DNA from: a bacterium
GTDB taxonomy: Bacteria > Armatimonadota > Fimbriimonadia > Fimbriimonadales > Fimbriimonadaceae
DNA: 64,000 bases
Assembly (NCBI GenBank): GCA_027483535.1
Contig: JAIXUN010000002.1
Location: forward strand, 2,356,001-2,420,000
Direction of reading: 5' to 3'
Shown: piece after piece, positions 1-64,000 of the stretch
How positions within the stretch are numbered: the first letter of the stretch is position 1
How the letters are laid out: each line of letters begins with the position of its first letter
The notes under the pieces: generated by a model
Databases searched by the model: none
What the model was told of the DNA's origin: nothing
The model's input: the letters and a program-made list of their open reading frames with translations, nothing else
Program-made: the position numbers and the translations under genes

Positions 1-1580
1 GGCCTCGGGAACTGGCTGTAGTCGAACCCATCGAGGTTGTTGCCGTCGTAATAAACGATGGACTGACCGGGCCTCGTGAGCATGAACGCGTGGGCGAGGT
101 TGTTGGCGGTAGGCGGTCCTTCGTCGTGACTGTGTACGAACGCGACCGAGATCGCCGGATCCAGTCCTCCAAACGCATAGCCCAAGCCCAGGTTGGTGTC
201 GTAGCCAAGCCCGTTGCTCAACTCAGACAGATCTCCGAATCCGTTCGAGTTGAAGAGCGAGGCCATCTTCTGCTTGAGAGGGAAATCGAGAACGTTCATT
301 CCCGTTTTGGCGAACTCTCGAAGCTCCCAAGCGTCGGAAGTGAAGTCTTCAGCGAAGATGTTCGCGTTCGGATTCAACCGATACATCTCCCGCATCCATT
401 CGCCGTTGTTCACCGGATAACCGGCCTGACCCTGCGTGTTCAAAAAGAACGTGGGAGTCATGTGCTTCACGGCATCCAAACGGAAACCATCAAAACCGAT
501 AACGGTGGTGAGGTACCAACCCCAGCGTCGCAGTAGTTCTCGAGAATCCTCGGGGACCATTCGGCCGCTGGGATAGTAGTGTGGGTTCAGCGGATGCCGG
601 ACGTACCACGGCTTGCCCCACATGTTGAAATCGGCATAACCGGGGATGTTGAACGCACCCGTTCGGATAAGGTTGCCGTTTTCATGAGCAATGTCAACCA
701 AGCCGAGAAGCTCGTGGTTGATCATTGCGAAGCTGAGCGGGCCAGCGTTGTTGAAATCGATCTCGTTGTTTCCGGTATCGGCCGAGGATCGAATGTGGAA
801 ATCCTCCGGGATCATGTCCGGATAACGGTTGATCGCGTTGTTCGCCCGGTTGTCGTTGTGGTTAAGAACGAGGTCTGCGTACACCTCGAGACCAAACCGC
901 TTGGCGGTTTGAACGAGCTGAATGAGTTCTTGCGTGGTTCCGTAACGGGTAGCGACGGTGCCCATTTGGAGTCGATCGCCTAGGTCGAACCGATCGAATG
1001 GGTTGTAGCCCACGCTGAAACCACCACCACCGCTCTTGGTGGGAGGCGGCAAGTAAAGCGCGCTGTAACCGGCCTGAACGATTTCTGGCAACCGCGCCAT
1101 CATCGTTCGATAGTCGGTGGCGAACCACTGGAGAATCGCCCCGCGACGCTCCGCGGGCGTGAATCGCCACGTGAACGTGTAGTTGTTGAAAGAGTTGTTG
1201 TCGAACCGGGTGGTCCCATCGGTGTGATTGGCGCGCAGATAGAACTGCACGTTGGTTCCCTGTGGGAACGGACCGAGGATCGTGTACCACTGAGTGTTGT
1301 TGCCAACGTTGCGATCGAACTGAAGTTGCTGTTCGCGCTGGGTTCGCCAGTTATCGGTGGTGAAGACGGCGGTCACCGATTGGTTCGGCGAGATCGGCCA
1401 AGTTTGCGAAGTGACCGTTAGGGATTGCCAAGGGAGTAAATAGGCTCCCTGCGTGGGAACCGAAGTTCCACTGTTGAGGACGCGAGTGTCTCCGAGCCAC
1501 CCGAGTTGAGCAATTGCAGAAGCGGTAAGTAAAGATAAAAGAATTCCGGCGCTTGCGCGCCGGAAAGCGAGATTAATCAC
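1..1580 (-). CDS. Secreted GH13 alpha-amylase (partial, C-terminus off the left edge)
   Basis: The minus strand reads open from a GTG at 1580, preceded by AAGGAG about nine bases upstream, to the window edge. A signal peptide is followed by an N-terminal beta-rich domain and then the GH13 barrel. I can read the four usual GH13 regions: ADLVLNH (region I), GFRLDAVKH with the nucleophile Asp (region II), ANIFAEDF with the acid/base Glu (region III) and FVHSHDE (region IV, where HD is the transition-state stabiliser; NHD is more usual). It should cut alpha-1,4-glucans outside the inner membrane. The C-terminus is missing because the window stops. It is followed upstream by a PEP-CTERM gene with candidate operators, so the two may share sugar control (inference). 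Confidence 0.88.
   Translation of the reverse strand, partial: MINLAFRRASAGILLSLLTASAIAQLGWLGDTRVLNSGTSVPTQGAYLLPWQSLTVTSQTWPISPNQSVTAVFTTDNWRTQREQQLQFDRNVGNNTQWYTILGPFPQGTNVQFYLRANHTDGTTRFDNNSFNNYTFTWRFTPAERRGAILQWFATDYRTMMARLPEIVQAGYSALYLPPPTKSGGGGFSVGYNPFDRFDLGDRLQMGTVATRYGTTQELIQLVQTAKRFGLEVYADLVLNHNDNRANNAINRYPDMIPEDFHIRSSADTGNNEIDFNNAGPLSFAMINHELLGLVDIAHENGNLIRTGAFNIPGYADFNMWGKPWYVRHPLNPHYYPSGRMVPEDSRELLRRWGWYLTTVIGFDGFRLDAVKHMTPTFFLNTQGQAGYPVNNGEWMREMYRLNPNANIFAEDFTSDAWELREFAKTGMNVLDFPLKQKMASLFNSNGFGDLSELSNGLGYDTNLGLGYAFGGLDPAISVAFVHSHDEGPPTANNLAHAFMLTRPGQSIVYYDGNNLDGFDYSQFPR
1544..1565 (-). other. Perfect 9-bp hairpin inside the first amylase codons
   Basis: TTCCGGCGC and GCGCCGGAA (1544-1552 and 1557-1565) flank a TTGC tetraloop. 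The hairpin lies about 15-36 bases inside the amylase coding sequence. On the minus strand it is followed by a T-rich stretch (AATTCTTTTATCTTTA). It could act as an attenuator or limit translation, or be chance within the signal-peptide codons. Confidence 0.4.
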
Positions 1581-1634
1581 TCGATAGAACTCCTTTGTGT
1601 CGAAAGGGATTAAACGTCGATATGTGGTCGCGAC

Positions 1635-2579
1635 TTACTTGCGTCGCTTTCGAGCTACGAGACCTGCCAGACCGAGGCTGAGCATCACCATGGATGCGGG
1701 CTCTGGTACGGCGAAGTACTGGTTGCCTGCATACTGGTTGAAGTTCAGGTTTCGCGGTTCGCCGAGGTTGCCCGTGCCGGACGGAAGTCCACCGAGAACT
1801 TGGTTGGAAACGAAGTCGTGTCCGCCGCCGTTCACGAAAGCTGCAACCTTGAATCCGTTGCTGAACCAGTTCGAATCATTCAGACCGAGCAGAGAAAGCG
1901 GAATCGCCACCTCGATACCCGTGGTGATCGCATCGACCGCTGCGCCCGATGCCACGCCCGAACCGTCTGCGCCCGCCGTGTTGGAGTTGTTCACGTTGAA
2001 CAAGATGCCCGCAGGGTTGGTGCCGCCAGACGGTGCTCCTGCAACGCCGGGAAGGACTTCGCCGAGGAAGTTGCCCGAACCACCACCGGTTGTAAGCAAC
2101 TGAGCGTAGTTTCCGAACATCTTGAAGTTTCCTCCACCAACGTCGCCAACAGTGATCGTGAGATAGTGGTCGGCATCAAATCCGGTGTCGAAAGTGAGTC
2201 CGTTGCCAGATCCATCGTCGCCCATTCGGTTGAGACCGTTGAAGTCGACGTCGGGGTTGTCACCGCGGAGCCGGTTTTGACCACCGGCTACGCTGTCGAT
2301 GAAGAGTTCGAACTTGTTGAAGTTCGACTCCAGGTTGCCCGGAATAAACAGGTTGTAGAACCCAGAATTGACGTAGCCGTAGGCTCCGTTGAGTTCCGAG
2401 CCGTTTGCGGCGGCTACTTGTCCAAGGTTGCTGTTACCGAACTGAGTTCCCGTGGTTTGGTAAACCGTGGTGGGGGTGTAAGCAGCATCTTTTGTCCCGT
2501 CGATAGTAAGTTGCGCGAAGGACGAACCCGCCACGCCAAGCAACGCCATAGTTGCAATAGAAAGTTTCTTCATGCCCAA
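1635..2579 (-). CDS. PEP-CTERM sorting-domain secreted protein
   Basis: This is a 314-residue protein with an N-terminal signal peptide (KKLSIATMALLGVAGSSFAQ) and a C-terminal PEP-CTERM tail: VPEPAS, a hydrophobic segment, then a basic end (RKRRK). That tail is the exosortase recognition signal, so the protein is probably processed at the envelope and released or tethered to the outer surface. The body is rich in Gly, Asn and Asp with no catalytic motif I recognise. The TTG at 2579 has GGGAG five bases upstream; an in-frame ATG at 2573 is an alternative. No exosortase gene lies in the window. Confidence 0.85.
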   Translation of the reverse strand: MGMKKLSIATMALLGVAGSSFAQLTIDGTKDAAYTPTTVYQTTGTQFGNSNLGQVAAANGSELNGAYGYVNSGFYNLFIPGNLESNFNKFELFIDSVAGGQNRLRGDNPDVDFNGLNRMGDDGSGNGLTFDTGFDADHYLTITVGDVGGGNFKMFGNYAQLLTTGGGSGNFLGEVLPGVAGAPSGGTNPAGILFNVNNSNTAGADGSGVASGAAVDAITTGIEVAIPLSLLGLNDSNWFSNGFKVAAFVNGGGHDFVSNQVLGGLPSGTGNLGEPRNLNFNQYAGNQYFAVPEPASMVMLSLGLAGLVARKRRK

Positions 2580-2636
2580 TCAAGCTCCCTGCCCTTCCAC
2601 AAGTCTTTGTGGGAGGGCAAGCATTCTCCTCATTCT

Positions 2637-2652
2637 GAGAATACGTATTCTC
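2637..2652. promoter_or_regulatory. Perfect 16-bp palindrome, candidate operator 1
   Basis: GAGAATACGTATTCTC is fully self-complementary with a central CG, as is common for LacI/GalR-family sites. It lies 57 bp upstream of the PEP-CTERM start. A second near-identical copy sits 71 bp further away. No LacI-type gene is in the window, so the regulator is unknown. Confidence 0.65.
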
Positions 2653-2707
2653 GATGTGGAGGACTTGGAGGTTGAAAAACCTGAGACCCAATACGACCGC
2701 ATCATTG

Positions 2708-2723
2708 AGAATTCGTATTCTCG
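2708..2723. promoter_or_regulatory. Near-palindrome, candidate operator 2
   Basis: GAGAATTCGTATTCTC differs from the first site by one base. The two centres are 71 bp apart, close to seven helical turns. That spacing would allow one regulator to bind both on the same face and loop the DNA (inference). Confidence 0.6.
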
Positions 2724-2781
2724 GACTAAGTGATATCACATTACAAGCCATTTCCGCTTTCTTTAGCCGGTAAACCTGCGG

Positions 2782-2813
2782 AAAAAAAGAAGACCCCGCA
2801 CATTTGCGGGGTC
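2782..2813 (-). terminator. Intrinsic terminator after the anti-sigma gene
   Basis: GACCCCGCA and TGCGGGGTC form a 9-bp stem with a 4-base loop. On the minus strand the stem is followed within three bases by a run of seven Ts. Confidence 0.85.
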
Positions 2814-2852
2814 CCTCAATTATGATATATCGATATTCTTCAGGGTTATCCG

Positions 2853-3596
2853 TTAACCACCGCTTCGGCAAGAGTCCACGACTCTCGCCAGTTCCTCGTG
2901 AGAACGGTCCCCTACGAGCATCAAGGATCCTCTTTGATTCTTCCAGATCACGCAGTTGTGGTGGTCGATCTGACCCGCGAAATACGGCGTGTCTGCGATC
3001 GGTGTAAAGCCGTCAGGTTCGATCGCCTTGTCCATCACCAGCAGCGACATCCCGCCTTTGGCGTCTTCGAGCGTGTAGCGCTCCAAGTGAACTCCTTCAA
3101 TATCGCCTGCAACCGCTCCGACCACGCGAACCTGCTTCAGGTCTCGCTCTGCCAACCGCAGAACCATGTCATAAAATCGGTTCGATTGGATCGTTTGTGG
3201 GTTTGGCTTTTGGGAAGGCCCTAGTTGAGCGAACATGTTCGGCACATCGCTGCCTTCTGGCCCCTTCGACTGCATCCGGTTCATCGCTCCGCCCGCAAGG
3301 ATGAGACAGAACACTCCGGCGGCCATTGCCCAGGAATACTTTTGAACGAATCTTTGGGTCCGGTTCGATCGGTCGATTTCATCCAAACGTCCAACGCACA
3401 TCTTCCATTGCGCAGAAACGTCCGCTGATCTCTCCGTCTCGCTAAACGACCGTGCAATCGTCTCTCGTACGGCAAGAATCATGTCGTATTCGCGACGACT
3501 CTCGGCGCACTCCGATAGCTTTTTCTTTATCTCCTCTTGCTCATCGACGCTTAACTCACCGTCGACATACGCGTGTAAACGCATCGTATCAATCAT
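2853..3596 (-). CDS. Membrane anti-sigma factor partner of the ECF sigma
   Basis: This is a 247-residue protein. Residues 1-45 resemble the N-terminal anti-sigma fold (LHAYVDGELS, then LSECAESRREYD). The usual HxxxCxxC zinc pair is not complete: only one Cys is visible in this part. A single membrane segment spans about residues 88-104, followed by an extracytoplasmic domain with a MucB/RseB-like look (weak). The start codon overlaps the stop of the upstream sigma gene by four bases, so the two are translationally coupled. It should hold the sigma factor at the membrane until a signal arrives. Confidence 0.8.
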   Translation of the reverse strand: MIDTMRLHAYVDGELSVDEQEEIKKKLSECAESRREYDMILAVRETIARSFSETERSADVSAQWKMCVGRLDEIDRSNRTQRFVQKYSWAMAAGVFCLILAGGAMNRMQSKGPEGSDVPNMFAQLGPSQKPNPQTIQSNRFYDMVLRLAERDLKQVRVVGAVAGDIEGVHLERYTLEDAKGGMSLLVMDKAIEPDGFTPIADTPYFAGQIDHHNCVIWKNQRGSLMLVGDRSHEELARVVDSCRSGG

Positions 3597-4243
3597 TGCA
3601 GGTCTCCCTCAACTTCAAACCCATCCCGAAGGAATCCTTCTCGACGGGCAAACTCTTCTAGTTGCTTTCGAAGCAACGCTCTTCCTCGCGCAATCCGAGA
3701 CCGTACCGTTCCGATGGGAACATTGGTCGCTTCTGCGATTTCTTGGTAGCTCATAGATTCGACATCGCTCAAAAGAACGGCTATTCGAAAGTCTTCCGGC
3801 ACTCGGCTAAGGGCTTCTTGAACCTCGGCCCCCATCATTCCATCGAAAAGCTGTCGATCTGGAATCTCAGATTCCAAAGACATTGGTTCAACCATCCCTT
3901 CTTCGTCGATCGACGCGAATTGGGGTCCGCGCTGACGATGTCGGTACTTGTTGATGTAAAGGTTGGTGACGATTCGAAGAATCCAGGCCTTGAAGTTGGC
4001 GCCATCAAAACGCTCGTAGGCCTCGTAGGCACGAACAACCGCCTCTTGAGCGAGGTCCTCGGCTTCTTCTTTGTTTCGGGTGAGACGAAGAGCTGTACCC
4101 AGGACGGCTGGGAAAACGCGCTCGGCTTGTCGCTCGAACGCTTCTCGGTGCCCATTTTTGCGCCCGAACAGCATCAGTCGAGGGAGTCTACCAGCCAGAA
4201 TTTCCACCCCGGCTTTTGTTGATAGTGCTCCCTCGTGACTCAT
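3593..4243 (-). CDS. ECF sigma factor (RpoE-like)
   Basis: This is a 216-residue extracytoplasmic-function sigma factor. Region 2 reads ALRLTRNKEEAEDLAQEAVVRAYE and continues into the -10 binding segment (FKAWILRIVTNLYINKYR). Region 4 is a helix-turn-helix (SYQEIAEATNVPIGTVRSRIARGR). The N-terminus is about 35 residues longer than is usual; an internal start such as Met24 is possible. The anti-sigma gene follows directly. A GGAACC about 50 bp upstream could be an autoregulatory -35, but I cannot place a matching -10. Confidence 0.93.
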   Translation of the reverse strand: MSHEGALSTKAGVEILAGRLPRLMLFGRKNGHREAFERQAERVFPAVLGTALRLTRNKEEAEDLAQEAVVRAYEAYERFDGANFKAWILRIVTNLYINKYRHRQRGPQFASIDEEGMVEPMSLESEIPDRQLFDGMMGAEVQEALSRVPEDFRIAVLLSDVESMSYQEIAEATNVPIGTVRSRIARGRALLRKQLEEFARREGFLRDGFEVEGDLQ

Positions 4244-4299
4244 GTTGAATCGACTCCGTACACTTCAACCTTCCGGACAAAAAATCGGTTCCTCAAAAT

Positions 4300-4337
4300 A
4301 GAATTGCCGAACCTATTTGAGTAGGTCCGGCAATTCT
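4300..4337 (-). terminator. Long hairpin terminator after mqnE
   Basis: A 16-bp stem with one G-T pair (4300-4315 with 4322-4337) encloses a 6-base loop. On the minus strand it is followed by CTATTTTG, a short T tract. It separates mqnE from the sigma operon. Confidence 0.7.
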
Positions 4338-4372
4338 GCTCGTAGGGGCCCCCTATCGGGCCGGCGAACACC

Positions 4373-5542
4373 TTATCTGGCCAGCGGGATCGGGGTCAAT
4401 CTTGTTTTTGCGGCCGCAGTCGGCGATTCGATTTGGCGATAAAGGGAGTCGCGCTCCACAGGCTCGCGGTGAACCTCTTCAATCATGCGCACCATGTTGT
4501 CGTAGGTGAGCATTTGCTTCTTGTTGCCGAACTCACCCTCTTTGTAGGTGATCTCGTATTCGTGAACCAGACCGTCGGCGTCGTCCGCTCCGTACCAGAG
4601 GGCCATTTGCGTCACGGGCACCGAGTTCATGATCCAGAAGCTCTTGATGTGATCGAAGTTGTCCAGCATCAATCGGCTAACCGCGATTGCTCGCAGGTCA
4701 AGCTCGGCCGTCGGTGGCTCGATGTGCTCCAATTCAGTTGCCTCCGGGTGGAAACAGAGCGGGGTCATGGTCAAGAAGTGACCCGTCTCGTCCTGAAGTT
4801 CGCGAAGCTGCACCAGGTGATCGACCCGTTCCTCCACCGTTTCAATGTGTCCGTAGAGCATCGTGGCGTACTGCTTGAGTCCCAGCTTTGATGCTGCCCG
4901 AGCAACGTCCTTCCATTCGTCTCCGTTCAGCTTCTTGCCGAACAACTCATGGTGCACTCGATCGCTGAGAATTTCGATGCCACCACCGGGAAGGGAGTCG
5001 AGACCCGCTTCGATGAGGTCTGCCAGTGCTTGGTCGAGCGACACTTTGCCGATCTGGGCGATCTGGACCAACTCGACCGCAGTGAACGCCTTCACGTGGA
5101 CTCCCGGCCGAACCTCCTTCACAATCCGGACGAGGTCCATGTAGTAGGAGTAAGGGAGTCGCGGGTTGATTCCGCCGACCATGTGGATCTCGGTAAGAGG
5201 AACCTCACGGTGCCACATCAGCCGCTCGCGAACCTGCTCGAGGGTCATTTCGTAAGGAGCCGGCCCGCCCTTCTTGGCATAGAAGGAGCAGAACTTACAG
5301 AACTTGTTGCAGATGTTCGTGTAGTTGATGTGCTGGTTTCGAACAAAGAAGGTTTTTGCACCGTGGCGACGCTCGCGAACGATGTTCGCCAGATAACCGA
5401 CCGCGGTTAGGTTGCGCGTGTTGAACAGACGGACTCCGTCTTCAAAGCTGAGTCGCGTTCCTTCATCGACCTTGCGATAAATATCGATGAGTTCCGCACC
5501 CACCACCTTTTCTGGAGCCAGCCGGCTTGTGTCTGCAACCAT
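4373..5542 (-). CDS. mqnE: Aminodeoxyfutalosine synthase, radical SAM
   Basis: MqnE joins 3-[(1-carboxyvinyl)oxy]benzoate to SAM-derived adenosine to give aminodeoxyfutalosine, an early step of the futalosine pathway to menaquinone. The CxxxCxxC cluster motif is CNKFCKFC. VKAFTAVE, LDSLPGGGIEI, YGHIETVEERVDH and the late PVERDSLY are typical of MqnE rather than MqnC. The ATG at 5542 has AAGAGGA at good spacing, so I prefer it to the ATG ten codons upstream. No other mqn gene lies nearby, so the pathway is scattered. The product points to menaquinone-based respiration. Confidence 0.92.
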   Translation of the reverse strand: MVADTSRLAPEKVVGAELIDIYRKVDEGTRLSFEDGVRLFNTRNLTAVGYLANIVRERRHGAKTFFVRNQHINYTNICNKFCKFCSFYAKKGGPAPYEMTLEQVRERLMWHREVPLTEIHMVGGINPRLPYSYYMDLVRIVKEVRPGVHVKAFTAVELVQIAQIGKVSLDQALADLIEAGLDSLPGGGIEILSDRVHHELFGKKLNGDEWKDVARAASKLGLKQYATMLYGHIETVEERVDHLVQLRELQDETGHFLTMTPLCFHPEATELEHIEPPTAELDLRAIAVSRLMLDNFDHIKSFWIMNSVPVTQMALWYGADDADGLVHEYEITYKEGEFGNKKQMLTYDNMVRMIEEVHREPVERDSLYRQIESPTAAAKTRLTPIPLAR

Positions 5543-5665
5543 GTTTTCCTCTTGCTGAGAAAGATACCACAACTTTCAATGTTCTCTGAAAGTTGCATGG
5601 TCTTCTACGCATGCGTGTTGCGCGTCGTTTCGATACGCGCAACGTTTGCCCATCTACGCGCTTCC

Positions 5666-6463
5666 CTAGTTTCGAAATCGGCGGCGACCCACGAGATCGT
5701 ACGCATGAGCGATCACGGCGACGTTCCTAAGATGTTGCCCAGCCACGAATCCGGGAGCCTTGGTTTTTGCGACGGCGGAAAAGACTTCTTGGAATCCATC
5801 GAAGACGCCTTCCCGTGCCAGCACGACTTCTTCCAAGTAACGAGTCGCCTCGGCTCGGCCAAACTCGACAAGGATGTATTCCAACGCCGTCGGAGCGTCG
5901 ATCAGCGTGATTCCGTCTCCAAACAGCTTCCTGCGTGTGATCGATGGACTCTCCAGGTCGGATAGGAACTCCAGGAGTTCGTGATCCATCCAAGCGGCGA
6001 GTTCGTCTAGCATCGAAGTTGTCGCGAGGTTCCAGAGGTCAAAGGTGGCCGGGCTCTGAACCAGCCCCGCATTCCCTGAAAGAACAATGATCGGGGGTCG
6101 GCTCAGGCTCGGCCAGTACCGTTCTCTCACCTCTCGGAATCCGGCATGCGAGAGGTGAAGATGAACGGTTGTCGGTAGATAAGCCCCCTCGACCGGGTGC
6201 GGTCCCAACCGGATGAGAACCTCTTCAATCCACGATCCTTCGCGCCGCTCCAAAAGAGGGAGCCCGCCATTTCGAAAGAGTTCAAAGCCTTCTCTTCGAA
6301 GGAATCCTGCTAGATAGTGCACCGCGCTGTGAAACGCCTCATCGGATCGAACCCCATCGGTGGCACCGAGGTCGCGGAGGAGCGGAGAGACCCGTGCAGG
6401 AGTCATCCACGCCGCTTCCCACTCGCGTAACGATCGAAACCGACGTTGGACAACCGCTAGCAT
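5666..6463 (-). CDS. Hypothetical protein, 265 residues
   Basis: I do not recognise a family. It is soluble, with no signal peptide or membrane segment, and mixed alpha/beta in composition. Local features are PPIIVLSGNAGL and a C-terminal helical part rich in charged residues (EYILVEFGRAEATRYLEEVVLAREG). It starts 12 bp after the stop of the cyclase gene, on the same strand, so the two are probably cotranscribed. A role linked to the cyclase is possible but unproven. Confidence 0.6.
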   Translation of the reverse strand: MLAVVQRRFRSLREWEAAWMTPARVSPLLRDLGATDGVRSDEAFHSAVHYLAGFLRREGFELFRNGGLPLLERREGSWIEEVLIRLGPHPVEGAYLPTTVHLHLSHAGFREVRERYWPSLSRPPIIVLSGNAGLVQSPATFDLWNLATTSMLDELAAWMDHELLEFLSDLESPSITRRKLFGDGITLIDAPTALEYILVEFGRAEATRYLEEVVLAREGVFDGFQEVFSAVAKTKAPGFVAGQHLRNVAVIAHAYDLVGRRRFRN

Positions 6464-6475
6464 GGACTGAAGAGT

Positions 6476-7744
6476 TTATGAACCCAGGGGTGGAGGTGTG
6501 GCAGCGGTCAAAGCGGTCGTCGGGAGAGACACCGCGGGTTGCCATATACAGGCCTGAACGGTACCAACCTTGATCTGAGTCCTTCCAACCGACTCGGCTC
6601 CCCCGCGCAAGGTCTGCGCGGAATCGAAACTGATCGCAATTCCACCAGGGGGCGCCTCTTTTTGAAGGTGGGCGGCAATGTCGATCACGTCGGAATAGTT
6701 CACGGTCGTCAGGTCTCCCGCGCTGGGGACAACCACTTCGCCCATGTGTATTCCTGCTCGAACAACCAGCGGACCCGAAAGCTTATTTCTTAAGGAATTG
6801 AACTCGATCATGCCCGCCTGAATGTTGCGAGCGGCCATGAACGCCTGTTGAGGATGATCGAATGCGCAAGTGGTTCCGTCACCGGACGTGTTGTGGATGC
6901 GCCCACCATGCTTCGCCACGATCGAAGCGACGTAGTTTTGGTACTCGCTGAACGTGAATTCCACCGCCAATGGATCGGCATCCATTTTCAACCGAGTGGA
7001 CCCGACGATGTCCAAGCTCAGGAAGGTCGCGTTCTGCTTCCCTTCCTTCAACCTGTCCTGAAGATCAACCAACTGCTTCAGAAGCTCTTGACGGGATTCT
7101 GACGGCGACTGAATTCCATACTTCTTGCCGTTCTTCTGAACGAGATCGTGAATGATCTGCCCAACGATGAAACCCCCAAACCCGAAGAACAGCACAAAGA
7201 ACGGCTGCGACTTGAACGGGAGCAGGAAGAGCATCGCGAAGAGGGCATTGATGAGGCAGAAGGAGATTCCAGCAATCGCCCCGGAGATACCCGCCACAAG
7301 CTTGTTTCTGGCGATGGCGGAGTTATAGGCGGCACCTGCAAGAATCAGCATGCCCACCATCTGAAAGAAGCTGTAATCGGCTTTGTTGCCCGCCGCCGCC
7401 TGCAGGCTCAGCGATATCCGAAATCCGAACTGGGTGATCAACGCACCGAATACGGCAAAGATGGAGGAAGCGACGTACCGCTTGGTGTCGGCATTCAACG
7501 CGGAGTATTGCCGTCGAATGGCGCTGAGCTTACTGGTGTCTTCTTCCGATTCTTTGGCTTCGTAAACAAGCCGAACGTATTCCACCGAAACGCCCGTCGT
7601 CTCGGCTACCGCGTGAAGGTCGTCGTCATCGAGCGGCTGACCCTTGAGGCTCTGGACTCGCTCTGCCAATTGCAGCGCTTCCAGAACAGACGAGTCTTTT
7701 AACAGCGCCCGTCTCTCTTCTTGAAGCGTTAAAGCGGAATCCAC
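6476..7744 (-). CDS. Membrane class III adenylate/guanylate cyclase
   Basis: This is a 422-residue protein. The N-terminal about 95 residues are cytosolic and helical, followed by four hydrophobic segments (about residues 95-200) and a C-terminal cyclase homology domain (about 235-410). Both metal-binding Asp positions are visible, in LSLDIVGST and TSGDGTTCAF. The later substrate-recognition part reads VNYSDVIDIAAHLQ, with Asp near the position that usually selects the base, which favours ATP (moderate). It should make a cyclic nucleotide at the inner membrane. A Crp/Fnr-type regulator is encoded at 61.1 kb, but nothing here ties the two together. Confidence 0.85.
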   Translation of the reverse strand: MDSALTLQEERRALLKDSSVLEALQLAERVQSLKGQPLDDDDLHAVAETTGVSVEYVRLVYEAKESEEDTSKLSAIRRQYSALNADTKRYVASSIFAVFGALITQFGFRISLSLQAAAGNKADYSFFQMVGMLILAGAAYNSAIARNKLVAGISGAIAGISFCLINALFAMLFLLPFKSQPFFVLFFGFGGFIVGQIIHDLVQKNGKKYGIQSPSESRQELLKQLVDLQDRLKEGKQNATFLSLDIVGSTRLKMDADPLAVEFTFSEYQNYVASIVAKHGGRIHNTSGDGTTCAFDHPQQAFMAARNIQAGMIEFNSLRNKLSGPLVVRAGIHMGEVVVPSAGDLTTVNYSDVIDIAAHLQKEAPPGGIAISFDSAQTLRGGAESVGRTQIKVGTVQACIWQPAVSLPTTALTAATPPPLGS

Positions 7745-7821
7745 GAATGAATTTTACACACGCTCGGATGTTTTGCGTTTCAGGAAAAAGGAAACCCGGT
7801 CGGTGGCCCTAGGGAAGGAAT

Positions 7822-7858
7822 AAAAAAAGACCCCGTTCTTGGAAGAACGAGGTCTTTT
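7822..7858 (-). terminator. Intrinsic terminator after lipoprotein gene
   Basis: The stem AAAAGACCCCGTTCTT / AGAACGAGGTCTTTT has one mismatch and a 3-base loop. The minus strand then runs into seven Ts. Confidence 0.85.
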
Positions 7859-7879
7859 GCGTCGACGGTCTGCCCGAAG

Positions 7880-8797
7880 TTACTCGCAGCCTTCTGCGAC
7901 GAGAACCGGGTCGATGGGATCGCCCGAATCGTCGGTTGCGTTGGTCGGAACCAACAGGATCGGCTCGGCAAGGTAGTAGTCACCCAGGGTGAACACCGAG
8001 GCAGAAAGAGCAGGCTGGCAGCTCTCGTCCACACCCGAGCGGCGATACTTGAGGTTCGGATTCGTTAGCATTCCATCCGGAAGCGTGCCTGCGATGGCAA
8101 CACCGTTGGAATTCCGAAGGTTCAGGTAGGCAGGCTTGGAGATGACGGCATCCAGGTCGCTGTTGAACCGGACCAATCGGAAGTAGTCCGTTGGCAACGT
8201 GTTGTTGTTGACTTGGAAGAACGCCGCCGTATTCGGCACTGCGGCCATGAAGGTGCCGTCGTACTGAGTTTGGGCTCGACCCACTTCTTCGCCAAGATCG
8301 GAGTAGAAGCGGAGTTCGATTCCGCGAAGCGGAAGTCGCGTGGTTTGACTAAGAACCGCACCACCGATTCGAATCGCTCGAGGGCGAACAAGGTACTCCG
8401 CAAAGAAATCTTTGTCGTTGTATCGGGCTCGAACGTATTGAATGGTCGGAGATTGGCGATCCGTGGCCAAGAAGACACCGGAGTTGTTTGCGATCTGACC
8501 GAACGTGTTCGTATCGTCTGAGGTTCCCCAGTCGCTGACGGGGAGAACGACGCGCACATTGTCTGCGGTGTATCCAACCAGTTGGAACTGGATCTGCTCA
8601 CCCGTTTGAATGTTCAACGGATCAACAAATCCTGGCAAACCGGTCGCACGACCCGACGTCGTCACCGCTTCAACGCGGGGCTCCGTGACAATGGTCAACG
8701 TTGGGGTGATCGGACCACCCGTAGTGCTATCCGATCCAGCGCAACCAAATACGGTGGCCAGAACGATCACCGAGGCGAGAGAAAGCCGACGCTTCAT
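7880..8797 (-). CDS. Secreted lipoprotein, paralogue 1
   Basis: The chosen ATG at 8797 places a signal peptide (MKRRLSLASVIVLATVFGC) right at the N-terminus, with a lipobox ending in Cys. The 69 bases of open frame upstream look like leader. The mature part is beta-rich and begins with a segment (PRVEAV, then TGEQIQFQLVG) that recurs in the next gene. It also carries a carboxypeptidase-regulatory-like stretch (AQTQYDGTFMAAVP). No enzyme motif is visible. The two genes are tandem duplicates that have diverged strongly. Confidence 0.75.
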   Translation of the reverse strand: MKRRLSLASVIVLATVFGCAGSDSTTGGPITPTLTIVTEPRVEAVTTSGRATGLPGFVDPLNIQTGEQIQFQLVGYTADNVRVVLPVSDWGTSDDTNTFGQIANNSGVFLATDRQSPTIQYVRARYNDKDFFAEYLVRPRAIRIGGAVLSQTTRLPLRGIELRFYSDLGEEVGRAQTQYDGTFMAAVPNTAAFFQVNNNTLPTDYFRLVRFNSDLDAVISKPAYLNLRNSNGVAIAGTLPDGMLTNPNLKYRRSGVDESCQPALSASVFTLGDYYLAEPILLVPTNATDDSGDPIDPVLVAEGCE

Positions 8798-8899
8798 CGG
8801 GCTAAGTATGCCCACATCTAACAGATTTGTAAACCCTGAAAGAGGCTCGTATTTACACCTTCCCACCGAAAGCGGGGAGAGAACCTCTGAAACACGGGT

Positions 8900-9712
8900 T
8901 TAGCCGCAGCCGTTGGGGGGAGGCGGAGGCGTTCCACCCGCAAGTTGATACACCACAACATCGGTTAGCAGCGCGTAAGGCGAACCCGAAGTGAGAGGTC
9001 CAAGCGGTCCCGTGCAGCCGGAAATCAGCGTGGAGTAGTCGAACGCGTTGTAGAAAAATTGTCGGGCGTAAATGGTTGCGCCAGGGTCCGCGGTTGTAAA
9101 CGCTACGTTGATCCTCGTCGCGGAGGCCGGAGTCGTCATACGAATCGATCCGTCCGACGAAGCATTCGCGGAGGCTACGACCGCTCCCGAAGAGTTGAGG
9201 CACTGCAAGGTAACTCGCGCCGCCGGAAATCCTAACTGAGTTCTCAGCCGCCCGGTCAAGATCACGTCCGTCGCTTTCACCTGAGCGGAAGTCGCAAAAG
9301 AAGACGATCCTACCGAAACCTGCACGCTAAATGGCGAACTCGCCGCAACCGGAGTGAACGAACCATCGGTGGCGACGCTGCCGGACGCACTTGGCGTGGA
9401 GGTGAAACCGTTTACGTTGACGTACACGGTCTCGTTGGCGGCATTTCGCCCAACGAGTCGGAATCGCACCTCGTCGCCCACAAAAATTTGCGATGGATCG
9501 ATCGGCTTGTTCGTTGCAATCAAAACGGGCTCAACTCGCACGTTGCTGAGTCCGGCGATGGGATCGTTCGGAGCCGGGGTCGATCCTCCGCCACCTCCGC
9601 AGTTCCATACCGTGACGAGGCCAAGAAGGAGCCCGGCACGGACCACCCATTTGGCGGGCCTTGAAGCAAAATTTAGCGGGGAGGTCGGGGATTGCATTGC
9701 AGTGGATTCCAT
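8900..9712 (-). CDS. Secreted lipoprotein, paralogue 2
   Basis: The signal peptide ends in a lipobox (LVTVWNC) followed by a Gly stretch that should act as a linker. The mature part has the same order as its neighbour: RVEPV, then VGDEVRFRLVG, a bacterial Ig-like stretch, then GRLRTQLGFPAARVTL with SSDGSIRMTTPA. The C-terminus is a Pro-rich tail with Cys. The start may be at Met6 (9697). Function unknown. Confidence 0.75.
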   Translation of the reverse strand: MESTAMQSPTSPLNFASRPAKWVVRAGLLLGLVTVWNCGGGGGSTPAPNDPIAGLSNVRVEPVLIATNKPIDPSQIFVGDEVRFRLVGRNAANETVYVNVNGFTSTPSASGSVATDGSFTPVAASSPFSVQVSVGSSSFATSAQVKATDVILTGRLRTQLGFPAARVTLQCLNSSGAVVASANASSDGSIRMTTPASATRINVAFTTADPGATIYARQFFYNAFDYSTLISGCTGPLGPLTSGSPYALLTDVVVYQLAGGTPPPPPNGCG

Positions 9713-9807
9713 TGTAACCGTTGCTCCTCACCATTCAAGTGGGATGCGACGGACTTCCCTAGCAGACGAATTGACGGTCGGTTGCGTTCCGCCCTTTTCC
9801 CAAGCGA

Positions 9808-10233
9808 CTACTTTGGGTTGGAAGAGAGAACCTCAGCGCTTCGGAACAAGCGCGGAGCCAGTTCGGCTAGGGTTGTCACCGAAAATTCACCTTGCTCGGG
9901 GATGAGAATGATCTCCAGGAGAGCCGGATCGTCGGTGAATTCGCTCAGTGATTGCAAGCAAATCCCGCACGGCGTTCCGCCGTCCTTGGTGGCAACGTAG
10001 GCGCGAACGATTCGATGCTCCCCAGCGGTGACCATGGTGCCGATGGCGGTCCGTTCTGCACAAACCGTTGCCCCGTAGCTGATGTTCTCCACGTTGACGC
10101 CTTCGAACAAAGCTCCCGACGGGGTCTCCAAGATGGCCGCAACTTTATAGTTGCTGTAGGGCGCGTAAGCCCTCGCGCGGAGGTCTCGACACCGGGCGAC
10201 CAAATCGGCTCGAACCGCATCAGAACTCGGCAA
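9808..10233 (-). CDS. cdd: Cytidine deaminase
   Basis: It deaminates cytidine and deoxycytidine to uridine forms (pyrimidine salvage). The zinc site is complete: CAERTA with the catalytic Glu, and PCGIC. The substrate loop is NVENISYGATV. I chose a TTG at 10233 because AAGGAG lies six bases upstream and gives 141 residues, close to family length. The longer frame from 10269 would overlap mutS2 by 50 bp. The chosen start still overlaps the mutS2 stop by 14 bp, so the two are cotranscribed. Confidence 0.93.
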   Translation of the reverse strand: MPSSDAVRADLVARCRDLRARAYAPYSNYKVAAILETPSGALFEGVNVENISYGATVCAERTAIGTMVTAGEHRIVRAYVATKDGGTPCGICLQSLSEFTDDPALLEIILIPEQGEFSVTTLAELAPRLFRSAEVLSSNPK

Positions 10234-12607
10234 TGGTGACTCCTTCCCCGCCCTCGGCCGGATCGGCATTGCGAAACCGTTTCACGTCGTTATGCCCTCT
10301 CAGATAATCCTGCGTCACCTTTCTCAAAATTCCATCCCCTTTCCCATGGACGACCCTCAGGAACGGAATGCCTGCAAGCAACGCATCATCGACCGCCTTT
10401 TCAAGTTTCTCTTTCGCCTCTTCGGCTCGCATGTTTCGGAGGTGAATCTCGGTGCCTACGGTGTTCGCCTTCGCATTCGAGAGCATTCTTGCCTGGGAGG
10501 GCGCGGAGAGAATCTTCTTCTCTACCTTGGTCAACTTGCCGCGTTGAACGGTCATCTTGATGGGCCCCGCCTGAACGATCACGTCTCTTGCGTTCTTAAT
10601 CTCAAGCACGACTCCCGGCTGGCTGTACCCAAGAATCGTCACCTGGTCCCCGACTGCCAATTCGGCGGGTCCGGTCGACTCCGGCCCCTTCTCCTTGGAT
10701 CGGAATCTGCCGGAAAGGTCCTTTCCTTTCGAATCGAGCGACTCGAAATCCTTCCGAGTCTTCTGAAGATCGATGCCTGCACCGCCCGACTTTTTGACCT
10801 TGTCCAGAAGATCATCGGCTTGGATTCGGATATCTCGCAAGGCTCCGTCGATCGCTTCTTGAGCCCGAGCGTTTGCTCTTTTGCGTGCGTCTTCCGCTTC
10901 CCGAATCCGCTTTTCGGCTTCTTGCTGAAGCCTTTGCAGTTCGGCTCCCTTTTTGTCCGCCTCAGCCTGGGCGTTTCTCGCCAACTTTTGAGCGTTTTCT
11001 AGGTTCTGGAGCATCACCGACAGGTCTCGATCGGTATCCGTGAGATACGATTTCGCCCGCTCCAAAATGCCCTCTTCAATGCCGTACCGCTGGGCAATCT
11101 TGAGCGCCTGACTGGCACCCGCCGCTCCCATGACCAGTTTGTAGGTGGGGCGCAAGGTCTTGGTATCAAACTCCATGGAGGCGTTGCGGAAGCCGTCGGC
11201 GGTGAAAGCAAACACCTTTAATTCGCCGTAGTGAGTGCTCGCCATGATCGCCGCACCCGCTTCGTGGAAGGTCTCTAACACCGACCGCGCAAGCGCCGCG
11301 CCCTCTGCCGGGTCGGTTCCCGCGCCGATCTCGTCGAGCAGAACCAGCGAGCCGGATCGGATGAGATTGAGCGCCGACGAAATGTTTTTGATGTGACCGC
11401 TGAACGTCGACAGCGACTGGGCGATGCTTTGCTCGTCCCCGATGTCGGCCCAAATCTGCGAGAACGGGGCAAACTTCACGTGGGCGGCGGGTACTGCAAG
11501 GCCAGACTGCAACATCGCGACAAACAACCCTACGGTCTTGATTGCCACCGTCTTACCGCCCGTGTTTGGACCCGTGATCAGGACCGATTTGCCCCTCCCG
11601 ACCCCAACCGAGATCGGCACAACCGTTTCCGTTTCCAATAGCGGGTGACGGGCTTGCTCGAACTCAATGAACGCCTCGCCTTGGTTCAATTCGGGGAACG
11701 AACTTTTGAGTTCATATGCGAGTTTGGCTTTCGCAATGATGAGGTCGAGCTGCGTGAGCGCGTCGATCGAACCGATCAGCGGCGCCGCCACCGAGCCGAT
11801 CCGACCGCTCAGTTGCTTCAGAATCCTCTGCTCTTCGTGTGCCTCGGCGCTTTCCACCTCTCGGACGTGGTTGGCTGCATCGAGCACGTCTTGCGGCTCA
11901 AGAAAAATGGTCTGCCCCGTGGAGCTTGCCCCGTGGACGATGCCTTTGATCTTCCCCCGATTCTCCGATTTCAACGGGATCACGTATCGACCGTCGCGGA
12001 CGGTGTAGATAGGGTCGCTCAGGAGCTCACGTTGCTTGCCCGTGGTGTAAGCCTGAATCCGCTCCATAACTTTTCCGACGGCCGCTTTCTTCTTCGCTCG
12101 TAGCGACGAGAGTTCGGGCGAGGCCGAATCTTTGAGCGTCCCGTCAGGTTCCAAACAATACAGAAGACTGTCTTCCACCTTTGGGTGCGGCACCAGCGCC
12201 ACCGCGATTCGCTTCAGTTCGGTCACGTCGATCGCCGTCGATCTCTCCTCCGCTTCGGGATCGATCTCCGGAACAGTGGCGATGAACGCCTGCATGAGTC
12301 GGATCGCCTCGAGAGCGCGACCAACTTCGTAAAGTTCTTTGCCTCCAAGGATCACTCCCTTTCCGGCTCGACTCACCGAATCCCGAATGTCCGAACCGGC
12401 TCGAATCGTCGGCGGAGTGGATCGTCCCAACAGATCGTAGGCTTCTTTCGTTTTCTTTAGCTCGCTCCAAATCTTCGGAGCGTCGAAGAGGGGTTGGAGA
12501 TCCAGGGCGAGTTCACTCGCGGTTTCGGTTTGACAATGCGCTGCCAAGCGATCTCGGATCGCTTGAAATTCCAACACTTTTAACGCACGCAGTTCTTTTG
12601 CAGCCAC
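10220..12607 (-). CDS. mutS2: MutS2 ATPase/endonuclease
   Basis: This is a 795-residue MutS2, with core and lever helices, an ATPase (Walker A GPNTGGKT, Walker B VLLDEIGAGTDP, STHYGELK), a long coiled coil (about 520-640) and a C-terminal Smr domain ending GGEGVTIAEF. MutS2 proteins act on branched DNA or on collided ribosomes, depending on species; they do not do standard mismatch repair. In the Smr domain the usual DLRG reads HLRN, while HGKG is kept. This may reduce nuclease activity (inference). Confidence 0.93.
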   Translation of the reverse strand: MAAKELRALKVLEFQAIRDRLAAHCQTETASELALDLQPLFDAPKIWSELKKTKEAYDLLGRSTPPTIRAGSDIRDSVSRAGKGVILGGKELYEVGRALEAIRLMQAFIATVPEIDPEAEERSTAIDVTELKRIAVALVPHPKVEDSLLYCLEPDGTLKDSASPELSSLRAKKKAAVGKVMERIQAYTTGKQRELLSDPIYTVRDGRYVIPLKSENRGKIKGIVHGASSTGQTIFLEPQDVLDAANHVREVESAEAHEEQRILKQLSGRIGSVAAPLIGSIDALTQLDLIIAKAKLAYELKSSFPELNQGEAFIEFEQARHPLLETETVVPISVGVGRGKSVLITGPNTGGKTVAIKTVGLFVAMLQSGLAVPAAHVKFAPFSQIWADIGDEQSIAQSLSTFSGHIKNISSALNLIRSGSLVLLDEIGAGTDPAEGAALARSVLETFHEAGAAIMASTHYGELKVFAFTADGFRNASMEFDTKTLRPTYKLVMGAAGASQALKIAQRYGIEEGILERAKSYLTDTDRDLSVMLQNLENAQKLARNAQAEADKKGAELQRLQQEAEKRIREAEDARKRANARAQEAIDGALRDIRIQADDLLDKVKKSGGAGIDLQKTRKDFESLDSKGKDLSGRFRSKEKGPESTGPAELAVGDQVTILGYSQPGVVLEIKNARDVIVQAGPIKMTVQRGKLTKVEKKILSAPSQARMLSNAKANTVGTEIHLRNMRAEEAKEKLEKAVDDALLAGIPFLRVVHGKGDGILRKVTQDYLRGHNDVKRFRNADPAEGGEGVTIAEF

Positions 12608-12717
12608 GGTCTTTCTTAAATCAACGGCTTTCGAGCGTTGACGATCTTTTGTCTAGGACAACGGAACGATGGAGTCTGCACTCGGGGAAGCGCTCTTCCT
12701 GAAAGTATGATGAAGTT

Positions 12718-13341
12718 ATGGTTTTTGTCGCAGGATTGGCCCTAGCCGCTTCTACGCTCCAACTTCAGCCAACGGATGATGTTTGGGTTTATCCGCATGC
12801 CGGAGACCCGAGCAAAGACGCATATCTTCGAGTTTGGGGTTCGGGTGGGCGAGCGGTAGCCCAAGACGCCGTCGATACGACCGACTTCGGTTATTCGTAC
12901 TTACGCTTTAAGGTACCCGCCGACCTCAAGTCGCTTAAAGGGGCGAAGCTAACGCTCACCCACATTGCAGGTCCGGGATATGACAAGGATTTCTCGAAGG
13001 CGTTCCCTATTCAGGTGCACGGTCTGAAAGGCACCTTCGAGGAGAAGGCGTGGTCTTACGACCTTGTCAACAAGGTGCAACCCGTCGGCGACAAGATTTT
13101 TGGAACGGGTTGGGCGGAGAACCTCTCTGCGGACAAACCCTTCCAGATCGTGATCGACCTCGGCAAACCCGAGTTTTACGAGTACATTTCAGCCGCCTCC
13201 AAGAATGGTGGCGATCTCTATCTGGCGCTCTGCACCAAGGTGGATGTTGCCGAAGTTGGAATGAAGTCGATGTACAAGGTGTTCAGCAAAGACGCCGAGA
13301 CGGACGCCAACAAACCGAAGCTCGTTCTAGAGACGGAGTAG
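12718..13341 (+). CDS. Secreted DNRLRE-like beta-sandwich protein
   Basis: This is a 207-residue protein with a short signal peptide (MVFVAGLALAAS) and a single beta-sandwich. The pattern LQPTDDVWVYP, then DAYLRVWGSGG, then YSYLRFKVPADLKSLKGAKLTLTH resembles the DNRLRE domain found in extracellular multidomain proteins, here standing alone. No catalytic residue is evident. The two ATGs just upstream are out of frame. It converges on the metal ATPase gene with only five bases between stops. Confidence 0.7.
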   Translation: MVFVAGLALAASTLQLQPTDDVWVYPHAGDPSKDAYLRVWGSGGRAVAQDAVDTTDFGYSYLRFKVPADLKSLKGAKLTLTHIAGPGYDKDFSKAFPIQVHGLKGTFEEKAWSYDLVNKVQPVGDKIFGTGWAENLSADKPFQIVIDLGKPEFYEYISAASKNGGDLYLALCTKVDVAEVGMKSMYKVFSKDAETDANKPKLVLETE

Positions 13342-13346
13342 TCGCT

Positions 13347-15212
13347 TCATTGCTTCGAACGGACTCCGCCGAGAAGTCGGAGTCCGTTCAATATCACGAT
13401 AATGGTCGAGCCTTCATGACCGACCACCGCAACGGGCAGCGGTAGAATTCCGAGCGTTGCCCCTAAGGTCAGCACGCCAATCACGACTCCGCCAAAAATG
13501 AGGTTGGCGCGAACGATGGCCTTTGTTTTCCGCCCTAGCTTGATGAGGGTCGGGATCAACTCCAAGCGATCGTTCATCAGAACCACGTCGGCGGCGTTCA
13601 TGGCGATATCGGAGCCCAAGCCGCCCATCGCCACGCCCACACTGGCCCTCGCCAGAGCCGGGGCGTCGTTGACACCGTCGCCGACCATCATCGTGGGCGC
13701 CTTCTCGTTCGCTTCGGCAATGATTCTCTCTTTGTCTGCAGGCAGGGTCTCGGCAAAGAAACGATCCGCTCCGACTCGTTTCGCGATAGCGGCAACGGCT
13801 CCATTGGAATCTCCGCTGAGAACTGAAATCTCGGTCACGCCAAGCTCCCTCAGTTCGGCGAGGTTGGCAATTGCGGAGCTGCGCAGTTCATCTTCCAGAC
13901 AGATGACGGCGAATCCTTTTTCGACACCGGCTCGGTCGGCAACTCTGAGGACGGTGGTCGATTCGCCCCGTTCAAAGGCCTCCTTAACCGCCTTGCCCAC
14001 CCCTTCCGGCAGAGTATTGGGGAACATCGTGATTTGTCCAACCTCAACAAAGGAATCTTGGACATTTCCACGAATTCCCTTTCCGGGAACGACCTGAACT
14101 TCGGTTGGTTCCACTCCCATGCAGCCCTGCTTCCGCGCCTCATCGATGATCGCGAGCGCCACGGGGTGGTCGCTTTGGGACTCAAGACTGGACGCCGCGC
14201 AAATGGCTTCATCTCGAACGAGCGCACCAAACGTGAGCACCCGGGTAACCACCGGGCGACCCCGAGTGAGCGTTCCCGTCTTATCCAACAAAATGGTCTT
14301 GATCTCTCCGGCGCGTTCAATGTATTCCCCTCCCCGGATAAGAAGACCGTTCTTAGCGGCCCAGGCGAGCGCGCTGAGCGTTGCCGCCGGGACCGAGATC
14401 ACTAAAGCGCAAGGACTGAGCGCGACCAGCAACGTCAGCGAGGCGTAGGCTGCTTGTTGAAATGGCACGCCTAGTCCGAGCTTGACGGTGAGCATGAGCA
14501 CGGCCGCCAGCAGCACGAACCAGGTGTATCGAGAGCCGAACCATCCGCTGATTTTTTCGCCCGAGGCTTTGTTCTGTTGGGCATTCTCGACCAGCGAAAT
14601 GACCTTGGAAAGCGTGCTGTTCTCGACCGTGGATTCGGCCTTGATCACCAATCCAAAGTCGAGGTTTCGCACACCTGCTTGCACTTTGGAACCCACCTCG
14701 ACGGAAACGGGTCTCGATTCGCCGGTGAGAGCGGAAGCATCCACCGACCCTTCGCCTTCCAACACCGAGCCATCCACGGCAAACGCTTGGAACGGCGGGA
14801 CCAAGATCAGGTCGCCCATCGCTACTTCTTCGACGGGAATCGACTTTTGACCTTCGGGCGTTCGAATCACGACGGTCGAAGGTCGCAGCGCCACCAGGGC
14901 CTCGATCGCATTCTTGGTTCTAGCCAGGGTGAAGGATTCCAGCGCTCGGGAGAGGCTGAAAAGGAACATCAGCACTGCGGATTCTTGCGGACGGTCGAGC
15001 AGTAAGGAACCGACCGCACTGAGGAGCATCAGGAACTCGACGTCCAGTTCCCTTTTTCGAAGTGTGTGGAAGGTGCTGGGAACAGCCTCAACTCCTCCCA
15101 CGATCGCGGCGACAATGGCAAGCCACCGCAGGTTGGGCAAGTAGCTGAGTCCCAACAGCAGGCCGCATAGAACGGCTAGTCGCATGGATGTCGATTGCAA
15201 GAGTTGTTTCAA
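13347..15212 (-). CDS. P1B-4 type heavy-metal transporting ATPase
   Basis: This is a 621-residue P-type ATPase without an N-terminal metal-binding domain. It has the actuator TGES, the phosphorylation site DKTGTLT, the hinge GDGVND and a membrane motif SPC in place of CPC. Near the C-terminus GHEGST matches the HEGGT-type motif of P1B-4 pumps. Those pumps export Co, Fe, Zn or Ni ions depending on the species, so the exact metal cannot be read here. The start is TTG at 15212; ATG at 15185 is an alternative. No Shine-Dalgarno is clear at either. Confidence 0.88.
   Translation of the reverse strand: MKQLLQSTSMRLAVLCGLLLGLSYLPNLRWLAIVAAIVGGVEAVPSTFHTLRKRELDVEFLMLLSAVGSLLLDRPQESAVLMFLFSLSRALESFTLARTKNAIEALVALRPSTVVIRTPEGQKSIPVEEVAMGDLILVPPFQAFAVDGSVLEGEGSVDASALTGESRPVSVEVGSKVQAGVRNLDFGLVIKAESTVENSTLSKVISLVENAQQNKASGEKISGWFGSRYTWFVLLAAVLMLTVKLGLGVPFQQAAYASLTLLVALSPCALVISVPAATLSALAWAAKNGLLIRGGEYIERAGEIKTILLDKTGTLTRGRPVVTRVLTFGALVRDEAICAASSLESQSDHPVALAIIDEARKQGCMGVEPTEVQVVPGKGIRGNVQDSFVEVGQITMFPNTLPEGVGKAVKEAFERGESTTVLRVADRAGVEKGFAVICLEDELRSSAIANLAELRELGVTEISVLSGDSNGAVAAIAKRVGADRFFAETLPADKERIIAEANEKAPTMMVGDGVNDAPALARASVGVAMGGLGSDIAMNAADVVLMNDRLELIPTLIKLGRKTKAIVRANLIFGGVVIGVLTLGATLGILPLPVAVVGHEGSTIIVILNGLRLLGGVRSKQ
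13357..13389. repeat. Perfect 12-bp inverted repeat at convergent gene ends
   Basis: GAACGGACTCCG and CGGAGTCCGTTC (13357-13368, 13378-13389) are exact complements around a 9-base loop. The hairpin lies in the last codons of the metal ATPase and 15 bp after the opposing gene. There is no T run on either side, so it is not a textbook terminator, but it could block antisense read-through or protect a 3' end. Confidence 0.5.
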
Positions 15213-15253
15213 AATGGGTGACTGAGCCGGAACCGATGCCTCATAAACAGTAT

Positions 15254-15278
15254 GGGCCAGAGGGTTCGCCTCTGGCCC
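15254..15278. terminator. Strong hairpin after the RND operon
   Basis: The 10-bp GC-rich stem GGGCCAGAGG / CCTCTGGCCC encloses a 5-base loop between the end of the RND gene and the start of the metal ATPase, both on the minus strand. The best T run (TTATTTTT) is on the plus side. It probably ends the efflux transcript, but the direction is not clear from sequence. Confidence 0.6.
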
Positions 15279-15305
15279 GTCCTTATTTTTACGTTCGTTT
15301 CGGCT

Positions 15306-18300
15306 TTACGAGACGGTTACCGGTTCCTCGTCCCCTTCCTTCGCGGCGGAGGACACGAATCCTTCGGTTCCACCGAACGGAAGCGGCTTCTTCATCAGCC
15401 GGGCGACGATATTCGAAACGTCATCGAAGATCGTGTAACTCGCCGGGATAACGAAGAGGGTCAAGAAGGTCGAGAGGAGCACGCCGCCAATGACGGTGAT
15501 ACCGATCGACTCGCGGAACTCGGAACCACGCCCGATCGCCATTGCGGTCGGGAGCGTTCCTAGAAGGAGCGCCAAGGTCGTCATCATGATCGGTCGGAGT
15601 CGGGTGGGACCCGCTTCCAGAATCGCATCATGACGCGCCCTGCCTCGTTCCCGAAGCGTGTTGGTGTAGTCGACCACTAGGATGGCGTTCTTACCGACCA
15701 ATCCAACCAGCGCCACCAATCCGATGAAGCCGATAAGGCTAAACGCCTTGTCTGTGATGATGAGCGCAAGCAACGCTCCCACCATCGCCTGAGGCTGCGC
15801 CAACTGAATGATGAACGGATAGAGCCAGTTGTTGTACAGCGCCGCAAGAACGAAGTACACCAGCAGGATTCCGGTGATGAACGCGCTGACCAAGAAGCCC
15901 GATTCTCGAGCCTGCGAGTCAGCTTGTCCAAGAAGGCGGAAGTTGACGCCCTCTGGAATGACCTTGTTGGTTTCCAGGTAGGTCTTCAGAGCCGCGTTAA
16001 CAGTTCCGTTCTCCACACCGGGAAGCAAGTCGGCATTGACGATGATCTCTTCCGCGCGGTTTCGTCGGGTGATCTTCGACAAGCCGGGAGTTGGGTTCAA
16101 CTCCGAGATAGTCGACAGGAAGACGGGATTCCCCTGCGTGAACTTAATGGGAACGGTCGAGAGCGTCTCTCGTTGATCCCGGTCGGCATAGTCCATCATC
16201 ACTCGAACCGCGTACTCACGACCACCGACACGCAGCTTCACGTCGTCGTTGCCTTGGTACATCGTTCGAAGAGAGTTTCCGATATCACTGGCGTTCACTC
16301 CAAGATCGGCGGCCTTTCGATAGTCGGGCTTGACTCGAATTTCGGGCTTACCGCTCTTCGAGCTCAACTCCGGTTTGATGATTCCCGGAACCTTATCCTG
16401 AAGGATCAGTTCTCGGACCTTGTTCGCGGTTTGCTCCAGCAACTCTCGGTTTTCCGAGGTGAGAGAGACCTGGACGGCCGAACCAAAACCGAATCGGGCG
16501 TTCGCCGCAATCCGGACCGAGGCGCCTGGGATCTGTCCAACTGCCTGGGTAAGGTCGGCGACAATCGAGTTTGCCCGCACCGTTCGCAGCTTTTCGCGCT
16601 TGTTGGCACCGCTCACACGGTCAAGGAGAGCTTCCTTCTCGTACATCGTGCCGACAACTTCCGCGAAGTTGGTCGCGTTGGTTTCACCGCCAAAGCTCGA
16701 ACCCGACTGCCGTCCCACGTTTGCGACGGTGAACTTCATGTCCGGGTGCTTCACGAATGCCTGTTCGACAATTCGCGTGACTTTCTCGGTTTCGGCAAGG
16801 TTCGTTCCGACGGGGAGTTCGATCGCCGCGGTGATCTGGGTTGCGTCCGTGCTTGGCAAGAACGAGAACTTGAAGACCTGGTCTTGCTTCCAGTTTTGGA
16901 ACGCCGCCCCAGACATTCCCGCGATCGGGAAGAGGAGTCCCAGAAGGAGACCTCCGATGATCGGCCTCACGGTCCGGCGGCGATAGAAAGCAAAGTTAAA
17001 GATCGTTGCGATAATTCCAATTGCGAACGACATTACAAGCATGGGCACGCCCATTTGGAACCCAGCTTGAGGACCACCCGCTGCGCCCGCAACGCTTCCA
17101 CCGATGAAGATGAAGACGGCGACGAGCAAGGCGTTTCCGCCCGCAAAGACGAGCCAGCGATTCTTAAGCGCTCGCTCGAGACCGCGGCGATAGGCCATTT
17201 CAAAGCGATGGAATCGCTTTTCGAACCAAGCCGGGAAGCCCTTTTCGTAGTGCTCCACGTTTTCGCCCTTTCGATACCAGCGCGCCGCCAAGAGCGGAGT
17301 GAGGGTGAACGAAACGAACAACGAGAAGAGAACCGCGAAGACGTAGGTCAGCGCGAGGGGCTTGAAGAACTGTCCGGTGATACCGCCGGCAAATCCGATC
17401 GGCAAGAAGACCACAACGTCGGCAAGCGTAATCGCGAGCGCGGCGATACCAATTTCTTGTCGACCGTTGAGCGCCGCTTCGCCTGGGTCTTCACCCATCT
17501 TCAAGTGGCGATAAATGTTTTCAAGAACAACGATAGCGTCGTCTACCAACACACCGATTGCGAGCGAGAGCGCAAGCATCGAAAGCGTGTTGATGGTGAA
17601 TCCCGCCGCTTTCATGGCAATGAAGGCCGCCATCATCGAGGTCGGAATCGCAAGGGAGACGATCAACGTTCCCCGGAAGTTGTGCAAGAAGATGTAGACG
17701 ATGATTCCGACGAGGATGATGCCGAAGACGAGCGCGAACGTCACGTCGGTCAGCGACTCTTCAACGAGGGTTGCCTCTTGGAACGTCTTGGTGATGGTCA
17801 GACCGTACTCTTTCTGAATCTCGGGAAGAATCTCGTTGAGCTTCTCCGTGATTTCGATCGAGTTGCCTTCCTTCGTCTTTTGGATGTTGACAACAACCGC
17901 TTCCTCGCCATTGAGTCGCGTGATCTGGGTGCGCTCTTTGATCGAGTCAACGATTTCCGCAACGTCCGTCAGTCGGATCTGGTTGGCCTTCGCTTGGGGG
18001 TTGGTCGGGTTTTGAACACGGATCACAACCCGTTCCGCATCCGACGCCTGCGTGAAGTCGGACTTAACACGAACCGTGAATTCACGATCGCCGGAGACGA
18101 ACTTACCGGAAGGCGTGTTCACCGCCGCGCCCGTCACTGCATTCAGAACATCGGTGATACCGATGCCGTACTGCATGAGCTTGTCCTTCTTGATTCGAAT
18201 CTGCACTTCGCGAATGTCGCCACCCGCAACGGCTGCCGATGCCACACCAGGAATCTGGGTGAATCGGTCTCGAATCTTGTCGTCGATCAAATCGCGCAAC

Positions 18301-18749
18301 TGCTGAGAGTTGAGTTTGTCGGACGTGATACCGAGGGTCAGAATCGGCTGAGCGGAGTTGTCGAACTTCGTGACGACGGGCTTTCGCGCGTCGTTGGGAA
18401 GGTCGTTTTGGATGCCGTCAACCTTGGTTCGAACCTCGTTCAACGCGTTATCCGAGTTGACACCCAGTTCGAGGGTGATGATCACCGTCGAAACGCCCTC
18501 TTGAGAGGTCGCCTGAACTTCACGAACGCCGTTGACGCCCGCAACCGCTTCTTCCACCTTTCGGGAAATGAGCTGGTTGATGTCGTCCGGACCCGCGCCC
18601 GGGTAGAGCGTGGTGACCGTGAGCGTTCCGAAGTTGACTTCGGGGTTCTGCTCTTTCCGCATGGATTGGTAAGAAACCAAACCACCCAGAATCGCCAGCA
18701 ACATCAAAATGAAGATGAAGACCGGCCTTTGTAGTGCAAGTTTTGTCAT
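15306..18749 (-). CDS. RND efflux pump inner-membrane protein (HAE1/AcrB-like)
   Basis: This is a proton-driven RND exporter that works with the MFP and TolC-type proteins encoded just upstream. The family pattern is clear: an N-terminal TM, two large periplasmic porter domains, a TM block with SLAIGVLVDDAIVVLENI, and a second half with GLVALVGLVGKNAILVVDY. At 1147 residues it is about 100 longer than usual. The extra length falls after the seventh TM, where residues of about 560-640 add two hydrophobic segments (around SFAIGIIATIFNFAFY and PIIGGLLLGLLFPIAG). Substrate unknown; probably hydrophobic or amphiphilic compounds. Confidence 0.93.
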   Translation of the reverse strand: MTKLALQRPVFIFILMLLAILGGLVSYQSMRKEQNPEVNFGTLTVTTLYPGAGPDDINQLISRKVEEAVAGVNGVREVQATSQEGVSTVIITLELGVNSDNALNEVRTKVDGIQNDLPNDARKPVVTKFDNSAQPILTLGITSDKLNSQQLRDLIDDKIRDRFTQIPGVASAAVAGGDIREVQIRIKKDKLMQYGIGITDVLNAVTGAAVNTPSGKFVSGDREFTVRVKSDFTQASDAERVVIRVQNPTNPQAKANQIRLTDVAEIVDSIKERTQITRLNGEEAVVVNIQKTKEGNSIEITEKLNEILPEIQKEYGLTITKTFQEATLVEESLTDVTFALVFGIILVGIIVYIFLHNFRGTLIVSLAIPTSMMAAFIAMKAAGFTINTLSMLALSLAIGVLVDDAIVVLENIYRHLKMGEDPGEAALNGRQEIGIAALAITLADVVVFLPIGFAGGITGQFFKPLALTYVFAVLFSLFVSFTLTPLLAARWYRKGENVEHYEKGFPAWFEKRFHRFEMAYRRGLERALKNRWLVFAGGNALLVAVFIFIGGSVAGAAGGPQAGFQMGVPMLVMSFAIGIIATIFNFAFYRRRTVRPIIGGLLLGLLFPIAGMSGAAFQNWKQDQVFKFSFLPSTDATQITAAIELPVGTNLAETEKVTRIVEQAFVKHPDMKFTVANVGRQSGSSFGGETNATNFAEVVGTMYEKEALLDRVSGANKREKLRTVRANSIVADLTQAVGQIPGASVRIAANARFGFGSAVQVSLTSENRELLEQTANKVRELILQDKVPGIIKPELSSKSGKPEIRVKPDYRKAADLGVNASDIGNSLRTMYQGNDDVKLRVGGREYAVRVMMDYADRDQRETLSTVPIKFTQGNPVFLSTISELNPTPGLSKITRRNRAEEIIVNADLLPGVENGTVNAALKTYLETNKVIPEGVNFRLLGQADSQARESGFLVSAFITGILLVYFVLAALYNNWLYPFIIQLAQPQAMVGALLALIITDKAFSLIGFIGLVALVGLVGKNAILVVDYTNTLRERGRARHDAILEAGPTRLRPIMMTTLALLLGTLPTAMAIGRGSEFRESIGITVIGGVLLSTFLTLFVIPASYTIFDDVSNIVARLMKKPLPFGGTEGFVSSAAKEGDEEPVTVS

Positions 18750-18767
18750 GAAAAGACCTCTTCTTTC

Positions 18768-20270
18768 TTAGCCTTTGGCAGCGCCCTCAGCGCCTTCCGA
18801 CGGACTCTTTGCCACGCGAAGCTTGGAGCCTTCGACAATGTCTTCCTGGCCGTTCACAACCACGCTCACGCCCTCTGGAATCCCGATAACTTGTACGAGA
18901 GAGTTCTTGGTGATCCCTGTCTTGACGGGCATCTTCTTAGCAACTCCGCCTTCCAGAACCATCACGAAGACCTCAGATCCACGTCGAACGACGGCGCTAC
19001 TCGGGAGCACCACTGCCTTGGCAACGGCCTTGGTGATGATCTCACCCTTGGCGAACATGCCCGGCTTGAGCGTTTGCTCGCCACCCGTGATTTGAACGCG
19101 AACCTTAAAGAGTCGGCCAACGGAGTCGGCGAGCGGGTTGATGAAAGCGACCTTGCCCGCGAACGTTCGATCCGAATAGGCGTCGACGGCGACCTTCACC
19201 AGCGTGCCCGGTTGGACCTTCGCCAGCTCTTCAGAAGGCACTTCGGCCTCGAAGAAAACACCCGCTGAACCGATCAGTCGTACGATCGCATTGCCCGCAC
19301 CAACCACGGTCCCCGCAAGGGTTGGCTTACCAACGACTTTTCCGGAGATCGGAGCGACGATTTGAGCGTCTCGAATCGACTGTTGAACCACCCCAAGAGC
19401 GGCTCGGGAAGCTTCTACCTGGGCCTGAGCCGCTGCAACCTGGTCGTCAAGCGTCACATCGAGCTTCTTGCTTGCTTTTGCCGAAGCAAGGATTTGCTCG
19501 GCTTGCCGCACCTGCTCTCTTGCACTCGCCAAATCTTCGGGACGAGTCACATTGGCGGTGATCGCTTGCCCTTCGATGGCGCTTTGATATTGAGAAAGCG
19601 CGGATTCGTAAGCGTTTCGTTGCTGATCCAGGCGGCTCTCTGGGAGAGCACCCTCTGCGACGAGAGTCTTCACTCGCTCCAGCTCACGCTTTTGCGTTTC
19701 TAAGTTTGATTTTGCTGAAGCAACGTTTGCCGCAGCTTGGGCTTTCTCTTCCGATCGAGCGCCCGCTTCGGCTTTCGCAAGCAGAGCTTTCGCTTGTCGC
19801 ACACCCGATTCCGCCTGTCGCACCGAGGCGTCGGTTCGAGCAGGCGCGAGTCGCGCGCTGTTTCGAGCCTGAGAAAGCTGCGCTTGGCTCGCCTTTAGCT
19901 GAGCCATCGCCTGAGCTTGCTGCGCGAGCAGGTTGGAGATGTCCATGGTCGCCAGCAACTGTCCGGCGGAAACTTGATCACCGTCTTGAACAAATACCGA
20001 CTGGATCTTGCCGGGGCTCTTGGAACCGACCGTCACGTCGCTATCCGTGGCAAGGCTACCGTTGACTGTCAGAACCTCTTCGATTGGGGAGGTTTTCGTG
20101 ACCGTTACGGCAACTTCCTTGACGGGATCGTTTACAACTTCAGCGGTGCGCTTACTATCGGCTTGGGCCTTTCGGTCAGCACATCCGCCCACCGACAGGA
20201 GAACCATCGAAGCCAGCAAAGCCGCATAGAATCCTTTAGGATTAGCAATTCGGAAGAGTCTTTGTTTCAC
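18768..20270 (-). CDS. RND periplasmic adaptor (membrane fusion) lipoprotein
   Basis: This is a 500-residue adaptor with a lipobox (VLLSVGGC), a split biotinyl-lipoyl-like domain (GKIQSVFVQDGDQVSAGQLLATMD, paired with IVAPISGKVVGKPTLAGTVV), an unusually long alpha-helical hairpin rich in Ala, Gln and Glu between them (about 115-300), then beta-barrel and membrane-proximal domains. It bridges the RND pump and the outer-membrane channel. The ATG overlaps the stop of the channel gene by four bases, so translation is coupled. Confidence 0.92.
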   Translation of the reverse strand: MKQRLFRIANPKGFYAALLASMVLLSVGGCADRKAQADSKRTAEVVNDPVKEVAVTVTKTSPIEEVLTVNGSLATDSDVTVGSKSPGKIQSVFVQDGDQVSAGQLLATMDISNLLAQQAQAMAQLKASQAQLSQARNSARLAPARTDASVRQAESGVRQAKALLAKAEAGARSEEKAQAAANVASAKSNLETQKRELERVKTLVAEGALPESRLDQQRNAYESALSQYQSAIEGQAITANVTRPEDLASAREQVRQAEQILASAKASKKLDVTLDDQVAAAQAQVEASRAALGVVQQSIRDAQIVAPISGKVVGKPTLAGTVVGAGNAIVRLIGSAGVFFEAEVPSEELAKVQPGTLVKVAVDAYSDRTFAGKVAFINPLADSVGRLFKVRVQITGGEQTLKPGMFAKGEIITKAVAKAVVLPSSAVVRRGSEVFVMVLEGGVAKKMPVKTGITKNSLVQVIGIPEGVSVVVNGQEDIVEGSKLRVAKSPSEGAEGAAKG

Positions 20271-21640
20271 TTAAGTTCCTTTATTTGGGCGGCCTCTTTG
20301 ACCGCAGCTTCAAAGTCGTCGTTTCCAACCGCACGCTGAAGCTCGGCGTAGGCGGTGAGCATGTCGAAGGTTGCGTTTACCAGTCCGTTCTCGGCGGACG
20401 TGAGCGCAGCTTCGGCATCGAGTACTTCAATGACCGTCGATTCGCCTGCATCCCTTCGAATGCGGGCCAATCGGGCAACTTCTTTTGCCAGTGCCAACTG
20501 CTTTCTCGCCGATTCTTGCCGGGCAAGAGCGGTGGAGTAGTTGGCAGAGGCGTTTCGGATTTCCTGAGCAATTGCGAGACGCTGTTGCTTCAGATTCACC
20601 TGCGCGGTGATGATGTCTTGGTCGAACTGCTTCAGACGGGACCGCGTGGAGCCCGCATCGTAAAGCGGAATAGACAGCACGAGCGTGTTGGTCGTGAGTT
20701 CTCGCTGAGGGTTAAGACCCGCCGGGTCGAGGACTCGTTGATAGTTCAAATTGAAGTTCAGCGACGGCTCGAGCGATTGCATCGTGGCTCTTCGCGTGAA
20801 CTTCAGCGACTCGATGTTGGCCTGAATCGACCGAACCTCGGGTCGAACCACTTCGGCGGCTTCGATCAAGCGGTCGTACTCGCCGCGAATGGAAACATCA
20901 CCGGAGACTTCCGCAACATCGAATTCCGTTTCAATGGGTCGAGCTAGCGAAAGGTTCAGCGCCTGCTTGGCGAGCTTCACTCCATTCTTGGCGCTCAAAA
21001 CATCCGCTTCGGCGGAGGCTTGCTGAGCTTGAAGTCGTTGCAAGTCGATCTTTGCCGTTACGCCGGCTCGGACTTGCTTCTCCGCGTTGACCACCTGCGC
21101 GCTGATGTTCGTGAAGTTGGCCTCACTCACTCTGAGCAGGCTCTGAGCGCGCATGACTTGGTAGTAACCCCGTCGCACGGCGAGTCGCAGGTCATTGAGC
21201 GTGCTGGACTTCTGAAACTGGGACGCCGAGATGGCTTTCTTGGCGGCGTTTGCTTGTCTTCGAACGTTGCCAGAGAGGTCGAACACGTATCCGATCTGAC
21301 CGGAGAGCGTGGTTTGGTCCAGGGGTTGGAAGACCACTGATTGACCACCAATGTTGGCCACCTGCTCGAATCCGTACCGCAGGTAGGTCGCCGAGGTCGA
21401 GACTCGAAAACCTTGCTGCGCGTTGACTTCGTTGAGTCGTTGACGACTCTTGAGGATCGCCGCATCCGCAATCTGAACGCCGAACGCATTCTTCTCGGCA
21501 ATCTTGATCGCGTCTTCAATGACGAGCACGTCTGCTGCCGTCGAGATAGAGGCAAGCGCCGCGATTCCCAGGACGGGCCAGACCCTAGCCCATCCAAGGA
21601 AATTGGGACGTCGATTGTGTTGGGTTGAATTCGTTTGCAT
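20267..21640 (-). CDS. TolC-family outer-membrane efflux channel
   Basis: This is a 457-residue outer-membrane efflux protein with a signal peptide and two repeats of long coiled-coil helices. Each half shows the usual mix of Ala/Gln-rich helix and short beta strands (LSGQIGYVFDLSG; LVLSIPLYDAGSTRSR). It provides the exit duct for the pump encoded downstream. The gene follows the AbrB-like gene by only two bases and precedes the adaptor with a 4-base overlap. Confidence 0.92.
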   Translation of the reverse strand: MQTNSTQHNRRPNFLGWARVWPVLGIAALASISTAADVLVIEDAIKIAEKNAFGVQIADAAILKSRQRLNEVNAQQGFRVSTSATYLRYGFEQVANIGGQSVVFQPLDQTTLSGQIGYVFDLSGNVRRQANAAKKAISASQFQKSSTLNDLRLAVRRGYYQVMRAQSLLRVSEANFTNISAQVVNAEKQVRAGVTAKIDLQRLQAQQASAEADVLSAKNGVKLAKQALNLSLARPIETEFDVAEVSGDVSIRGEYDRLIEAAEVVRPEVRSIQANIESLKFTRRATMQSLEPSLNFNLNYQRVLDPAGLNPQRELTTNTLVLSIPLYDAGSTRSRLKQFDQDIITAQVNLKQQRLAIAQEIRNASANYSTALARQESARKQLALAKEVARLARIRRDAGESTVIEVLDAEAALTSAENGLVNATFDMLTAYAELQRAVGNDDFEAAVKEAAQIKELK

Positions 21641-21642
21641 GA

Positions 21643-21945
21643 CTATTGAGAGGTCGATCCCTCCTCGACTGATTCAGAAATCTCAGCGCCAGAACCCTCG
21701 TTCGGGTCCTCTTGGTGAGATTGAGCATGGTGTTCCATTCGCTCGACTTGAGCGGCGAATTCATCTAAGAACTCTCGGATGGATTCGACCTTAAAGGCCA
21801 TGAGGCCTTTGTGCAGCGGATGCCGCATGAACAGGATCTTGTCGCCTGCTTTGAGGTCGAGATCGCTCCGAGCCTCGGCAGGGATCACAACCTGCCCTCG
21901 TTCTCCGATGGTGGCCGATCCGTAGAAAGCATCTTCAAAGCGCAT
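21643..21945 (-). CDS. AbrB/SpoVT-type DNA-binding protein, likely efflux operon regulator
   Basis: This small protein has an N-terminal swapped-hairpin AbrB domain (SATIGERGQVVIPAEARSDLDLKAGDKILF), then a helical, acidic tail. It is the first gene of the efflux operon, two bases before the TolC-type gene, so it probably controls the operon and itself (inference). The frame is open to 21963; I chose the ATG at 21945 because GTGGGTG lies just upstream, but the start is uncertain. AbrB-like proteins can also be antitoxins (MazE type); no toxin gene is present here. Confidence 0.8.
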   Translation of the reverse strand: MRFEDAFYGSATIGERGQVVIPAEARSDLDLKAGDKILFMRHPLHKGLMAFKVESIREFLDEFAAQVERMEHHAQSHQEDPNEGSGAEISESVEEGSTSQ

Positions 21946-21969
21946 TGTGCACCCACTTCTCATGTTTGT

Positions 21970-21992
21970 GTGAAAAGTATGACATGTTTCAC
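21970..21992. promoter_or_regulatory. Possible operator upstream of efflux operon
   Basis: GTGAAA and TTTCAC form an inverted repeat with 11 bases between, directly upstream of the AbrB-like gene. On the minus strand it overlaps CATACT, a plausible -10. It may be the self-binding site of the regulator; this is weak evidence. Confidence 0.35.
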
Positions 21993-22081
21993 GACTCTGA
22001 TTCCTACTACGTTACGGAGATCGTGACACAGTTGTTTCAAAACGGAAGCACTTTTAACAAGAAATCATTTCAAAACAAAAT

Positions 22082-22118
22082 AAAAAAAGCGCCCCGAGTT
22101 AATCGGGACGCTTTTTTA
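22082..22118 (-). terminator. Terminator after rplU-rpmA
   Basis: A stem of 14 paired bases with one mismatch (AAAAAAGCG, CCCGA / TCGGG, CGCTTTTTT) encloses a 5-base loop. The minus strand ends in seven Ts. The A run on the other side would let it work in both directions. Confidence 0.85.
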
Positions 22119-22137
22119 GAACGATTGAACGCTTTTC

Positions 22138-22392
22138 TTATTGGTGAGGATAAACCGCGATGCGTCGCTTGCCTTCCGGACCTTCGAACTTCACCGCACC
22201 ATCAATGAGGGCGAAGAGCGTGTGGTCTCGACCCATGCCCACGTTGGGACCGGGGTGGAACTGCGTACCGCGTTGTCGGATGAGGATGTTTCCGGCTCGG
22301 ACAACTTCTCCGCCGTACTTCTTCACGCCCAGTCGCTGCGAGTTAGAGTCGCGACCGTTTCGAGTAGAACCTTGACCTTTTTTATGTGCCAT
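22138..22392 (-). CDS. rpmA: Ribosomal protein bL27
   Basis: This is an 84-residue bL27 of the large subunit with the usual [16 protein letters not shown]-terminus, GVKKYGGE, the [12 protein letters not shown] loop and a GRDHTLFAL core. The N-terminus reaches the peptidyl transferase centre. There is no cleavable leader, unlike the Firmicutes form. It follows rplU directly. Confidence 0.97.
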
Positions 22393-22710
22393 TTACTTAC
22401 CACCCACCACTTCGGTGACCTTGATTTGCGTGTACGGCTGGCGGTGACCCCAACGCTTACGCTCGTTCTTCTTCGCCTTATAGTTAAAAGCGTTGATCTT
22501 TGCGCCCTTGAACTGTCGCACGATTTGGGCAACAACCTTTGCACCCTTCACGTAGGGAGCACCCAGGTTGGTGCTGTCGCCATCGACGACCATGACCACT
22601 TCGGACAATTCGACCGAATCACCAGCGTTACCGTCGAGTTTCTCGACGATGATCAGTTCGTCCATGGCGGCCTTAACTTGCTTTCCGCCTGTTTTGACAA
22701 TCGCGTACAT
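22393..22710 (-). CDS. rplU: Ribosomal protein bL21
   Basis: bL21 starts at MYAIVKTGGKQ; I chose the ATG at 22710, which has GGAG motifs just upstream, rather than the longer open frame from 22794. The C-terminal KKNERKRWGHRQPYTQIKVTEV is typical. The 84 bases before it are probably 5' leader. In many bacteria this leader carries a regulatory element; I see no clear match here. Confidence 0.96.
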   Translation of the reverse strand: MYAIVKTGGKQVKAAMDELIIVEKLDGNAGDSVELSEVVMVVDGDSTNLGAPYVKGAKVVAQIVRQFKGAKINAFNYKAKKNERKRWGHRQPYTQIKVTEVVGGK

Positions 22711-23095
22711 CGTTCTCTCCGGCCTCCCATAGGGGTTGTTTCTGCTGCTTGAAGTCTGTTCCGAACGGTCCTTACGGTCAGCGATCGGGCACAAACTGCC
22801 AAGAGATTGAAACGCACAAGAGGCGCAATCAAGAATTATGGCGAAAGATGGCTCGCTTTTGCCACATCAGAGGGCATTTTGGTGAAATCCGCAGATTCTC
22901 CTAGGGAAAGAGGAAGACATCAAAACGGATTTGCCCTTAGTACGTCTAGGATATCGCACGCCGTGAAGAATCGGTATCGCGGGATTGCGTCTTTGTATAT
23001 TGCGTCTTGTACTAGGACTTCGAATGGGGTCGGTATGATTCGCAAATCGGCGCCCCAGATGCCTCGTTTTGAGCACGGCAGCCTTTGAGAGTGAA
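22711..23095. other. Divergent intergenic region, no gene seen
   Basis: These 385 bp separate rplU (minus) from the C11-like lipoprotein gene (plus). They must hold both promoters and the bL21 leader. I see no convincing small ORF, no tRNA and no strong hairpin. Confidence 0.5.
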
Positions 23096-24865
23096 ATGAG
23101 TATTCGGAAATTTCTCCCGATTCTGTTTGCCTTGCTCGTGTTCGTGATCGTCGGATGCGGCGGGGGTGGGTCGAAACCTCAATTTGTTTATGAAACCGAC
23201 TGGACGAATCGAACGGCGGTGGGACAAATCACGGGTCGATCTCAGCGAATCACTTTCTTCGACTCAACTAACTCTGCAGCCTTTACTCGCGTGATCAACA
23301 ACACGTTCGACGGTCCGATGTCTTTCACTTACGACATCAACCCCGGCACGTACATGATCCAGGTCGAGTTGTTCTCTGAACTGAATGCCTCGGGAACGCT
23401 CACCGGGCTCGTTAAGAGTTATCGCTCCATTTCGGGATCTTCGAAGTTTCGAACAAGCGTCGGCTCCGCCATTGCGGGCATCGGGGTCACCCCCACCGAT
23501 TCCTCATTCAAGGTCGGCTCGGGAAGGACATACGTCGCGGCGGGGACGACTTCAGATAGTCGCACCACCTTTATTGCACCGAATTCGATCACATGGTCGC
23601 AAACGGGCGCGGTCGTCTCTTTGGATTCATCCGGAGCCGGATCGAACGCCGTTATCGCAACCGGAACCGCCCTCGGTTCGGGATCCGTTCGCGGAACGCA
23701 CTCTCCTTCCTCTCTCCTTGGTGCAGCAACGGTTGCGGTGACACCGACCACTACGACCCGCTCGAAGTGGACCGTCATGGTCTATCTGAACGCGGCGAGC
23801 GATCTGTATACATTCGCTCCTCTTAACTTCAACCAAATGGAAAGCGTTGCTCAGAACGACGATGTTCGATTTGTTGTTCAATGGAAGCTCTCCACTGATT
23901 TGTATTCAGACGCCCTGTTCAACGGCACGCGGCGCTACCTGGTGAAACCCGATACCACGAATGCCATCCGATCCGAGCTGATTCAGGACATGGGATCGAA
24001 CGTGGACATGGGCGACTACCGAACGCTCCAAAACTTCGTGGGCTGGGCGAAAGCGAACTACCCGGCGGATCGGTACTGCTTGGTGATTTGGAGTCACGGC
24101 AATGGCTGGCGACGCTCTACCGTGCCAGAGCCGACACGCGCGGTCAGCTTTGACGACGTCACCGGATCCGCGATCCAGATTTGGGAACTCCCGGCGGCGA
24201 TTGGCTCTGAAAAGCTCGACATCGTGTCGTGGGATGCCTCGCTCATGCAGATGATGGAGGTTGCCTACGAACTGAAGGACAGCGCTAAGTTTGTGACCGG
24301 GAGCGAAGAGAGCCCTCCCGGAGAAGGCTTGCCGTACGACCTCGTATTCCAACGCTTCCGAGACAATCCGGACGAATCGTCTTCGAATCTCACCAAGGCG
24401 TTCGTGGATGGAATGCTGGCTGTTCCGGGTTACGCGCTTAGAAAGATCACCCAGAGCAGCGTAGACACCACCAAACTCGGCGCCCTTGCAACCGCAATAG
24501 ATGGCCTTGCGGCGGCGATGATCGCCAACTCGGCGGATGTGAATCCGATCCTCGGAACGGTGCGCACCCAGGTCCAACGCTACTCACCCAGTGGAAGCCG
24601 TCAATACGCGGACATCTACGACCTCGCGGCGAAGATCAAGGCCAACACCACCAACCTCGCCGTGCAACTGGCCTGCGATGAGGTGCAGGCTAAATTGCTA
24701 GAGGCGGTGGTCTGGAACGGCAATAACACGCAGTCGCCCCGCAGCTTTGGATTGTCGATCGACTTTTCAACAGCCACCGGATTCGCGCCCGCGAAGCCGG
24801 ACTACCTGAACTTGCAGTTGGCAGAAGACACTCGCTGGGACGACTGGCTTTCTTTGGTCCCTTAA
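23096..24865 (+). CDS. Clostripain-like (C11) lipoprotein lacking the catalytic Cys
   Basis: This lipoprotein has a lipobox (FVIVGC followed by four Gly), a beta-rich N-terminal part and a C11/clostripain-related domain from WTVMVYLNAASDL onward. The catalytic His motif WSHGNGW is intact (His334 from this start). The second catalytic site, usually DACLM, reads DASLM with Ser382 encoded by TCG. The conserved surroundings (MMEVAYEL, GSEESPPGEG) remain. It may be an inactive binder or use Ser as nucleophile. I chose the ATG at 23096, which places the signal peptide at the start; a TTG at 23069 is also open. Confidence 0.85.
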   Translation: MSIRKFLPILFALLVFVIVGCGGGGSKPQFVYETDWTNRTAVGQITGRSQRITFFDSTNSAAFTRVINNTFDGPMSFTYDINPGTYMIQVELFSELNASGTLTGLVKSYRSISGSSKFRTSVGSAIAGIGVTPTDSSFKVGSGRTYVAAGTTSDSRTTFIAPNSITWSQTGAVVSLDSSGAGSNAVIATGTALGSGSVRGTHSPSSLLGAATVAVTPTTTTRSKWTVMVYLNAASDLYTFAPLNFNQMESVAQNDDVRFVVQWKLSTDLYSDALFNGTRRYLVKPDTTNAIRSELIQDMGSNVDMGDYRTLQNFVGWAKANYPADRYCLVIWSHGNGWRRSTVPEPTRAVSFDDVTGSAIQIWELPAAIGSEKLDIVSWDASLMQMMEVAYELKDSAKFVTGSEESPPGEGLPYDLVFQRFRDNPDESSSNLTKAFVDGMLAVPGYALRKITQSSVDTTKLGALATAIDGLAAAMIANSADVNPILGTVRTQVQRYSPSGSRQYADIYDLAAKIKANTTNLAVQLACDEVQAKLLEAVVWNGNNTQSPRSFGLSIDFSTATGFAPAKPDYLNLQLAEDTRWDDWLSLVP

Positions 24866-24921
24866 CCCATCGCGCTTCGAAAAGTGGCTCCGAACTCGGG
24901 AAAACCCGGTCGGAGCCTAAG

Positions 24922-24947
24922 AAAAAAAGGGCCCCGTGATGGGGCCC
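24922..24947 (-). terminator. Terminator pointing to a minus-strand transcript
   Basis: A 7-bp pure GC stem (24929-24935 with 24941-24947) with loop GTGAT has A run 24922-24928, which is a T run on the minus strand. On the plus strand there is no T run, so it does not terminate the lipoprotein gene well. Confidence 0.8.
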
Positions 24948-25175
24948 GATGGGCTTGGAGGGTTTCTTATGTCGCCGGGAACTCGTGGGGGATTTGGTCC
25001 CCGGTCGTGTCATCTCGGATCGGAGTCACCCCTTCACCTTCTGACACTGGGTTCTTTCCCCAACTCCAACGGTTTCAACCCGATGTCCTTACCGGTGTCT
25101 GTCTTTTAGGCTCATAAACCGCTTTCCTACCAGGGATTTCCTCCCGAGGGCAAAGCTCGGTCAACCGAAAACCTG
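24922..25175 (-). ncRNA. Candidate structured RNA gene, unknown class
   Basis: The gap between the C11-like gene and rpsR ends on the minus strand in a perfect terminator: GGGCCCC/GGGGCCC stem, then seven Ts. No minus-strand coding gene precedes it. The interval is rich in local hairpins read on that strand: GTGTCA/TGACAC (about 25015-25045), GGGGA/TCCCC nested in CCGGG/CCCGG (about 24975-25005), TGGG/CCCA (about 25049-25064) and GGGA/TCCC (about 25133-25146). I do not find the conserved motifs of RNase P RNA, tmRNA or SRP RNA. A 6S-like or new RNA is possible. The 5' end is a guess. Confidence 0.45.
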
Positions 25176-25177
25176 CT

Positions 25178-25208
25178 TTGGCGAGCCGGAGAGAATCTGT
25201 GTCATAAT
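25178..25208 (+). promoter_or_regulatory. Probable rpsR promoter
   Basis: TTGGCG (25178-25183) and CATAAT (25203-25208) are 19 bases apart, about 45 bp before the bS18 start. The spacing is longer than ideal. Confidence 0.4.
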
Positions 25209-25252
25209 GTCCATCTGCTCGGGGCGATTTGCCCCCGATAAGGACCAAGAGC

Positions 25253-25627
25253 ATGAGTGAAGAACTGAAGAAAGCCGCAGCCGCAGGGCCGATCGATCCG
25301 ATGGCCGCACTGCGAGAGAAAGACGCCGAGCCGGGCGGTCGCACCCGAACCCGCAAGCGCCGCAAGGTGAGCTACCTCACCATCAACAAGATTGACACCG
25401 TCGATTACAAGGAGATCGCGCTTCTTCGCCGATTCCTCAACGATCGCGGCAAGATTCTGCCTAGCCGACAAACCGGAACCACCGCTAAGCAACAGCGAAT
25501 GATTTCCGAGGCGATCAAGCGAGCCCGCGAGATGGCACTGCTTCCGTTCGTGGTCACCGAAATGTCCACCGAGCGACGAGAGAGCCGACGCGAGCGAGAA
25601 GCCGCTCCGCAACCCGCCGCCGAATAA
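25253..25627 (+). CDS. rpsR: Ribosomal protein bS18, zinc-free type
   Basis: The core matches bS18: [32 protein letters not shown] and [12 protein letters not shown]. The Cys pair common in zinc-binding forms (CYFC-like) is SYLT here, and the Cys of GTCAKHQR is also replaced (GTTAKQQR), so this is a C-minus form. It has extra charged tails at both ends: about 40 residues before the core and a C-terminal [12 protein letters not shown] tail. The ATG at 25253 follows AAGGA. It is monocistronic here, away from rpsF. Confidence 0.93.
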
Positions 25628-25652
25628 GGCCTCGAGCTTTCGACAAAACAAG

Positions 25653-25682
25653 AAACCTGAGCAATTCGCTCAGGTTTTTTTG
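25653..25682 (+). terminator. Terminator after rpsR
   Basis: The 10-bp stem AAACCTGAGC / GCTCAGGTTT with loop AATTC runs straight into a T tract. Confidence 0.9.
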
Positions 25683-25735
25683 TTTTAGAAGGGGTTGATA
25701 AAAAAGTTATGACGTCCTTCAAGGCTTTCTCGGAC

Positions 25736-25763
25736 TTGACTTTGTCGCCCTACAACGTATAAT
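25736..25763 (+). promoter_or_regulatory. Strong sigma-70 promoter of the ABC ATPase gene
   Basis: TTGACT (25736-25741) and a perfect TATAAT (25758-25763) are 16 bases apart. The predicted start falls in a 10-bp palindrome CCCTGCAGGG (25764-25773), which could be an operator or chance. Confidence 0.75.
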
Positions 25764-25800
25764 CCCTGCAGGGTTTCGAAGTTGGAATCCGGAGGAACGT

Positions 25801-26940
<1,140 letters not shown>

Positions 26941-26961
26941 GCCGGTCGCTTGAACAATTGG

Positions 26962-26995
26962 AAATGCCCCTCAGTGATCCTGAGGGGCATTTTTT
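26962..26995 (+). terminator. Terminator between convergent genes
   Basis: The 12-bp stem AAATGCCCCTCA / TGAGGGGCATTT with a 7-base loop is followed on the plus strand by Ts. It overlaps the stop codon of the minus-strand methyltransferase gene and may serve both. Confidence 0.85.
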
Positions 26996-28181
26996 ATATT
27001 CGCTCCACAAGGGCGTGCCGGAAGCTCTTGCCCACGGCGTAAACCACCAAAGAGCAAACGGGGAGCGACTTTTCGGGCGACCAGCGCACCGATCGCATGA
27101 GGGCTTCGGGGTCGATTCCCTTGGCGTGGCGCTTCTTGACTTCTTCCACTCTCCGACCCAAGTTCCGGAGGGCCAGCTTGGTGGCTTTTGAGTCGCCGCG
27201 ACCGTCGTAAAGCACTCGGTAAGCGCGCAGCCAAGGCGAATCCACGAAGTCATTGCCCGTGAGGTAGCCCACCGAATCCCCCAACTCCGCCAAGTCTCGC
27301 CACTGTCCGAGGGCGTGGGTCCTTACGAGGGCCGGATCGGAATCGTATAAGAATTCCCCGCATTCTGTAACGTTTCCGCTGACTTCCGCAGTCAGCGCCA
27401 CCTCTCCGCTCTCAATGTGGATCGCTGAAACTCCTGTGCCCGCGAGTCTTCCCCACTCCACCAGAACCTCTCGGCATTCACCTCCAAAACTGATGAAAGA
27501 TCGAGCGGGTCCAAGGCTGTCCAACTCGGCATCGGGAAGCAGCGGAGACAGCTTCAGGAGGCCCAAGTCGATGTCGGCATACCGCTGGATAATAAGACGG
27601 GGATCGGGTTCGTAATTGTCCACGTTCGTCTTCCGGATGGTCTGAACTTCCCCGCCCCATTCCCCTTCGCCGCGTCGCATGGGATCGGCGTACACGAATT
27701 GGATATCGCTTGTTTCCAACTCAAGCGCATTCGCGTGAACGCCGCGGACGGAATTTTTGGCGAGCGACGCATTCACGGAAAGCGTTTGGTATGTGGCTTC
27801 GTCCGACTCGATGGCGTCAACGGGTCCTCTCTCGGCAAGGACCAAACTGTCGAAACCCGCTCCGGCGGTAAGGTCGACTACGCGGGCACCTTCCGGATAC
27901 TTGGCGGCGTGAAACTTCGCCACCGCCTCGACCGTCCCCATCTCGCCTCGAATCCGGCTGCCGATCATGCGGGCTCCGTAGGTGGGTGACTTCCTCACCG
28001 CTCGCGAGCGAAACTCGCGCTGGGCGAGCACCCAAGCTCCCAACTCCAAGCCCAGCGATTTCAGAAGAGATTTGGAAAATTGGGGATCCTCTTTTCCGGG
28101 TGCGGGCAAAGGCCGGGCCGCGATAGATCGCTCGAGCGCCTCCAGGGCTAACTCTAAATTGAAGGTTTCCTTGTGCTCCAC
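26994..28181 (-). CDS. Class I SAM methyltransferase with THUMP-like domain
   Basis: This is a Rossmann methyltransferase with SAM motif VVDLTAGAGFDSLVLAERG and YADPMRRG at the catalytic position. The C-terminal half (about the last 150 residues) fits the THUMP-like domain seen in this family, which suggests an RNA substrate, but the exact target is not known. I chose the GTG at 28181, five bases after the stop of the upstream gene; the open frame to 28256 would overlap that gene by 70 bp. Confidence 0.78.
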   Translation of the reverse strand: MEHKETFNLELALEALERSIAARPLPAPGKEDPQFSKSLLKSLGLELGAWVLAQREFRSRAVRKSPTYGARMIGSRIRGEMGTVEAVAKFHAAKYPEGARVVDLTAGAGFDSLVLAERGPVDAIESDEATYQTLSVNASLAKNSVRGVHANALELETSDIQFVYADPMRRGEGEWGGEVQTIRKTNVDNYEPDPRLIIQRYADIDLGLLKLSPLLPDAELDSLGPARSFISFGGECREVLVEWGRLAGTGVSAIHIESGEVALTAEVSGNVTECGEFLYDSDPALVRTHALGQWRDLAELGDSVGYLTGNDFVDSPWLRAYRVLYDGRGDSKATKLALRNLGRRVEEVKKRHAKGIDPEALMRSVRWSPEKSLPVCSLVVYAVGKSFRHALVERI

Positions 28182-28185
28182 CGAT

Positions 28186-28803
28186 CTAGATGATGACTCC
28201 AACCTGCCAGAGCGTATTACTGCACCGAGGGCAGAACTGGAAGGTGGTCTCCGCAAGTCGCTTCACAGAGCCGCGATGGGGGTATCCGAGGCACTTGGTC
28301 CAGTAGCACTCTTCGACACCGAAGCACCCTGAAATTTCGTGCAAAGCGAGCCTAACCGTAAGGTCCGATTTTGAGATCTTCTCCGAGCCAACGGTGAGCC
28401 CCAGCAGCCTCGATTGGGAAACAAGGGCCACCTTTCCTTTGTGGGCCGAGTACCCCAGGATTCGCCAATCTTCCACGCCTTCGCGCCGAGCCGAAAGATC
28501 GACCGAGGTGAGGATCAAAACCTTATCGATTCCTTTTGGGATCCCTCTTTCTACTTCTTCCGCCCAAGGCTGGGCTTGATAGCGGCCCGAACTGAGAAGA
28601 AAGCGCTTTGGCGCTTGGGAACTCGGCAGAACTCTCACTGCGACCCACCACCGCTTAAGGCTCTGAGCAACCGCCCGGAGGTCGTCTTTGCTCACCTTGC
28701 CAACCGCCTGAACGCCGATGGTGAAAAGGGGTTTTACACCCCGCGAACTCGCGACCGGCAGCGAAGGTCCGATGAGAAAAGCTGCCGCGACAAGTAGCGT
28801 CAT
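28186..28803 (-). CDS. Secreted archaemetzincin-like protein with lost zinc ligands
   Basis: The fold signature of archaemetzincins is visible: VLILTSVDLS, KVALVSQSRL, then a helix with HE, and a C-terminal Cys set (EECYWTKC, then FCPRC). The active family motif is HExxHxxGxxHC. Here it reads HEISGCFGVEEC (His155 onward), so the second and third zinc His are Gly and Glu. The Cys that bind the structural zinc are kept. An N-terminal signal segment (MTLLVAAAFLIGP) suggests export, which is unusual for this family. ATG 28803 follows GGGAG. It is probably cotranscribed with the methyltransferase. Confidence 0.72.
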   Translation of the reverse strand: MTLLVAAAFLIGPSLPVASSRGVKPLFTIGVQAVGKVSKDDLRAVAQSLKRWWVAVRVLPSSQAPKRFLLSSGRYQAQPWAEEVERGIPKGIDKVLILTSVDLSARREGVEDWRILGYSAHKGKVALVSQSRLLGLTVGSEKISKSDLTVRLALHEISGCFGVEECYWTKCLGYPHRGSVKRLAETTFQFCPRCSNTLWQVGVII

Positions 28804-28878
28804 GATGAGGGCTCCCGGATTAAATCTACTCGGGTTGAGCGGAAAGTGCACAGCCGCGCATGATCACGCGTATTGGAG

Positions 28879-29325
28879 TCAGGATTCCTGCCGCTTGGAT
28901 TCTGCCGTGCGGCGAGCCCCTGCCGCTTTAGTCATTGCCATGAGCGTTTCTTCGCTGCAGTGGTGCTCAATGCCTTCTGCGTCGACCTCGGCAACCTCTC
29001 GGCTCACGCCGAGCGCCATCAGGAACTCTAACACTAATTCGTGCCGCTCTCGGGCTTTGTGAGCGAGGTCTCGACCGGAGTCGGTCAAGTAGATGCTTCG
29101 GTAAGGCTGGGCGGTGACCAATCCGAGTTCTTTGAGCTTGCTCACGCGCTTCGAAACCGTCACATGGCTCACGCCTAGTCGCGCAGCAAGATCGGTAGCG
29201 CGACACTCGCCGGACTCGCGGATCAAATCCTCGATGAGTTCGACGTAATCCTCGGCAATCTCCCGACTGTGGTCTTCCCGGGTCCGTTGAAATCGGTTCA
29301 TCGCCACGGGGGTATTTTGCCACAC
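28879..29325 (-). CDS. mntR: Manganese-responsive regulator MntR (DtxR family)
   Basis: This is a 148-residue DtxR/MntR protein. The winged helix-turn-helix is ATDLAARLGVSHVTVSKRVSKL; the dimer/metal domain has RERHELVLEFLMALGVS and DAEGIEHHCSEET, which carries the metal-binding Glu and His residues. It resembles the E. coli-type MntR closely. It should sense Mn(II) and control Mn uptake or export genes; none lies next to it. The start is either GTG 29325 or ATG 29301. Confidence 0.9.
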   Translation of the reverse strand: MWQNTPVAMNRFQRTREDHSREIAEDYVELIEDLIRESGECRATDLAARLGVSHVTVSKRVSKLKELGLVTAQPYRSIYLTDSGRDLAHKARERHELVLEFLMALGVSREVAEVDAEGIEHHCSEETLMAMTKAAGARRTAESKRQES

Positions 29326-29441
29326 CTGCTCTAGATTGGGCAGACGTTACGACCCGACAAAGCCTCAAAACGCGTAGAACGGGTAAACCCAAGACACTTT
29401 TCCTCAAGTGATTACGGGCGAGGCTAAGGACGGATTCACCC

Positions 29442-30701
29442 ATGCAGAGAGAGGTTTTAATCATTGGAGGAGGAATGGCTGGGCTTGCCTGCGCACGAAC
29501 CCTCAGCGAAGAAGGTGTGCCTTTTCAACTGCTGGAAGCGTCCGATCGAGTCGGCGGACGGTTGAAAACCGACACCGACGGAGTCTTTCGTTACGACCGC
29601 GGATTTCAGGTTCATTTCACCGCCTATCCCAACGCTGCCCGACTGATCGATACCGAAGATCTGAACCCGGGGGCGTTTCTTCCGGGTGCCCTGATCACCC
29701 AGGGAGGAGCACCGCTTTTGGTCGACCAAGGTCGAACTCCCAAGAAGCTGATTCAAACCGCTCTTTCTCCTCTTCTGGGCATCGCCGACAAACTTGCGGT
29801 TCTGCGCTGGACGGCTTCGCTGAAAGGAAAGAACACCACCAACCTTTTCGCGCAGGTGGATCGTTCGGCTTTGGAAGACCTTTCGGAGAGATTCAGCCAA
29901 GACTTCATCGATCGGTTTGCGATTCCGTTCTTTGCGGGCGTGTTCCTAGATCGATCCTTGGAAGTGAGCGCCAACCGTTTGCAATGGGTTTGGAAGATGC
30001 TCTCCGAAGGCGACACCATCTTGCCTGAAGACGGCATTGAAGGCGTGACGAAGGCACTGGCTAAGGGAATCACTCAGGGATCCATTCGCCCGCACGCACA
30101 GGTCGATACGATCACACGCGCCGGAGGAAAGTGGCAGGTGCATTTGCGATCATCGGAGACGATTGAAGCGGAAGTGGTGGTTATCGCAACCGACGTGGTC
30201 ACTGCCTCCAGGCTGACCAAGGATTCCTTCGACACCGAAATGTTTGGATCGACCTGCCTTTACTTCGAGGCGCCCGAGGAACCGCTCGCGGAACCGTACC
30301 TTGTCCTGAACGGCATGAAGCGTCCCGGGCTCGTGAATCACGTCGCGCCCCTGACCAAGGTTCAGCCCGGATACCGACTCGCGGCAGGCCGAGGAGCGCT
30401 CGTCTCGGTGAATATGTTAGGAGTGCCGGATGAATCGGATGAGGCACTTGCCGAGTTTGCGAAAGAAGAAATTGCGCCTTGGCTACCCAAAACCCAAGTT
30501 GCCGAGTGGCAATTCCTGCGGTCGTACCGAATACCGAACGCTCAGTTAGCGCATCGCCCCGGCTATGCAAAACGTCAGCCGAAGATGGTGTACGACGATG
30601 CGGGCCTGCTCTTGGCTGGGGAATACGTTCAGAACTCCTCGATCGACGGGGCAATTGAGTCGGGAGTGAGAGCCGCCAAAAGGGCACTGGAGCGCCTGTA
30701 G
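29442..30701 (+). CDS. FAD-dependent amine oxidase/phytoene desaturase-like enzyme
   Basis: This is a 419-residue flavoprotein with an N-terminal dinucleotide fold (VLIIGGGMAGLACARTLSEEG), the GG motif VGGRLKTD and a C-terminal FAD contact (LLLAGEYVQNSSIDGAIESG). Order and length fit the NAD(P)-binding/amine oxidase superfamily that includes carotenoid desaturases and protoporphyrinogen oxidase. No carotenoid partner genes are nearby, so the substrate stays open. The next gene is a shorter relative, suggesting a shared pathway. Confidence 0.8.
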   Translation: MQREVLIIGGGMAGLACARTLSEEGVPFQLLEASDRVGGRLKTDTDGVFRYDRGFQVHFTAYPNAARLIDTEDLNPGAFLPGALITQGGAPLLVDQGRTPKKLIQTALSPLLGIADKLAVLRWTASLKGKNTTNLFAQVDRSALEDLSERFSQDFIDRFAIPFFAGVFLDRSLEVSANRLQWVWKMLSEGDTILPEDGIEGVTKALAKGITQGSIRPHAQVDTITRAGGKWQVHLRSSETIEAEVVVIATDVVTASRLTKDSFDTEMFGSTCLYFEAPEEPLAEPYLVLNGMKRPGLVNHVAPLTKVQPGYRLAAGRGALVSVNMLGVPDESDEALAEFAKEEIAPWLPKTQVAEWQFLRSYRIPNAQLAHRPGYAKRQPKMVYDDAGLLLAGEYVQNSSIDGAIESGVRAAKRALERL

Positions 30702-30728
30702 ATAAGGAGCGCCTGTAGATATGGAGCG
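30689..30728 (+). repeat. Tandem 17-bp duplication across the stop codon
   Basis: GGAGCGCCTGTAGATAA is followed at once by GGAGCGCCTGTAGATAT and a partial third unit GGAGCG. The first unit contains the stop of the upstream flavoprotein; the partial third supplies the Shine-Dalgarno-like GGAG for the next gene. Confidence 0.85.
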
Positions 30729-30734
30729 AGTTTA

Positions 30735-31721
30735 ATGATGGAGAGAGTTGGCATTGTCGGAGCCGGAATTGCCGGGCTCGCCGCCGCAAGAGAGTTGAAA
30801 GCGGCCGGGATTGAAGCGGTCCTGCTAGAAAAATCTCGTGGAGTTGGCGGAAGGGTTCATACGCGTAGTCAAGAAGGTTTTGTGTGGGACACCGGGGCTA
30901 CGAGCATTGCTCCGCGTGGCAAGCGAATCCAGAAGGTGCTTCTTGAAGAACTAGACCCGCCCGCACCGATCCTTCGCCCCATCTGGACACACGAAGGCTT
31001 GCGCGTTCGGCCGGGTGATACCGCCAAGAATTCCACGCCTCGGTTTTGCCACACCCAGGGCATTCAAACCTTTGCCAAACTGCTCGCGCACGGCTTAGAC
31101 ATTCGATTCAACACAACCGTCGAGCGCATTGAGAAAGAGGGCGATTTGTATAAGATTGGGGAGGAAACCTTTACCCATCTGGTTCTCACCCCGCCCATTC
31201 CGCAAACGGCTCAACTGCTTTGGACCATTGACGAGAGTCGCCCGATTGCCAACGCAAGGTATCGACCGTGCCTATCGGTCTTGCTGGGCTACGATCTTGA
31301 AACGCCGGAAGTGGATTACCACGCCCTGCTCGATCCCACGCAGAGCCACCCGCTCACGTGGCTCTCGGTTGAGAACTTGAAGTCGCCCGGGCGTATGGAA
31401 GACGGAAAAACCGCCCTAGTCGCTCAACTCTCTTCCCGATTCTCTCAGGAGAATTTTGCCAAGGAAGACGAGTGGATCGTTCATGTTGTAACGACCTTTA
31501 TCGGCACCCTTTACGGTTCAAGCTGGAAGACTCCTAGCTTGGCGGTCGTGAAGAAATGGAAGTATTCGCAGCCGGATAACCTCGCTCGATTTGAGAACGT
31601 GAACACCCCGGGAAGTCGCTTGTTGCTTGCCAGCGATGGGCTAATGGGTGGAAGAATCGACGAGGCGTACGAAGCTGGGGCACGAGTCGCCGACCTCATC
31701 ATTGGTCGCGCCACGCAATAG
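30735..31721 (+). CDS. Renalase-like FAD-dependent oxidoreductase
   Basis: This is a 328-residue flavoprotein with GIVGAGIAGLAAARELKAAG, SRGVGGRVHTR and a C-terminal LLASDGLMGGRIDEAYEAG that contacts FAD. The length and the WDTGATSIAPRG stretch fit the renalase-like branch of amine oxidases, which in bacteria oxidise dihydro-NAD(P) isomers; whether this one does is not shown. It follows the larger flavoprotein by about 33 bp and is probably in the same operon. Confidence 0.8.
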   Translation: MMERVGIVGAGIAGLAAARELKAAGIEAVLLEKSRGVGGRVHTRSQEGFVWDTGATSIAPRGKRIQKVLLEELDPPAPILRPIWTHEGLRVRPGDTAKNSTPRFCHTQGIQTFAKLLAHGLDIRFNTTVERIEKEGDLYKIGEETFTHLVLTPPIPQTAQLLWTIDESRPIANARYRPCLSVLLGYDLETPEVDYHALLDPTQSHPLTWLSVENLKSPGRMEDGKTALVAQLSSRFSQENFAKEDEWIVHVVTTFIGTLYGSSWKTPSLAVVKKWKYSQPDNLARFENVNTPGSRLLLASDGLMGGRIDEAYEAGARVADLIIGRATQ

Positions 31722-31735
31722 GAGCTTAAAAGAAG

Positions 31736-32389
31736 ATGCTTCCAACTCTTGCCATACTCATCGCCGCCCAGGCACAAACCGGGACTGCCGACTACAAGGT
31801 TTTCCGGCTCGGCAACCCGGTGGGATCAGCCTCGTTAACGCAAAAGTTGACCTCGGCGGGCAAGGTCACCCAATTCAAACTGGAGATCAAAAGCGCGGGA
31901 ACGACCGCGACCATTCGGCAAACGAGCACTTGGGATTTGAACGGTCTCCCGCTTCGGAAAACGCTGGAAATGGTCACCGACTCCCCTCGGCGGCGAGTGA
32001 TGAAGACCATCTCGTTCAAGGGTCGAGCCGCGAACATCATTGAGGAAATCGATGCCCAGAGGACCGTCTCCGAAGTGATCGCACCGGGTGCGGAAACCAT
32101 CAATGCGGCGGCGGAATACTGGTTTCTGCGCGACCTCCCCAAGAAAGACGCGAGAACTCGCTACCTGGCATTCGACACCGACCGCAACCTGTGGGAAACC
32201 ACGGATGCGATCTACCTTGGTTCCAAGAGCCTGACCATCGGTGGCAAAACAATGAAGGGCTTCATGGTTCGCACGCTTACCGCTCGGCGAACGGTCGAGG
32301 CGATCTTCGACGACAAGGGTGTTCCAATCGTTATCGAGGAAGAAAATGGAACCCGTTTCGAAAGAGTCGTGAAGAAAGACGCTTCGTAG
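31736..32389 (+). CDS. Secreted protein of unknown function
   Basis: This is a 217-residue protein with a short signal peptide (MLPTLAILIAAQAQTGTA). The rest is beta-rich and reads like a lipocalin/DUF3108-like barrel (KVFRLGNPVGSASLTQKL; YLGSKSLTIGGKTMKGFMVRT; a terminal FDDKGVPIVIE). There is no catalytic motif. It lies 14 bp after the renalase-like gene. Confidence 0.65.
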   Translation: MLPTLAILIAAQAQTGTADYKVFRLGNPVGSASLTQKLTSAGKVTQFKLEIKSAGTTATIRQTSTWDLNGLPLRKTLEMVTDSPRRRVMKTISFKGRAANIIEEIDAQRTVSEVIAPGAETINAAAEYWFLRDLPKKDARTRYLAFDTDRNLWETTDAIYLGSKSLTIGGKTMKGFMVRTLTARRTVEAIFDDKGVPIVIEEENGTRFERVVKKDAS

Positions 32390-32419
32390 GTAGCCATCCC
32401 CCGCAAACGTACGTACAAT

Positions 32420-33271
32420 TTGTCCGTGCTCAAGATTCGATCGCCGTTGATGCCAACCACCCTGTTTTTGCAGTGGGGTGTTGCCGTGGGGCTAGGATTG
32501 GTCTATGTGGCACGGCACCCGAATACTTACGTTGCGGAATCGTGGCGCACCAACATCTACAACGAAGACAAGCTCGCCAACTTCGGATGGATCATTGTTT
32601 GGGCTTGCGCGTTGGCGCTTCTAGCCATCGCGGTTGTGGAGTTTCGCCTGAAGAAGGGCTGGGAGCCCGCCGCGCTGCAGAAGATGCGTCCGGCAATGAC
32701 AGTCCTTTCCATTTATCCAAAGTCGGACGGGAGCGGCAACGCGGACGTCACCCTTCGCGATCCGCGCGGAGTTGAAGAAGTTTTTGAGGCCGAGCCTCAC
32801 GAATGGAAAGAGCTGGAGGTTGGGGAGACCTATCACATGCGGGTGATTGGCAAATACGTCTGCAATTTCACCAAATTGAACACCCAAGTTCCCCCCACGC
32901 AGTTTGGTGAGCAGTTGATCGGTATTGCCGTGAACGAGTTGCGGATGCGGGCGATTTCGTCTCGCCCTCCAGGGTGCGTCAGTTGGGGATTCTTCCTGCT
33001 TATGCCGCTGATCACCGGATACTATGCGGCGATCGGGCTGATCCTAATGCTCTTCCGCGAGTGGATCGCGTTCGACGGCGATCGTGAGTGGGTGTCGAAA
33101 GATGGGTCGCTCGGTGTGATTGGGCTCTTTGTCTTTTTGATCTCGCTAGGACTGTTGTTGATGGTCGCCCGGTTGGCGATGCGTGGGTTCAACTTCGATG
33201 AACAGCTCGAAGAGATGAACTACGATTCAAGCGAATCCTATTTGCCGGGTCGCCGTAAGTTTTGGTACTAG
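32420..33271 (+). CDS. Membrane protein, four TM segments, unknown
   Basis: The protein has two N-terminal hydrophobic segments (about residues 12-30 and 55-78), a soluble middle domain (about 80-185) and two C-terminal segments (about 190-260). The soluble part contains PRGVEEVFEAEPHEWKELEVGETYHMRVIGK, a small beta domain. I do not recognise the family. The first possible start is TTG 32420; GTG 32426 is equally possible. It overlaps the convergent gene by four bases. Confidence 0.6.
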   Translation: MSVLKIRSPLMPTTLFLQWGVAVGLGLVYVARHPNTYVAESWRTNIYNEDKLANFGWIIVWACALALLAIAVVEFRLKKGWEPAALQKMRPAMTVLSIYPKSDGSGNADVTLRDPRGVEEVFEAEPHEWKELEVGETYHMRVIGKYVCNFTKLNTQVPPTQFGEQLIGIAVNELRMRAISSRPPGCVSWGFFLLMPLITGYYAAIGLILMLFREWIAFDGDREWVSKDGSLGVIGLFVFLISLGLLLMVARLAMRGFNFDEQLEEMNYDSSESYLPGRRKFWY

Positions 33272-33636
33272 AAGCCGAACTTCGATCGCCTCTTCTGGCT
33301 GTCTTTGTCTTCCACTAGGTGGAGGAGAACCATCTTGGCGGTCGCTGCATCGAGGATGACCTCGCATGGTCTCCCGCAGATGAAGGCGTCTTCTGTGGCC
33401 GCGTTCGGCACGAACGAACGGATCAGCCAGTAGCGCTTGTTCTTCGAGACCTTCACCCAGGTTCGGTCTTGCGGGATGAGAAGACCGGGGAGTCGCGGCG
33501 TGAAGTCTTGAAGGAGTGCGAGACCGATGGTCGCGGCGGTCTCGGATTTGGAGATGAGGGGTCCGATGTCCTTTTGGCCCTGATGCACGCCGTTCGATGC
33601 GAGTAGGGCGAGGGTGCAGAGGATGCCGCTCATCAC
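33268..33636 (-). CDS. Small exported protein, NTF2-immunity-like fold possible
   Basis: This is a 122-residue protein with a signal-like N-terminus (MMSGILCTLALLASNG). The order of DIGPLISKSETAATIGLALLQDF, then YWLIRSF and CEVILDAATAKMVLL resembles small NTF2-fold domains annotated as immunity proteins, but the match is weak. No toxin gene is adjacent. Confidence 0.5.
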   Translation of the reverse strand: MMSGILCTLALLASNGVHQGQKDIGPLISKSETAATIGLALLQDFTPRLPGLLIPQDRTWVKVSKNKRYWLIRSFVPNAATEDAFICGRPCEVILDAATAKMVLLHLVEDKDSQKRRSKFGF

Positions 33637-34113
33637 AGATGGACGGCTTTCGGAGTCGGGGGTTTCTATCTTTGGGTTTCGTCGGTGTTTGGGCTCTTTG
33701 CTTTGGGGTTCTCAAGAGGCCGGACCCGGGTGCACGACGTGCCTCCGCGACAGATCAGAGACAGGCATCGTAGCCTGGGCCTATGCACCAAAAAAGGTGC
33801 CTTTATTACCCTCGCCCCTCCCGGGGAGAGGGTGCCCCATCAGGGGCGGGTGAGGGGTCTGGGGACGGCTCGAGAACGATGGAAAGTGGTCTATTGCCAC
33901 GGCTCCGCCGTTCTGGCTTTAGAAACGATCCCCCAGGGTTGAAACCCTGGGCTGCGATGATGGTCGGGGCTCCGCCCCTTTCACGAAGTTTGCGACTTGG
34001 TCCCGCGTTCATTCGCCTTCCCGATAGATCGGGTCAGGCACTGGAGGGGAATTTGGCTGGTCGGTCCTAAGTCAACATTTGGCAAAAGCGGCCGAGCCGT
34101 AAACCATGAAGCG
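33637..34113. repeat. Intergenic block of several inverted repeats
   Basis: There is no gene here. The block holds: GCACC/GGTGC with an A6 loop followed by CTTTATT (33785-33800, terminator-like); a GC-rich element CCCTCGCC...GGGTGAGGGG (33809-33859) of a type common in bacterial intergenic repeats; CCCAGGGTT/AACCCTGGG (33932-33951); GGGGC/GCCCC (33966-33978); and CCCGAT/ATCGGG (about 34020-34032). Composition differs from the flanking genes. Confidence 0.65.
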
Positions 34114-36651
34114 TTAGCCTCCGATTTCCCATTCCAGATCATCCGCCGCGGCGACCCACCGACCAATGACCTTTCCGTTCACCATCGCCACCCACGCGTG
34201 ACCGTCAAACGTGTTTTGCCGAGCCGAATCGCCCGGCTTGAGGGTCTGGTACTTCACGTACTCGCCGGGACCCTGCTCCCAGCACATGTCGATGGTCTGC
34301 TTAGTGGTGTTCTTGAACGTCACCACAATGCGACCCGCCGCTTCCACCGAGAGCGAAAACTCGGCGGGTGGGGTCTCATTTCGGAGGTGCCGAACGAAGT
34401 GGTCGATCATTCGACGCCGACCGTACAGACCCATGCCGTGACCCGCGTTGCCTGCGATCACCAGATCGAAGTCCTTGTTCGCTCGTTGGAGCATCGTCGA
34501 CAGTTGCAGGCTGGATACGGCAGGGTTGACGTTGTTGTCGAGTTCGCCGTGCATCAGGAGCAACTTCCCTTTCAGCTTGCCCGCCTGGACGATGTTGGAC
34601 TGCTCGGCGTAGTGGGGTCCTACCGGATAGCCCATCCACATTTCGTTCCACCAGGTCTTGTCGGTCCGATGATCGTGGTTCCCGCAGTCAGCGACGGCGA
34701 CCTTGTAGAAGTCGTTGAACCCAATCAGTGCCCGAGCCGCGTTGTAGCCACCCGCCGAGGTTCCGTAAACTCCTACTCGGGAAATGTCCACCGCCGGGTC
34801 GGTTTCGGCGAGAGCTTTCATCCAGAGGATCCGGTCCGGGAAGCCACCGTCACCCAGGTTCTGATAGCAGACCTCGTGGAAGGCTTTCGAACGGTTCGCC
34901 GTGCCCATACCATCGATCTTCACCACCACAAAGCCCAACTGAGCCAGCGAGTGCATGCCATTGGAAGCGGACCAGGTTTTAGGAACAAACGAGCCTTGGG
35001 GACCCGCGTAGATGTCCTCGATCACCGGATACTTCTTTGTTGGGTCGAAGTTGGCGGGTCGATACACAACGCCCCAAATGTCGGTTTTGCCGTCGCGAGC
35101 TTTCGCCTTGAACACCTGCGGCAACTTGTAGCCCGCCGCCAGCCAAGGTCCGGCATCGGCGCGATCGACTTCCACCACCAGCGACCCATCTTTCGTCCGC
35201 CTCAGTTCGGTGACGGGCGGCATGTCTGGGCGCGAGTAGGTGTCGAAGTAGAACTTCTTGTCGTCGGTGAACCGCACGGTATGTTCGCCGTTGCCGGGGG
35301 TGAGGTTGAGCGGTTCCGAAACCTTGAACGCCTTTTCGTCGAACTTGATTCGGAAAGTCTGCTTCTGATAAGGATCAAACTCGGGGTTGAACCCGCCCGC
35401 CTCGAAAAGAATCTCGCCTGTCTTTTCATCGACCTCAACAAGGTTACGGAACACCCATTCGCCCTTGGTGAGCGCCAGAGTTTTGCCCGTCGCAATTTCG
35501 ACCGCGTAAAGGTGGTTGTAACCGGACCGATCATCCGTCCAAAGAAGGACCTTGCCGCCGAAAGCGACCCTGAAAATCTGGATCGGCGGGTAGACGAAGG
35601 TTTTCGAGCGAATCTCAGTGAGAATCCGCGGCTTGGCGTTCGCCGGGTCGATCGCCACTGCTGTGCGGGACTGGAAGCCTCGCATGGTGTGATAGAAAGC
35701 CAATTCTCCGCTCGGAAGCCACGTTGGGCTGTCGAGCCCCCACATGGTGATGGTCGGGTAATCCAGCTTCTTCAGCTCGCCCGTTTTGGAGGAGAACGCG
35801 TAGAGTTCGCGCGTGGTGGTGGGGTCGCCCGGGAGTTCGTAAGGGTACGTGATGATTCGAGCCCGGAGTGCTTCTCCTGGCGAAGTCTCGTCTTTGTGGA
35901 AGTTCTTTTCCAGGGCGGCGGGTGGCAGCGCCTCGATGTTGGTCATCGTGCTCACCTTTGGTCTTTGCACTTTGGCGATCACCGCGCTTTGCCCATCTGG
36001 GGACGCCCAAATTTCTTGGAAGCCGAACTCTCGCGTGCCGTCGGTGGTGAGCTGCTTTTCGCCCGCGTTAGTTCGGAGGAAGACGTTGTTTTCGCGAAGC
36101 ATCACAACGGATCGCGTACGAACGGGTGCGGTTGGCTTTGTCTCGGTGACCGTCGCCGCGTCGTCGGTCTTCTCTAGCTTCGGCTCTTCGGCAGTTAACG
36201 ACTTCTTAGCCGCATCCCAGCGATACCAACCGCCTTTCTCCCCCGAAATTCGCAGGTAGGTTTTGCCTTGTTGGATGGCAAGATTCTGGATCGGGGGTTC
36301 GTCGGCAGAGACACTTCTTCCGAGTTGTGATTGGATGGCAGTTGCGAGCGCTTCTCTATCGAATGCGGCCCGCTTCAAGCCACGCGCAGTATCGACCACG
36401 AAATACTCGGACCCGGTTGGAACTCGGCGTTTGAACCAGAAAGAGTTTCCGCCATCCGTCCAACGCGGTTCGAATCGCCCACCGTAGATCAGGCGCGCCT
36501 TTTCTGGGCTGGACGCCCGCATCATGTTTGGGTACGCCTTCGGGTCGATCGGGGGGTAGGAGTAGTTCCCGCCTTGGGCGAAACATTGTCCAACAAGAGC
36601 GGCGGCAAGAACCGCAAAGAGTGCGCGAGAAGAACTTTCGCGGCGAACCAT
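34114..36651 (-). CDS. Secreted S9 family peptidase (dipeptidyl peptidase IV-like)
   Basis: This is an 845-residue prolyl-oligopeptidase-type enzyme with a signal peptide, a beta-propeller N-terminal half (DPP4 N-terminal type) and a C-terminal alpha/beta hydrolase. The triad is visible: Ser in GTSAGGYNA, Asp in MHGELDNNV and His in NAGHGMG. After the hydrolase there are about 70 extra residues with a beta-sandwich look. It probably cleaves peptides N-terminally at Pro or Ala sites outside the inner membrane. Confidence 0.9.
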   Translation of the reverse strand: MVRRESSSRALFAVLAAALVGQCFAQGGNYSYPPIDPKAYPNMMRASSPEKARLIYGGRFEPRWTDGGNSFWFKRRVPTGSEYFVVDTARGLKRAAFDREALATAIQSQLGRSVSADEPPIQNLAIQQGKTYLRISGEKGGWYRWDAAKKSLTAEEPKLEKTDDAATVTETKPTAPVRTRSVVMLRENNVFLRTNAGEKQLTTDGTREFGFQEIWASPDGQSAVIAKVQRPKVSTMTNIEALPPAALEKNFHKDETSPGEALRARIITYPYELPGDPTTTRELYAFSSKTGELKKLDYPTITMWGLDSPTWLPSGELAFYHTMRGFQSRTAVAIDPANAKPRILTEIRSKTFVYPPIQIFRVAFGGKVLLWTDDRSGYNHLYAVEIATGKTLALTKGEWVFRNLVEVDEKTGEILFEAGGFNPEFDPYQKQTFRIKFDEKAFKVSEPLNLTPGNGEHTVRFTDDKKFYFDTYSRPDMPPVTELRRTKDGSLVVEVDRADAGPWLAAGYKLPQVFKAKARDGKTDIWGVVYRPANFDPTKKYPVIEDIYAGPQGSFVPKTWSASNGMHSLAQLGFVVVKIDGMGTANRSKAFHEVCYQNLGDGGFPDRILWMKALAETDPAVDISRVGVYGTSAGGYNAARALIGFNDFYKVAVADCGNHDHRTDKTWWNEMWMGYPVGPHYAEQSNIVQAGKLKGKLLLMHGELDNNVNPAVSSLQLSTMLQRANKDFDLVIAGNAGHGMGLYGRRRMIDHFVRHLRNETPPAEFSLSVEAAGRIVVTFKNTTKQTIDMCWEQGPGEYVKYQTLKPGDSARQNTFDGHAWVAMVNGKVIGRWVAAADDLEWEIGG

Positions 36652-36682
36652 TGCGGGTGTTTACCCGCAACGGTCGATCAAG

Positions 36683-36716
36683 AAGAGCCCGTTCCTTGCA
36701 ATTAAGGGAACTCAAG
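36683..36716 (-). terminator. Possible weak terminator
   Basis: AGCCC-GTTCC pairs with GGAAC-GGGCT around a bulge; on the minus strand it is followed by TCTTCTT. It lies just after the small gene at 36720. Confidence 0.35.
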
Positions 36717-36719
36717 CCC

Positions 36720-37043
36720 TCATCGGAAGAACGGCGGAGGCACCGGACCAGGAAGTTCGACGTCCTCGTTGTAGTTTGCTTCGAGTTCGGCCTTCAGAAA
36801 GATCACCGAATCGCGAAGATCGTTGGCGGCGCTTTCCAAGGACTCGCCTTGAACGAACGCTTCCACGTCCAAGGGGAACCCTTCGACCATGCCCGACCAA
36901 TAGCCCTCGATGAGTTCACCTTCCATCGAGAAGGAATCCACCACTTCCCAGTTGAGCCGCGCTCGATACCCACACCAGTACACGTAGTGTCCGGTGCGGT
37001 CTTTCCCGATCACGGGGGCAAAATCGACATGAGGTTCAGCCAT
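36720..37043 (-). CDS. Small protein, HicB-like fold possible
   Basis: This is a 107-residue soluble protein. The middle (GYWSGMVEGFPLDVEAFVQGESLESAANDL) resembles HicB-type pseudo-RNase H domains. There is no HicA toxin gene beside it and no DNA-binding tail, so an antitoxin role is only a guess. The C-terminus ends in a Pro-rich tail. Confidence 0.5.
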   Translation of the reverse strand: MAEPHVDFAPVIGKDRTGHYVYWCGYRARLNWEVVDSFSMEGELIEGYWSGMVEGFPLDVEAFVQGESLESAANDLRDSVIFLKAELEANYNEDVELPGPVPPPFFR

Positions 37044-37186
37044 CGAACGTTTTTCCTTTCCTATTCGACGCTTTCTTCACAACGGCGATTCCCCGGATTC
37101 GATTCGTTAGGACCTTTGCCCTCACCAGAGATTGAAGATCGATAAAACAGACAAAAAAAGGGGGTCTTTCGACCTCTGCAATTAAA

Positions 37187-37205
37187 GGGGGGCTATCCGC
37201 CCCCC
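37187..37205 (-). terminator. Terminator after the Asp-box protein gene
   Basis: The 7-bp stem GGGGGGC / GCCCCCC has a 5-base loop; the minus strand continues TTTAATTG. Confidence 0.7.
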
Positions 37206-37275
37206 GGGGTTCCCCAAGCACCCGACCCGACTCCATTTCGGAGCGGGCCGGCCCAAACTGTCGCCGATATCTAGC

Positions 37276-40221
37276 TTAGAGGGTCCATTCCTTGGTGACC
37301 GACTTACCGTCTTTTGTGACGACCACGGTGTACTTCCCTGCCGGAAGATACTTCTCTCGACGGTCGATATAAGGATCGTCGACCGCGGTCTTCGCATCGG
37401 TGGCGTTCTTCTTAGGCGCGAATTTGTCGCCCGTTGCAATGAGCGTGCCCACTCGCGTGTAGTTGAAGCCCTTCACCGCGTCGATCTCCATGGTCTTCAC
37501 AACCTTTCCGTCCTTATCCTTCACTTCGATCTTGGCCCTTCCGGCGGAGTTGGTGAAGAACGAGAGCGGGGCGGAGAAATCGTTGGAGGCCGTCTTGTCC
37601 CAAGGTGCCTTGCGATCGTAACCCCAGCTTTCGGATCGCTCGAGCGTGCCGAGTTTCAAGATCGAAAGATCGGTGGTTCGCAGTTTGGCGTCCAAGCTGT
37701 GAACATCGGCAAGCGGAAGGATGTAAATACCCTTGGCGTGCGTGGCAATGACCAGATCGTTCTCCTTCTCTTGAATCACAAGATCGTGAACAGGCAGGTG
37801 ACCAAGTTTCCCGTGCAGGGTCTCCCAGTTCTTCCCGCCATCGAAGGTGATGAACACGCCAAGGTCGGTGCCTACGTACAGGATGTTGGGATTCTTCGGA
37901 TCCTCTCGAACCACGTTGATGGACTCGAACGGCAGGTTTCCAACGATGGACGTGTACGTTTTGCCGTAATCGGTGGACTTCCACAGGTACGGCGCAAAGT
38001 CGTCTTCGCGGTAACCCGTTTGAACCACGTACAAGGTCGATTCACTGTGCCTACTGGCGATGACTCGGCAGACCCACTTGTCCGGGGCGGGGGTGTCGAT
38101 GTTCTCCCACTTGTAGCCGCCATCGTGGCTCATGGTGACTCGTCCATCGTCCGAACCCGCATAGATGAGTCCAAACCGGAGCGGACTCTCGCTGAGGTCT
38201 TTGATGGTCGAGTGGGGTACATCGCCTTGCTTTTTGTTGCGGGTCAAATCGGGCGAGATCTTCTGCCAAGTTCGACCGCGATCAAACGAGCGATGTACGT
38301 ATTGGGAGCCTAGGTACAGGAGGTCTGGGATGTGCGAGGAGATGATGAGCGGCGAAATCCAGTTGTATCGCAGCGGCTCTTCGCCTCTTCGGGCAGATGC
38401 GGCGGCTCGGTAGCGGACCCCGGTTTTCTCTTCGAACGCATAGTGCGCTCCGAACTGAGATGCTCCGTAAATGAGACCCAGATCGGGTCGGGGGTCGATG
38501 GCAACGTGCGATCCGTCTCCGCCGCCAATGTCCTTCCAACCGTCCAGAGGCGACCGACCCGGCACGTAATTGCTCTTGCCCATCATGGTGCCGTTGTCTT
38601 GAAGACCCGTGATGATCGTGTACGGCGCGGACTCGTTGCGAACCGCGAGCGTGGTGGTCTGACCAACGCTGATGTTATTCAGGTGAGTCCAGGTAAGTCC
38701 GTCGTTGTTGGTTCGGTAGATGCCGCCGTCGCAACCGATCCAAATCTTTTGGGGATCGGCAGGATCGAAGAGCATGCTGTGAAAGTCGGCGTGAACCCCG
38801 GCAGCGGTGCGCTCCCAACTTTTTCCACCATCCTTCGATCGCAGAGCGCTCACTCCGTGGGTGTAAATGTGATCCGGATTTCGAGGATCGACGAATACCT
38901 TGCCCCAGTAGTAGCCGCCGTGATTGCCCATTCTGGAAACCCGCGTAAAGGTCTTTCCACCATCATCCGACCGATAGAACTCGTGCTCAACAATATCCGG
39001 CTCAAACACGCCCGGGGATCGCTTCATGATCTCGTTCCGCACGTCGATCATGGTCATCTTCTTGGCCTTGACTTGCTCGATAACGTCGTCGAGTTTTGTC
39101 TTCTCCGGCGCGTAGTCGCGCCAGAATCGCTCTAGCGCCTTGCGATCCACCTCTACGAATGTTTCTTCGGTGAGGGTGAAGAATCGGCGGGGGGTGAGTC
39201 TTCCGTTCGGGACCTTTTCGTCGAAGTCGAGCCACTCCTTGTCCGGACCTTGGTGGTCCACAAAGGCGTAAACGATGTTCGGGTTGGACTCTGATTGGGC
39301 GAGACCGATTCGGCCCGCGTCGTTCCCGCTCGGAAGCGAGTCGACCTTCGCCCACTTCTTTCCACCGTCGGCGGTTCGGTAGACGGCACTGCCAACACCG
39401 GATTCTCGGAAATTCCAAGCGCGTCGATCGCGATCCCACACCGAAGCGACCACGTTGTTCGAGTTTCGGGGATCGATGATAAGGTCGATCGCTCCGGTGA
39501 AGTCGTCCACCTTCAGAACCTGCTGCCAAGACTTGCCACCATCGGTGGTTTTGTAGACACCTCGCTCATCGTTTTGACTGTAGAGGTGACCCAGAACGGC
39601 TACCCATGCGACGTTTGGATTCTTCGGGTCGACCCGAATCCGGCCGATGTGATGGCTCTCGGGCAAACCGACATTGGTCCAGGTCGCGCCACCGTCGGTG
39701 GATTTGAAGACACCCGTGCCCGCATAGCTGGTTCGTTGGGAGTTTGCTTCACCCGTTCCAATCCAGATGGTTTGTCCGTCTTTGGAAACGTCGATGTCGC
39801 CGATTCCGAACGCGGATTGGTTGTCGAAAATGGATTTCCAGGTCGCTCCGTCGTCGTCGGAGACATGGAGTCCGCCGGTGGCGAAGGCGCAGAAGATTCG
39901 CGATCGGCTCGCGCCGTTCACTTTGACAATCGCGTGCTTGATCGCCAGAACTCGGCCGCCTTGATTCTCCGGACCGACATTGCGCCAATCGATGCCGCCA
40001 AAGAACGAGTCAGCTTCCATTTGCAGCCGCTTTGCGTACGACTCCAACACGACGGAAGCGGGCGTTGCTTTAACTTTGCCCGGGTGAAAGGTTGCCCGCT
40101 CCTCTTCCTTCGGGTGAACCTTAGGCAAGATTTGAGCAGAGGAGATTGCGGAAAACCCTAGCAGCGTCGCGAGAGCCAGTGAAGAGAGCGGTCTCAAGAA
40201 GGTCGCTTTGCGATGTGGCAC
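37276..40221 (-). CDS. Secreted BNR/Asp-box beta-propeller protein
   Basis: This is a 981-residue protein with a signal peptide and many Asp-box repeats of the form SxDGGxTW (VSDDDGATWKS, STDGGATWTN, TTDGGKSWQQ, STDYGKTY), the pattern of sortilin/VPS10-like propellers. The C-terminal about 130 residues form an Ig-like module. Such proteins are often named glycosyl hydrolase, but I see no catalytic set. It probably binds or scaffolds outside the cell. Confidence 0.85.
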   Translation of the reverse strand: MPHRKATFLRPLSSLALATLLGFSAISSAQILPKVHPKEEERATFHPGKVKATPASVVLESYAKRLQMEADSFFGGIDWRNVGPENQGGRVLAIKHAIVKVNGASRSRIFCAFATGGLHVSDDDGATWKSIFDNQSAFGIGDIDVSKDGQTIWIGTGEANSQRTSYAGTGVFKSTDGGATWTNVGLPESHHIGRIRVDPKNPNVAWVAVLGHLYSQNDERGVYKTTDGGKSWQQVLKVDDFTGAIDLIIDPRNSNNVVASVWDRDRRAWNFRESGVGSAVYRTADGGKKWAKVDSLPSGNDAGRIGLAQSESNPNIVYAFVDHQGPDKEWLDFDEKVPNGRLTPRRFFTLTEETFVEVDRKALERFWRDYAPEKTKLDDVIEQVKAKKMTMIDVRNEIMKRSPGVFEPDIVEHEFYRSDDGGKTFTRVSRMGNHGGYYWGKVFVDPRNPDHIYTHGVSALRSKDGGKSWERTAAGVHADFHSMLFDPADPQKIWIGCDGGIYRTNNDGLTWTHLNNISVGQTTTLAVRNESAPYTIITGLQDNGTMMGKSNYVPGRSPLDGWKDIGGGDGSHVAIDPRPDLGLIYGASQFGAHYAFEEKTGVRYRAAASARRGEEPLRYNWISPLIISSHIPDLLYLGSQYVHRSFDRGRTWQKISPDLTRNKKQGDVPHSTIKDLSESPLRFGLIYAGSDDGRVTMSHDGGYKWENIDTPAPDKWVCRVIASRHSESTLYVVQTGYREDDFAPYLWKSTDYGKTYTSIVGNLPFESINVVREDPKNPNILYVGTDLGVFITFDGGKNWETLHGKLGHLPVHDLVIQEKENDLVIATHAKGIYILPLADVHSLDAKLRTTDLSILKLGTLERSESWGYDRKAPWDKTASNDFSAPLSFFTNSAGRAKIEVKDKDGKVVKTMEIDAVKGFNYTRVGTLIATGDKFAPKKNATDAKTAVDDPYIDRREKYLPAGKYTVVVTKDGKSVTKEWTL

Positions 40222-40261
40222 CCTCGCGTTTTACTCAATTCGAGGGGAAATGTGAAGCATC

Positions 40262-40285
40262 GCCGGAATCTGTTGAGAATCCGGC
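40262..40285. repeat. Inverted repeat downstream of fic
   Basis: GCCGGAATCT and AGAATCCGGC pair with one mismatch around GTTG. No T run follows on the minus strand. Confidence 0.35.
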
Positions 40286-40341
40286 TTTAGAAAAGATGCC
40301 CGACTGCGTGGGGCGAGCCTTCATTTTTGCCCTTCAGGCCA

Positions 40342-40358
40342 ATGAGACTACGTCTCAT
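40342..40358. repeat. Perfect 7-bp inverted repeat at the fic stop codon
   Basis: ATGAGAC, TAC, GTCTCAT. It overlaps the stop codon of the fic gene. Role unknown. Confidence 0.4.
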
Positions 40359-41479
40359 GCGGATCCGTTTTCGACAGGAGCAAGAATGTAATTCGTGCTT
40401 CTGCCCGAGGCGGAGGGCTCAACCATAAGAACACCCTTCTCAACGAGATCGCTGAGGTCACGAAACGCAGTCGGCAGGGAGCATTTGGTGATCGCCGCAT
40501 ACTTGTTCGTCTTTAACTTCCCTTGAAATCCCTCGAAGAGCATGTTTACGACCTTGGTTTGTCGCTCGTTTAAGGTGTCTCCACGGTGGGAATCCCAAAA
40601 GACTTGCTTCCTCCGAACGGTTTCGATCACCCCGTCCGCGCAATCTAGAGCCGCCGAGAGTCGACCCAAAAACCAGGACATCCATCCGGTGATGTCGAGC
40701 GATCCTTTCTGGGTGCGTTCAAGGATGGAGTAGTAGCCATCGCGATCTTTATGGATTTGCGCGGTCATCGAATAGAACCGTTGCTTGTCACCATCGGCTC
40801 TTGCGAAGGCCATATCTGTGATGGCTCTCGCGATTCTTCCGTTTCCGTCGTCCATCGGGTGGATGGTCACAAACCACAAATGAGCGATCGCCGCATAGAC
40901 GACCGGATCGGGATGACGCGCCTCGAACCAATCCAAGAAGCTTGCCATTTCGCTCGGAACTCGCTCTGCGGGCGGGGCCTCGAAGTGCACTCGTTGTCGG
41001 CCGATTGGTCCACTGACGACCTGCATCGGACCGTCTCGATCGTCGCGCCAAGTCCCCACCGTTATCTTGTAGAGTCCGCTTCGTCCAGCCGGAAAAAGTG
41101 CCGAATGCCAGCCAAAGATGCGCTCCTCATCGAGGGGCGAATCGTATCGTTGCGTGGCGTCGAGCATCATCTCCACCACCCCATCAACTGATCGATCCGG
41201 CACGGGCAGACCTGCGAAGTCCATCCCTAACCGCCGGGCAATCGAGGAGCGCACTTGATCGGCGTTGAGTCGCTCACCTTCGATATCGCTGGACTTCGTG
41301 ACGTCATCCGTTAGCACCTGAAGGACCGTTTCTTGGCGAACGTCGAAGCCGAGCGTCGCCATGGCCGTGAAGAGAGCTCCCCTGCGAAAGTGAATGTTTG
41401 CTAGGTCGGCCGCTAACGCGCTCTGGTCCCATGTGAAGTTGGGCCAATTGTCCAATTCATGGATGTAGCGCGCAGCCAT
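40355..41479 (-). CDS. Fic family AMP-transferase-like protein with C-terminal winged helix
   Basis: The Fic core motif is HPMDDGNGRIAR, with all catalytic residues. Before it, TKSSDIEGE is the self-inhibitory helix motif ([S/T]xxxE[G/N]). The N-terminal part (RYIHELDNWPNFTWD) fits DUF4172. The C-terminal about 90 residues contain a winged-helix segment (TKCSLPTAFRDLSDLVEKGVL). Such Fic proteins modify targets, usually by AMP transfer. ATG 41479 is preferred; a GTG lies at 41503. Two palindromes cover the start region, which fits self-repression through its own winged helix (inference). Confidence 0.88.
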   Translation of the reverse strand: MAARYIHELDNWPNFTWDQSALAADLANIHFRRGALFTAMATLGFDVRQETVLQVLTDDVTKSSDIEGERLNADQVRSSIARRLGMDFAGLPVPDRSVDGVVEMMLDATQRYDSPLDEERIFGWHSALFPAGRSGLYKITVGTWRDDRDGPMQVVSGPIGRQRVHFEAPPAERVPSEMASFLDWFEARHPDPVVYAAIAHLWFVTIHPMDDGNGRIARAITDMAFARADGDKQRFYSMTAQIHKDRDGYYSILERTQKGSLDITGWMSWFLGRLSAALDCADGVIETVRRKQVFWDSHRGDTLNERQTKVVNMLFEGFQGKLKTNKYAAITKCSLPTAFRDLSDLVEKGVLMVEPSASGRSTNYILAPVENGSA

Positions 41480-41508
41480 GATGTGAATATACCGTCTATT
41501 CACATCAT
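41478..41508. promoter_or_regulatory. Palindrome 1 at the fic start, candidate operator
   Basis: ATGATGTGAATA and TATTCACATCAT are exact 12-bp complements around a 7-base centre TACCGTC. The repeat overlaps the start codon. Its centre ACCGT is shared with palindrome 2. Confidence 0.7.
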
Positions 41509-41511
41509 TTT

Positions 41512-41541
41512 TGATTTGATTAGACCGTGCTAATCAAATCA
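41512..41541. promoter_or_regulatory. Palindrome 2 upstream of fic, candidate operator
   Basis: TGATTTGATTA and TAATCAAATCA are exact 11-bp complements around GACCGTGC. The centre is about 33 bp from the first palindrome, near three helical turns. Confidence 0.7.
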
Positions 41542-41582
41542 TCGACCCAAAATTCGCCGCGTCGGGCATGGGCGGTCAGCTT

Positions 41583-42005
41583 TTAACGACTCGCCTGAGC
41601 AACGGCTTTGACCATCTTCACCATGTTGGTGAGTCCAAGCGACTTGCCCATGGACAGTTCTCGACCAAAGATGTCGAAAACGATCTCTTCCGGCACCTGG
41701 GCGACTTCACTCAGCGGCGCGCCGGAAAGGCCCGTGTCCAGAATCTGAGCGAGCGCCATTGCCGAGATCCCTTGCGGGTTGTCGACCGCAAACTTATAGC
41801 GAAGACCTTCGCCAAGGGGCTCGGTGGCAAGAAAGACTTCCGATTCGCAGCCGGGGACCTTGCAAGATTCGTCCCGAACAACATCGGAAGGCGAGAAGTT
41901 TTTGTACTCCTCGCCCATTCCGATCAGCATGTCGATGCGTTCCTGACGGTCAGGAAACATCGCCAGGGTTTCAATATGCTCTTGAAGTTTTGCCGGGATC
42001 GCCAT
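41583..42005 (-). CDS. sufE: SufE sulfur acceptor
   Basis: This is a 140-residue SufE-type protein. It takes persulfide sulfur on the Cys in KVPGCESEVFL and hands it on for Fe-S cluster assembly. The late LSMGKSLGLTNMVKMVKA is typical of the family. I chose the ATG at 42005, which overlaps the stop of the sulfurtransferase gene by one base; the frame upstream is not needed. The pairing with a rhodanese rather than SufS is notable. Confidence 0.9.
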   Translation of the reverse strand: MAIPAKLQEHIETLAMFPDRQERIDMLIGMGEEYKNFSPSDVVRDESCKVPGCESEVFLATEPLGEGLRYKFAVDNPQGISAMALAQILDTGLSGAPLSEVAQVPEEIVFDIFGRELSMGKSLGLTNMVKMVKAVAQASR

Positions 42006-42886
42006 TACCGCTCGATCGGCACGCCGACCAAGTTGCCCCACTCCGTCCAAGATCCGTCGTAGTTGCGGACGTTGCCGTAACCGAGCAGATACTTGAGGAC
42101 GAACCAGGTGTGACTGGATCGCTCGCCGATACGGCAGTAAACCACCGTCTCGCTACCGGAATCCAGACCCGCTTCTCCTTCGTAGAGCGCCTTCAGTTCA
42201 TCAATCGACTTGAAGGTCCCATCTTCAGGATTGACCGCCTTTGCCCAAGGCACGCTCTTGGCGCCAGGAATGTGTCCGCCACGGAGAGCGCCTTCATTCG
42301 GATAGGCCTCCATGTGGAGGCGAGTTCCGTTGAACTCTTCCGGCGATCGAACGTCGATGAGTTTGCCGTTCTTTTCAATGTGCTTCAGCACGTCGTCTCG
42401 GAATGCTCGAACGGTCGCATCGTCTCGGTTGGTAGCGGTGAAGCCCGAATTCTTAGCGGTAGGAATCTCGCGAGTGAACGCCCGACCGTCTTTTTGCCAC
42501 TTGATTCGACCGCCATCCAGGATGCGCGTGTTCGTGACGCCAAACAACTCAAAAACCCAGAGGGCGTAGGTGGCCCACCAGTTGTTCTTATCGCCGTAAA
42601 GCACAACCGTGGAGTTGGGGGTGTAACCGATTCGGGAAAGCAATGCCGAGAACGCTTCGACTTGAAGGTAGTCGCGGCGGAGCGGATCGTTCAGATCGCG
42701 CGTCCAGTCCACTTCGTAGGCACCGGGAATGTGTCCTTGGCTGTACAGAAGCGGATCCTCGTTGGATTCGATGAGAACGAGGTTTTCATCGTTGAGGTGC
42801 TCCGCCAGCCATTCGGTAGAAACCAATTTGTTCGGGTTCAAACCCTTCTCTTCCACACTGTTTTGCGCTGCTTCCAAAGTCGACAT
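42005..42886 (-). CDS. sseA: Thiosulfate sulfurtransferase (tandem rhodanese)
   Basis: This is a 293-residue protein with two rhodanese domains. The first is inactive (no Cys in the loop, LYGDKNNW); the second carries the catalytic Cys in CRIGERSS, the form seen in CysA/SseA thiosulfate sulfurtransferases rather than the CGSG form of mercaptopyruvate enzymes. It may feed sulfur to the coupled SufE (inference). Confidence 0.9.
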
Positions 42887-43009
42887 ACGAATCTTCCTAC
42901 GTTTGTATAGTTTGACACTGCCGACACCGGGAGACCTTTTTTTCTAGGTTTTCATCGTTCCGGCAACTCTTATTCCTAAGAACTGCGTAGGGAATCGTTT
43001 GGGTTGGGC

Positions 43010-45067
43010 ATGTTGATTTGGAAAAAGGGTGCGGCGGCTTTTCGCGTCTTAGTGGGCAGTTTGTTGGTTGGGCTCCTGACGCCGCTCGGCATGGCCGATC
43101 CTTCTGGCTTCAACTTTGATGCCCTTCCGAAGACGAAATTAGAAGTCCCCTCGGCGGAAACCAACATGACGGTTCCGAAACTCCCGGCGGTTCGACTCAG
43201 CAAGGCACCCAAGATCGATGGCGTGCTCGAATCCCCTGAGTGGGCCGAGAGTGTTAAGGCGGGTCCGCTCAAGGATCGCTTCACTGGGCAAGTGCCTCGT
43301 GATCAGACTTTCGTCTACATCGGCTACGACGAGAAGAACCTGTACGTGGGTTGGAAGTGCTTCGATGCCGAGCCTTCAAAGATCGTTGGTCGAGAGGTGA
43401 TGCCCAACTCGCGGTTCGCGGGAGAAGACATCGTTACCTTGGACCTCAACACCTTCGGGACGAAAAGTTGGGATCAACTTTCCGAGTTTATCGTGAACTC
43501 TCTTGGCACCCAAACGGAGCGAATTGCGGGGGGCCGAGCCGGCAAAAGGGAGTGGCGGGGCGACTGGCAAGCCAAGACAAAGATCGATGCCGACGGTTGG
43601 ACCTGTGAAATGGCCATCCCTTGGACGATGTTGAACTATCCAGCGAAGGAGAAGTTCACCATGGACCTCAACTTCATTCGCCGCCAGGGGCGATCTTTGC
43701 AAGAGCAAAGTTGGTCGAACATTCGACCTAACCCTCTGCCGGAACTGCTGGGCGATTTTGAGGGCGTTGAGCCGCCAAAAGCACCCAAGCCTCGGGTGCA
43801 GACCCTTGCTTATTCGGCTGCTGAAGTCAATCAAGGCGTTTTCCAGAATCGAGTGGGTGTGGATGCGCGTTACCCATTTACGAACGCGCTGAACGGCCTC
43901 ATTTCCATTGCCCCTGACTTTCGAAACGTCGAGGATGTTGTTGCTCCCATCGACTTTATTAGAACCGAAAGATTTCTCGGCGAGAACCGACCCTTTTTCA
44001 ACGAGGGAGATCGCTTCTTTAGATTGTCCGATTCGTTTTCGCTGGGCAATATGTTCTACACGCGAAGAATCGGAGCGTTCGATGTCGGCTCTAAAGTGTA
44101 TGGTCAGCTAAGCCCTAAGCTTGCGATGGGCGCCCTGTATACGAACACCCTCGATGGTCAAAAATCCACTGTCCTCAACTTGAGGAGCAGCGAAACCGCT
44201 ACCCAGACCTACAACGTCTATACCACCTCCAACTACAACCAAGGCATTCAGAATACATCTCACGGCGCTTCGTTTAAAGATCGCTACGATACCATCGGGG
44301 TGGCGCTCGACCTTGCTACCGAGCAATCGACGGGAACGGAATGGGATTCGGCGGGTTCTTTCTCCGTCTCCTACACCCGACCAACGACGTTCGTCGTCGC
44401 ACGATACATTTGGGTCGAACCGACTTTTTCTCCTGATCTTGCCTTCATTCCCTGGCAGAATCGACGCGGTGGCTACGTTTTTGGGTCGTACCAACGAGAG
44501 TATCGGAGCGGGCCGTGGCGAGACTTTGGATTTAACGTCAATGTCAACGATTTTCGCACTTACGAAGGGGATATTCAGCAGCAGGGTTACAACGTTTCAA
44601 CCTTTATTTCCGACAAGAAGGACCGCAGCTTATCAATCGGACGAGCACGGTCCACTTTCTTCGGATCGCTTGATGAAACTACTTCGGTTGTGGCTGGAGT
44701 CAACGTGACCAACCGTTTCAAGCAATTGAACTTAGCCTACACTTGGGGAACGCTCCAAGACCAACCCGCAAAGTTTTACTCTCTAAACGGAAGCTATCGA
44801 CTTCGACCGAACTTCGACGTTGCGTTCAACTATGCACTACAAGAGCTCGGAGGCACCAACCGACAAACGGTTCTAACTACCCTTTATCAAGTAAGTAGGG
44901 ACGAGCTTCTCACCTCCCGAACCGTCATAAACGATGGCGATTCAAACACCTACTTCGCGTACCGAAAAGCGGGACTCAAAGGCGCCGAGTACTACTTCAT
45001 TTACGGCGATCCAAACGCTCCTCGAACCCAATCTCGATTCAGCATTAAGGTCGTCTGGGCCTTCTAG
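43010..45067 (+). CDS. CBM9-like plus DUF5916-type outer-membrane protein
   Basis: After a signal peptide, a CBM9-like sandwich (about residues 60-255: APKIDGVLESPEWAES, YIGYDEKNLYVGWKCFD, EMAIPWTMLNYP) is followed by a long beta-rich part with aromatic-ended strands, ending in FSIKVVWAF, a terminal Phe typical of barrel proteins. This layout is that of DUF5916 family proteins. ATG 43010 is preferred to TTG 43004. Function is unknown; perhaps binding or uptake of saccharides. Confidence 0.78.
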   Translation: MLIWKKGAAAFRVLVGSLLVGLLTPLGMADPSGFNFDALPKTKLEVPSAETNMTVPKLPAVRLSKAPKIDGVLESPEWAESVKAGPLKDRFTGQVPRDQTFVYIGYDEKNLYVGWKCFDAEPSKIVGREVMPNSRFAGEDIVTLDLNTFGTKSWDQLSEFIVNSLGTQTERIAGGRAGKREWRGDWQAKTKIDADGWTCEMAIPWTMLNYPAKEKFTMDLNFIRRQGRSLQEQSWSNIRPNPLPELLGDFEGVEPPKAPKPRVQTLAYSAAEVNQGVFQNRVGVDARYPFTNALNGLISIAPDFRNVEDVVAPIDFIRTERFLGENRPFFNEGDRFFRLSDSFSLGNMFYTRRIGAFDVGSKVYGQLSPKLAMGALYTNTLDGQKSTVLNLRSSETATQTYNVYTTSNYNQGIQNTSHGASFKDRYDTIGVALDLATEQSTGTEWDSAGSFSVSYTRPTTFVVARYIWVEPTFSPDLAFIPWQNRRGGYVFGSYQREYRSGPWRDFGFNVNVNDFRTYEGDIQQQGYNVSTFISDKKDRSLSIGRARSTFFGSLDETTSVVAGVNVTNRFKQLNLAYTWGTLQDQPAKFYSLNGSYRLRPNFDVAFNYALQELGGTNRQTVLTTLYQVSRDELLTSRTVINDGDSNTYFAYRKAGLKGAEYYFIYGDPNAPRTQSRFSIKVVWAF

Positions 45068-45115
45068 CCGGTCATTGCGCTAAGTTCTCCCGAGACATCC
45101 GCCGATAATCTTCGT

Positions 45116-45523
45116 GTGAAGAGGATTGCACGCACGCGAGGAGTAACGCTCGCTGAACTACTCATTGCGGTCGCTTTCCTCGGCGTTTGCGCGGCGGTCG
45201 TCTCGGACACGATCATGAACGGGGTTCGAGTGACCGGAGCCGTTCAGCGGCGGTCAACCGCGATGGCATCCGCAAAAGATGCGATCGACTACGTGATCGA
45301 CCTCTCCGAGACGGACGAGATTGAGCCTTCTGTCACCTCCAAAGAGATCGAATTGGGAAACGGAACCACCGCCCGGCGTACGGTCACGATTGTTGAGGAT
45401 AAGAACCTGCCCGCCGACGTTTTCCGAGTTCAGTGCAAGGTGGAATGGAAAGAGCAATCCGGTTCGGGGATGAGAAACGACGAAGTTGTCTTCGAAACCC
45501 TCGTCGGGAGGCGCACCAATTAA
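45116..45523 (+). CDS. Minor pseudopilin (type IV pilin-like)
   Basis: This is a 135-residue protein with a class III signal (RTRG then VTLAELLIAVAFL with Glu5). It is the first gene of the pilus-like cluster and starts with GTG. The C-terminal part is a small beta domain. A peptidase (PilD) must cut it; none is in the window. It overlaps the next gene. Confidence 0.8.
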   Translation: MKRIARTRGVTLAELLIAVAFLGVCAAVVSDTIMNGVRVTGAVQRRSTAMASAKDAIDYVIDLSETDEIEPSVTSKEIELGNGTTARRTVTIVEDKNLPADVFRVQCKVEWKEQSGSGMRNDEVVFETLVGRRTN

Positions 45524-46187
45524 CCAACGTCGCGGTCTGACCCTGATCGAGGTCCTCCTTACCGTGGGGCTCTCGGTGATGGTTGTGTCGTTGATCTGCA
45601 TGCTGTACGCAGTGGTTTCTCTCCGATCCGCGCAGGCCATCACGGGGCTCGCCGCGTTCTCTCAGACAGAATCGCTGATGGCGGATCTCGAGCAGACCAT
45701 GAGCGTGGCCAGTCGTTGTCGGAGCATGGAGGTCGCGGACCATCCGGCTCTTCAATGCCAGGTATCGACGGGCGAAGTGGATCGCGATGGCGACGGACAT
45801 CCGGATCGATACGAGCTAAAAACGATCAACGTACGGCTGCGCAGCGCCCATCGAGACGGCCGAGTGGTCACCTACTACCGATCTGACGAAACGGGCAAGT
45901 ACGGCACGGAGGGCTCCATCTGGTGGAAGGCAATCCGTTCGGACGGTGCCGACCCCACCCTTTCGGATGTGTCCAAGCGTTGGAGCATGTACAACGACGG
46001 CTCTCCTCGATTCCTCGGAATCGACCTGAAGGCCAAGGTTTCAGAGAGTAATCCGCGAATCTGGGAGATCTCTTTATCCTCGCGATTATCCGTGCATGGA
46101 AACCCCCTCCGTGAGGAATCAAAACAGAAAGACGTTCATGAATGGCGCCTGAAAAGGGAGCTAGTCATGGGAGGGGTGCCACGATGA
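45486..46187 (+). CDS. Minor pseudopilin, PilW/GspJ-like
   Basis: The class III signal QRRG then LTLIEVLLTVGLSVMVVSL marks a prepilin. The 200-residue globular part has calcium-like Asp stretches (DRDGDGHPD). The TTG start overlaps the upstream gene by 38 bp. The stop overlaps the next start by four bases. Confidence 0.8.
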   Translation: MSSKPSSGGAPINQRRGLTLIEVLLTVGLSVMVVSLICMLYAVVSLRSAQAITGLAAFSQTESLMADLEQTMSVASRCRSMEVADHPALQCQVSTGEVDRDGDGHPDRYELKTINVRLRSAHRDGRVVTYYRSDETGKYGTEGSIWWKAIRSDGADPTLSDVSKRWSMYNDGSPRFLGIDLKAKVSESNPRIWEISLSSRLSVHGNPLREESKQKDVHEWRLKRELVMGGVPR

Positions 46188-47257
46188 ATCAAAACCAGAA
46201 GAAACGAGAGCGCGGCAGTGTCATGGTTTTTGCCGTCATCATCATGGCGGCGATGGGATCGATGCTTATGCCCGTCCTCGACGTCTCGGTGGCAGCCCGG
46301 AAGAAGCAATCCCGCGTGGAAAAGGAGACAAAAGCCCGCTACGCAGAGGAAGGGGTGCTTCGAATGGTGGATAGCATGCTGGGCGCGGCTCAACCTCTGC
46401 CTTACGATGTTGGGGCCGATGTTGGAGGCTACGCGGTTATGGTTCGAGCCCAGAATTCATCGACCGACCCCTATCGACTGGTTGATCTTGAAGTGAAGCA
46501 GTCAAAAGACGGGGAGCTGAAAACGGAAACGCTTACCATCGGGTCTCGGCGCCCCACTCACCCGTTCTTTTATGCGGCAAGGATCGGGCAAGACTCGACT
46601 GCGAACGGCACTTACGTTTTTAAGGGTCCTACCTACTTTGAGAGCGGCTTTACGACGGCAACCACAACTCTCGACATCACCGACGATGCCGAATCTACCG
46701 GGACGATTCCAGTTCGGTCCGGACTGACCGTTTCACGTGCGAGACGAGAGAATGTTCCTCCGGTTCCGATGCCCAATCTCGATCCTGCGATCTACCAGCA
46801 GGCAGCGGACGTCCAAGTAACCTCCCTGACGCTCGTCCTCTCGTTAGCCGCAAACTTGCTTCCCAAGAGCGGGAGAGGTCTGGCTTACTGCAACTCAAAC
46901 CTCACCGTTTCGGGCAGCCTTACCGGGAACCACACTGTTTTTGTGAAGGGCGATCTGACGATTTCGGGTGCGGTGCGCCCCATCCTGCTAACCCAGCCGA
47001 TCGTTTTTCTGGTCACCGGAGACGTGATCTACACCGCTGGTGGGACCTCTAACGCTTTCATCTACTGCAAGGGGCGCGTGCGAAGAACCGGAGGACTTGG
47101 GATCCCCAAAATCCTCAACGGCGGACTAGCAACCGAGCAACTCGCCATGAACAACGACGGTCTTGAAATCCGCTTCAGTCCGTATTTCTTTGAAGATCCG
47201 TCGCGATTGCACGACTTCAAAGTCCCTGGCTTCTGGCCCGTCGCACCAAGCCTCTGA
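46184..47257 (+). CDS. PilX-like pilus assembly protein
   Basis: The N-terminus ERGSVMVFAVIIMAAMGSMLMPVL is a PilX-type segment with a Gly-Ser junction and no Glu5. The remainder (about 300 residues) is beta-rich and contains a right-handed repeat (LTVSGSLTGNHTVFVKGDLTISG). I chose the ATG at 46184 because GGGAGGGG lies just upstream and it gives an ATGA overlap. Confidence 0.75.
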   Translation: MNQNQKKRERGSVMVFAVIIMAAMGSMLMPVLDVSVAARKKQSRVEKETKARYAEEGVLRMVDSMLGAAQPLPYDVGADVGGYAVMVRAQNSSTDPYRLVDLEVKQSKDGELKTETLTIGSRRPTHPFFYAARIGQDSTANGTYVFKGPTYFESGFTTATTTLDITDDAESTGTIPVRSGLTVSRARRENVPPVPMPNLDPAIYQQAADVQVTSLTLVLSLAANLLPKSGRGLAYCNSNLTVSGSLTGNHTVFVKGDLTISGAVRPILLTQPIVFLVTGDVIYTAGGTSNAFIYCKGRVRRTGGLGIPKILNGGLATEQLAMNNDGLEIRFSPYFFEDPSRLHDFKVPGFWPVAPSL

Positions 47258-47347
47258 TCGTTCACGACCTTTCCTAAAGATCGGTGCTCTTTTCCCGACA
47301 ATTTTACTGGGGAAGCAGACTCAGATTGAGTTTGCCGTGCATCGAGG

Positions 47348-49021
47348 TTGAAAAGGCAGTTCCAGAACGCATACGCCGCAGATCGCCAGGCGCTGAAAGT
47401 CCGCTGGGCGCTCGTCGCTTTTTGGGCGATCCTATCCTACGGGGTCTTGAGCCTAGAGACCGTCATTCTAGGGTGCGCGGTGCTCGCGACCCTCGGCTAT
47501 ATCACGCTCAAATTCAGTCGAACCCAGCAGGAATATGAACGGCTCGGACGTCGCGTTTTCTTTGCAACCAGACTCGCAGATGCCACGCTCGCGAGCGCAG
47601 TTTCGACGCTGAAGATAGCCGGGGCAGGGTCCACTTTCGACCTTCTTTGGCTCCTCGCTGTTCCGATCATCCTTCTGGAGGCGATCAGTTCAGGGAGCGC
47701 AAAGAAAGTTGCCCTCATTGTTGTTGGAACAGCCCTCCCGCAGATTCTCCTAGGCACCGATACCGTCGCCACCCCCAGTGACCTGGCCGTTCCGATTGCC
47801 GTTACTGCGATCTCGGGTGGATTTGGCTTGGTACTCAGCCGATTCCAAGCTCGGCAGCGAGCCCTGGAAGATCGAGATCGGCAACTTTCCACCATCATCG
47901 ACGCTTCGATTGCGGTCGCTCACACCCACAACCTTCACGACCTCATCCAGCAGAATCTTCAATCCGCCGTCGCCGAGGTGGGTGGGACCGCGGGAATGGT
48001 CGCCCTATTGGATGATGAGAGAGAACGACTGATCGTTGAAAGCGCCTTCTCAAGAGTGGGCTCGTTCCAGTTTCCAACCGAGATTCAGATGGGCGAGGGA
48101 GTCACCGGATACGCGGTGAAGTCCGGTCAACCGATCACCCTCTGCGCGGTTGGAGACGAGACCCTCAACGTTGACGAGATTTCGCTCCCGATCCGGTCGG
48201 TCGTTTCGATTCCGTTGATCAACCGAGAGTTTTCGACCAAGAGCACCAGCACGGTCGATCAAATCATCGGCGCGCTGACGATCGTCAATGACCAAACCTC
48301 AAAGGTTGAATCCGAGGACCTCGACCTTCTTCAAAGCCTTGCCGCCCTGATGGCGAACGCCATTCACAACGCCCGCATTGAAGAGCGTCAACGCGCGATC
48401 TTCCTGCGAACGTTAGAATCGCTGGCAACCGCCCTTGAAGCCCGAGACGACTACACCCGTGGTCACAGCCAACGCGTTTGCGACCTTAGTCTCATGATCG
48501 GGCGTCGCCTTGGCCTCACAACCGAGGCGCTCGAAGAACTCCGCGTCGGAACCATTCTTCACGACATCGGCAAGATCGGTGTTCCGGACGCCATTTTGAA
48601 CAAGCCAGGACGCCTCACCGATGGGGAGTTCAGCGTGATGCGCCAGCACCCCGTTATCGGCTACGAAATTTGTCGTCCTCTGCAACTCAGCGAGGGCGTG
48701 TTGATGATCATTCGGAATCACCACGAAAAGCTTGATGGCAGCGGCTATCCAGACGGACTTCGCGGCGGCGAGCTTCCCCTCTCGCTTCGAATTGTTTGCG
48801 TCGCCGATGCCTTCGACGCTATGTCTAGCCGACGACCTTACCGAGACGTGATGTCGCTCAACTACGTGCTTGGCGAGATGAGCAAAGGGGCCGGAACCCA
48901 GTTTGACCCGGTGGTTGTGGAAGCGCTGAAGGACATTCTCCATTCGGGAGCGCTCACCGGGGTGTATGGCACAGACTTCCGCCCCGAGAACGATGAGATC
49001 GATGACCGGAGGGCCGCCTAA
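47348..49021 (+). CDS. GAF domain HD-GYP phosphodiesterase
   Basis: The N-terminus has two to four membrane segments (about residues 15-155), then a GAF domain (about 175-340) and an HD-GYP domain (about 350-530). The metal residues are HDIGKIG, the HH of IIRNHHEKLDGSGYPDG and HPVIGYE. HD-GYP enzymes hydrolyse cyclic di-GMP. It sits inside the pilus cluster, and the PilB encoded later has an MshEN-type N-terminus. The start is TTG and has no good Shine-Dalgarno. Confidence 0.9.
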   Translation: MKRQFQNAYAADRQALKVRWALVAFWAILSYGVLSLETVILGCAVLATLGYITLKFSRTQQEYERLGRRVFFATRLADATLASAVSTLKIAGAGSTFDLLWLLAVPIILLEAISSGSAKKVALIVVGTALPQILLGTDTVATPSDLAVPIAVTAISGGFGLVLSRFQARQRALEDRDRQLSTIIDASIAVAHTHNLHDLIQQNLQSAVAEVGGTAGMVALLDDERERLIVESAFSRVGSFQFPTEIQMGEGVTGYAVKSGQPITLCAVGDETLNVDEISLPIRSVVSIPLINREFSTKSTSTVDQIIGALTIVNDQTSKVESEDLDLLQSLAALMANAIHNARIEERQRAIFLRTLESLATALEARDDYTRGHSQRVCDLSLMIGRRLGLTTEALEELRVGTILHDIGKIGVPDAILNKPGRLTDGEFSVMRQHPVIGYEICRPLQLSEGVLMIIRNHHEKLDGSGYPDGLRGGELPLSLRIVCVADAFDAMSSRRPYRDVMSLNYVLGEMSKGAGTQFDPVVVEALKDILHSGALTGVYGTDFRPENDEIDDRRAA

Positions 49022-49027
49022 GCGTTT

Positions 49028-50209
49028 ATGTTTCTTAGGACCCAATCAACGTTAACGAGCATGCAATCGCTCGGCTTGGACCTTGGCACGCAAAGCGCCA
49101 AGGTCATGGTGCTTTCTAAGAACGGAGCACGACTAGACGTTGAACTAGCTGGGTCTTTTGAGATTCCCGCCGACTCCGTTGAGAACGGAGTCGTGACCAA
49201 CCCCAAGGTGCTCGGCAAGGTCTTGGCGAACTACTTAAAGGGTCAGGGAATGTCTGCCGACAAGGCGGTGTATTCGGTTCCTTCCAACCTTGCGGTCCTG
49301 AGGTGGGTCAACCTGCCGCAGTTGAGCGGCGACGAACTCCGCTCGGCGGCTCGTTATAAGGTGAAGCGACACCTCCCTTTCCATATCGACGGATGCTACA
49401 TCGAAGCGTCGCAGCCAACCGAGGAAAGCAGCGATGAGACTCAGAGCCTGGTTGTAGCCATCCCGCGAGCGGTGGTCGATTCCCGAGCCGAAGCCCTTCT
49501 GTACGCGGGTATCGAACCAGTCCGGGCGGAACTCGAGGGTCAAGCGATTCTTCGAGTGATCGAACGACGCCTGAGCCGTCGCAGCGCCCTGTGGCGAGAC
49601 GCTTCGCTCACCATCATCGATCTTGGCGCAACGAACACTCACATGTACGTTGTTCAAAACCAACGCCTTCAGTTCATTCGCGGTGTGAAAATCGGCGCCC
49701 GAATGTTTGAGGAGGCGATCGCCAAGTCGCTCGACATCGCTCACCCCATTGCCGCGAGTCTGCTGAAGCAGGCCGATACTTCCCTCTTTAGCGAGGGCAT
49801 CCTCAGCATTCGAACCGCCAACGGACTTGGCGTGGTGAATCTGCGATCTGAGCTTGAAAAGCTCACCCGGGAATTCACCCGACTGATGCGCTACTTCCGA
49901 TCCCTTCATCCGGAGCGCAGCTACGCAGGCATCTTGGATCACGCCGTGCTCTGTGGAGGTTTGGCAGGATTGCCCGGTCTTGGCGACTATCTGGAAGAGA
50001 ACTTGGGCTTGCGAGTAGAGATTGCCCAGCCGATCGCTGGAATCATGACCCGATTCACGCCCGACACATTTTCATCGGTCTCTCACCGAAGTGAAGCCTT
50101 CACCGTTGCGATGGGGCTATCTCTTGCGGGTCTTCGCAGCAACCACACCAATCGATCTCAAAAGGAGGAAAGCATTGAACGCGAATTCGTTTGGTCAAGG
50201 AGCGCATAA
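49028..50209 (+). CDS. pilM: Type IV pilus assembly protein PilM
   Basis: This is an actin-like ATPase fold with LGLDLGTQSAKVMVLS and TIIDLGATNTHMYVV phosphate loops and CGGLAGLPGLGDYLEE near the end. PilM binds the tail of PilN on the cytoplasmic side and links the inner-membrane platform to the motor. A start at 49061 would match family starts better; 49028 is also open. Confidence 0.9.
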   Translation: MFLRTQSTLTSMQSLGLDLGTQSAKVMVLSKNGARLDVELAGSFEIPADSVENGVVTNPKVLGKVLANYLKGQGMSADKAVYSVPSNLAVLRWVNLPQLSGDELRSAARYKVKRHLPFHIDGCYIEASQPTEESSDETQSLVVAIPRAVVDSRAEALLYAGIEPVRAELEGQAILRVIERRLSRRSALWRDASLTIIDLGATNTHMYVVQNQRLQFIRGVKIGARMFEEAIAKSLDIAHPIAASLLKQADTSLFSEGILSIRTANGLGVVNLRSELEKLTREFTRLMRYFRSLHPERSYAGILDHAVLCGGLAGLPGLGDYLEENLGLRVEIAQPIAGIMTRFTPDTFSSVSHRSEAFTVAMGLSLAGLRSNHTNRSQKEESIEREFVWSRSA

Positions 50210-50783
50210 GTCCAAGTCGATCAACGTCGAGCTGAATCTCCTTGCGGCTTGGCGAGAAAATCGAAACGCATTGGAAAGCCGAGTTCGTCGTCAGTGGACG
50301 ATCCTTCTTGGCGTTGTCTCCGCTCTGGTGATCATCGGACCGATGATCGCGGCGCTCGCCATTAGTCAGAAGTCGAAACTCGATGCCCTTCAAAAAAAGG
50401 AGGAGCAGCTTCTTCACCGAAAAGAGGCTCTCGCCGAGAACATGAAAGGCGCTTCCCCCTTGCTCGAGGCGGAATCGGTTCGGGGTTCGAACGAGAAAAA
50501 GCTTGGTCTCTTTCTTTCCAACCTGGCGATCATTCTGGATTCGACTCCACGCACCATCGCTCTCTCCAGTTTGCGAGCCGAGATTCTTGCCGGAGAGATG
50601 CAGATTCGGCTTACGGGCGAGTCTGAATCGGTTGAAGAATCTGGAAAGTACATCGACTCAGCGGGCAAGGGTGAGTCCGTTCTCGCTTCGATCGAGGTGT
50701 CTAGTCGCCGGAGTCGCCGCCTTGGACCAGAAGGCGTTGTCTTCGAATACATGAAGCGAGTGAATTTGGAGGGCGGACCATGA
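50175..50783 (+). CDS. pilN: Type IV pilus assembly protein PilN
   Basis: The N-terminus carries SINVELNLLAAWRENR, the segment that docks in PilM, then one TM (about residues 45-65), a coiled coil and a small periplasmic domain. I chose the TTG at 50175: AAAGGAGGAAAGCA stands just before it. It overlaps pilM by 35 bp. Confidence 0.88.
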   Translation: MNANSFGQGAHKSKSINVELNLLAAWRENRNALESRVRRQWTILLGVVSALVIIGPMIAALAISQKSKLDALQKKEEQLLHRKEALAENMKGASPLLEAESVRGSNEKKLGLFLSNLAIILDSTPRTIALSSLRAEILAGEMQIRLTGESESVEESGKYIDSAGKGESVLASIEVSSRRSRRLGPEGVVFEYMKRVNLEGGP

Positions 50784-51358
50784 CCTTCCTCACTTCCCCG
50801 GCGCAATCGGCGGCGCTTGGCAAGCTTCGAACGGCAATTTACGTCTGCGTGGGGATTGGGACTCTCCTCGTTCTTGGGGCAGGCGGAGTGGCGATTCAAG
50901 CGAACTTGACCGCAAAGTCCACCGATCTGGCGATCACTGAAATCAAGGGCGAGATTTCTTCCCTCGAGCGAGAACTCGCCAGAGCAAAGAAACTCCCTTC
51001 CCAATCCGAAGGAAGAAAGGACGAAAAGGGGCTTGTTGCGGTGCAGCGATTCCTCAAGCAGTCCAGCCGAGCGACAGGCGTGGAGCTACTTGAAGTGCAG
51101 ACAGGCACCAGCCCGATGCCCTTCTTAACTCGATACGCGAAAAATTCCGACGACAAAGGCAAGGTGCAAACCGACGTTCAAGTCAGTCTTCGAGGCGATA
51201 TTCGGAAGATTTACGCGCTGCTTGTTTCGCTTCAGAACTGCCCCACCGGATTTGAGATCGACTCGATCGACATCAGTCGTGCGGAGGGGTCCACCGCGAA
51301 GAGTGCCCCGGTGAGCGTCAAGCTCAACATGCGGATCGTTACCGCGGAGGGTAGCTAA
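50780..51358 (+). CDS. pilO: Type IV pilus assembly protein PilO
   Basis: This is a 192-residue bitopic protein: one TM (about residues 18-42), a coiled coil (about 50-75) and a ferredoxin-like periplasmic domain. It partners with PilN. Its start overlaps the pilN stop by four bases. Confidence 0.85.
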   Translation: MTFLTSPAQSAALGKLRTAIYVCVGIGTLLVLGAGGVAIQANLTAKSTDLAITEIKGEISSLERELARAKKLPSQSEGRKDEKGLVAVQRFLKQSSRATGVELLEVQTGTSPMPFLTRYAKNSDDKGKVQTDVQVSLRGDIRKIYALLVSLQNCPTGFEIDSIDISRAEGSTAKSAPVSVKLNMRIVTAEGS

Positions 51359-51377
51359 TGGGGAGGGCAGCTAAATG
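51346..51377 (+). repeat. Imperfect tandem duplication at the pilO/pilP junction
   Basis: GGAGGGTAGCTAATG is repeated as GGAGGGCAGCTAAATG. The first copy holds the pilO stop and an ATG; the second holds the start of the next gene and its GGAG site. Confidence 0.8.
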
Positions 51378-52025
51378 AGAGTTGGCGATCCCAAACAGGC
51401 CCGAATCCTATCGGTCGTAGCCGTGGGAGCGGTTGCCTTCGTGATCATTCAGCTCATGCCGGGCGGGGGATCTACCGTGGGCAAGGTTTCTCAGCAGATT
51501 CAGGATCGACTCCAGGGTCGACAGGATAGCAATGAGGACGCGAACGGGGTTTCTCGCAAGTACCCAGCGATGCTCGCTCGGAATGTCTTCGATCATCCCT
51601 ATCTATCGAAGTCCAAGCCCGAGGCCACGGAGTCGGGTGACGTCGCAGATTCCCTGGAATCGGTCGATCGGGGGTCTAAGGCGAGTGTTTCGCGGCGAGA
51701 CGGAGACGATGCCTCGGGCGTTCTGCCACCTGCCCTTCCCGGCCTGCCACCGTTAGACACCGTTCCCTCGGACAAGGATAAGGCAACCGTCGCAACGAAG
51801 CCGGCCGGAGAGCCGGTGAAGCCGACCGTTATCACTATCGACGGCGTGATTTTGCGTCCGTCTCCCACCGCTTTAATCAGCATCGATTCCCAGTCGATGA
51901 CTCCCGCCGTTGGCGATTTGGTCGCCAAGGGTTACCGACTACAAAAGATCACCGAAGACGGGGTGATCCTGTCCCGCAAAGGCAAACAAAAGACCGTTCC
52001 CGTTGGAGGATCGCTAACTCTATGA
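51375..52025 (+). CDS. PilP/GspC-like pilus alignment protein
   Basis: This is a 216-residue bitopic protein with one TM (about residues 10-28), a disordered acidic linker rich in Ser, Pro and Asp, and a C-terminal homology-region domain (ITIDGVILRPSPTALISID...VGDLVAKGYRLQKI). It should connect PilN/PilO to the secretin. The stop overlaps the secretin start by four bases. Confidence 0.78.
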   Translation: MRVGDPKQARILSVVAVGAVAFVIIQLMPGGGSTVGKVSQQIQDRLQGRQDSNEDANGVSRKYPAMLARNVFDHPYLSKSKPEATESGDVADSLESVDRGSKASVSRRDGDDASGVLPPALPGLPPLDTVPSDKDKATVATKPAGEPVKPTVITIDGVILRPSPTALISIDSQSMTPAVGDLVAKGYRLQKITEDGVILSRKGKQKTVPVGGSLTL

Positions 52026-53707
52026 CCGATCGAAACTTTCAGTTGATGGCCCTGGGCCTGGCATGCGCGGTGTTGGAGGCATCGCTCGGTTCGGCCATGC
52101 GTCCGATGGCGGATACTGCGGCTGCAAGCACTACGTCGGCAGCCAAATGCGCCAAAAAATCCCGACTAGCGCTCCACCAATCCCGTCCAAGAACCGCTCC
52201 AAAAGCTCCTTTGAAAGGGTGGAAGGTTCCGGGTGGATCGGTTGCGTTCGCCGAGTTTGAACGGACTCCGCTCCGATCGATGGGATCCAGCAGCACCGCA
52301 CTCTCCGACCTTGTCCGCGGCGACTATCTGCCCACGTACCTATCGAGTTCCGCTTCCAAGCAAGTCGAAGCCGCCCCGACCAACGACGCAACCAATATCG
52401 TTGCCTCGCTCTCGGCTGGAAAGTTTGCGCCCCTTCCCGAATCAAAACTTTGCACCCTCAACCTCAAGAACGCGAAGCTCGCCGACGCGATCAGCCTCCT
52501 TTGCAAGCAGACCGGGCTCGACCTTGTTCTTCTCGCTGGACCCGAAACGACGGTCACGATCAACATCACCAACATGCCACTGGTGGATGTTTTGCGGCAC
52601 GTTTGCGCGATGACGAATCTGGCCTTCATCAAGTCTGGAAGCGCGTTCATCGTTGGCAGTTCTGAGCAGCTTCAGAAGTCCTATCCCAAGGAGTTCGCGG
52701 AGACTCTGCCCGCTCCGAAGGCAGCACCCGAACCCGTTAAGCAAGAAGAGAAAAAACTGGTCAGCCGAGCGGTGAGAACCAACCACCTTTCGGCGGGGCA
52801 AATTGTGGAGTCGCTGAAGACCTTCTTTGGTGATCGCGGACTGATCGTGGTCGCCGCACCGCCCACGGTTTCTCCCTCGCTTGAGCTTTCCAACGCCGGA
52901 CAGCAAACCGGAGCGACGGGGCAGTTGCTCACCAACCAACAGGCGGGGGCGGATAACGGCTCGCGAGTGCTCATGCTTCGCGGACCGGAAGACGTGGTGA
53001 AAGAGGCCGAGGACCTGATCAAACAGGTCGATCTGGCTCAGAAGCAGGTCTCCATCGCGGTCACCGTTCACGACATTAGCAACGAAGCGTTGAAAGAAGT
53101 CGGGATCAGTTGGTCTTTCGGCAACATCACGGTCTCGGAGTCGAACCCGACGGGCGGCGCCTTTGGAGACCTCAGCCGAACGGGCGGGTCGCTTACGGGA
53201 ATCATCAAGTCGCTCGAGTCTTCTGATAAGGCGAAGCTTCTAGCCAGCCCGAACATCGCCGTCCTCTCCGGGTCCCGATCCTCTATTCTCATCGGCGATC
53301 GGATCACCTTGCCGATTCTGGTGAGTTTCACCAACGGCCAGCCCATTTTCAGCACTCAGCAGGAACGAGTCGGCATCTACTTGCAGGTGGCGGCGGAGGT
53401 GGGTCAAGACGGCACCATCACGCTAACGCTTGCTCCTCAGGTTTCGGCGATTAGCCGGTTCATTGAAGTGAACGGGGCGAGTTACCCTCAGATTGCGACC
53501 CGGGAGGCTCAGTCCACCCTGCGAATCAAGTCTGGCGACAGCGTGATCCTCGGTGGCCTCATTCGCGAAGAGGAGTTGAAGCAATGGGAACGAGTCCCGC
53601 TGCTCTCCGACGTGCCCTTCTTTGGCGAGCTTTTCCGCCGGAGAAAGACCACCAAGCGGAGCTCGCAGCTCATCATCACGGTCACCCCCACCATTCTCGA
53701 TAAGTAA
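52022..53707 (+). CDS. pilQ: Secretin PilQ/GspD
   Basis: This is a 561-residue secretin with a signal-like N-terminus, an N0/STN domain (LNLKNAKLADAISLLCKQTGLDLVLL), an N1 domain (VRTNHLSAGQIVESLKTFF) and the C-terminal secretin barrel (LLASPNIAVLSGSRSSILIGDR, then VPLLSDVPFFGELFRRR). It forms the outer-membrane gate. It is shorter at the N-terminus than PilQ with AMIN domains. Confidence 0.92.
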   Translation: MTDRNFQLMALGLACAVLEASLGSAMRPMADTAAASTTSAAKCAKKSRLALHQSRPRTAPKAPLKGWKVPGGSVAFAEFERTPLRSMGSSSTALSDLVRGDYLPTYLSSSASKQVEAAPTNDATNIVASLSAGKFAPLPESKLCTLNLKNAKLADAISLLCKQTGLDLVLLAGPETTVTINITNMPLVDVLRHVCAMTNLAFIKSGSAFIVGSSEQLQKSYPKEFAETLPAPKAAPEPVKQEEKKLVSRAVRTNHLSAGQIVESLKTFFGDRGLIVVAAPPTVSPSLELSNAGQQTGATGQLLTNQQAGADNGSRVLMLRGPEDVVKEAEDLIKQVDLAQKQVSIAVTVHDISNEALKEVGISWSFGNITVSESNPTGGAFGDLSRTGGSLTGIIKSLESSDKAKLLASPNIAVLSGSRSSILIGDRITLPILVSFTNGQPIFSTQQERVGIYLQVAAEVGQDGTITLTLAPQVSAISRFIEVNGASYPQIATREAQSTLRIKSGDSVILGGLIREEELKQWERVPLLSDVPFFGELFRRRKTTKRSSQLIITVTPTILDK

Positions 53708-53718
53708 AGGATTTCGCC

Positions 53719-55431
53719 ATGAACCTAGATAAACCGATTGGCGAGATCTTTGTCGAAGAGGGGTACCTCACTCGGGAAGAGCTCTTCGAAATCCTGGGGT
53801 CCCGGGAAGATACGACCGAACCGCTCGGCGATCTTCTCGTTCGGAAGAAGAAGATCACCGAGAAGCAGAAGCTGAAGTGTCTTGGGCTTCAGATGGGAGT
53901 CCCATTCGTGGACCTCACTCGGATGGAGTTAGACCCGGCGGTAACGCGGATCATTTCTCACTCCGCCGCAATTCGACTGCTCGCCATTCCCATTGAAGCG
54001 TCTGCGTTCTCGGCGACAGTCGCCATGGTCGACCCGCTCGACCTGGGTGCACTGGACGAGCTTAGTGCGCTGACGGGGAGGGATATCGACCCGCTCCTCG
54101 CGACGGAAACCGACGTGCGCGAGGCCGTCTTCCGAACCTTTGGTGCCTACGACGACCTTGGCGAAATCCTTGGCGAGGCGGTAAAGGGGGTCGACGTTGA
54201 AGGACTTCGACTGAGCACCACGGAGGAAGAGGAAGAGTCCTCGGTCAACGTTGTTGAGCTTCGCGAGGTGGGTGAAGGCGCGCCCGTTGTTAAGCTTGCA
54301 AACGCCCTTCTCATCCGGGCCATTTCCATGCGCGCTTCAGACATCCACATCGAACCGCATCAACGCAAGGTGCGCATCCGGGTACGGATCGACGGTCTGC
54401 TGCAGGAGATCATGGTGGTCCCAAAAGACCTCCAGCTACCTCTCGCATCCCGCATCAAATTGATGGCGGGGCTGGATATTGCCGAACGTCGTGCCCCTCA
54501 AGACGGTCGATGCACCCTTGTCTCGCCTCAAGGCGAATACGACTTTCGCGTTTCTACCTACCCAAGCGTTTTCGGCGAGACCATCGTTATCCGGATTTTG
54601 GATAAGAACGCGGCGATGATCGATCTGACCAAACTGGGATTGAGCGACTCTTCGTTTCATTCCATCGCGGGGAGATTGGAAGAACCGCAAGGGTTGATTC
54701 TAGTGACGGGTCCCACGGGTTCGGGCAAGACCACCACCCTTTATGCCGCCGTCCACCGATTAAACGAGATTCATCGGAACATCATCACCATCGAGGATCC
54801 GGTCGAATATCAGATGGAGGGAATCACCCAGGCGAACGTCAACCCTCGGGCGGGAGTGACCTTTGCTTCGGGTTTGCGCTCGATGTTGCGACAAGACCCC
54901 GACGTTATCTTGGTGGGAGAAGTCCGCGACTCCGAAACCGCTGCCATTGCCGTGGAATCTGCCCTTACCGGGCACCTCGTTTTGACAAGTCTTCACGCCA
55001 ACGACTCTGCTGGAGCCATCACGCGACTCATCGATATGGGAATCGAGCCCTATCTCTTAGGCGCGTCGATCACCTGTTCGGTTGCCCAACGACTGGTGCG
55101 AACCATCTGTCCGAAGTGCACTGAGGAGTATCGGCCCGAACCGATCTCGCTGGCGAAGCTCCAACTCCCAACGGACCGCTCCTATCTGCGAGGAAAAGGC
55201 TGCGATCACTGCGCGAAAACAGGTTATCGAGGCCGACTCGGAATTTACGAATCGTTGGAGATTACGTCCGGAGTGCGGAAGATGATTCTTGAGGGCTGCT
55301 CCTCCGCCGAGATTCACGCCTATGCCGAACGGGAGGGCATGGAATCGATGCGGATTGATGCTTGCCAGAAGATTTTGAATGGTCAAACCACGGTTGAAGA
55401 GGCGTTGCGCGTGACCATGGAGGCAGCTTAA
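53719..55431 (+). CDS. pilB: Type IV pilus extension ATPase PilB
   Basis: This is a 570-residue hexameric motor with Walker A GPTGSGKTTTL, an Asp box and Walker B VILVGEVRDSETA, His box LTSLHANDS and a zinc tetracysteine (CPKC, CDHC). The N-terminus has two repeats (IGEIFVEEGYLTREEL and LGDLLVRKKKITEKQK) like MshEN, a c-di-GMP-binding domain. No PilT is encoded in the window. Confidence 0.93.
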   Translation: MNLDKPIGEIFVEEGYLTREELFEILGSREDTTEPLGDLLVRKKKITEKQKLKCLGLQMGVPFVDLTRMELDPAVTRIISHSAAIRLLAIPIEASAFSATVAMVDPLDLGALDELSALTGRDIDPLLATETDVREAVFRTFGAYDDLGEILGEAVKGVDVEGLRLSTTEEEEESSVNVVELREVGEGAPVVKLANALLIRAISMRASDIHIEPHQRKVRIRVRIDGLLQEIMVVPKDLQLPLASRIKLMAGLDIAERRAPQDGRCTLVSPQGEYDFRVSTYPSVFGETIVIRILDKNAAMIDLTKLGLSDSSFHSIAGRLEEPQGLILVTGPTGSGKTTTLYAAVHRLNEIHRNIITIEDPVEYQMEGITQANVNPRAGVTFASGLRSMLRQDPDVILVGEVRDSETAAIAVESALTGHLVLTSLHANDSAGAITRLIDMGIEPYLLGASITCSVAQRLVRTICPKCTEEYRPEPISLAKLQLPTDRSYLRGKGCDHCAKTGYRGRLGIYESLEITSGVRKMILEGCSSAEIHAYAEREGMESMRIDACQKILNGQTTVEEALRVTMEAA

Positions 55432-56675
55432 TGACCGCTTATCAATACAAAGGCATCGACCCGGCCGGTCAGCGTGTAGAGGGGCGGATCAGTGCCCTTT
55501 CGCTCGACGAAGCCGAGCGCAAAGTGGGTTCTCAGGGACTCACCATCCTTTCGATTGTGCCCGCCGAGAAGAGCGGTCAAAAAGAGTCGAGCACCGCTCC
55601 AACGCAATCTGGAACGACTCCCGTCGGTGGTCAACGCAAGAAGGTCTCCGAGGCGGATGCGGGTGCCATTCTCCGAAACCTCTCGGTGATGGCGGAAACG
55701 GGCGTCCCGTTCGCGGAAGCAATCGACGCGACGATTCAGTCGGCTCGAACTCCGGCGATCGCGGCGGCAATGACCGACGTCCGCGACGCGCTGATTGCGG
55801 GTCAAAGTCTGTCCGGATCGATGCGGGCCGCACCGCAGATGTTTCCTGCTCTCATTGTCGACATGATCCGAGTGGCCGAAACAGGCGGCAAGCTCGATCA
55901 GGCGCTCGCGAATGGTGCGAGCTATCTGGAGAGGCGATCTGAACTGAAACGAAAAGTGACGAACGCCATGATGTATCCGATGGTCATGCTGGCGGTTTCC
56001 ATCGCCACTATCCTGATCCTCGTCATTGTGGTCATGCCGAAGTTCAGCCAAGTCTTTGAGAGCATGAAGGCGGAGCTTCCCATTGTGACCAAGATTCTCC
56101 TCTCATCGGGGGCCTTCATCCGGAGCAATCCAGTTGGTTCCGGAGTCGGGGCAGTTCTCTTCTGCATCGGTGGGTTCTTTCTTCTTAAGCAAGAACCTGT
56201 TCAGCGGGTTCTTGGTCGGATCGTGGGTCGATTGCCGGTTCTAGGTGAACTTCTTAAGCGATTGGCTTTGGCGAGGAGCCTTCAGTCGATCGCAACCCTT
56301 TCGGCGTCAAACGTCCCGCTTTTGATCGCCATAGATCAAGGCGCAAAGGTAGCGGGCGACCCTCGGATTCAGCAGGGACTCCTTGAAGTTCGCAACGCGA
56401 TCGAGCAAGGGAAATCCATGTCGGAGTCCATGCTTGCAACGGGCGTGTTTCCGAAGAATGTCGTTCAGATGGTAGGGGTCGGAGAACGAACCGGGCGACT
56501 CCCGGTATTGCTCGAGACGCTCTGCCGATCGATGGAAGAAGACATCGATGCTCGCCTCAAGGCGACGGTCGCCTTGATCGAGCCGCTCATGATCGTCACG
56601 ATGGGAGCGATCGTGGGCTCAATCACGATGTCGATCATTGGGCCCATCTATTCCGTTGTGGAAAAAATTCGATAA
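55431..56675 (+). CDS. pilC: Inner-membrane platform protein PilC/GspF
   Basis: This is a 414-residue protein with two cytoplasmic helical bundles (about residues 75-190 and 280-380) and three membrane segments. The family motif MIRVAETGGKLDQAL and its second copy MVGVGERTGRLPVLL are visible. The start overlaps the pilB stop by one base. Confidence 0.93.
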   Translation: MTAYQYKGIDPAGQRVEGRISALSLDEAERKVGSQGLTILSIVPAEKSGQKESSTAPTQSGTTPVGGQRKKVSEADAGAILRNLSVMAETGVPFAEAIDATIQSARTPAIAAAMTDVRDALIAGQSLSGSMRAAPQMFPALIVDMIRVAETGGKLDQALANGASYLERRSELKRKVTNAMMYPMVMLAVSIATILILVIVVMPKFSQVFESMKAELPIVTKILLSSGAFIRSNPVGSGVGAVLFCIGGFFLLKQEPVQRVLGRIVGRLPVLGELLKRLALARSLQSIATLSASNVPLLIAIDQGAKVAGDPRIQQGLLEVRNAIEQGKSMSESMLATGVFPKNVVQMVGVGERTGRLPVLLETLCRSMEEDIDARLKATVALIEPLMIVTMGAIVGSITMSIIGPIYSVVEKIR

Positions 56676-56726
56676 ACCGTTAAGGTTCCAGTCAGGCAAT
56701 CCGATAAACAAGAAGGCACGGGGAAA

Positions 56727-57170
56727 ATGGTTCAAACACACGCGCTTAAGTATCGAAAAGGCTTCACTCTTGTGGAGTTGCTGATCGTCATTATCATCAT
56801 CGCGGTTCTTGCTGCGATCGCAATTCCGAAGTTCTCGAACTCCAGTGTTCGTTCGAAGGAATCGGCATTGAAGAGCAATCTCAAGCTTGTGCGCAACGCA
56901 GTCGACCTATTTCGCAACGACACGGGTGTCTACCCGAAAGTCCTTGGCGATCTTGCCGCAACGGCCGCTCCGGCAAACGGACTGAACGCATCTGGCGCGA
57001 ACACAGCCATTACCGCTACGGACTGGCGTGGTCCTTACATCGAAAAGCTCCCGACGGATAGCGTGACGGGTGCAGCGTTGAACTACGATACGACCTCGCC
57101 GAACGTTGGTCGAGTGCGTGCAGCCGCCACCGGCAACGGTTCAGACGGCACCGACTACCAGACCTGGTAA
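56727..57170 (+). CDS. Major pilin / pseudopilin PilA/GspG
   Basis: The leader ends in YRKG and is followed by FTLVELLIVIIIIAVLAAIAIPKF with Glu5. The rest is 110 residues with a GspG-like look (WRGPYIEKLPTDSVTGAALNYD). It is the last gene of the cluster and has its own terminator, fitting high expression. The lack of a Cys pair and the GspG-like body leave open type IV pilus or type II secretion pseudopilus. Confidence 0.9.
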   Translation: MVQTHALKYRKGFTLVELLIVIIIIAVLAAIAIPKFSNSSVRSKESALKSNLKLVRNAVDLFRNDTGVYPKVLGDLAATAAPANGLNASGANTAITATDWRGPYIEKLPTDSVTGAALNYDTTSPNVGRVRAAATGNGSDGTDYQTW

Positions 57171-57191
57171 CAGGTATTCCCCGGATCAATT

Positions 57192-57235
57192 AGCGAAGCG
57201 CTTCCTCAGTGTTGAGGGAGTGCTTCGCTATTTTT
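57192..57235 (+). terminator. Terminator after the major pilin gene
   Basis: A continuous 17-bp stem with two G-U pairs (57192-57208 with 57213-57229) is followed by TATTTTT. Confidence 0.9.
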
Positions 57236-57265
57236 GGTGTTTGAACTCTCGGATTTCAGAGCTCA

Positions 57266-57874
57266 TCAAGACTCAGGCACTTCGCGCTTTAGTCCGGCGA
57301 TTTTGGCCGCGAGATCGATACTCTCGTCCATCGCCGCCCAGGCGGCTTCATAGCTTTCGGTTAGCTTGGAAAAGGTATCAACCACGCCACCCCGACCTTC
57401 CGAAGTCGCCAAAGTCTCTACCCTCTCGCCAAGAGATTCCAAGTCGACGAGCGCATCGGACAATTCGGTGAACAGTTCCTTCCATTTGGCGGTGTCGGAT
57501 TCCGGAACCTTTTCGACGTCGTCAAGAATCTCTTCCAGCCCGACGCCGAGATCTTCGGCCATCACCGAGGCCTCTTCAACGATCGTTTTCGCATCCCCTT
57601 TGGCTTCTGTTCCAACCTGTTCTAGGGAATCTCGCACCTCTGCCAGCGAGTCACTGCATATGTTGACTTGATAGGCAACCGCCCCCGCTTCGGACTGTGT
57701 TTCCGCCTTTTCCTCTTTCCCGGCCGTTGTGGCGGTGTCCGCCTCGGAGGCGGTTCCTGCTTGGCCAGCCTCTAACTTTTCCGACGGCTTGCCCGAGCAG
57801 CCGATGAAAGTGAGGCTGAAAAGGAGCGAGAGAGCTCCTGCTTGAAAAGAGCGGCGAAAATTAACCGAAATCAT
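57266..57874 (-). CDS. Lipoprotein with helical domain, unknown
   Basis: This is a 202-residue protein with a lipobox (SLTFIGC), a disordered Thr/Ala/Glu-rich stretch (about residues 28-65) and a helical C-terminal part (about 70-195) rich in Glu and Leu, like a coiled coil or four-helix bundle. No family recognised. It is antisense to the pilus cluster. Confidence 0.7.
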   Translation of the reverse strand: MISVNFRRSFQAGALSLLFSLTFIGCSGKPSEKLEAGQAGTASEADTATTAGKEEKAETQSEAGAVAYQVNICSDSLAEVRDSLEQVGTEAKGDAKTIVEEASVMAEDLGVGLEEILDDVEKVPESDTAKWKELFTELSDALVDLESLGERVETLATSEGRGGVVDTFSKLTESYEAAWAAMDESIDLAAKIAGLKREVPES

Positions 57875-57896
57875 GCGATTGCATCCCGTCCCAACG

Positions 57897-57925
57897 TGAA
57901 AATGACCATTCGGTTGGGCTATAAT
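57897..57925 (+). promoter_or_regulatory. Promoter of rpsU
   Basis: A perfect TATAAT (57920-57925) lies 27 bp before the GTG. TGAAAA (57897-57902) at 17 bases spacing is a weak -35. Confidence 0.55.
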
Positions 57926-57951
57926 ACTATTTTGCGAGGAATCTTCAGACA

Positions 57952-58122
57952 GTGATTTACGTCAACGTACAGAACAACGAGTCGATCGACAGCGCCCTGA
58001 AGCGCTTCAACATGAAGCTTCAACAAAGCGGCGTCCTGCGCGATCTTAAAGAGCACAGCCACTACGAAAAGCCGAGCGAAAAGCGACGTCGAAAGGCTCG
58101 CCGACGCCCAGCACGCGGCTAA
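57952..58122 (+). CDS. rpsU: Ribosomal protein bS21
   Basis: This is a 56-residue protein from a GTG start, reading MIYVNVQNNESIDSALKRF and ending in a very basic tail (KRRRKARRRPARG). That is bS21 of the small subunit, which helps place mRNA near the anti-Shine-Dalgarno. Length and tail are normal. It is short enough to be missed by a size cut-off. Confidence 0.92.
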   Translation: MIYVNVQNNESIDSALKRFNMKLQQSGVLRDLKEHSHYEKPSEKRRRKARRRPARG

Positions 58123-58154
58123 GCTCTCCTGATACTCGCATCACGTTTTGAGAT

Positions 58155-58204
58155 GTGCCGATCAAGGGTTGATCTTCCTAGTGAGATCAGGTTTTGATCG
58201 GCAC
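58155..58204 (+). terminator. Nested hairpin between rpsU and ybeY
   Basis: GTGCCGATCAA (58155-58165) pairs exactly with TTGATCGGCAC (58194-58204), and an inner TGATC/GATCA stem nests inside. The tail is TTCTTTATG, only partly T-rich. It may end rpsU or attenuate ybeY. Confidence 0.55.
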
Positions 58205-58220
58205 TTCTTTATGTCTGAAG

Positions 58221-58769
58221 ATGCCCTCTAGTTTGACAATGCCGACGGACGCCATCACCGTTGATGTTGTGTACTCACCGCAGTTTTCTGATCTGCAAGA
58301 AGCCGCGGGCGATCTTTTGGTGCGTTCCATCACCCAGACTCTGCTGCACCACCAGGCAATCGGCAAGGTCGATCTTCTTCTTACCGACGACCTTGAAATG
58401 AGGTCTTTGAACCAACGTTTTCGAGGGATCGACGACTCCACCGACGTTCTGACCTTCCCTGCCTATCTCGGCGATCTCCCTGAATCCGCCGAGGATCCTC
58501 TCGGAGATATTGCCATCAGCGTGCCCTATGCCCAGAGGCAAGCAGAAGTGCGGGGAGTATCTTTAACCAATGAACTCGCAATGCTCGCCATTCACGGAGC
58601 TTTGCATTTGGTCGGTTTCGATGACATCGAAGACGCAGATCGTCGTATGATGCAAGTGGAAATGAACGCGATGGCGATTGCGCTCGGGCTGCAACCCGAT
58701 CCGGAATGGTCTTCTTTGCTCCACGAAAGTGAGAGCAGTCCTTCGTGCAAGGAGGATGCGGCGGGCTAA
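58221..58769 (+). CDS. ybeY: Endoribonuclease YbeY
   Basis: YbeY is an rRNA-maturation and ribosome quality control nuclease. The zinc motif normally reads HGxLHLxGxDH; here it is HGALHLVGFDD, so the third His is Asp. Asp can also bind metal, so loss of function is not certain. LNQRFRGIDDSTDVLTFP is typical. The start at 58221 is a choice; 58239 is also possible. The TTG at 58194 lies within a hairpin. Confidence 0.88.
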   Translation: MPSSLTMPTDAITVDVVYSPQFSDLQEAAGDLLVRSITQTLLHHQAIGKVDLLLTDDLEMRSLNQRFRGIDDSTDVLTFPAYLGDLPESAEDPLGDIAISVPYAQRQAEVRGVSLTNELAMLAIHGALHLVGFDDIEDADRRMMQVEMNAMAIALGLQPDPEWSSLLHESESSPSCKEDAAG

Positions 58770-58780
58770 GCCCCGCACCC

Positions 58781-59494
58781 ATGCGTCGTCCGCAAGACAT
58801 CTACAAGCCGTTCGCGGTTGCCCTTAACGGCATCATTTTCACGTTCAAAACTCAGCGACACATGAGGTTCCACCTCTTTGTGGTGCTTATCGTCATCCTC
58901 TTGGGCCTATTTGTAAACCTGGCGCTCAGGGAGATGCTCGTGCTCCTCTTCACCATTTCGTTGGTGGTTGTCGCCGAAATGTTCAACTCGGCGATTGAGG
59001 CCACCGTCGACCTGGTTTCTCCAAATTACAGCCCATTGGCGAAATTCGCCAAAGACATCGCGGCAGGCGCGGTGTTGATCACGACCATCATCGCTTTGGT
59101 TGTGGGCGGTCTGCTGATCTTCGGCGAGAGTCGATGGGACGCGTTAAAGATCAACTTAGCCTCGGATGCGCCTGCGATTCCGCCCGTGCTTCGCATTGTC
59201 CTTGGCTGCATGGTGGTATTTGTCGCGGTGGTCATTGGCAAAGGTCTTGGCAAGCGCGGACAAGTCCTACAAGGCGGACTGGTTTCGGGTCACGCTGCTT
59301 ACGGATTCTTCTTTGCCACTTGCGCCGTCTTTCTTACCGATAACCCGGTGGTGATGGCACTTGTGATTCTGCTCGCGGCCATTGTTGCCCAGAGTCGCTA
59401 TGAAGCAAAGATCCACTCTCTGCCCGAACTCTCGCTCGGAGCGGCCGTGGGCACCGTTATCGGTCTTGTTTTCTTCCAATTTCTGCCGAAATAA
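58781..59494 (+). CDS. DgkA-type lipid kinase fused to a PAP2-like phosphatase domain
   Basis: The N-terminal about 125 residues are a DgkA-type kinase with three TMs (FTFKTQRHMRFHL, then EMFNSAIEATVDLVSP and LAKFAKDIAAGAVLI), the form that phosphorylates undecaprenol in Gram-positive relatives. The C-terminal about 110 residues have PAP2-like motifs: VSGHAAYG and SRYEAKIHSLPE, that is SRx5Hx3E with Glu in place of Asp. So one chain may carry a kinase and a phosphatase for polyprenyl or diacyl lipids. Start ATG 58781. Confidence 0.8.
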   Translation: MRRPQDIYKPFAVALNGIIFTFKTQRHMRFHLFVVLIVILLGLFVNLALREMLVLLFTISLVVVAEMFNSAIEATVDLVSPNYSPLAKFAKDIAAGAVLITTIIALVVGGLLIFGESRWDALKINLASDAPAIPPVLRIVLGCMVVFVAVVIGKGLGKRGQVLQGGLVSGHAAYGFFFATCAVFLTDNPVVMALVILLAAIVAQSRYEAKIHSLPELSLGAAVGTVIGLVFFQFLPK

Positions 59495-59516
59495 ACTATC
59501 AGAACGAATCTAACGC

Positions 59517-61025
59517 ATGAAGGATAACCCTGCTGAACGTTACCGGCGAAGTGAGCCATTGCTTCGCCGGTCTGAGTCCACTCTTGTACTCGTCATCGCA
59601 TTTGCTCTCTTTGCGGTCATCGCATTTGGGCGACAAGCGGACGGCTTCGTACGGTCCGACGTCTCGACGCTCAAGGAACCCGCTGGGAGCACTTGGCCGG
59701 CTATCTTCGCCGCGCTTCTCTTCATTCTTCTGAATGCAGGCTTCATCCTGGTCGAGAACGCCGTTGCGCTTCTGAGACCGAGTCATATTCGCCAGTACAA
59801 GGAAAAGCCGACGGTTGCGGGCAAGTTAGAAGACTTGCTCGCCCGGCAGGCGGAGGTGATTGCGAGTTGTTCGTTCGGTAGCCAACTCATGCGGGTTGCG
59901 CTGGTGTTCATGGGCATGGTCGTGGCGGTTGCCGCCGCTTCCCTAGCCGAAGAGATGGTCGGATGGCCATTCACTTACGCCACGATTCTCGGCGGAGTCG
60001 CACTGGTTGGAATCCCGATCTTCTTGCTCAATCTGATCCTGGGCGAGTTGGTGCCAAAGAGCTACGCCATGCTTTATCCGGCAGCGACGGCGGCGAGACT
60101 CGCTGGATTTGCGAAGTTCTCCAGCGTTGTGTTCAAGTATCCAGCGCGGTTGGTTGTCGGAATTGCAAACCTCTTTGCCGCAAGATTCGGCGGTAAAGCC
60201 ACGCTCAACGATCCGCTTCGGGCAGAGGAAGAGATCATCACGCTCGTCGAAAACGCTCAAGAGACGGGCGCGATCGAAACCGACGAGAGCGAGCTGATTC
60301 AGAGCGTTTTTGAGTTCACGGATACGGTCGCAAGGGAAATAATGACCCCCCGAACCGACCTGGACGCCATGCCGATCGATAGCGATCCGGAAGAGGTCGT
60401 GAAGGTCATCCAAACCTCCGGACACTCGCGGATTCCGCTTTACGAAGGCACCGACGACCAGATCATTGGGATCATCCACGCCAAGGACTTGCTCCTTTCG
60501 ATGGTGAAAGAGGGCACCCCCAGCATGCGTCGATTGATGCGTCCTGCGATGTTCATTCCCGAGAACAAGAACCTCCACGAGTTGCTCTCCGAGATGCGCG
60601 CCGCACGAGCCCAACTTGCCATCGTGCAAGACGAAATGGGCGGTACTGCGGGCATCGTCACCATCGAGGACATTGTCGAGGAGCTTTTTGGCGACATTCA
60701 AGACGAGTACGACCAGGAAGAACCCGAAGTATCGGAACATGCAGGCGGCTATCTGGTGGAAGGCAAAACCCATCTGGACGATGTGAACGACGAGATCGGC
60801 TCCGAATTCCACAGCGACGACTTCGACACAATCGGTGGATACGTCTTTGGTCTTTTCGGGCGACAACCGAAGCTCGGCGAGTTCCTGGACGCAGACGGGC
60901 ACCGATTCACGGTTGCCGAAACCGACGGTCGAAGAATTCAGCGATTGAGGATTCAAAAGCTGGAAGAAACGGAAGGGCTTGGCGTAGAAAACGGTCGGGT
61001 GTCGGAAGTCTCCGCTTCTCTGTAA
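59517..61025 (+). CDS. CNNM/CBS-domain transporter (HlyC/CorC family)
   Basis: This is a 502-residue protein with an N-terminal signal-anchor (about residues 20-40), a DUF21/CNNM membrane domain (about 60-220, with NLILGELVPKSYAM), two CBS domains (about 280-400, REIMTPRTDLDAMPID and MRPAMFIPENKNLHELL) and a CorC_HlyC transporter-associated domain at the end (YLVEGKTHLDDVNDEIG...GGYVFGLFGR). The family handles Mg or related cations. It follows the lipid kinase by 22 bp. Confidence 0.9.
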   Translation: MKDNPAERYRRSEPLLRRSESTLVLVIAFALFAVIAFGRQADGFVRSDVSTLKEPAGSTWPAIFAALLFILLNAGFILVENAVALLRPSHIRQYKEKPTVAGKLEDLLARQAEVIASCSFGSQLMRVALVFMGMVVAVAAASLAEEMVGWPFTYATILGGVALVGIPIFLLNLILGELVPKSYAMLYPAATAARLAGFAKFSSVVFKYPARLVVGIANLFAARFGGKATLNDPLRAEEEIITLVENAQETGAIETDESELIQSVFEFTDTVAREIMTPRTDLDAMPIDSDPEEVVKVIQTSGHSRIPLYEGTDDQIIGIIHAKDLLLSMVKEGTPSMRRLMRPAMFIPENKNLHELLSEMRAARAQLAIVQDEMGGTAGIVTIEDIVEELFGDIQDEYDQEEPEVSEHAGGYLVEGKTHLDDVNDEIGSEFHSDDFDTIGGYVFGLFGRQPKLGEFLDADGHRFTVAETDGRRIQRLRIQKLEETEGLGVENGRVSEVSASL

Positions 61026-61108
61026 GGAACCTTGCCCTTTGCGGTTGGGGGACTCCGGTGGTGGAGAGAGCCTAGACAAACCCCACTAAGAGCAGGTACC
61101 AAATCGAT

Positions 61109-61867
61109 ATGGCGAGCGGAGTCGAGAGCACGGTTTCTTTAGAGCAGGGCGGGGCGGCAACCATTGCCGAATCTCCCCACCGGCTCTGGTTGGTTAGAAA
61201 CTTCGATCTGTTCAAGTGCCTAACCGATTCCGAACTCCGGACTCTTGCCGATCAAAGTCGCGTGGTCCGATTCGAGCGGAACGACCACATTTGCATGAGC
61301 GGCGTTCGCCACACCCACGCCTATCTTGTCAAAGAAGGCAACGTTCGGGTGGTTGCCACCAACTCGCAAGGCAAAAGGCTGACGCTTGCCATCTTGAAGC
61401 CCGGTGAACTCATCGGCGACATCGATCTGTTTGGAGATCGCGAATCTACCACCGTAGAAAGCGCAGAAGCGGTGGACTCCGCTTCCCTCCTCGCGGTGCC
61501 GGTGGACATCCTGCGAACGATGGTCATTAACAAGCCCGAGCTATCGCTGGCGGTTCATAAACTGATTGGCGACCGCCGAGCCGAAATCTTGAACCGGATG
61601 CAGGACGTGCTCTTCTTGACGGTTCCAGAAAGGCTCGCTCGACTCATTCTGAAACTCGCGAAGGACTATCCCGGCGAGTCCAAGACGGGCCGACGCTTTG
61701 TGAATCTTCGACTCACCCACGCCGAATTCGCCGACCTCATCGGTTCTAACCGAGAAGCGGTCAGCGCCACTTTTGGAAAGTGGAAGGCCGCAGGTCCGGT
61801 AGATACGGTGAAGGGCTTCGTCGTCATCAAAGACGAAGAAGCCCTTCGAACGATCGCGGGCAACTAG
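61109..61867 (+). CDS. Crp/Fnr-type transcription regulator
   Basis: The N-terminal cyclic-nucleotide-binding fold (residues about 30-150) lacks the FGExAL[ML]..R-type cAMP signature; it reads ELIGDIDLFGDRESTTVES. The winged helix is LTHAEFADLIGSNREAVSATFGKWKAAG. There are no Fnr-type Cys clusters at the N-terminus. The ligand is unknown; a link with the cyclase at 6.5 kb is possible but not shown. Confidence 0.88.
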   Translation: MASGVESTVSLEQGGAATIAESPHRLWLVRNFDLFKCLTDSELRTLADQSRVVRFERNDHICMSGVRHTHAYLVKEGNVRVVATNSQGKRLTLAILKPGELIGDIDLFGDRESTTVESAEAVDSASLLAVPVDILRTMVINKPELSLAVHKLIGDRRAEILNRMQDVLFLTVPERLARLILKLAKDYPGESKTGRRFVNLRLTHAEFADLIGSNREAVSATFGKWKAAGPVDTVKGFVVIKDEEALRTIAGN

Positions 61868-61875
61868 CGAGTTCG

Positions 61876-62289
61876 CTAGATCGGAAAAAGGACTTCGACC
61901 TTGGGGTTATCCGGGAAGTCTTCCGGGTAGCACTCGTAAATCTCTCGACCACCGACCTCGTAAAGGTCGTTCGGGAGATTCTCGTCGAACACGCTGCGGA
62001 TGTGGTCAAGGGTGGGCGCAACCGTAACACGGAACTCACCGCCCTTCAGGTCCCAAGCTTCCATGCCTGCCGGAACGGGTCCGTTGGATTCAAAGCAGGC
62101 AAGGTAGGCAAAAACGCCATCCGGCATGCCTTCCCAACGCCTCAAAACTCCGTAGCACTCGCCGTCCCATTGGACCTCTTTCATGCGCGGGACGAACTGG
62201 TCCCAAAGCGCGGGAACTTCGTTGTTGCAGTTGGTTCCCACATAGAGCATGCCGACAACGCGCATTGGAGGGATAACTTTGCTCCTCAT
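61876..62289 (-). CDS. Small GyrI/AraC-effector-like domain protein
   Basis: This is a 137-residue single domain. The layout RVVGMLYVGTNCNNEVPALWDQFVPRM, then ECYGVLRRW, FAYLACFES and GGEFRVTVAP ending in YPEDF is like the GyrI effector-binding fold, with no DNA-binding part. It may bind small ligands. I chose the ATG at 62289; the longer frame to 62511 would overlap the start of the next gene on the other strand and does not look coding. Confidence 0.75.
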   Translation of the reverse strand: MRSKVIPPMRVVGMLYVGTNCNNEVPALWDQFVPRMKEVQWDGECYGVLRRWEGMPDGVFAYLACFESNGPVPAGMEAWDLKGGEFRVTVAPTLDHIRSVFDENLPNDLYEVGGREIYECYPEDFPDNPKVEVLFPI

Positions 62290-62394
62290 GTCCAAATGAT
62301 ACGTCCAACGGGCCGTGGTGGTTGAGGTTAGATTCAGGTTCGAATATGTTCGAACTCTGTTGCTTTCAGCCCTGAACCGGCTTACGATAGGAGA

Positions 62395-64000
62395 ATGCTC
62401 GGGCGACTTTCGATGGCGGTAATGGCGGCGCTGTTCCTCAGCAACTCGGGTTGTAGCGGTGTAGCTTCTGCCCAGGCCACAGGGGCGGAGGGCTTCCTGT
62501 TTGTGCCTCAACGCGCAAACGCACTATCGCTTCTGGAAAACGAGGCTCCTTATCTGAATTTGAACGTGATTGGCTGGGGACCGAACTGGAGTTGGACGAG
62601 CTTCGAGGACGTCTCCAAGTCGACGGACGGCTCTTCCAGAACGGCTCGAGCAAAGCTCTCGACGGGGGCGACTCTCACCCTAGAATGGCGTGTTTCGGGG
62701 GGAGCTTCCTCCGGCGTTGAGCTCAACCTCTCCGTGAGTTCCGACCGCGATACCGCCGTCACTGCGGTTGTACTTTCCGTCGAACCCGATGCGGCGGCTT
62801 TTCAAAAGGGGAACGTCAAGTCAGGCTCGACAACGGCACCGATCCCGGTCGGGATTCGAGATTTTGGCGCCTCGGTCGGACGTTTAGACCTCACCGATGC
62901 CGCCAAGCGCACCGGGAGTATCACCATCGAGCCCGCCGGGCAGGTTTCTGCCGATGGCGGCATCCGGATCGCCCTTTCTCCCACCCAATTGAAAGCGGGT
63001 CAGAAGTACAACAAGCGCATTCGCATAACACCCCCGGCTTCGACTTTGCTTATCACCGACCCGAGTAAGATGCCGGATGATTCCGCGTTCGATACTTGGT
63101 TCCCGTTCCTTCCCGCCACCGCGAGTTCCGGACCGGATGAGATATCCCTGGCTCCCTGGCTAGACGCCCCTGCCGGAAAGGCGGGGCGGGTGAAGGCTGT
63201 CGGCGACAAACTCACCGTCTCCGGAAAGCCGATCAAGCTTTGGGGGATCAACGTTTGCTATGCCGACTGTGCCCCTCCTGAGGAACTTGCCGATCGTCGC
63301 GCCGAGTTTTACGCCCGAAACGGCATCAACGCGGTGCGATTACACAAGTACGCCGATGGGCCGGGATGGGCGGGCATTCAGTCTTCAGGCTCGTTTGCGC
63401 AATTCGATTCGGCTGCCTTGGATCGGATGGACTACTTTGTCGCCAAGCTCAAAGAGAAGGGCATCTATGTGAAGCTGTCTCCAACTTTTGGGGTGAAACT
63501 TGGAACAAACGATCGCGAGGCGGTTCCCTATCACGCTGAGTTTGGAGCGATCAACGGAGCGGACGGTCGGTTAGAAACGCGCCACGGGTCGGTGTTCCTT
63601 TCCAAAGAGTTGCAAGACCTCCAGATCGCCCAAACGGTTCGTTTACTGCAGCATAAGAATCCGTACACGGGGCTGACCTACGCCCAAGACCCGGCGATTG
63701 CGATTGTCGAGATGTTCAACGAGGACAGCGTTCTCTTCTACGGAACTCAAGACCGATTGCAGAAAATCCCAACCCTTCGAAATCGCGCCGCTTCCGAGTT
63801 TGCAGCCTGGTTGCGCGCCAAGTACGGCAACGAAGCAGGACTCAAGAAAGCCTGGGGAGATGGTGGCCTCAACACCTTTGCGGGAGAAGGATTCCCCGGC
63901 GAGAGTCTGGACAAGAACTACATCGTTCCGGCAGGCAACCCGTGGTTCTATGATCCTGACCAGTTGAAGGGATCTCAACGGAATCGCGCGCGTCGCCTGT
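62395..64000 (+). CDS. Secreted glycoside hydrolase-like TIM barrel (partial, cut at right edge)
   Basis: It starts with ATG and GGAGA just upstream. A signal peptide with a possible lipobox (SNSGC) is followed by a beta-rich N-terminal domain (about residues 25-280). Then a barrel begins: WGINVCYADCAPPEE, FYARNGINAVRLHKYAD and, near residue 440, IVEMFNEDSVLFY, where Asn-Glu is the general acid pattern of clan GH-A. The C-terminus is off the window, so the nucleophile and family (GH5-like) cannot be settled. Confidence 0.75.
   Translation, partial: MLGRLSMAVMAALFLSNSGCSGVASAQATGAEGFLFVPQRANALSLLENEAPYLNLNVIGWGPNWSWTSFEDVSKSTDGSSRTARAKLSTGATLTLEWRVSGGASSGVELNLSVSSDRDTAVTAVVLSVEPDAAAFQKGNVKSGSTTAPIPVGIRDFGASVGRLDLTDAAKRTGSITIEPAGQVSADGGIRIALSPTQLKAGQKYNKRIRITPPASTLLITDPSKMPDDSAFDTWFPFLPATASSGPDEISLAPWLDAPAGKAGRVKAVGDKLTVSGKPIKLWGINVCYADCAPPEELADRRAEFYARNGINAVRLHKYADGPGWAGIQSSGSFAQFDSAALDRMDYFVAKLKEKGIYVKLSPTFGVKLGTNDREAVPYHAEFGAINGADGRLETRHGSVFLSKELQDLQIAQTVRLLQHKNPYTGLTYAQDPAIAIVEMFNEDSVLFYGTQDRLQKIPTLRNRAASEFAAWLRAKYGNEAGLKKAWGDGGLNTFAGEGFPGESLDKNYIVPAGNPWFYDPDQLKGSQRNRARRL

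Follow-up and report, generated by a model that had tools for sequence, protein, structure and literature searches.

A Small RNA Gene in the Order Containing Fimbriimonas

The minus strand of the gap upstream of rpsR carries what is, on comparative evidence, a gene for a small non-coding RNA found in the order containing Fimbriimonas and referred to here as RNA-A. The gene lies within a window of 64,000 nucleotides (the whole stretch of DNA that was analysed) and is modelled, from 5' to 3', as hairpin 1, hairpin 2, a conserved unpaired stretch (ACCCUCC(A)AGCCCA) and a terminator. The most likely interpretation of its sequence and conservation is that it represents a new family of base-pairing sRNAs, possibly linked to motility. 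The RNA and its neighbours are positioned as follows (bit scores are those of the covariance models R1 and R2 presented in the next section):

23069 to 24865, plus strand: clostripain-family (C11) gene (PF03415, E 2.9e-42), convergent with RNA-A
24922 to 25047, minus strand: RNA-A (R1 54.3 bits, R2 60 bits, covariation), whose 5' end may reach about 25120
24947 to 24922, minus strand: intrinsic terminator of RNA-A (seven G-C pairs, a 5-nt loop and seven T)
25004 to 24975, minus strand: hairpin 2 (CCGGGGA...TTCCCGG), supported by covariation
25047 to 25007, minus strand: hairpin 1 (GTGTCA...TGACAC), from single-sequence folds
25253 to 25627, plus strand: rpsR, encoding ribosomal protein S18 (PF01084, E 2.1e-25), divergent from RNA-A

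The C11 gene ends with its stop at 24865 and rpsR starts at 25253, leaving a gap of 387 nt, and it is this gap that the terminator faces, as had been described earlier from the sequence (a minus-strand terminator pointing into a gene-free stretch). The position of RNA-A between a divergent rpsR and a convergent C11 gene is kept in many genera; an rpsR-related ORF cluster was found in 24 fetched genomes and a C11-related one in 28, with a few members being spurious or lying at other distances. In G006 and G018 the upstream neighbour of RNA-A is a flagellin gene, as assigned by Pfam on the G006 gene. Additionally, a hairpin resembling a terminator lies 3' of rpsR (window 25650-25680); it scores on both strands and is possibly bidirectional.

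Homologues, Covariation and Strand

Among 20 genomes of the genus, a DNA search gave short matches, and for six relatives nhmmer lengthened these to beyond the terminator; G008 was added as a seventh by pattern search. The covariance model R1, built from the six relatives without this genome and without G008, matched window positions 25010-24922 in a whole-genome search (54.3 bits, E 2.3e-11) and also recovered G008 (E 3.6e-4) plus copies in other genera. A second model, R2 (19 sequences), was searched in 113 genomes of the order and matched 64 of them at E <= 0.1, the window copy scoring 60 bits. Most of the better R2 loci were fetched and inspected, which led to the acceptance of 46 loci in 46 of the 113 genomes, the weaker members resting on motif and context as well. 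Two R2 matches with E near 1e-7 (G006:C57 and G076:C60) were recognised by eye as plain terminators following genes and were rejected; since strong terminators score falsely near this value, E-values alone are insufficient for R2.

The earlier note had counted at least four local hairpins and had read the minus-strand terminator as the 3' end of a probable structured RNA. In terms of energy these hairpins are at chance level: the single-strand fold reaches -98.9 kcal/mol compared to -97.4 +/- 5.1 kcal/mol for shuffled sequences (z -0.29), so that hairpin number is by itself no evidence. What stands is a conserved subset consisting of hairpin 1, hairpin 2, the unpaired C-rich stretch and the terminator, and the structured RNA itself is supported by the search for compensatory changes that the note had recommended, which over the 46 homologues gave a strong signal. 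In the 46-sequence alignment, which was fitted to the model structure and so favours it, 94.8% of cells are paired compared to 71.7% after shuffling, double-change cells number 151 against 44, and changes on both sides occur at 12 of the 15 model pairs. When the partner column is shifted by one, two or three positions, pairing falls to 33-54%, and RNAalifold, applied to this alignment, predicts 14 pairs, of which 11 show double changes. Over 45 distinct sequences, all seven model pairs of hairpin 2 show both-side changes, with 89.8% of its cells paired; in the terminator helix five of eight pairs do so (98.9% paired). Hairpin 1 was assessed by single folds only; many homologues share its 5' side, which resembles TGTC[AG]G, and its length and loop vary.

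These results bear on an alternative according to which the locus would be an ordinary convergent terminator and intergenic spacer devoid of RNA function. Such a spacer would fold at the shuffled level, as is observed, and the false matches at G006:C57 and G076:C60 illustrate that strong terminators elsewhere can imitate a family member. However, covariation at every pair of hairpin 2 and conservation of the C-rich stretch across genera, together with conserved synteny, make this explanation hardly credible.

Regarding the strand, G-U pairs exceed A-C oppositions in the helices of the alignment (28 versus 9) and the T-run lies 3' of the minus-strand stem; therefore the RNA is read from the minus strand. 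The same observations weigh against a 5' leader acting in cis on rpsR and read from the plus strand, for instance an autoregulatory S18 leader, a very unlikely reading despite the location of the element just upstream of rpsR here and in many genera and despite the fact that stem covariation by itself is strand-ambiguous. In six congeners, moreover, RNA-A is no longer next to rpsR but retains its structure and has a C11 gene nearby, and inspection by eye of several genomes revealed -10-like sequences directed toward rpsR between RNA-A and that gene. Sense-frame stops are present in at least two frames at most loci, while G010 has no stop in any frame.

Comparison with Known RNA Families

No gathering-score match was obtained with the 4227 models of Rfam 15 in the window or in 11 homologue and partner loci, and a relaxed-threshold Rfam search of the 24922-25175 stretch returned chance-level matches only. 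The Rfam search had been advised by the earlier note, which also saw none of the cores of RNase P RNA, tmRNA or SRP RNA in this stretch; Rfam and ARAGORN agree, the latter detecting no tmRNA in the window. Parts of the minus strand seemed at first to resemble degenerate RNase P cores, a candidate that was dropped because a complete RNase P RNA is encoded on a different contig of the genome (RF00010, sole genome match, C4:395703-396022, 247.6 bits).

The note had left two options, 6S RNA or a new class. The 6S model RF00013 found nothing in the window, nor in the whole genome of this bacterium at E <= 0.001. 6S RNA forms one long hairpin interrupted at its centre by a large bubble; RNA-A is likewise an unannotated bacterial RNA of similar length, but instead of one long interrupted hairpin it has two hairpins and a seed, its consensus consisting of two helices kept apart by a long unpaired stretch. 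With 6S RNA unsupported by both RF00013 and architecture, a new family is the surviving option. As a separate observation, the 6S RNA of this genome is either absent or too diverged for RF00013, whereas RNase P RNA is detected.

A literature search on RNA in Armatimonadetes/Armatimonadota and on Fimbriimonas flagella gave no sRNA of the phylum among the matches listed, which is a weak indication. With RNA-A, a little studied phylum gains a well supported RNA family that Rfam 15 lacks and that has a precise, testable seed.

The C-rich Stretch and a Candidate Partner RNA

Two overlapping segments at the 3' side of RNA-A are relevant to its possible function:

24965 to 24948, minus strand: unpaired C-rich seed AAACCCUCCAAGCCCAUC, anti-Shine-Dalgarno-like, the most conserved unpaired stretch of the family
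24962 to 24942, minus strand: 21-nt stretch CCCTCCAAGCCCATCGGGCCC, complementary to the candidate RNA-B

The strongest sequence conservation of the RNA-A alignment outside the terminator falls in the C-rich stretch, which is mostly unpaired in the predicted folds of genus members. As expected of C-rich trans-acting sRNAs, CCCUCC(A)AGCCC is conserved and is predicted to be accessible for Shine-Dalgarno pairing. RNA-A is thus probably a trans base-pairing sRNA whose seed blocks Shine-Dalgarno regions, with RNA-B titrating it or responding to it and a regulon that may include motility. In this mechanism the exposed CCCUCC(A)AGCCC, held between hairpin 2 and the terminator, would pair with G-rich Shine-Dalgarno regions of mRNAs, and by analogy with C-rich and anti-Shine-Dalgarno sRNAs this pairing would block translation. 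RNA-B, with a complementary stretch before its own terminator, would either titrate RNA-A as a sponge or be one of its targets.

In four Fimbriimonas genomes, this one included (G000, G005, G006 and G018), the reverse complement of the 21-mer was found immediately 5' of a terminator-like hairpin; in G018 the contig ends within the copy. In the genome of this bacterium it is intergenic, at C1:1226699-1226719 (L090 around 6718), and in G005, G006 and G018 it lies 3' of fliI. The possibility that RNA-B is the 3' UTR of a fliF-fliI transcript (the operon ending in fliI) was accordingly considered; the positions fit in those three genomes, but this cannot be general because the copy of this genome is elsewhere. 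The RNA-B copies share 19 to 21 of the 21 nucleotides compared to about 50-72% in the preceding stretch, and the predicted RNA-A/RNA-B duplexes range from -44 to -49 kcal/mol. By pattern search RNA-B was detected in four of the 10 RNA-A-bearing genomes of the genus, and the other genera searched gave none; second sites in G072 and G073, considered as RNA-B of other genera, resemble chance or coding matches and were rejected.

Two other readings of these sequences have to be weighed. RNA-A could exert its main effect as a protein ligand, bound at its hairpins, with the C-rich stretch serving for binding or stability and not as a seed; the strong hairpin covariation and the recurrence of the RNA with conserved upstream GGAA boxes would agree with this. 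On the other hand, sequence conservation peaks in the unpaired C-rich stretch and not in the hairpin loops, and the reverse complement of the seed is conserved at a second intergenic locus in four genomes, which makes a protein-binding role rather unlikely as the main one. A still less probable reading holds that the 21-mer common to RNA-A and RNA-B is a site acting at the DNA level (an operator or a recombination site), given that it occurs at two chromosomal sites and that sharing a sequence does not by itself distinguish a function in DNA from one in RNA. Against it, the 21-mer abuts a terminator-like hairpin at both loci, on the strand that would be transcribed, RNA-A homologues without the exact 21-mer retain the C-rich core, and the change within RNA-B of G005 preserves pairing through G-U.

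The proposed base-pairing sRNA has parallels in other bacteria. In Bacillus subtilis, RoxS and FsrA pair with mRNA targets through C-rich regions, with which G-rich regions of the sponge RosA pair in turn (PMC8216469). The present case is similar in having a C-rich sRNA and a separate, complementary G-rich candidate RNA (RNA-B). It differs in that Rfam shows no relation to RNA-A, that RNA-A has a single C-rich stretch adjoining the terminator with pairing predicted from sequence, and that the RNA-A/RNA-B complementarity is nearly complete over 21 nt and runs into the terminator stem. In Alphaproteobacteria, the alpha-r14 or 'cuckoo' sRNAs such as NfeR1 combine an ultraconserved unpaired anti-Shine-Dalgarno motif with stems that vary in sequence, and contain three hairpins with CCUCCUCCC on each (PMC10746234). 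The motif of RNA-A is also conserved and unpaired, but CCCUCC(A)AGCCC occurs only once and lies outside the hairpins, and RNA-A consists of two hairpins and a terminator instead of three hairpins bearing CCUCCUCCC. If the RNA-A/RNA-B pairing is true, it would add one more independent example of an sRNA under the control of a complementary RNA.

Upstream Boxes and Association with Motility Genes

Conserved boxes precede hairpin 1 and may correspond to a promoter or to an RNA element (about 25052-25135):

25052 to 25063, minus strand: GGGGAAAG box just 5' of hairpin 1, represented by GCGGAA or GGGGAA in many relatives
25085 to 25135, minus strand: CYGGTA-type boxes in a putative promoter region (CCGGTA within 25097-25085, CTGGTA within 25135-25119)

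In the 46 loci, covered as far as 170 nt 5' of hairpin 2, CYGGTA and GGAA boxes recur at a roughly fixed distance. The pair C[CTA]GG[TC]A-N22-40-GG[AG]A is present in 25 of the 46 loci compared to a mean of 1.4 in shuffles (maximum 5), and in most genomes of this set the boxes form no recognisable sigma-70 or sigma-54 promoter. A sigma-54-like GG-N10-GC precedes RNA-A in six genus members and two other genomes; a general sigma-54 promoter was considered, as RNA-A genomes nearly all carry rpoN, but it is only a lead because the site is missing before RNA-A of this genome and is unconserved in most other genera. Within the genus, rpoN was detected in 10 of 20 genomes (95 of 113 in the order), and G015 has RNA-A and fliI with rpoN undetected.

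Within the genus, where flagellar genes were surveyed, the distribution of RNA-A parallels that of fliI: 11 of the 20 genomes have fliI and RNA-A is found in 10 of these and in none of the nine without it, counts that, like the Fisher tests of the association, ignore relatedness. Because RNA-A is confined, in the genus, to genomes keeping fliI, its regulon may include motility. A more ambitious version of the proposal, in which an order-wide base-pairing sRNA is controlled by a dedicated anti-sRNA in Fimbriimonas, both being tied to flagellar motility as an sRNA/anti-sRNA switch, is possible but should be regarded as tentative. The co-occurrence of RNA-A with flagellar genes at the genus level offers an immediate phenotype to test. 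It was also observed that fliI and rpoN are absent from about half of the genus, mostly together.
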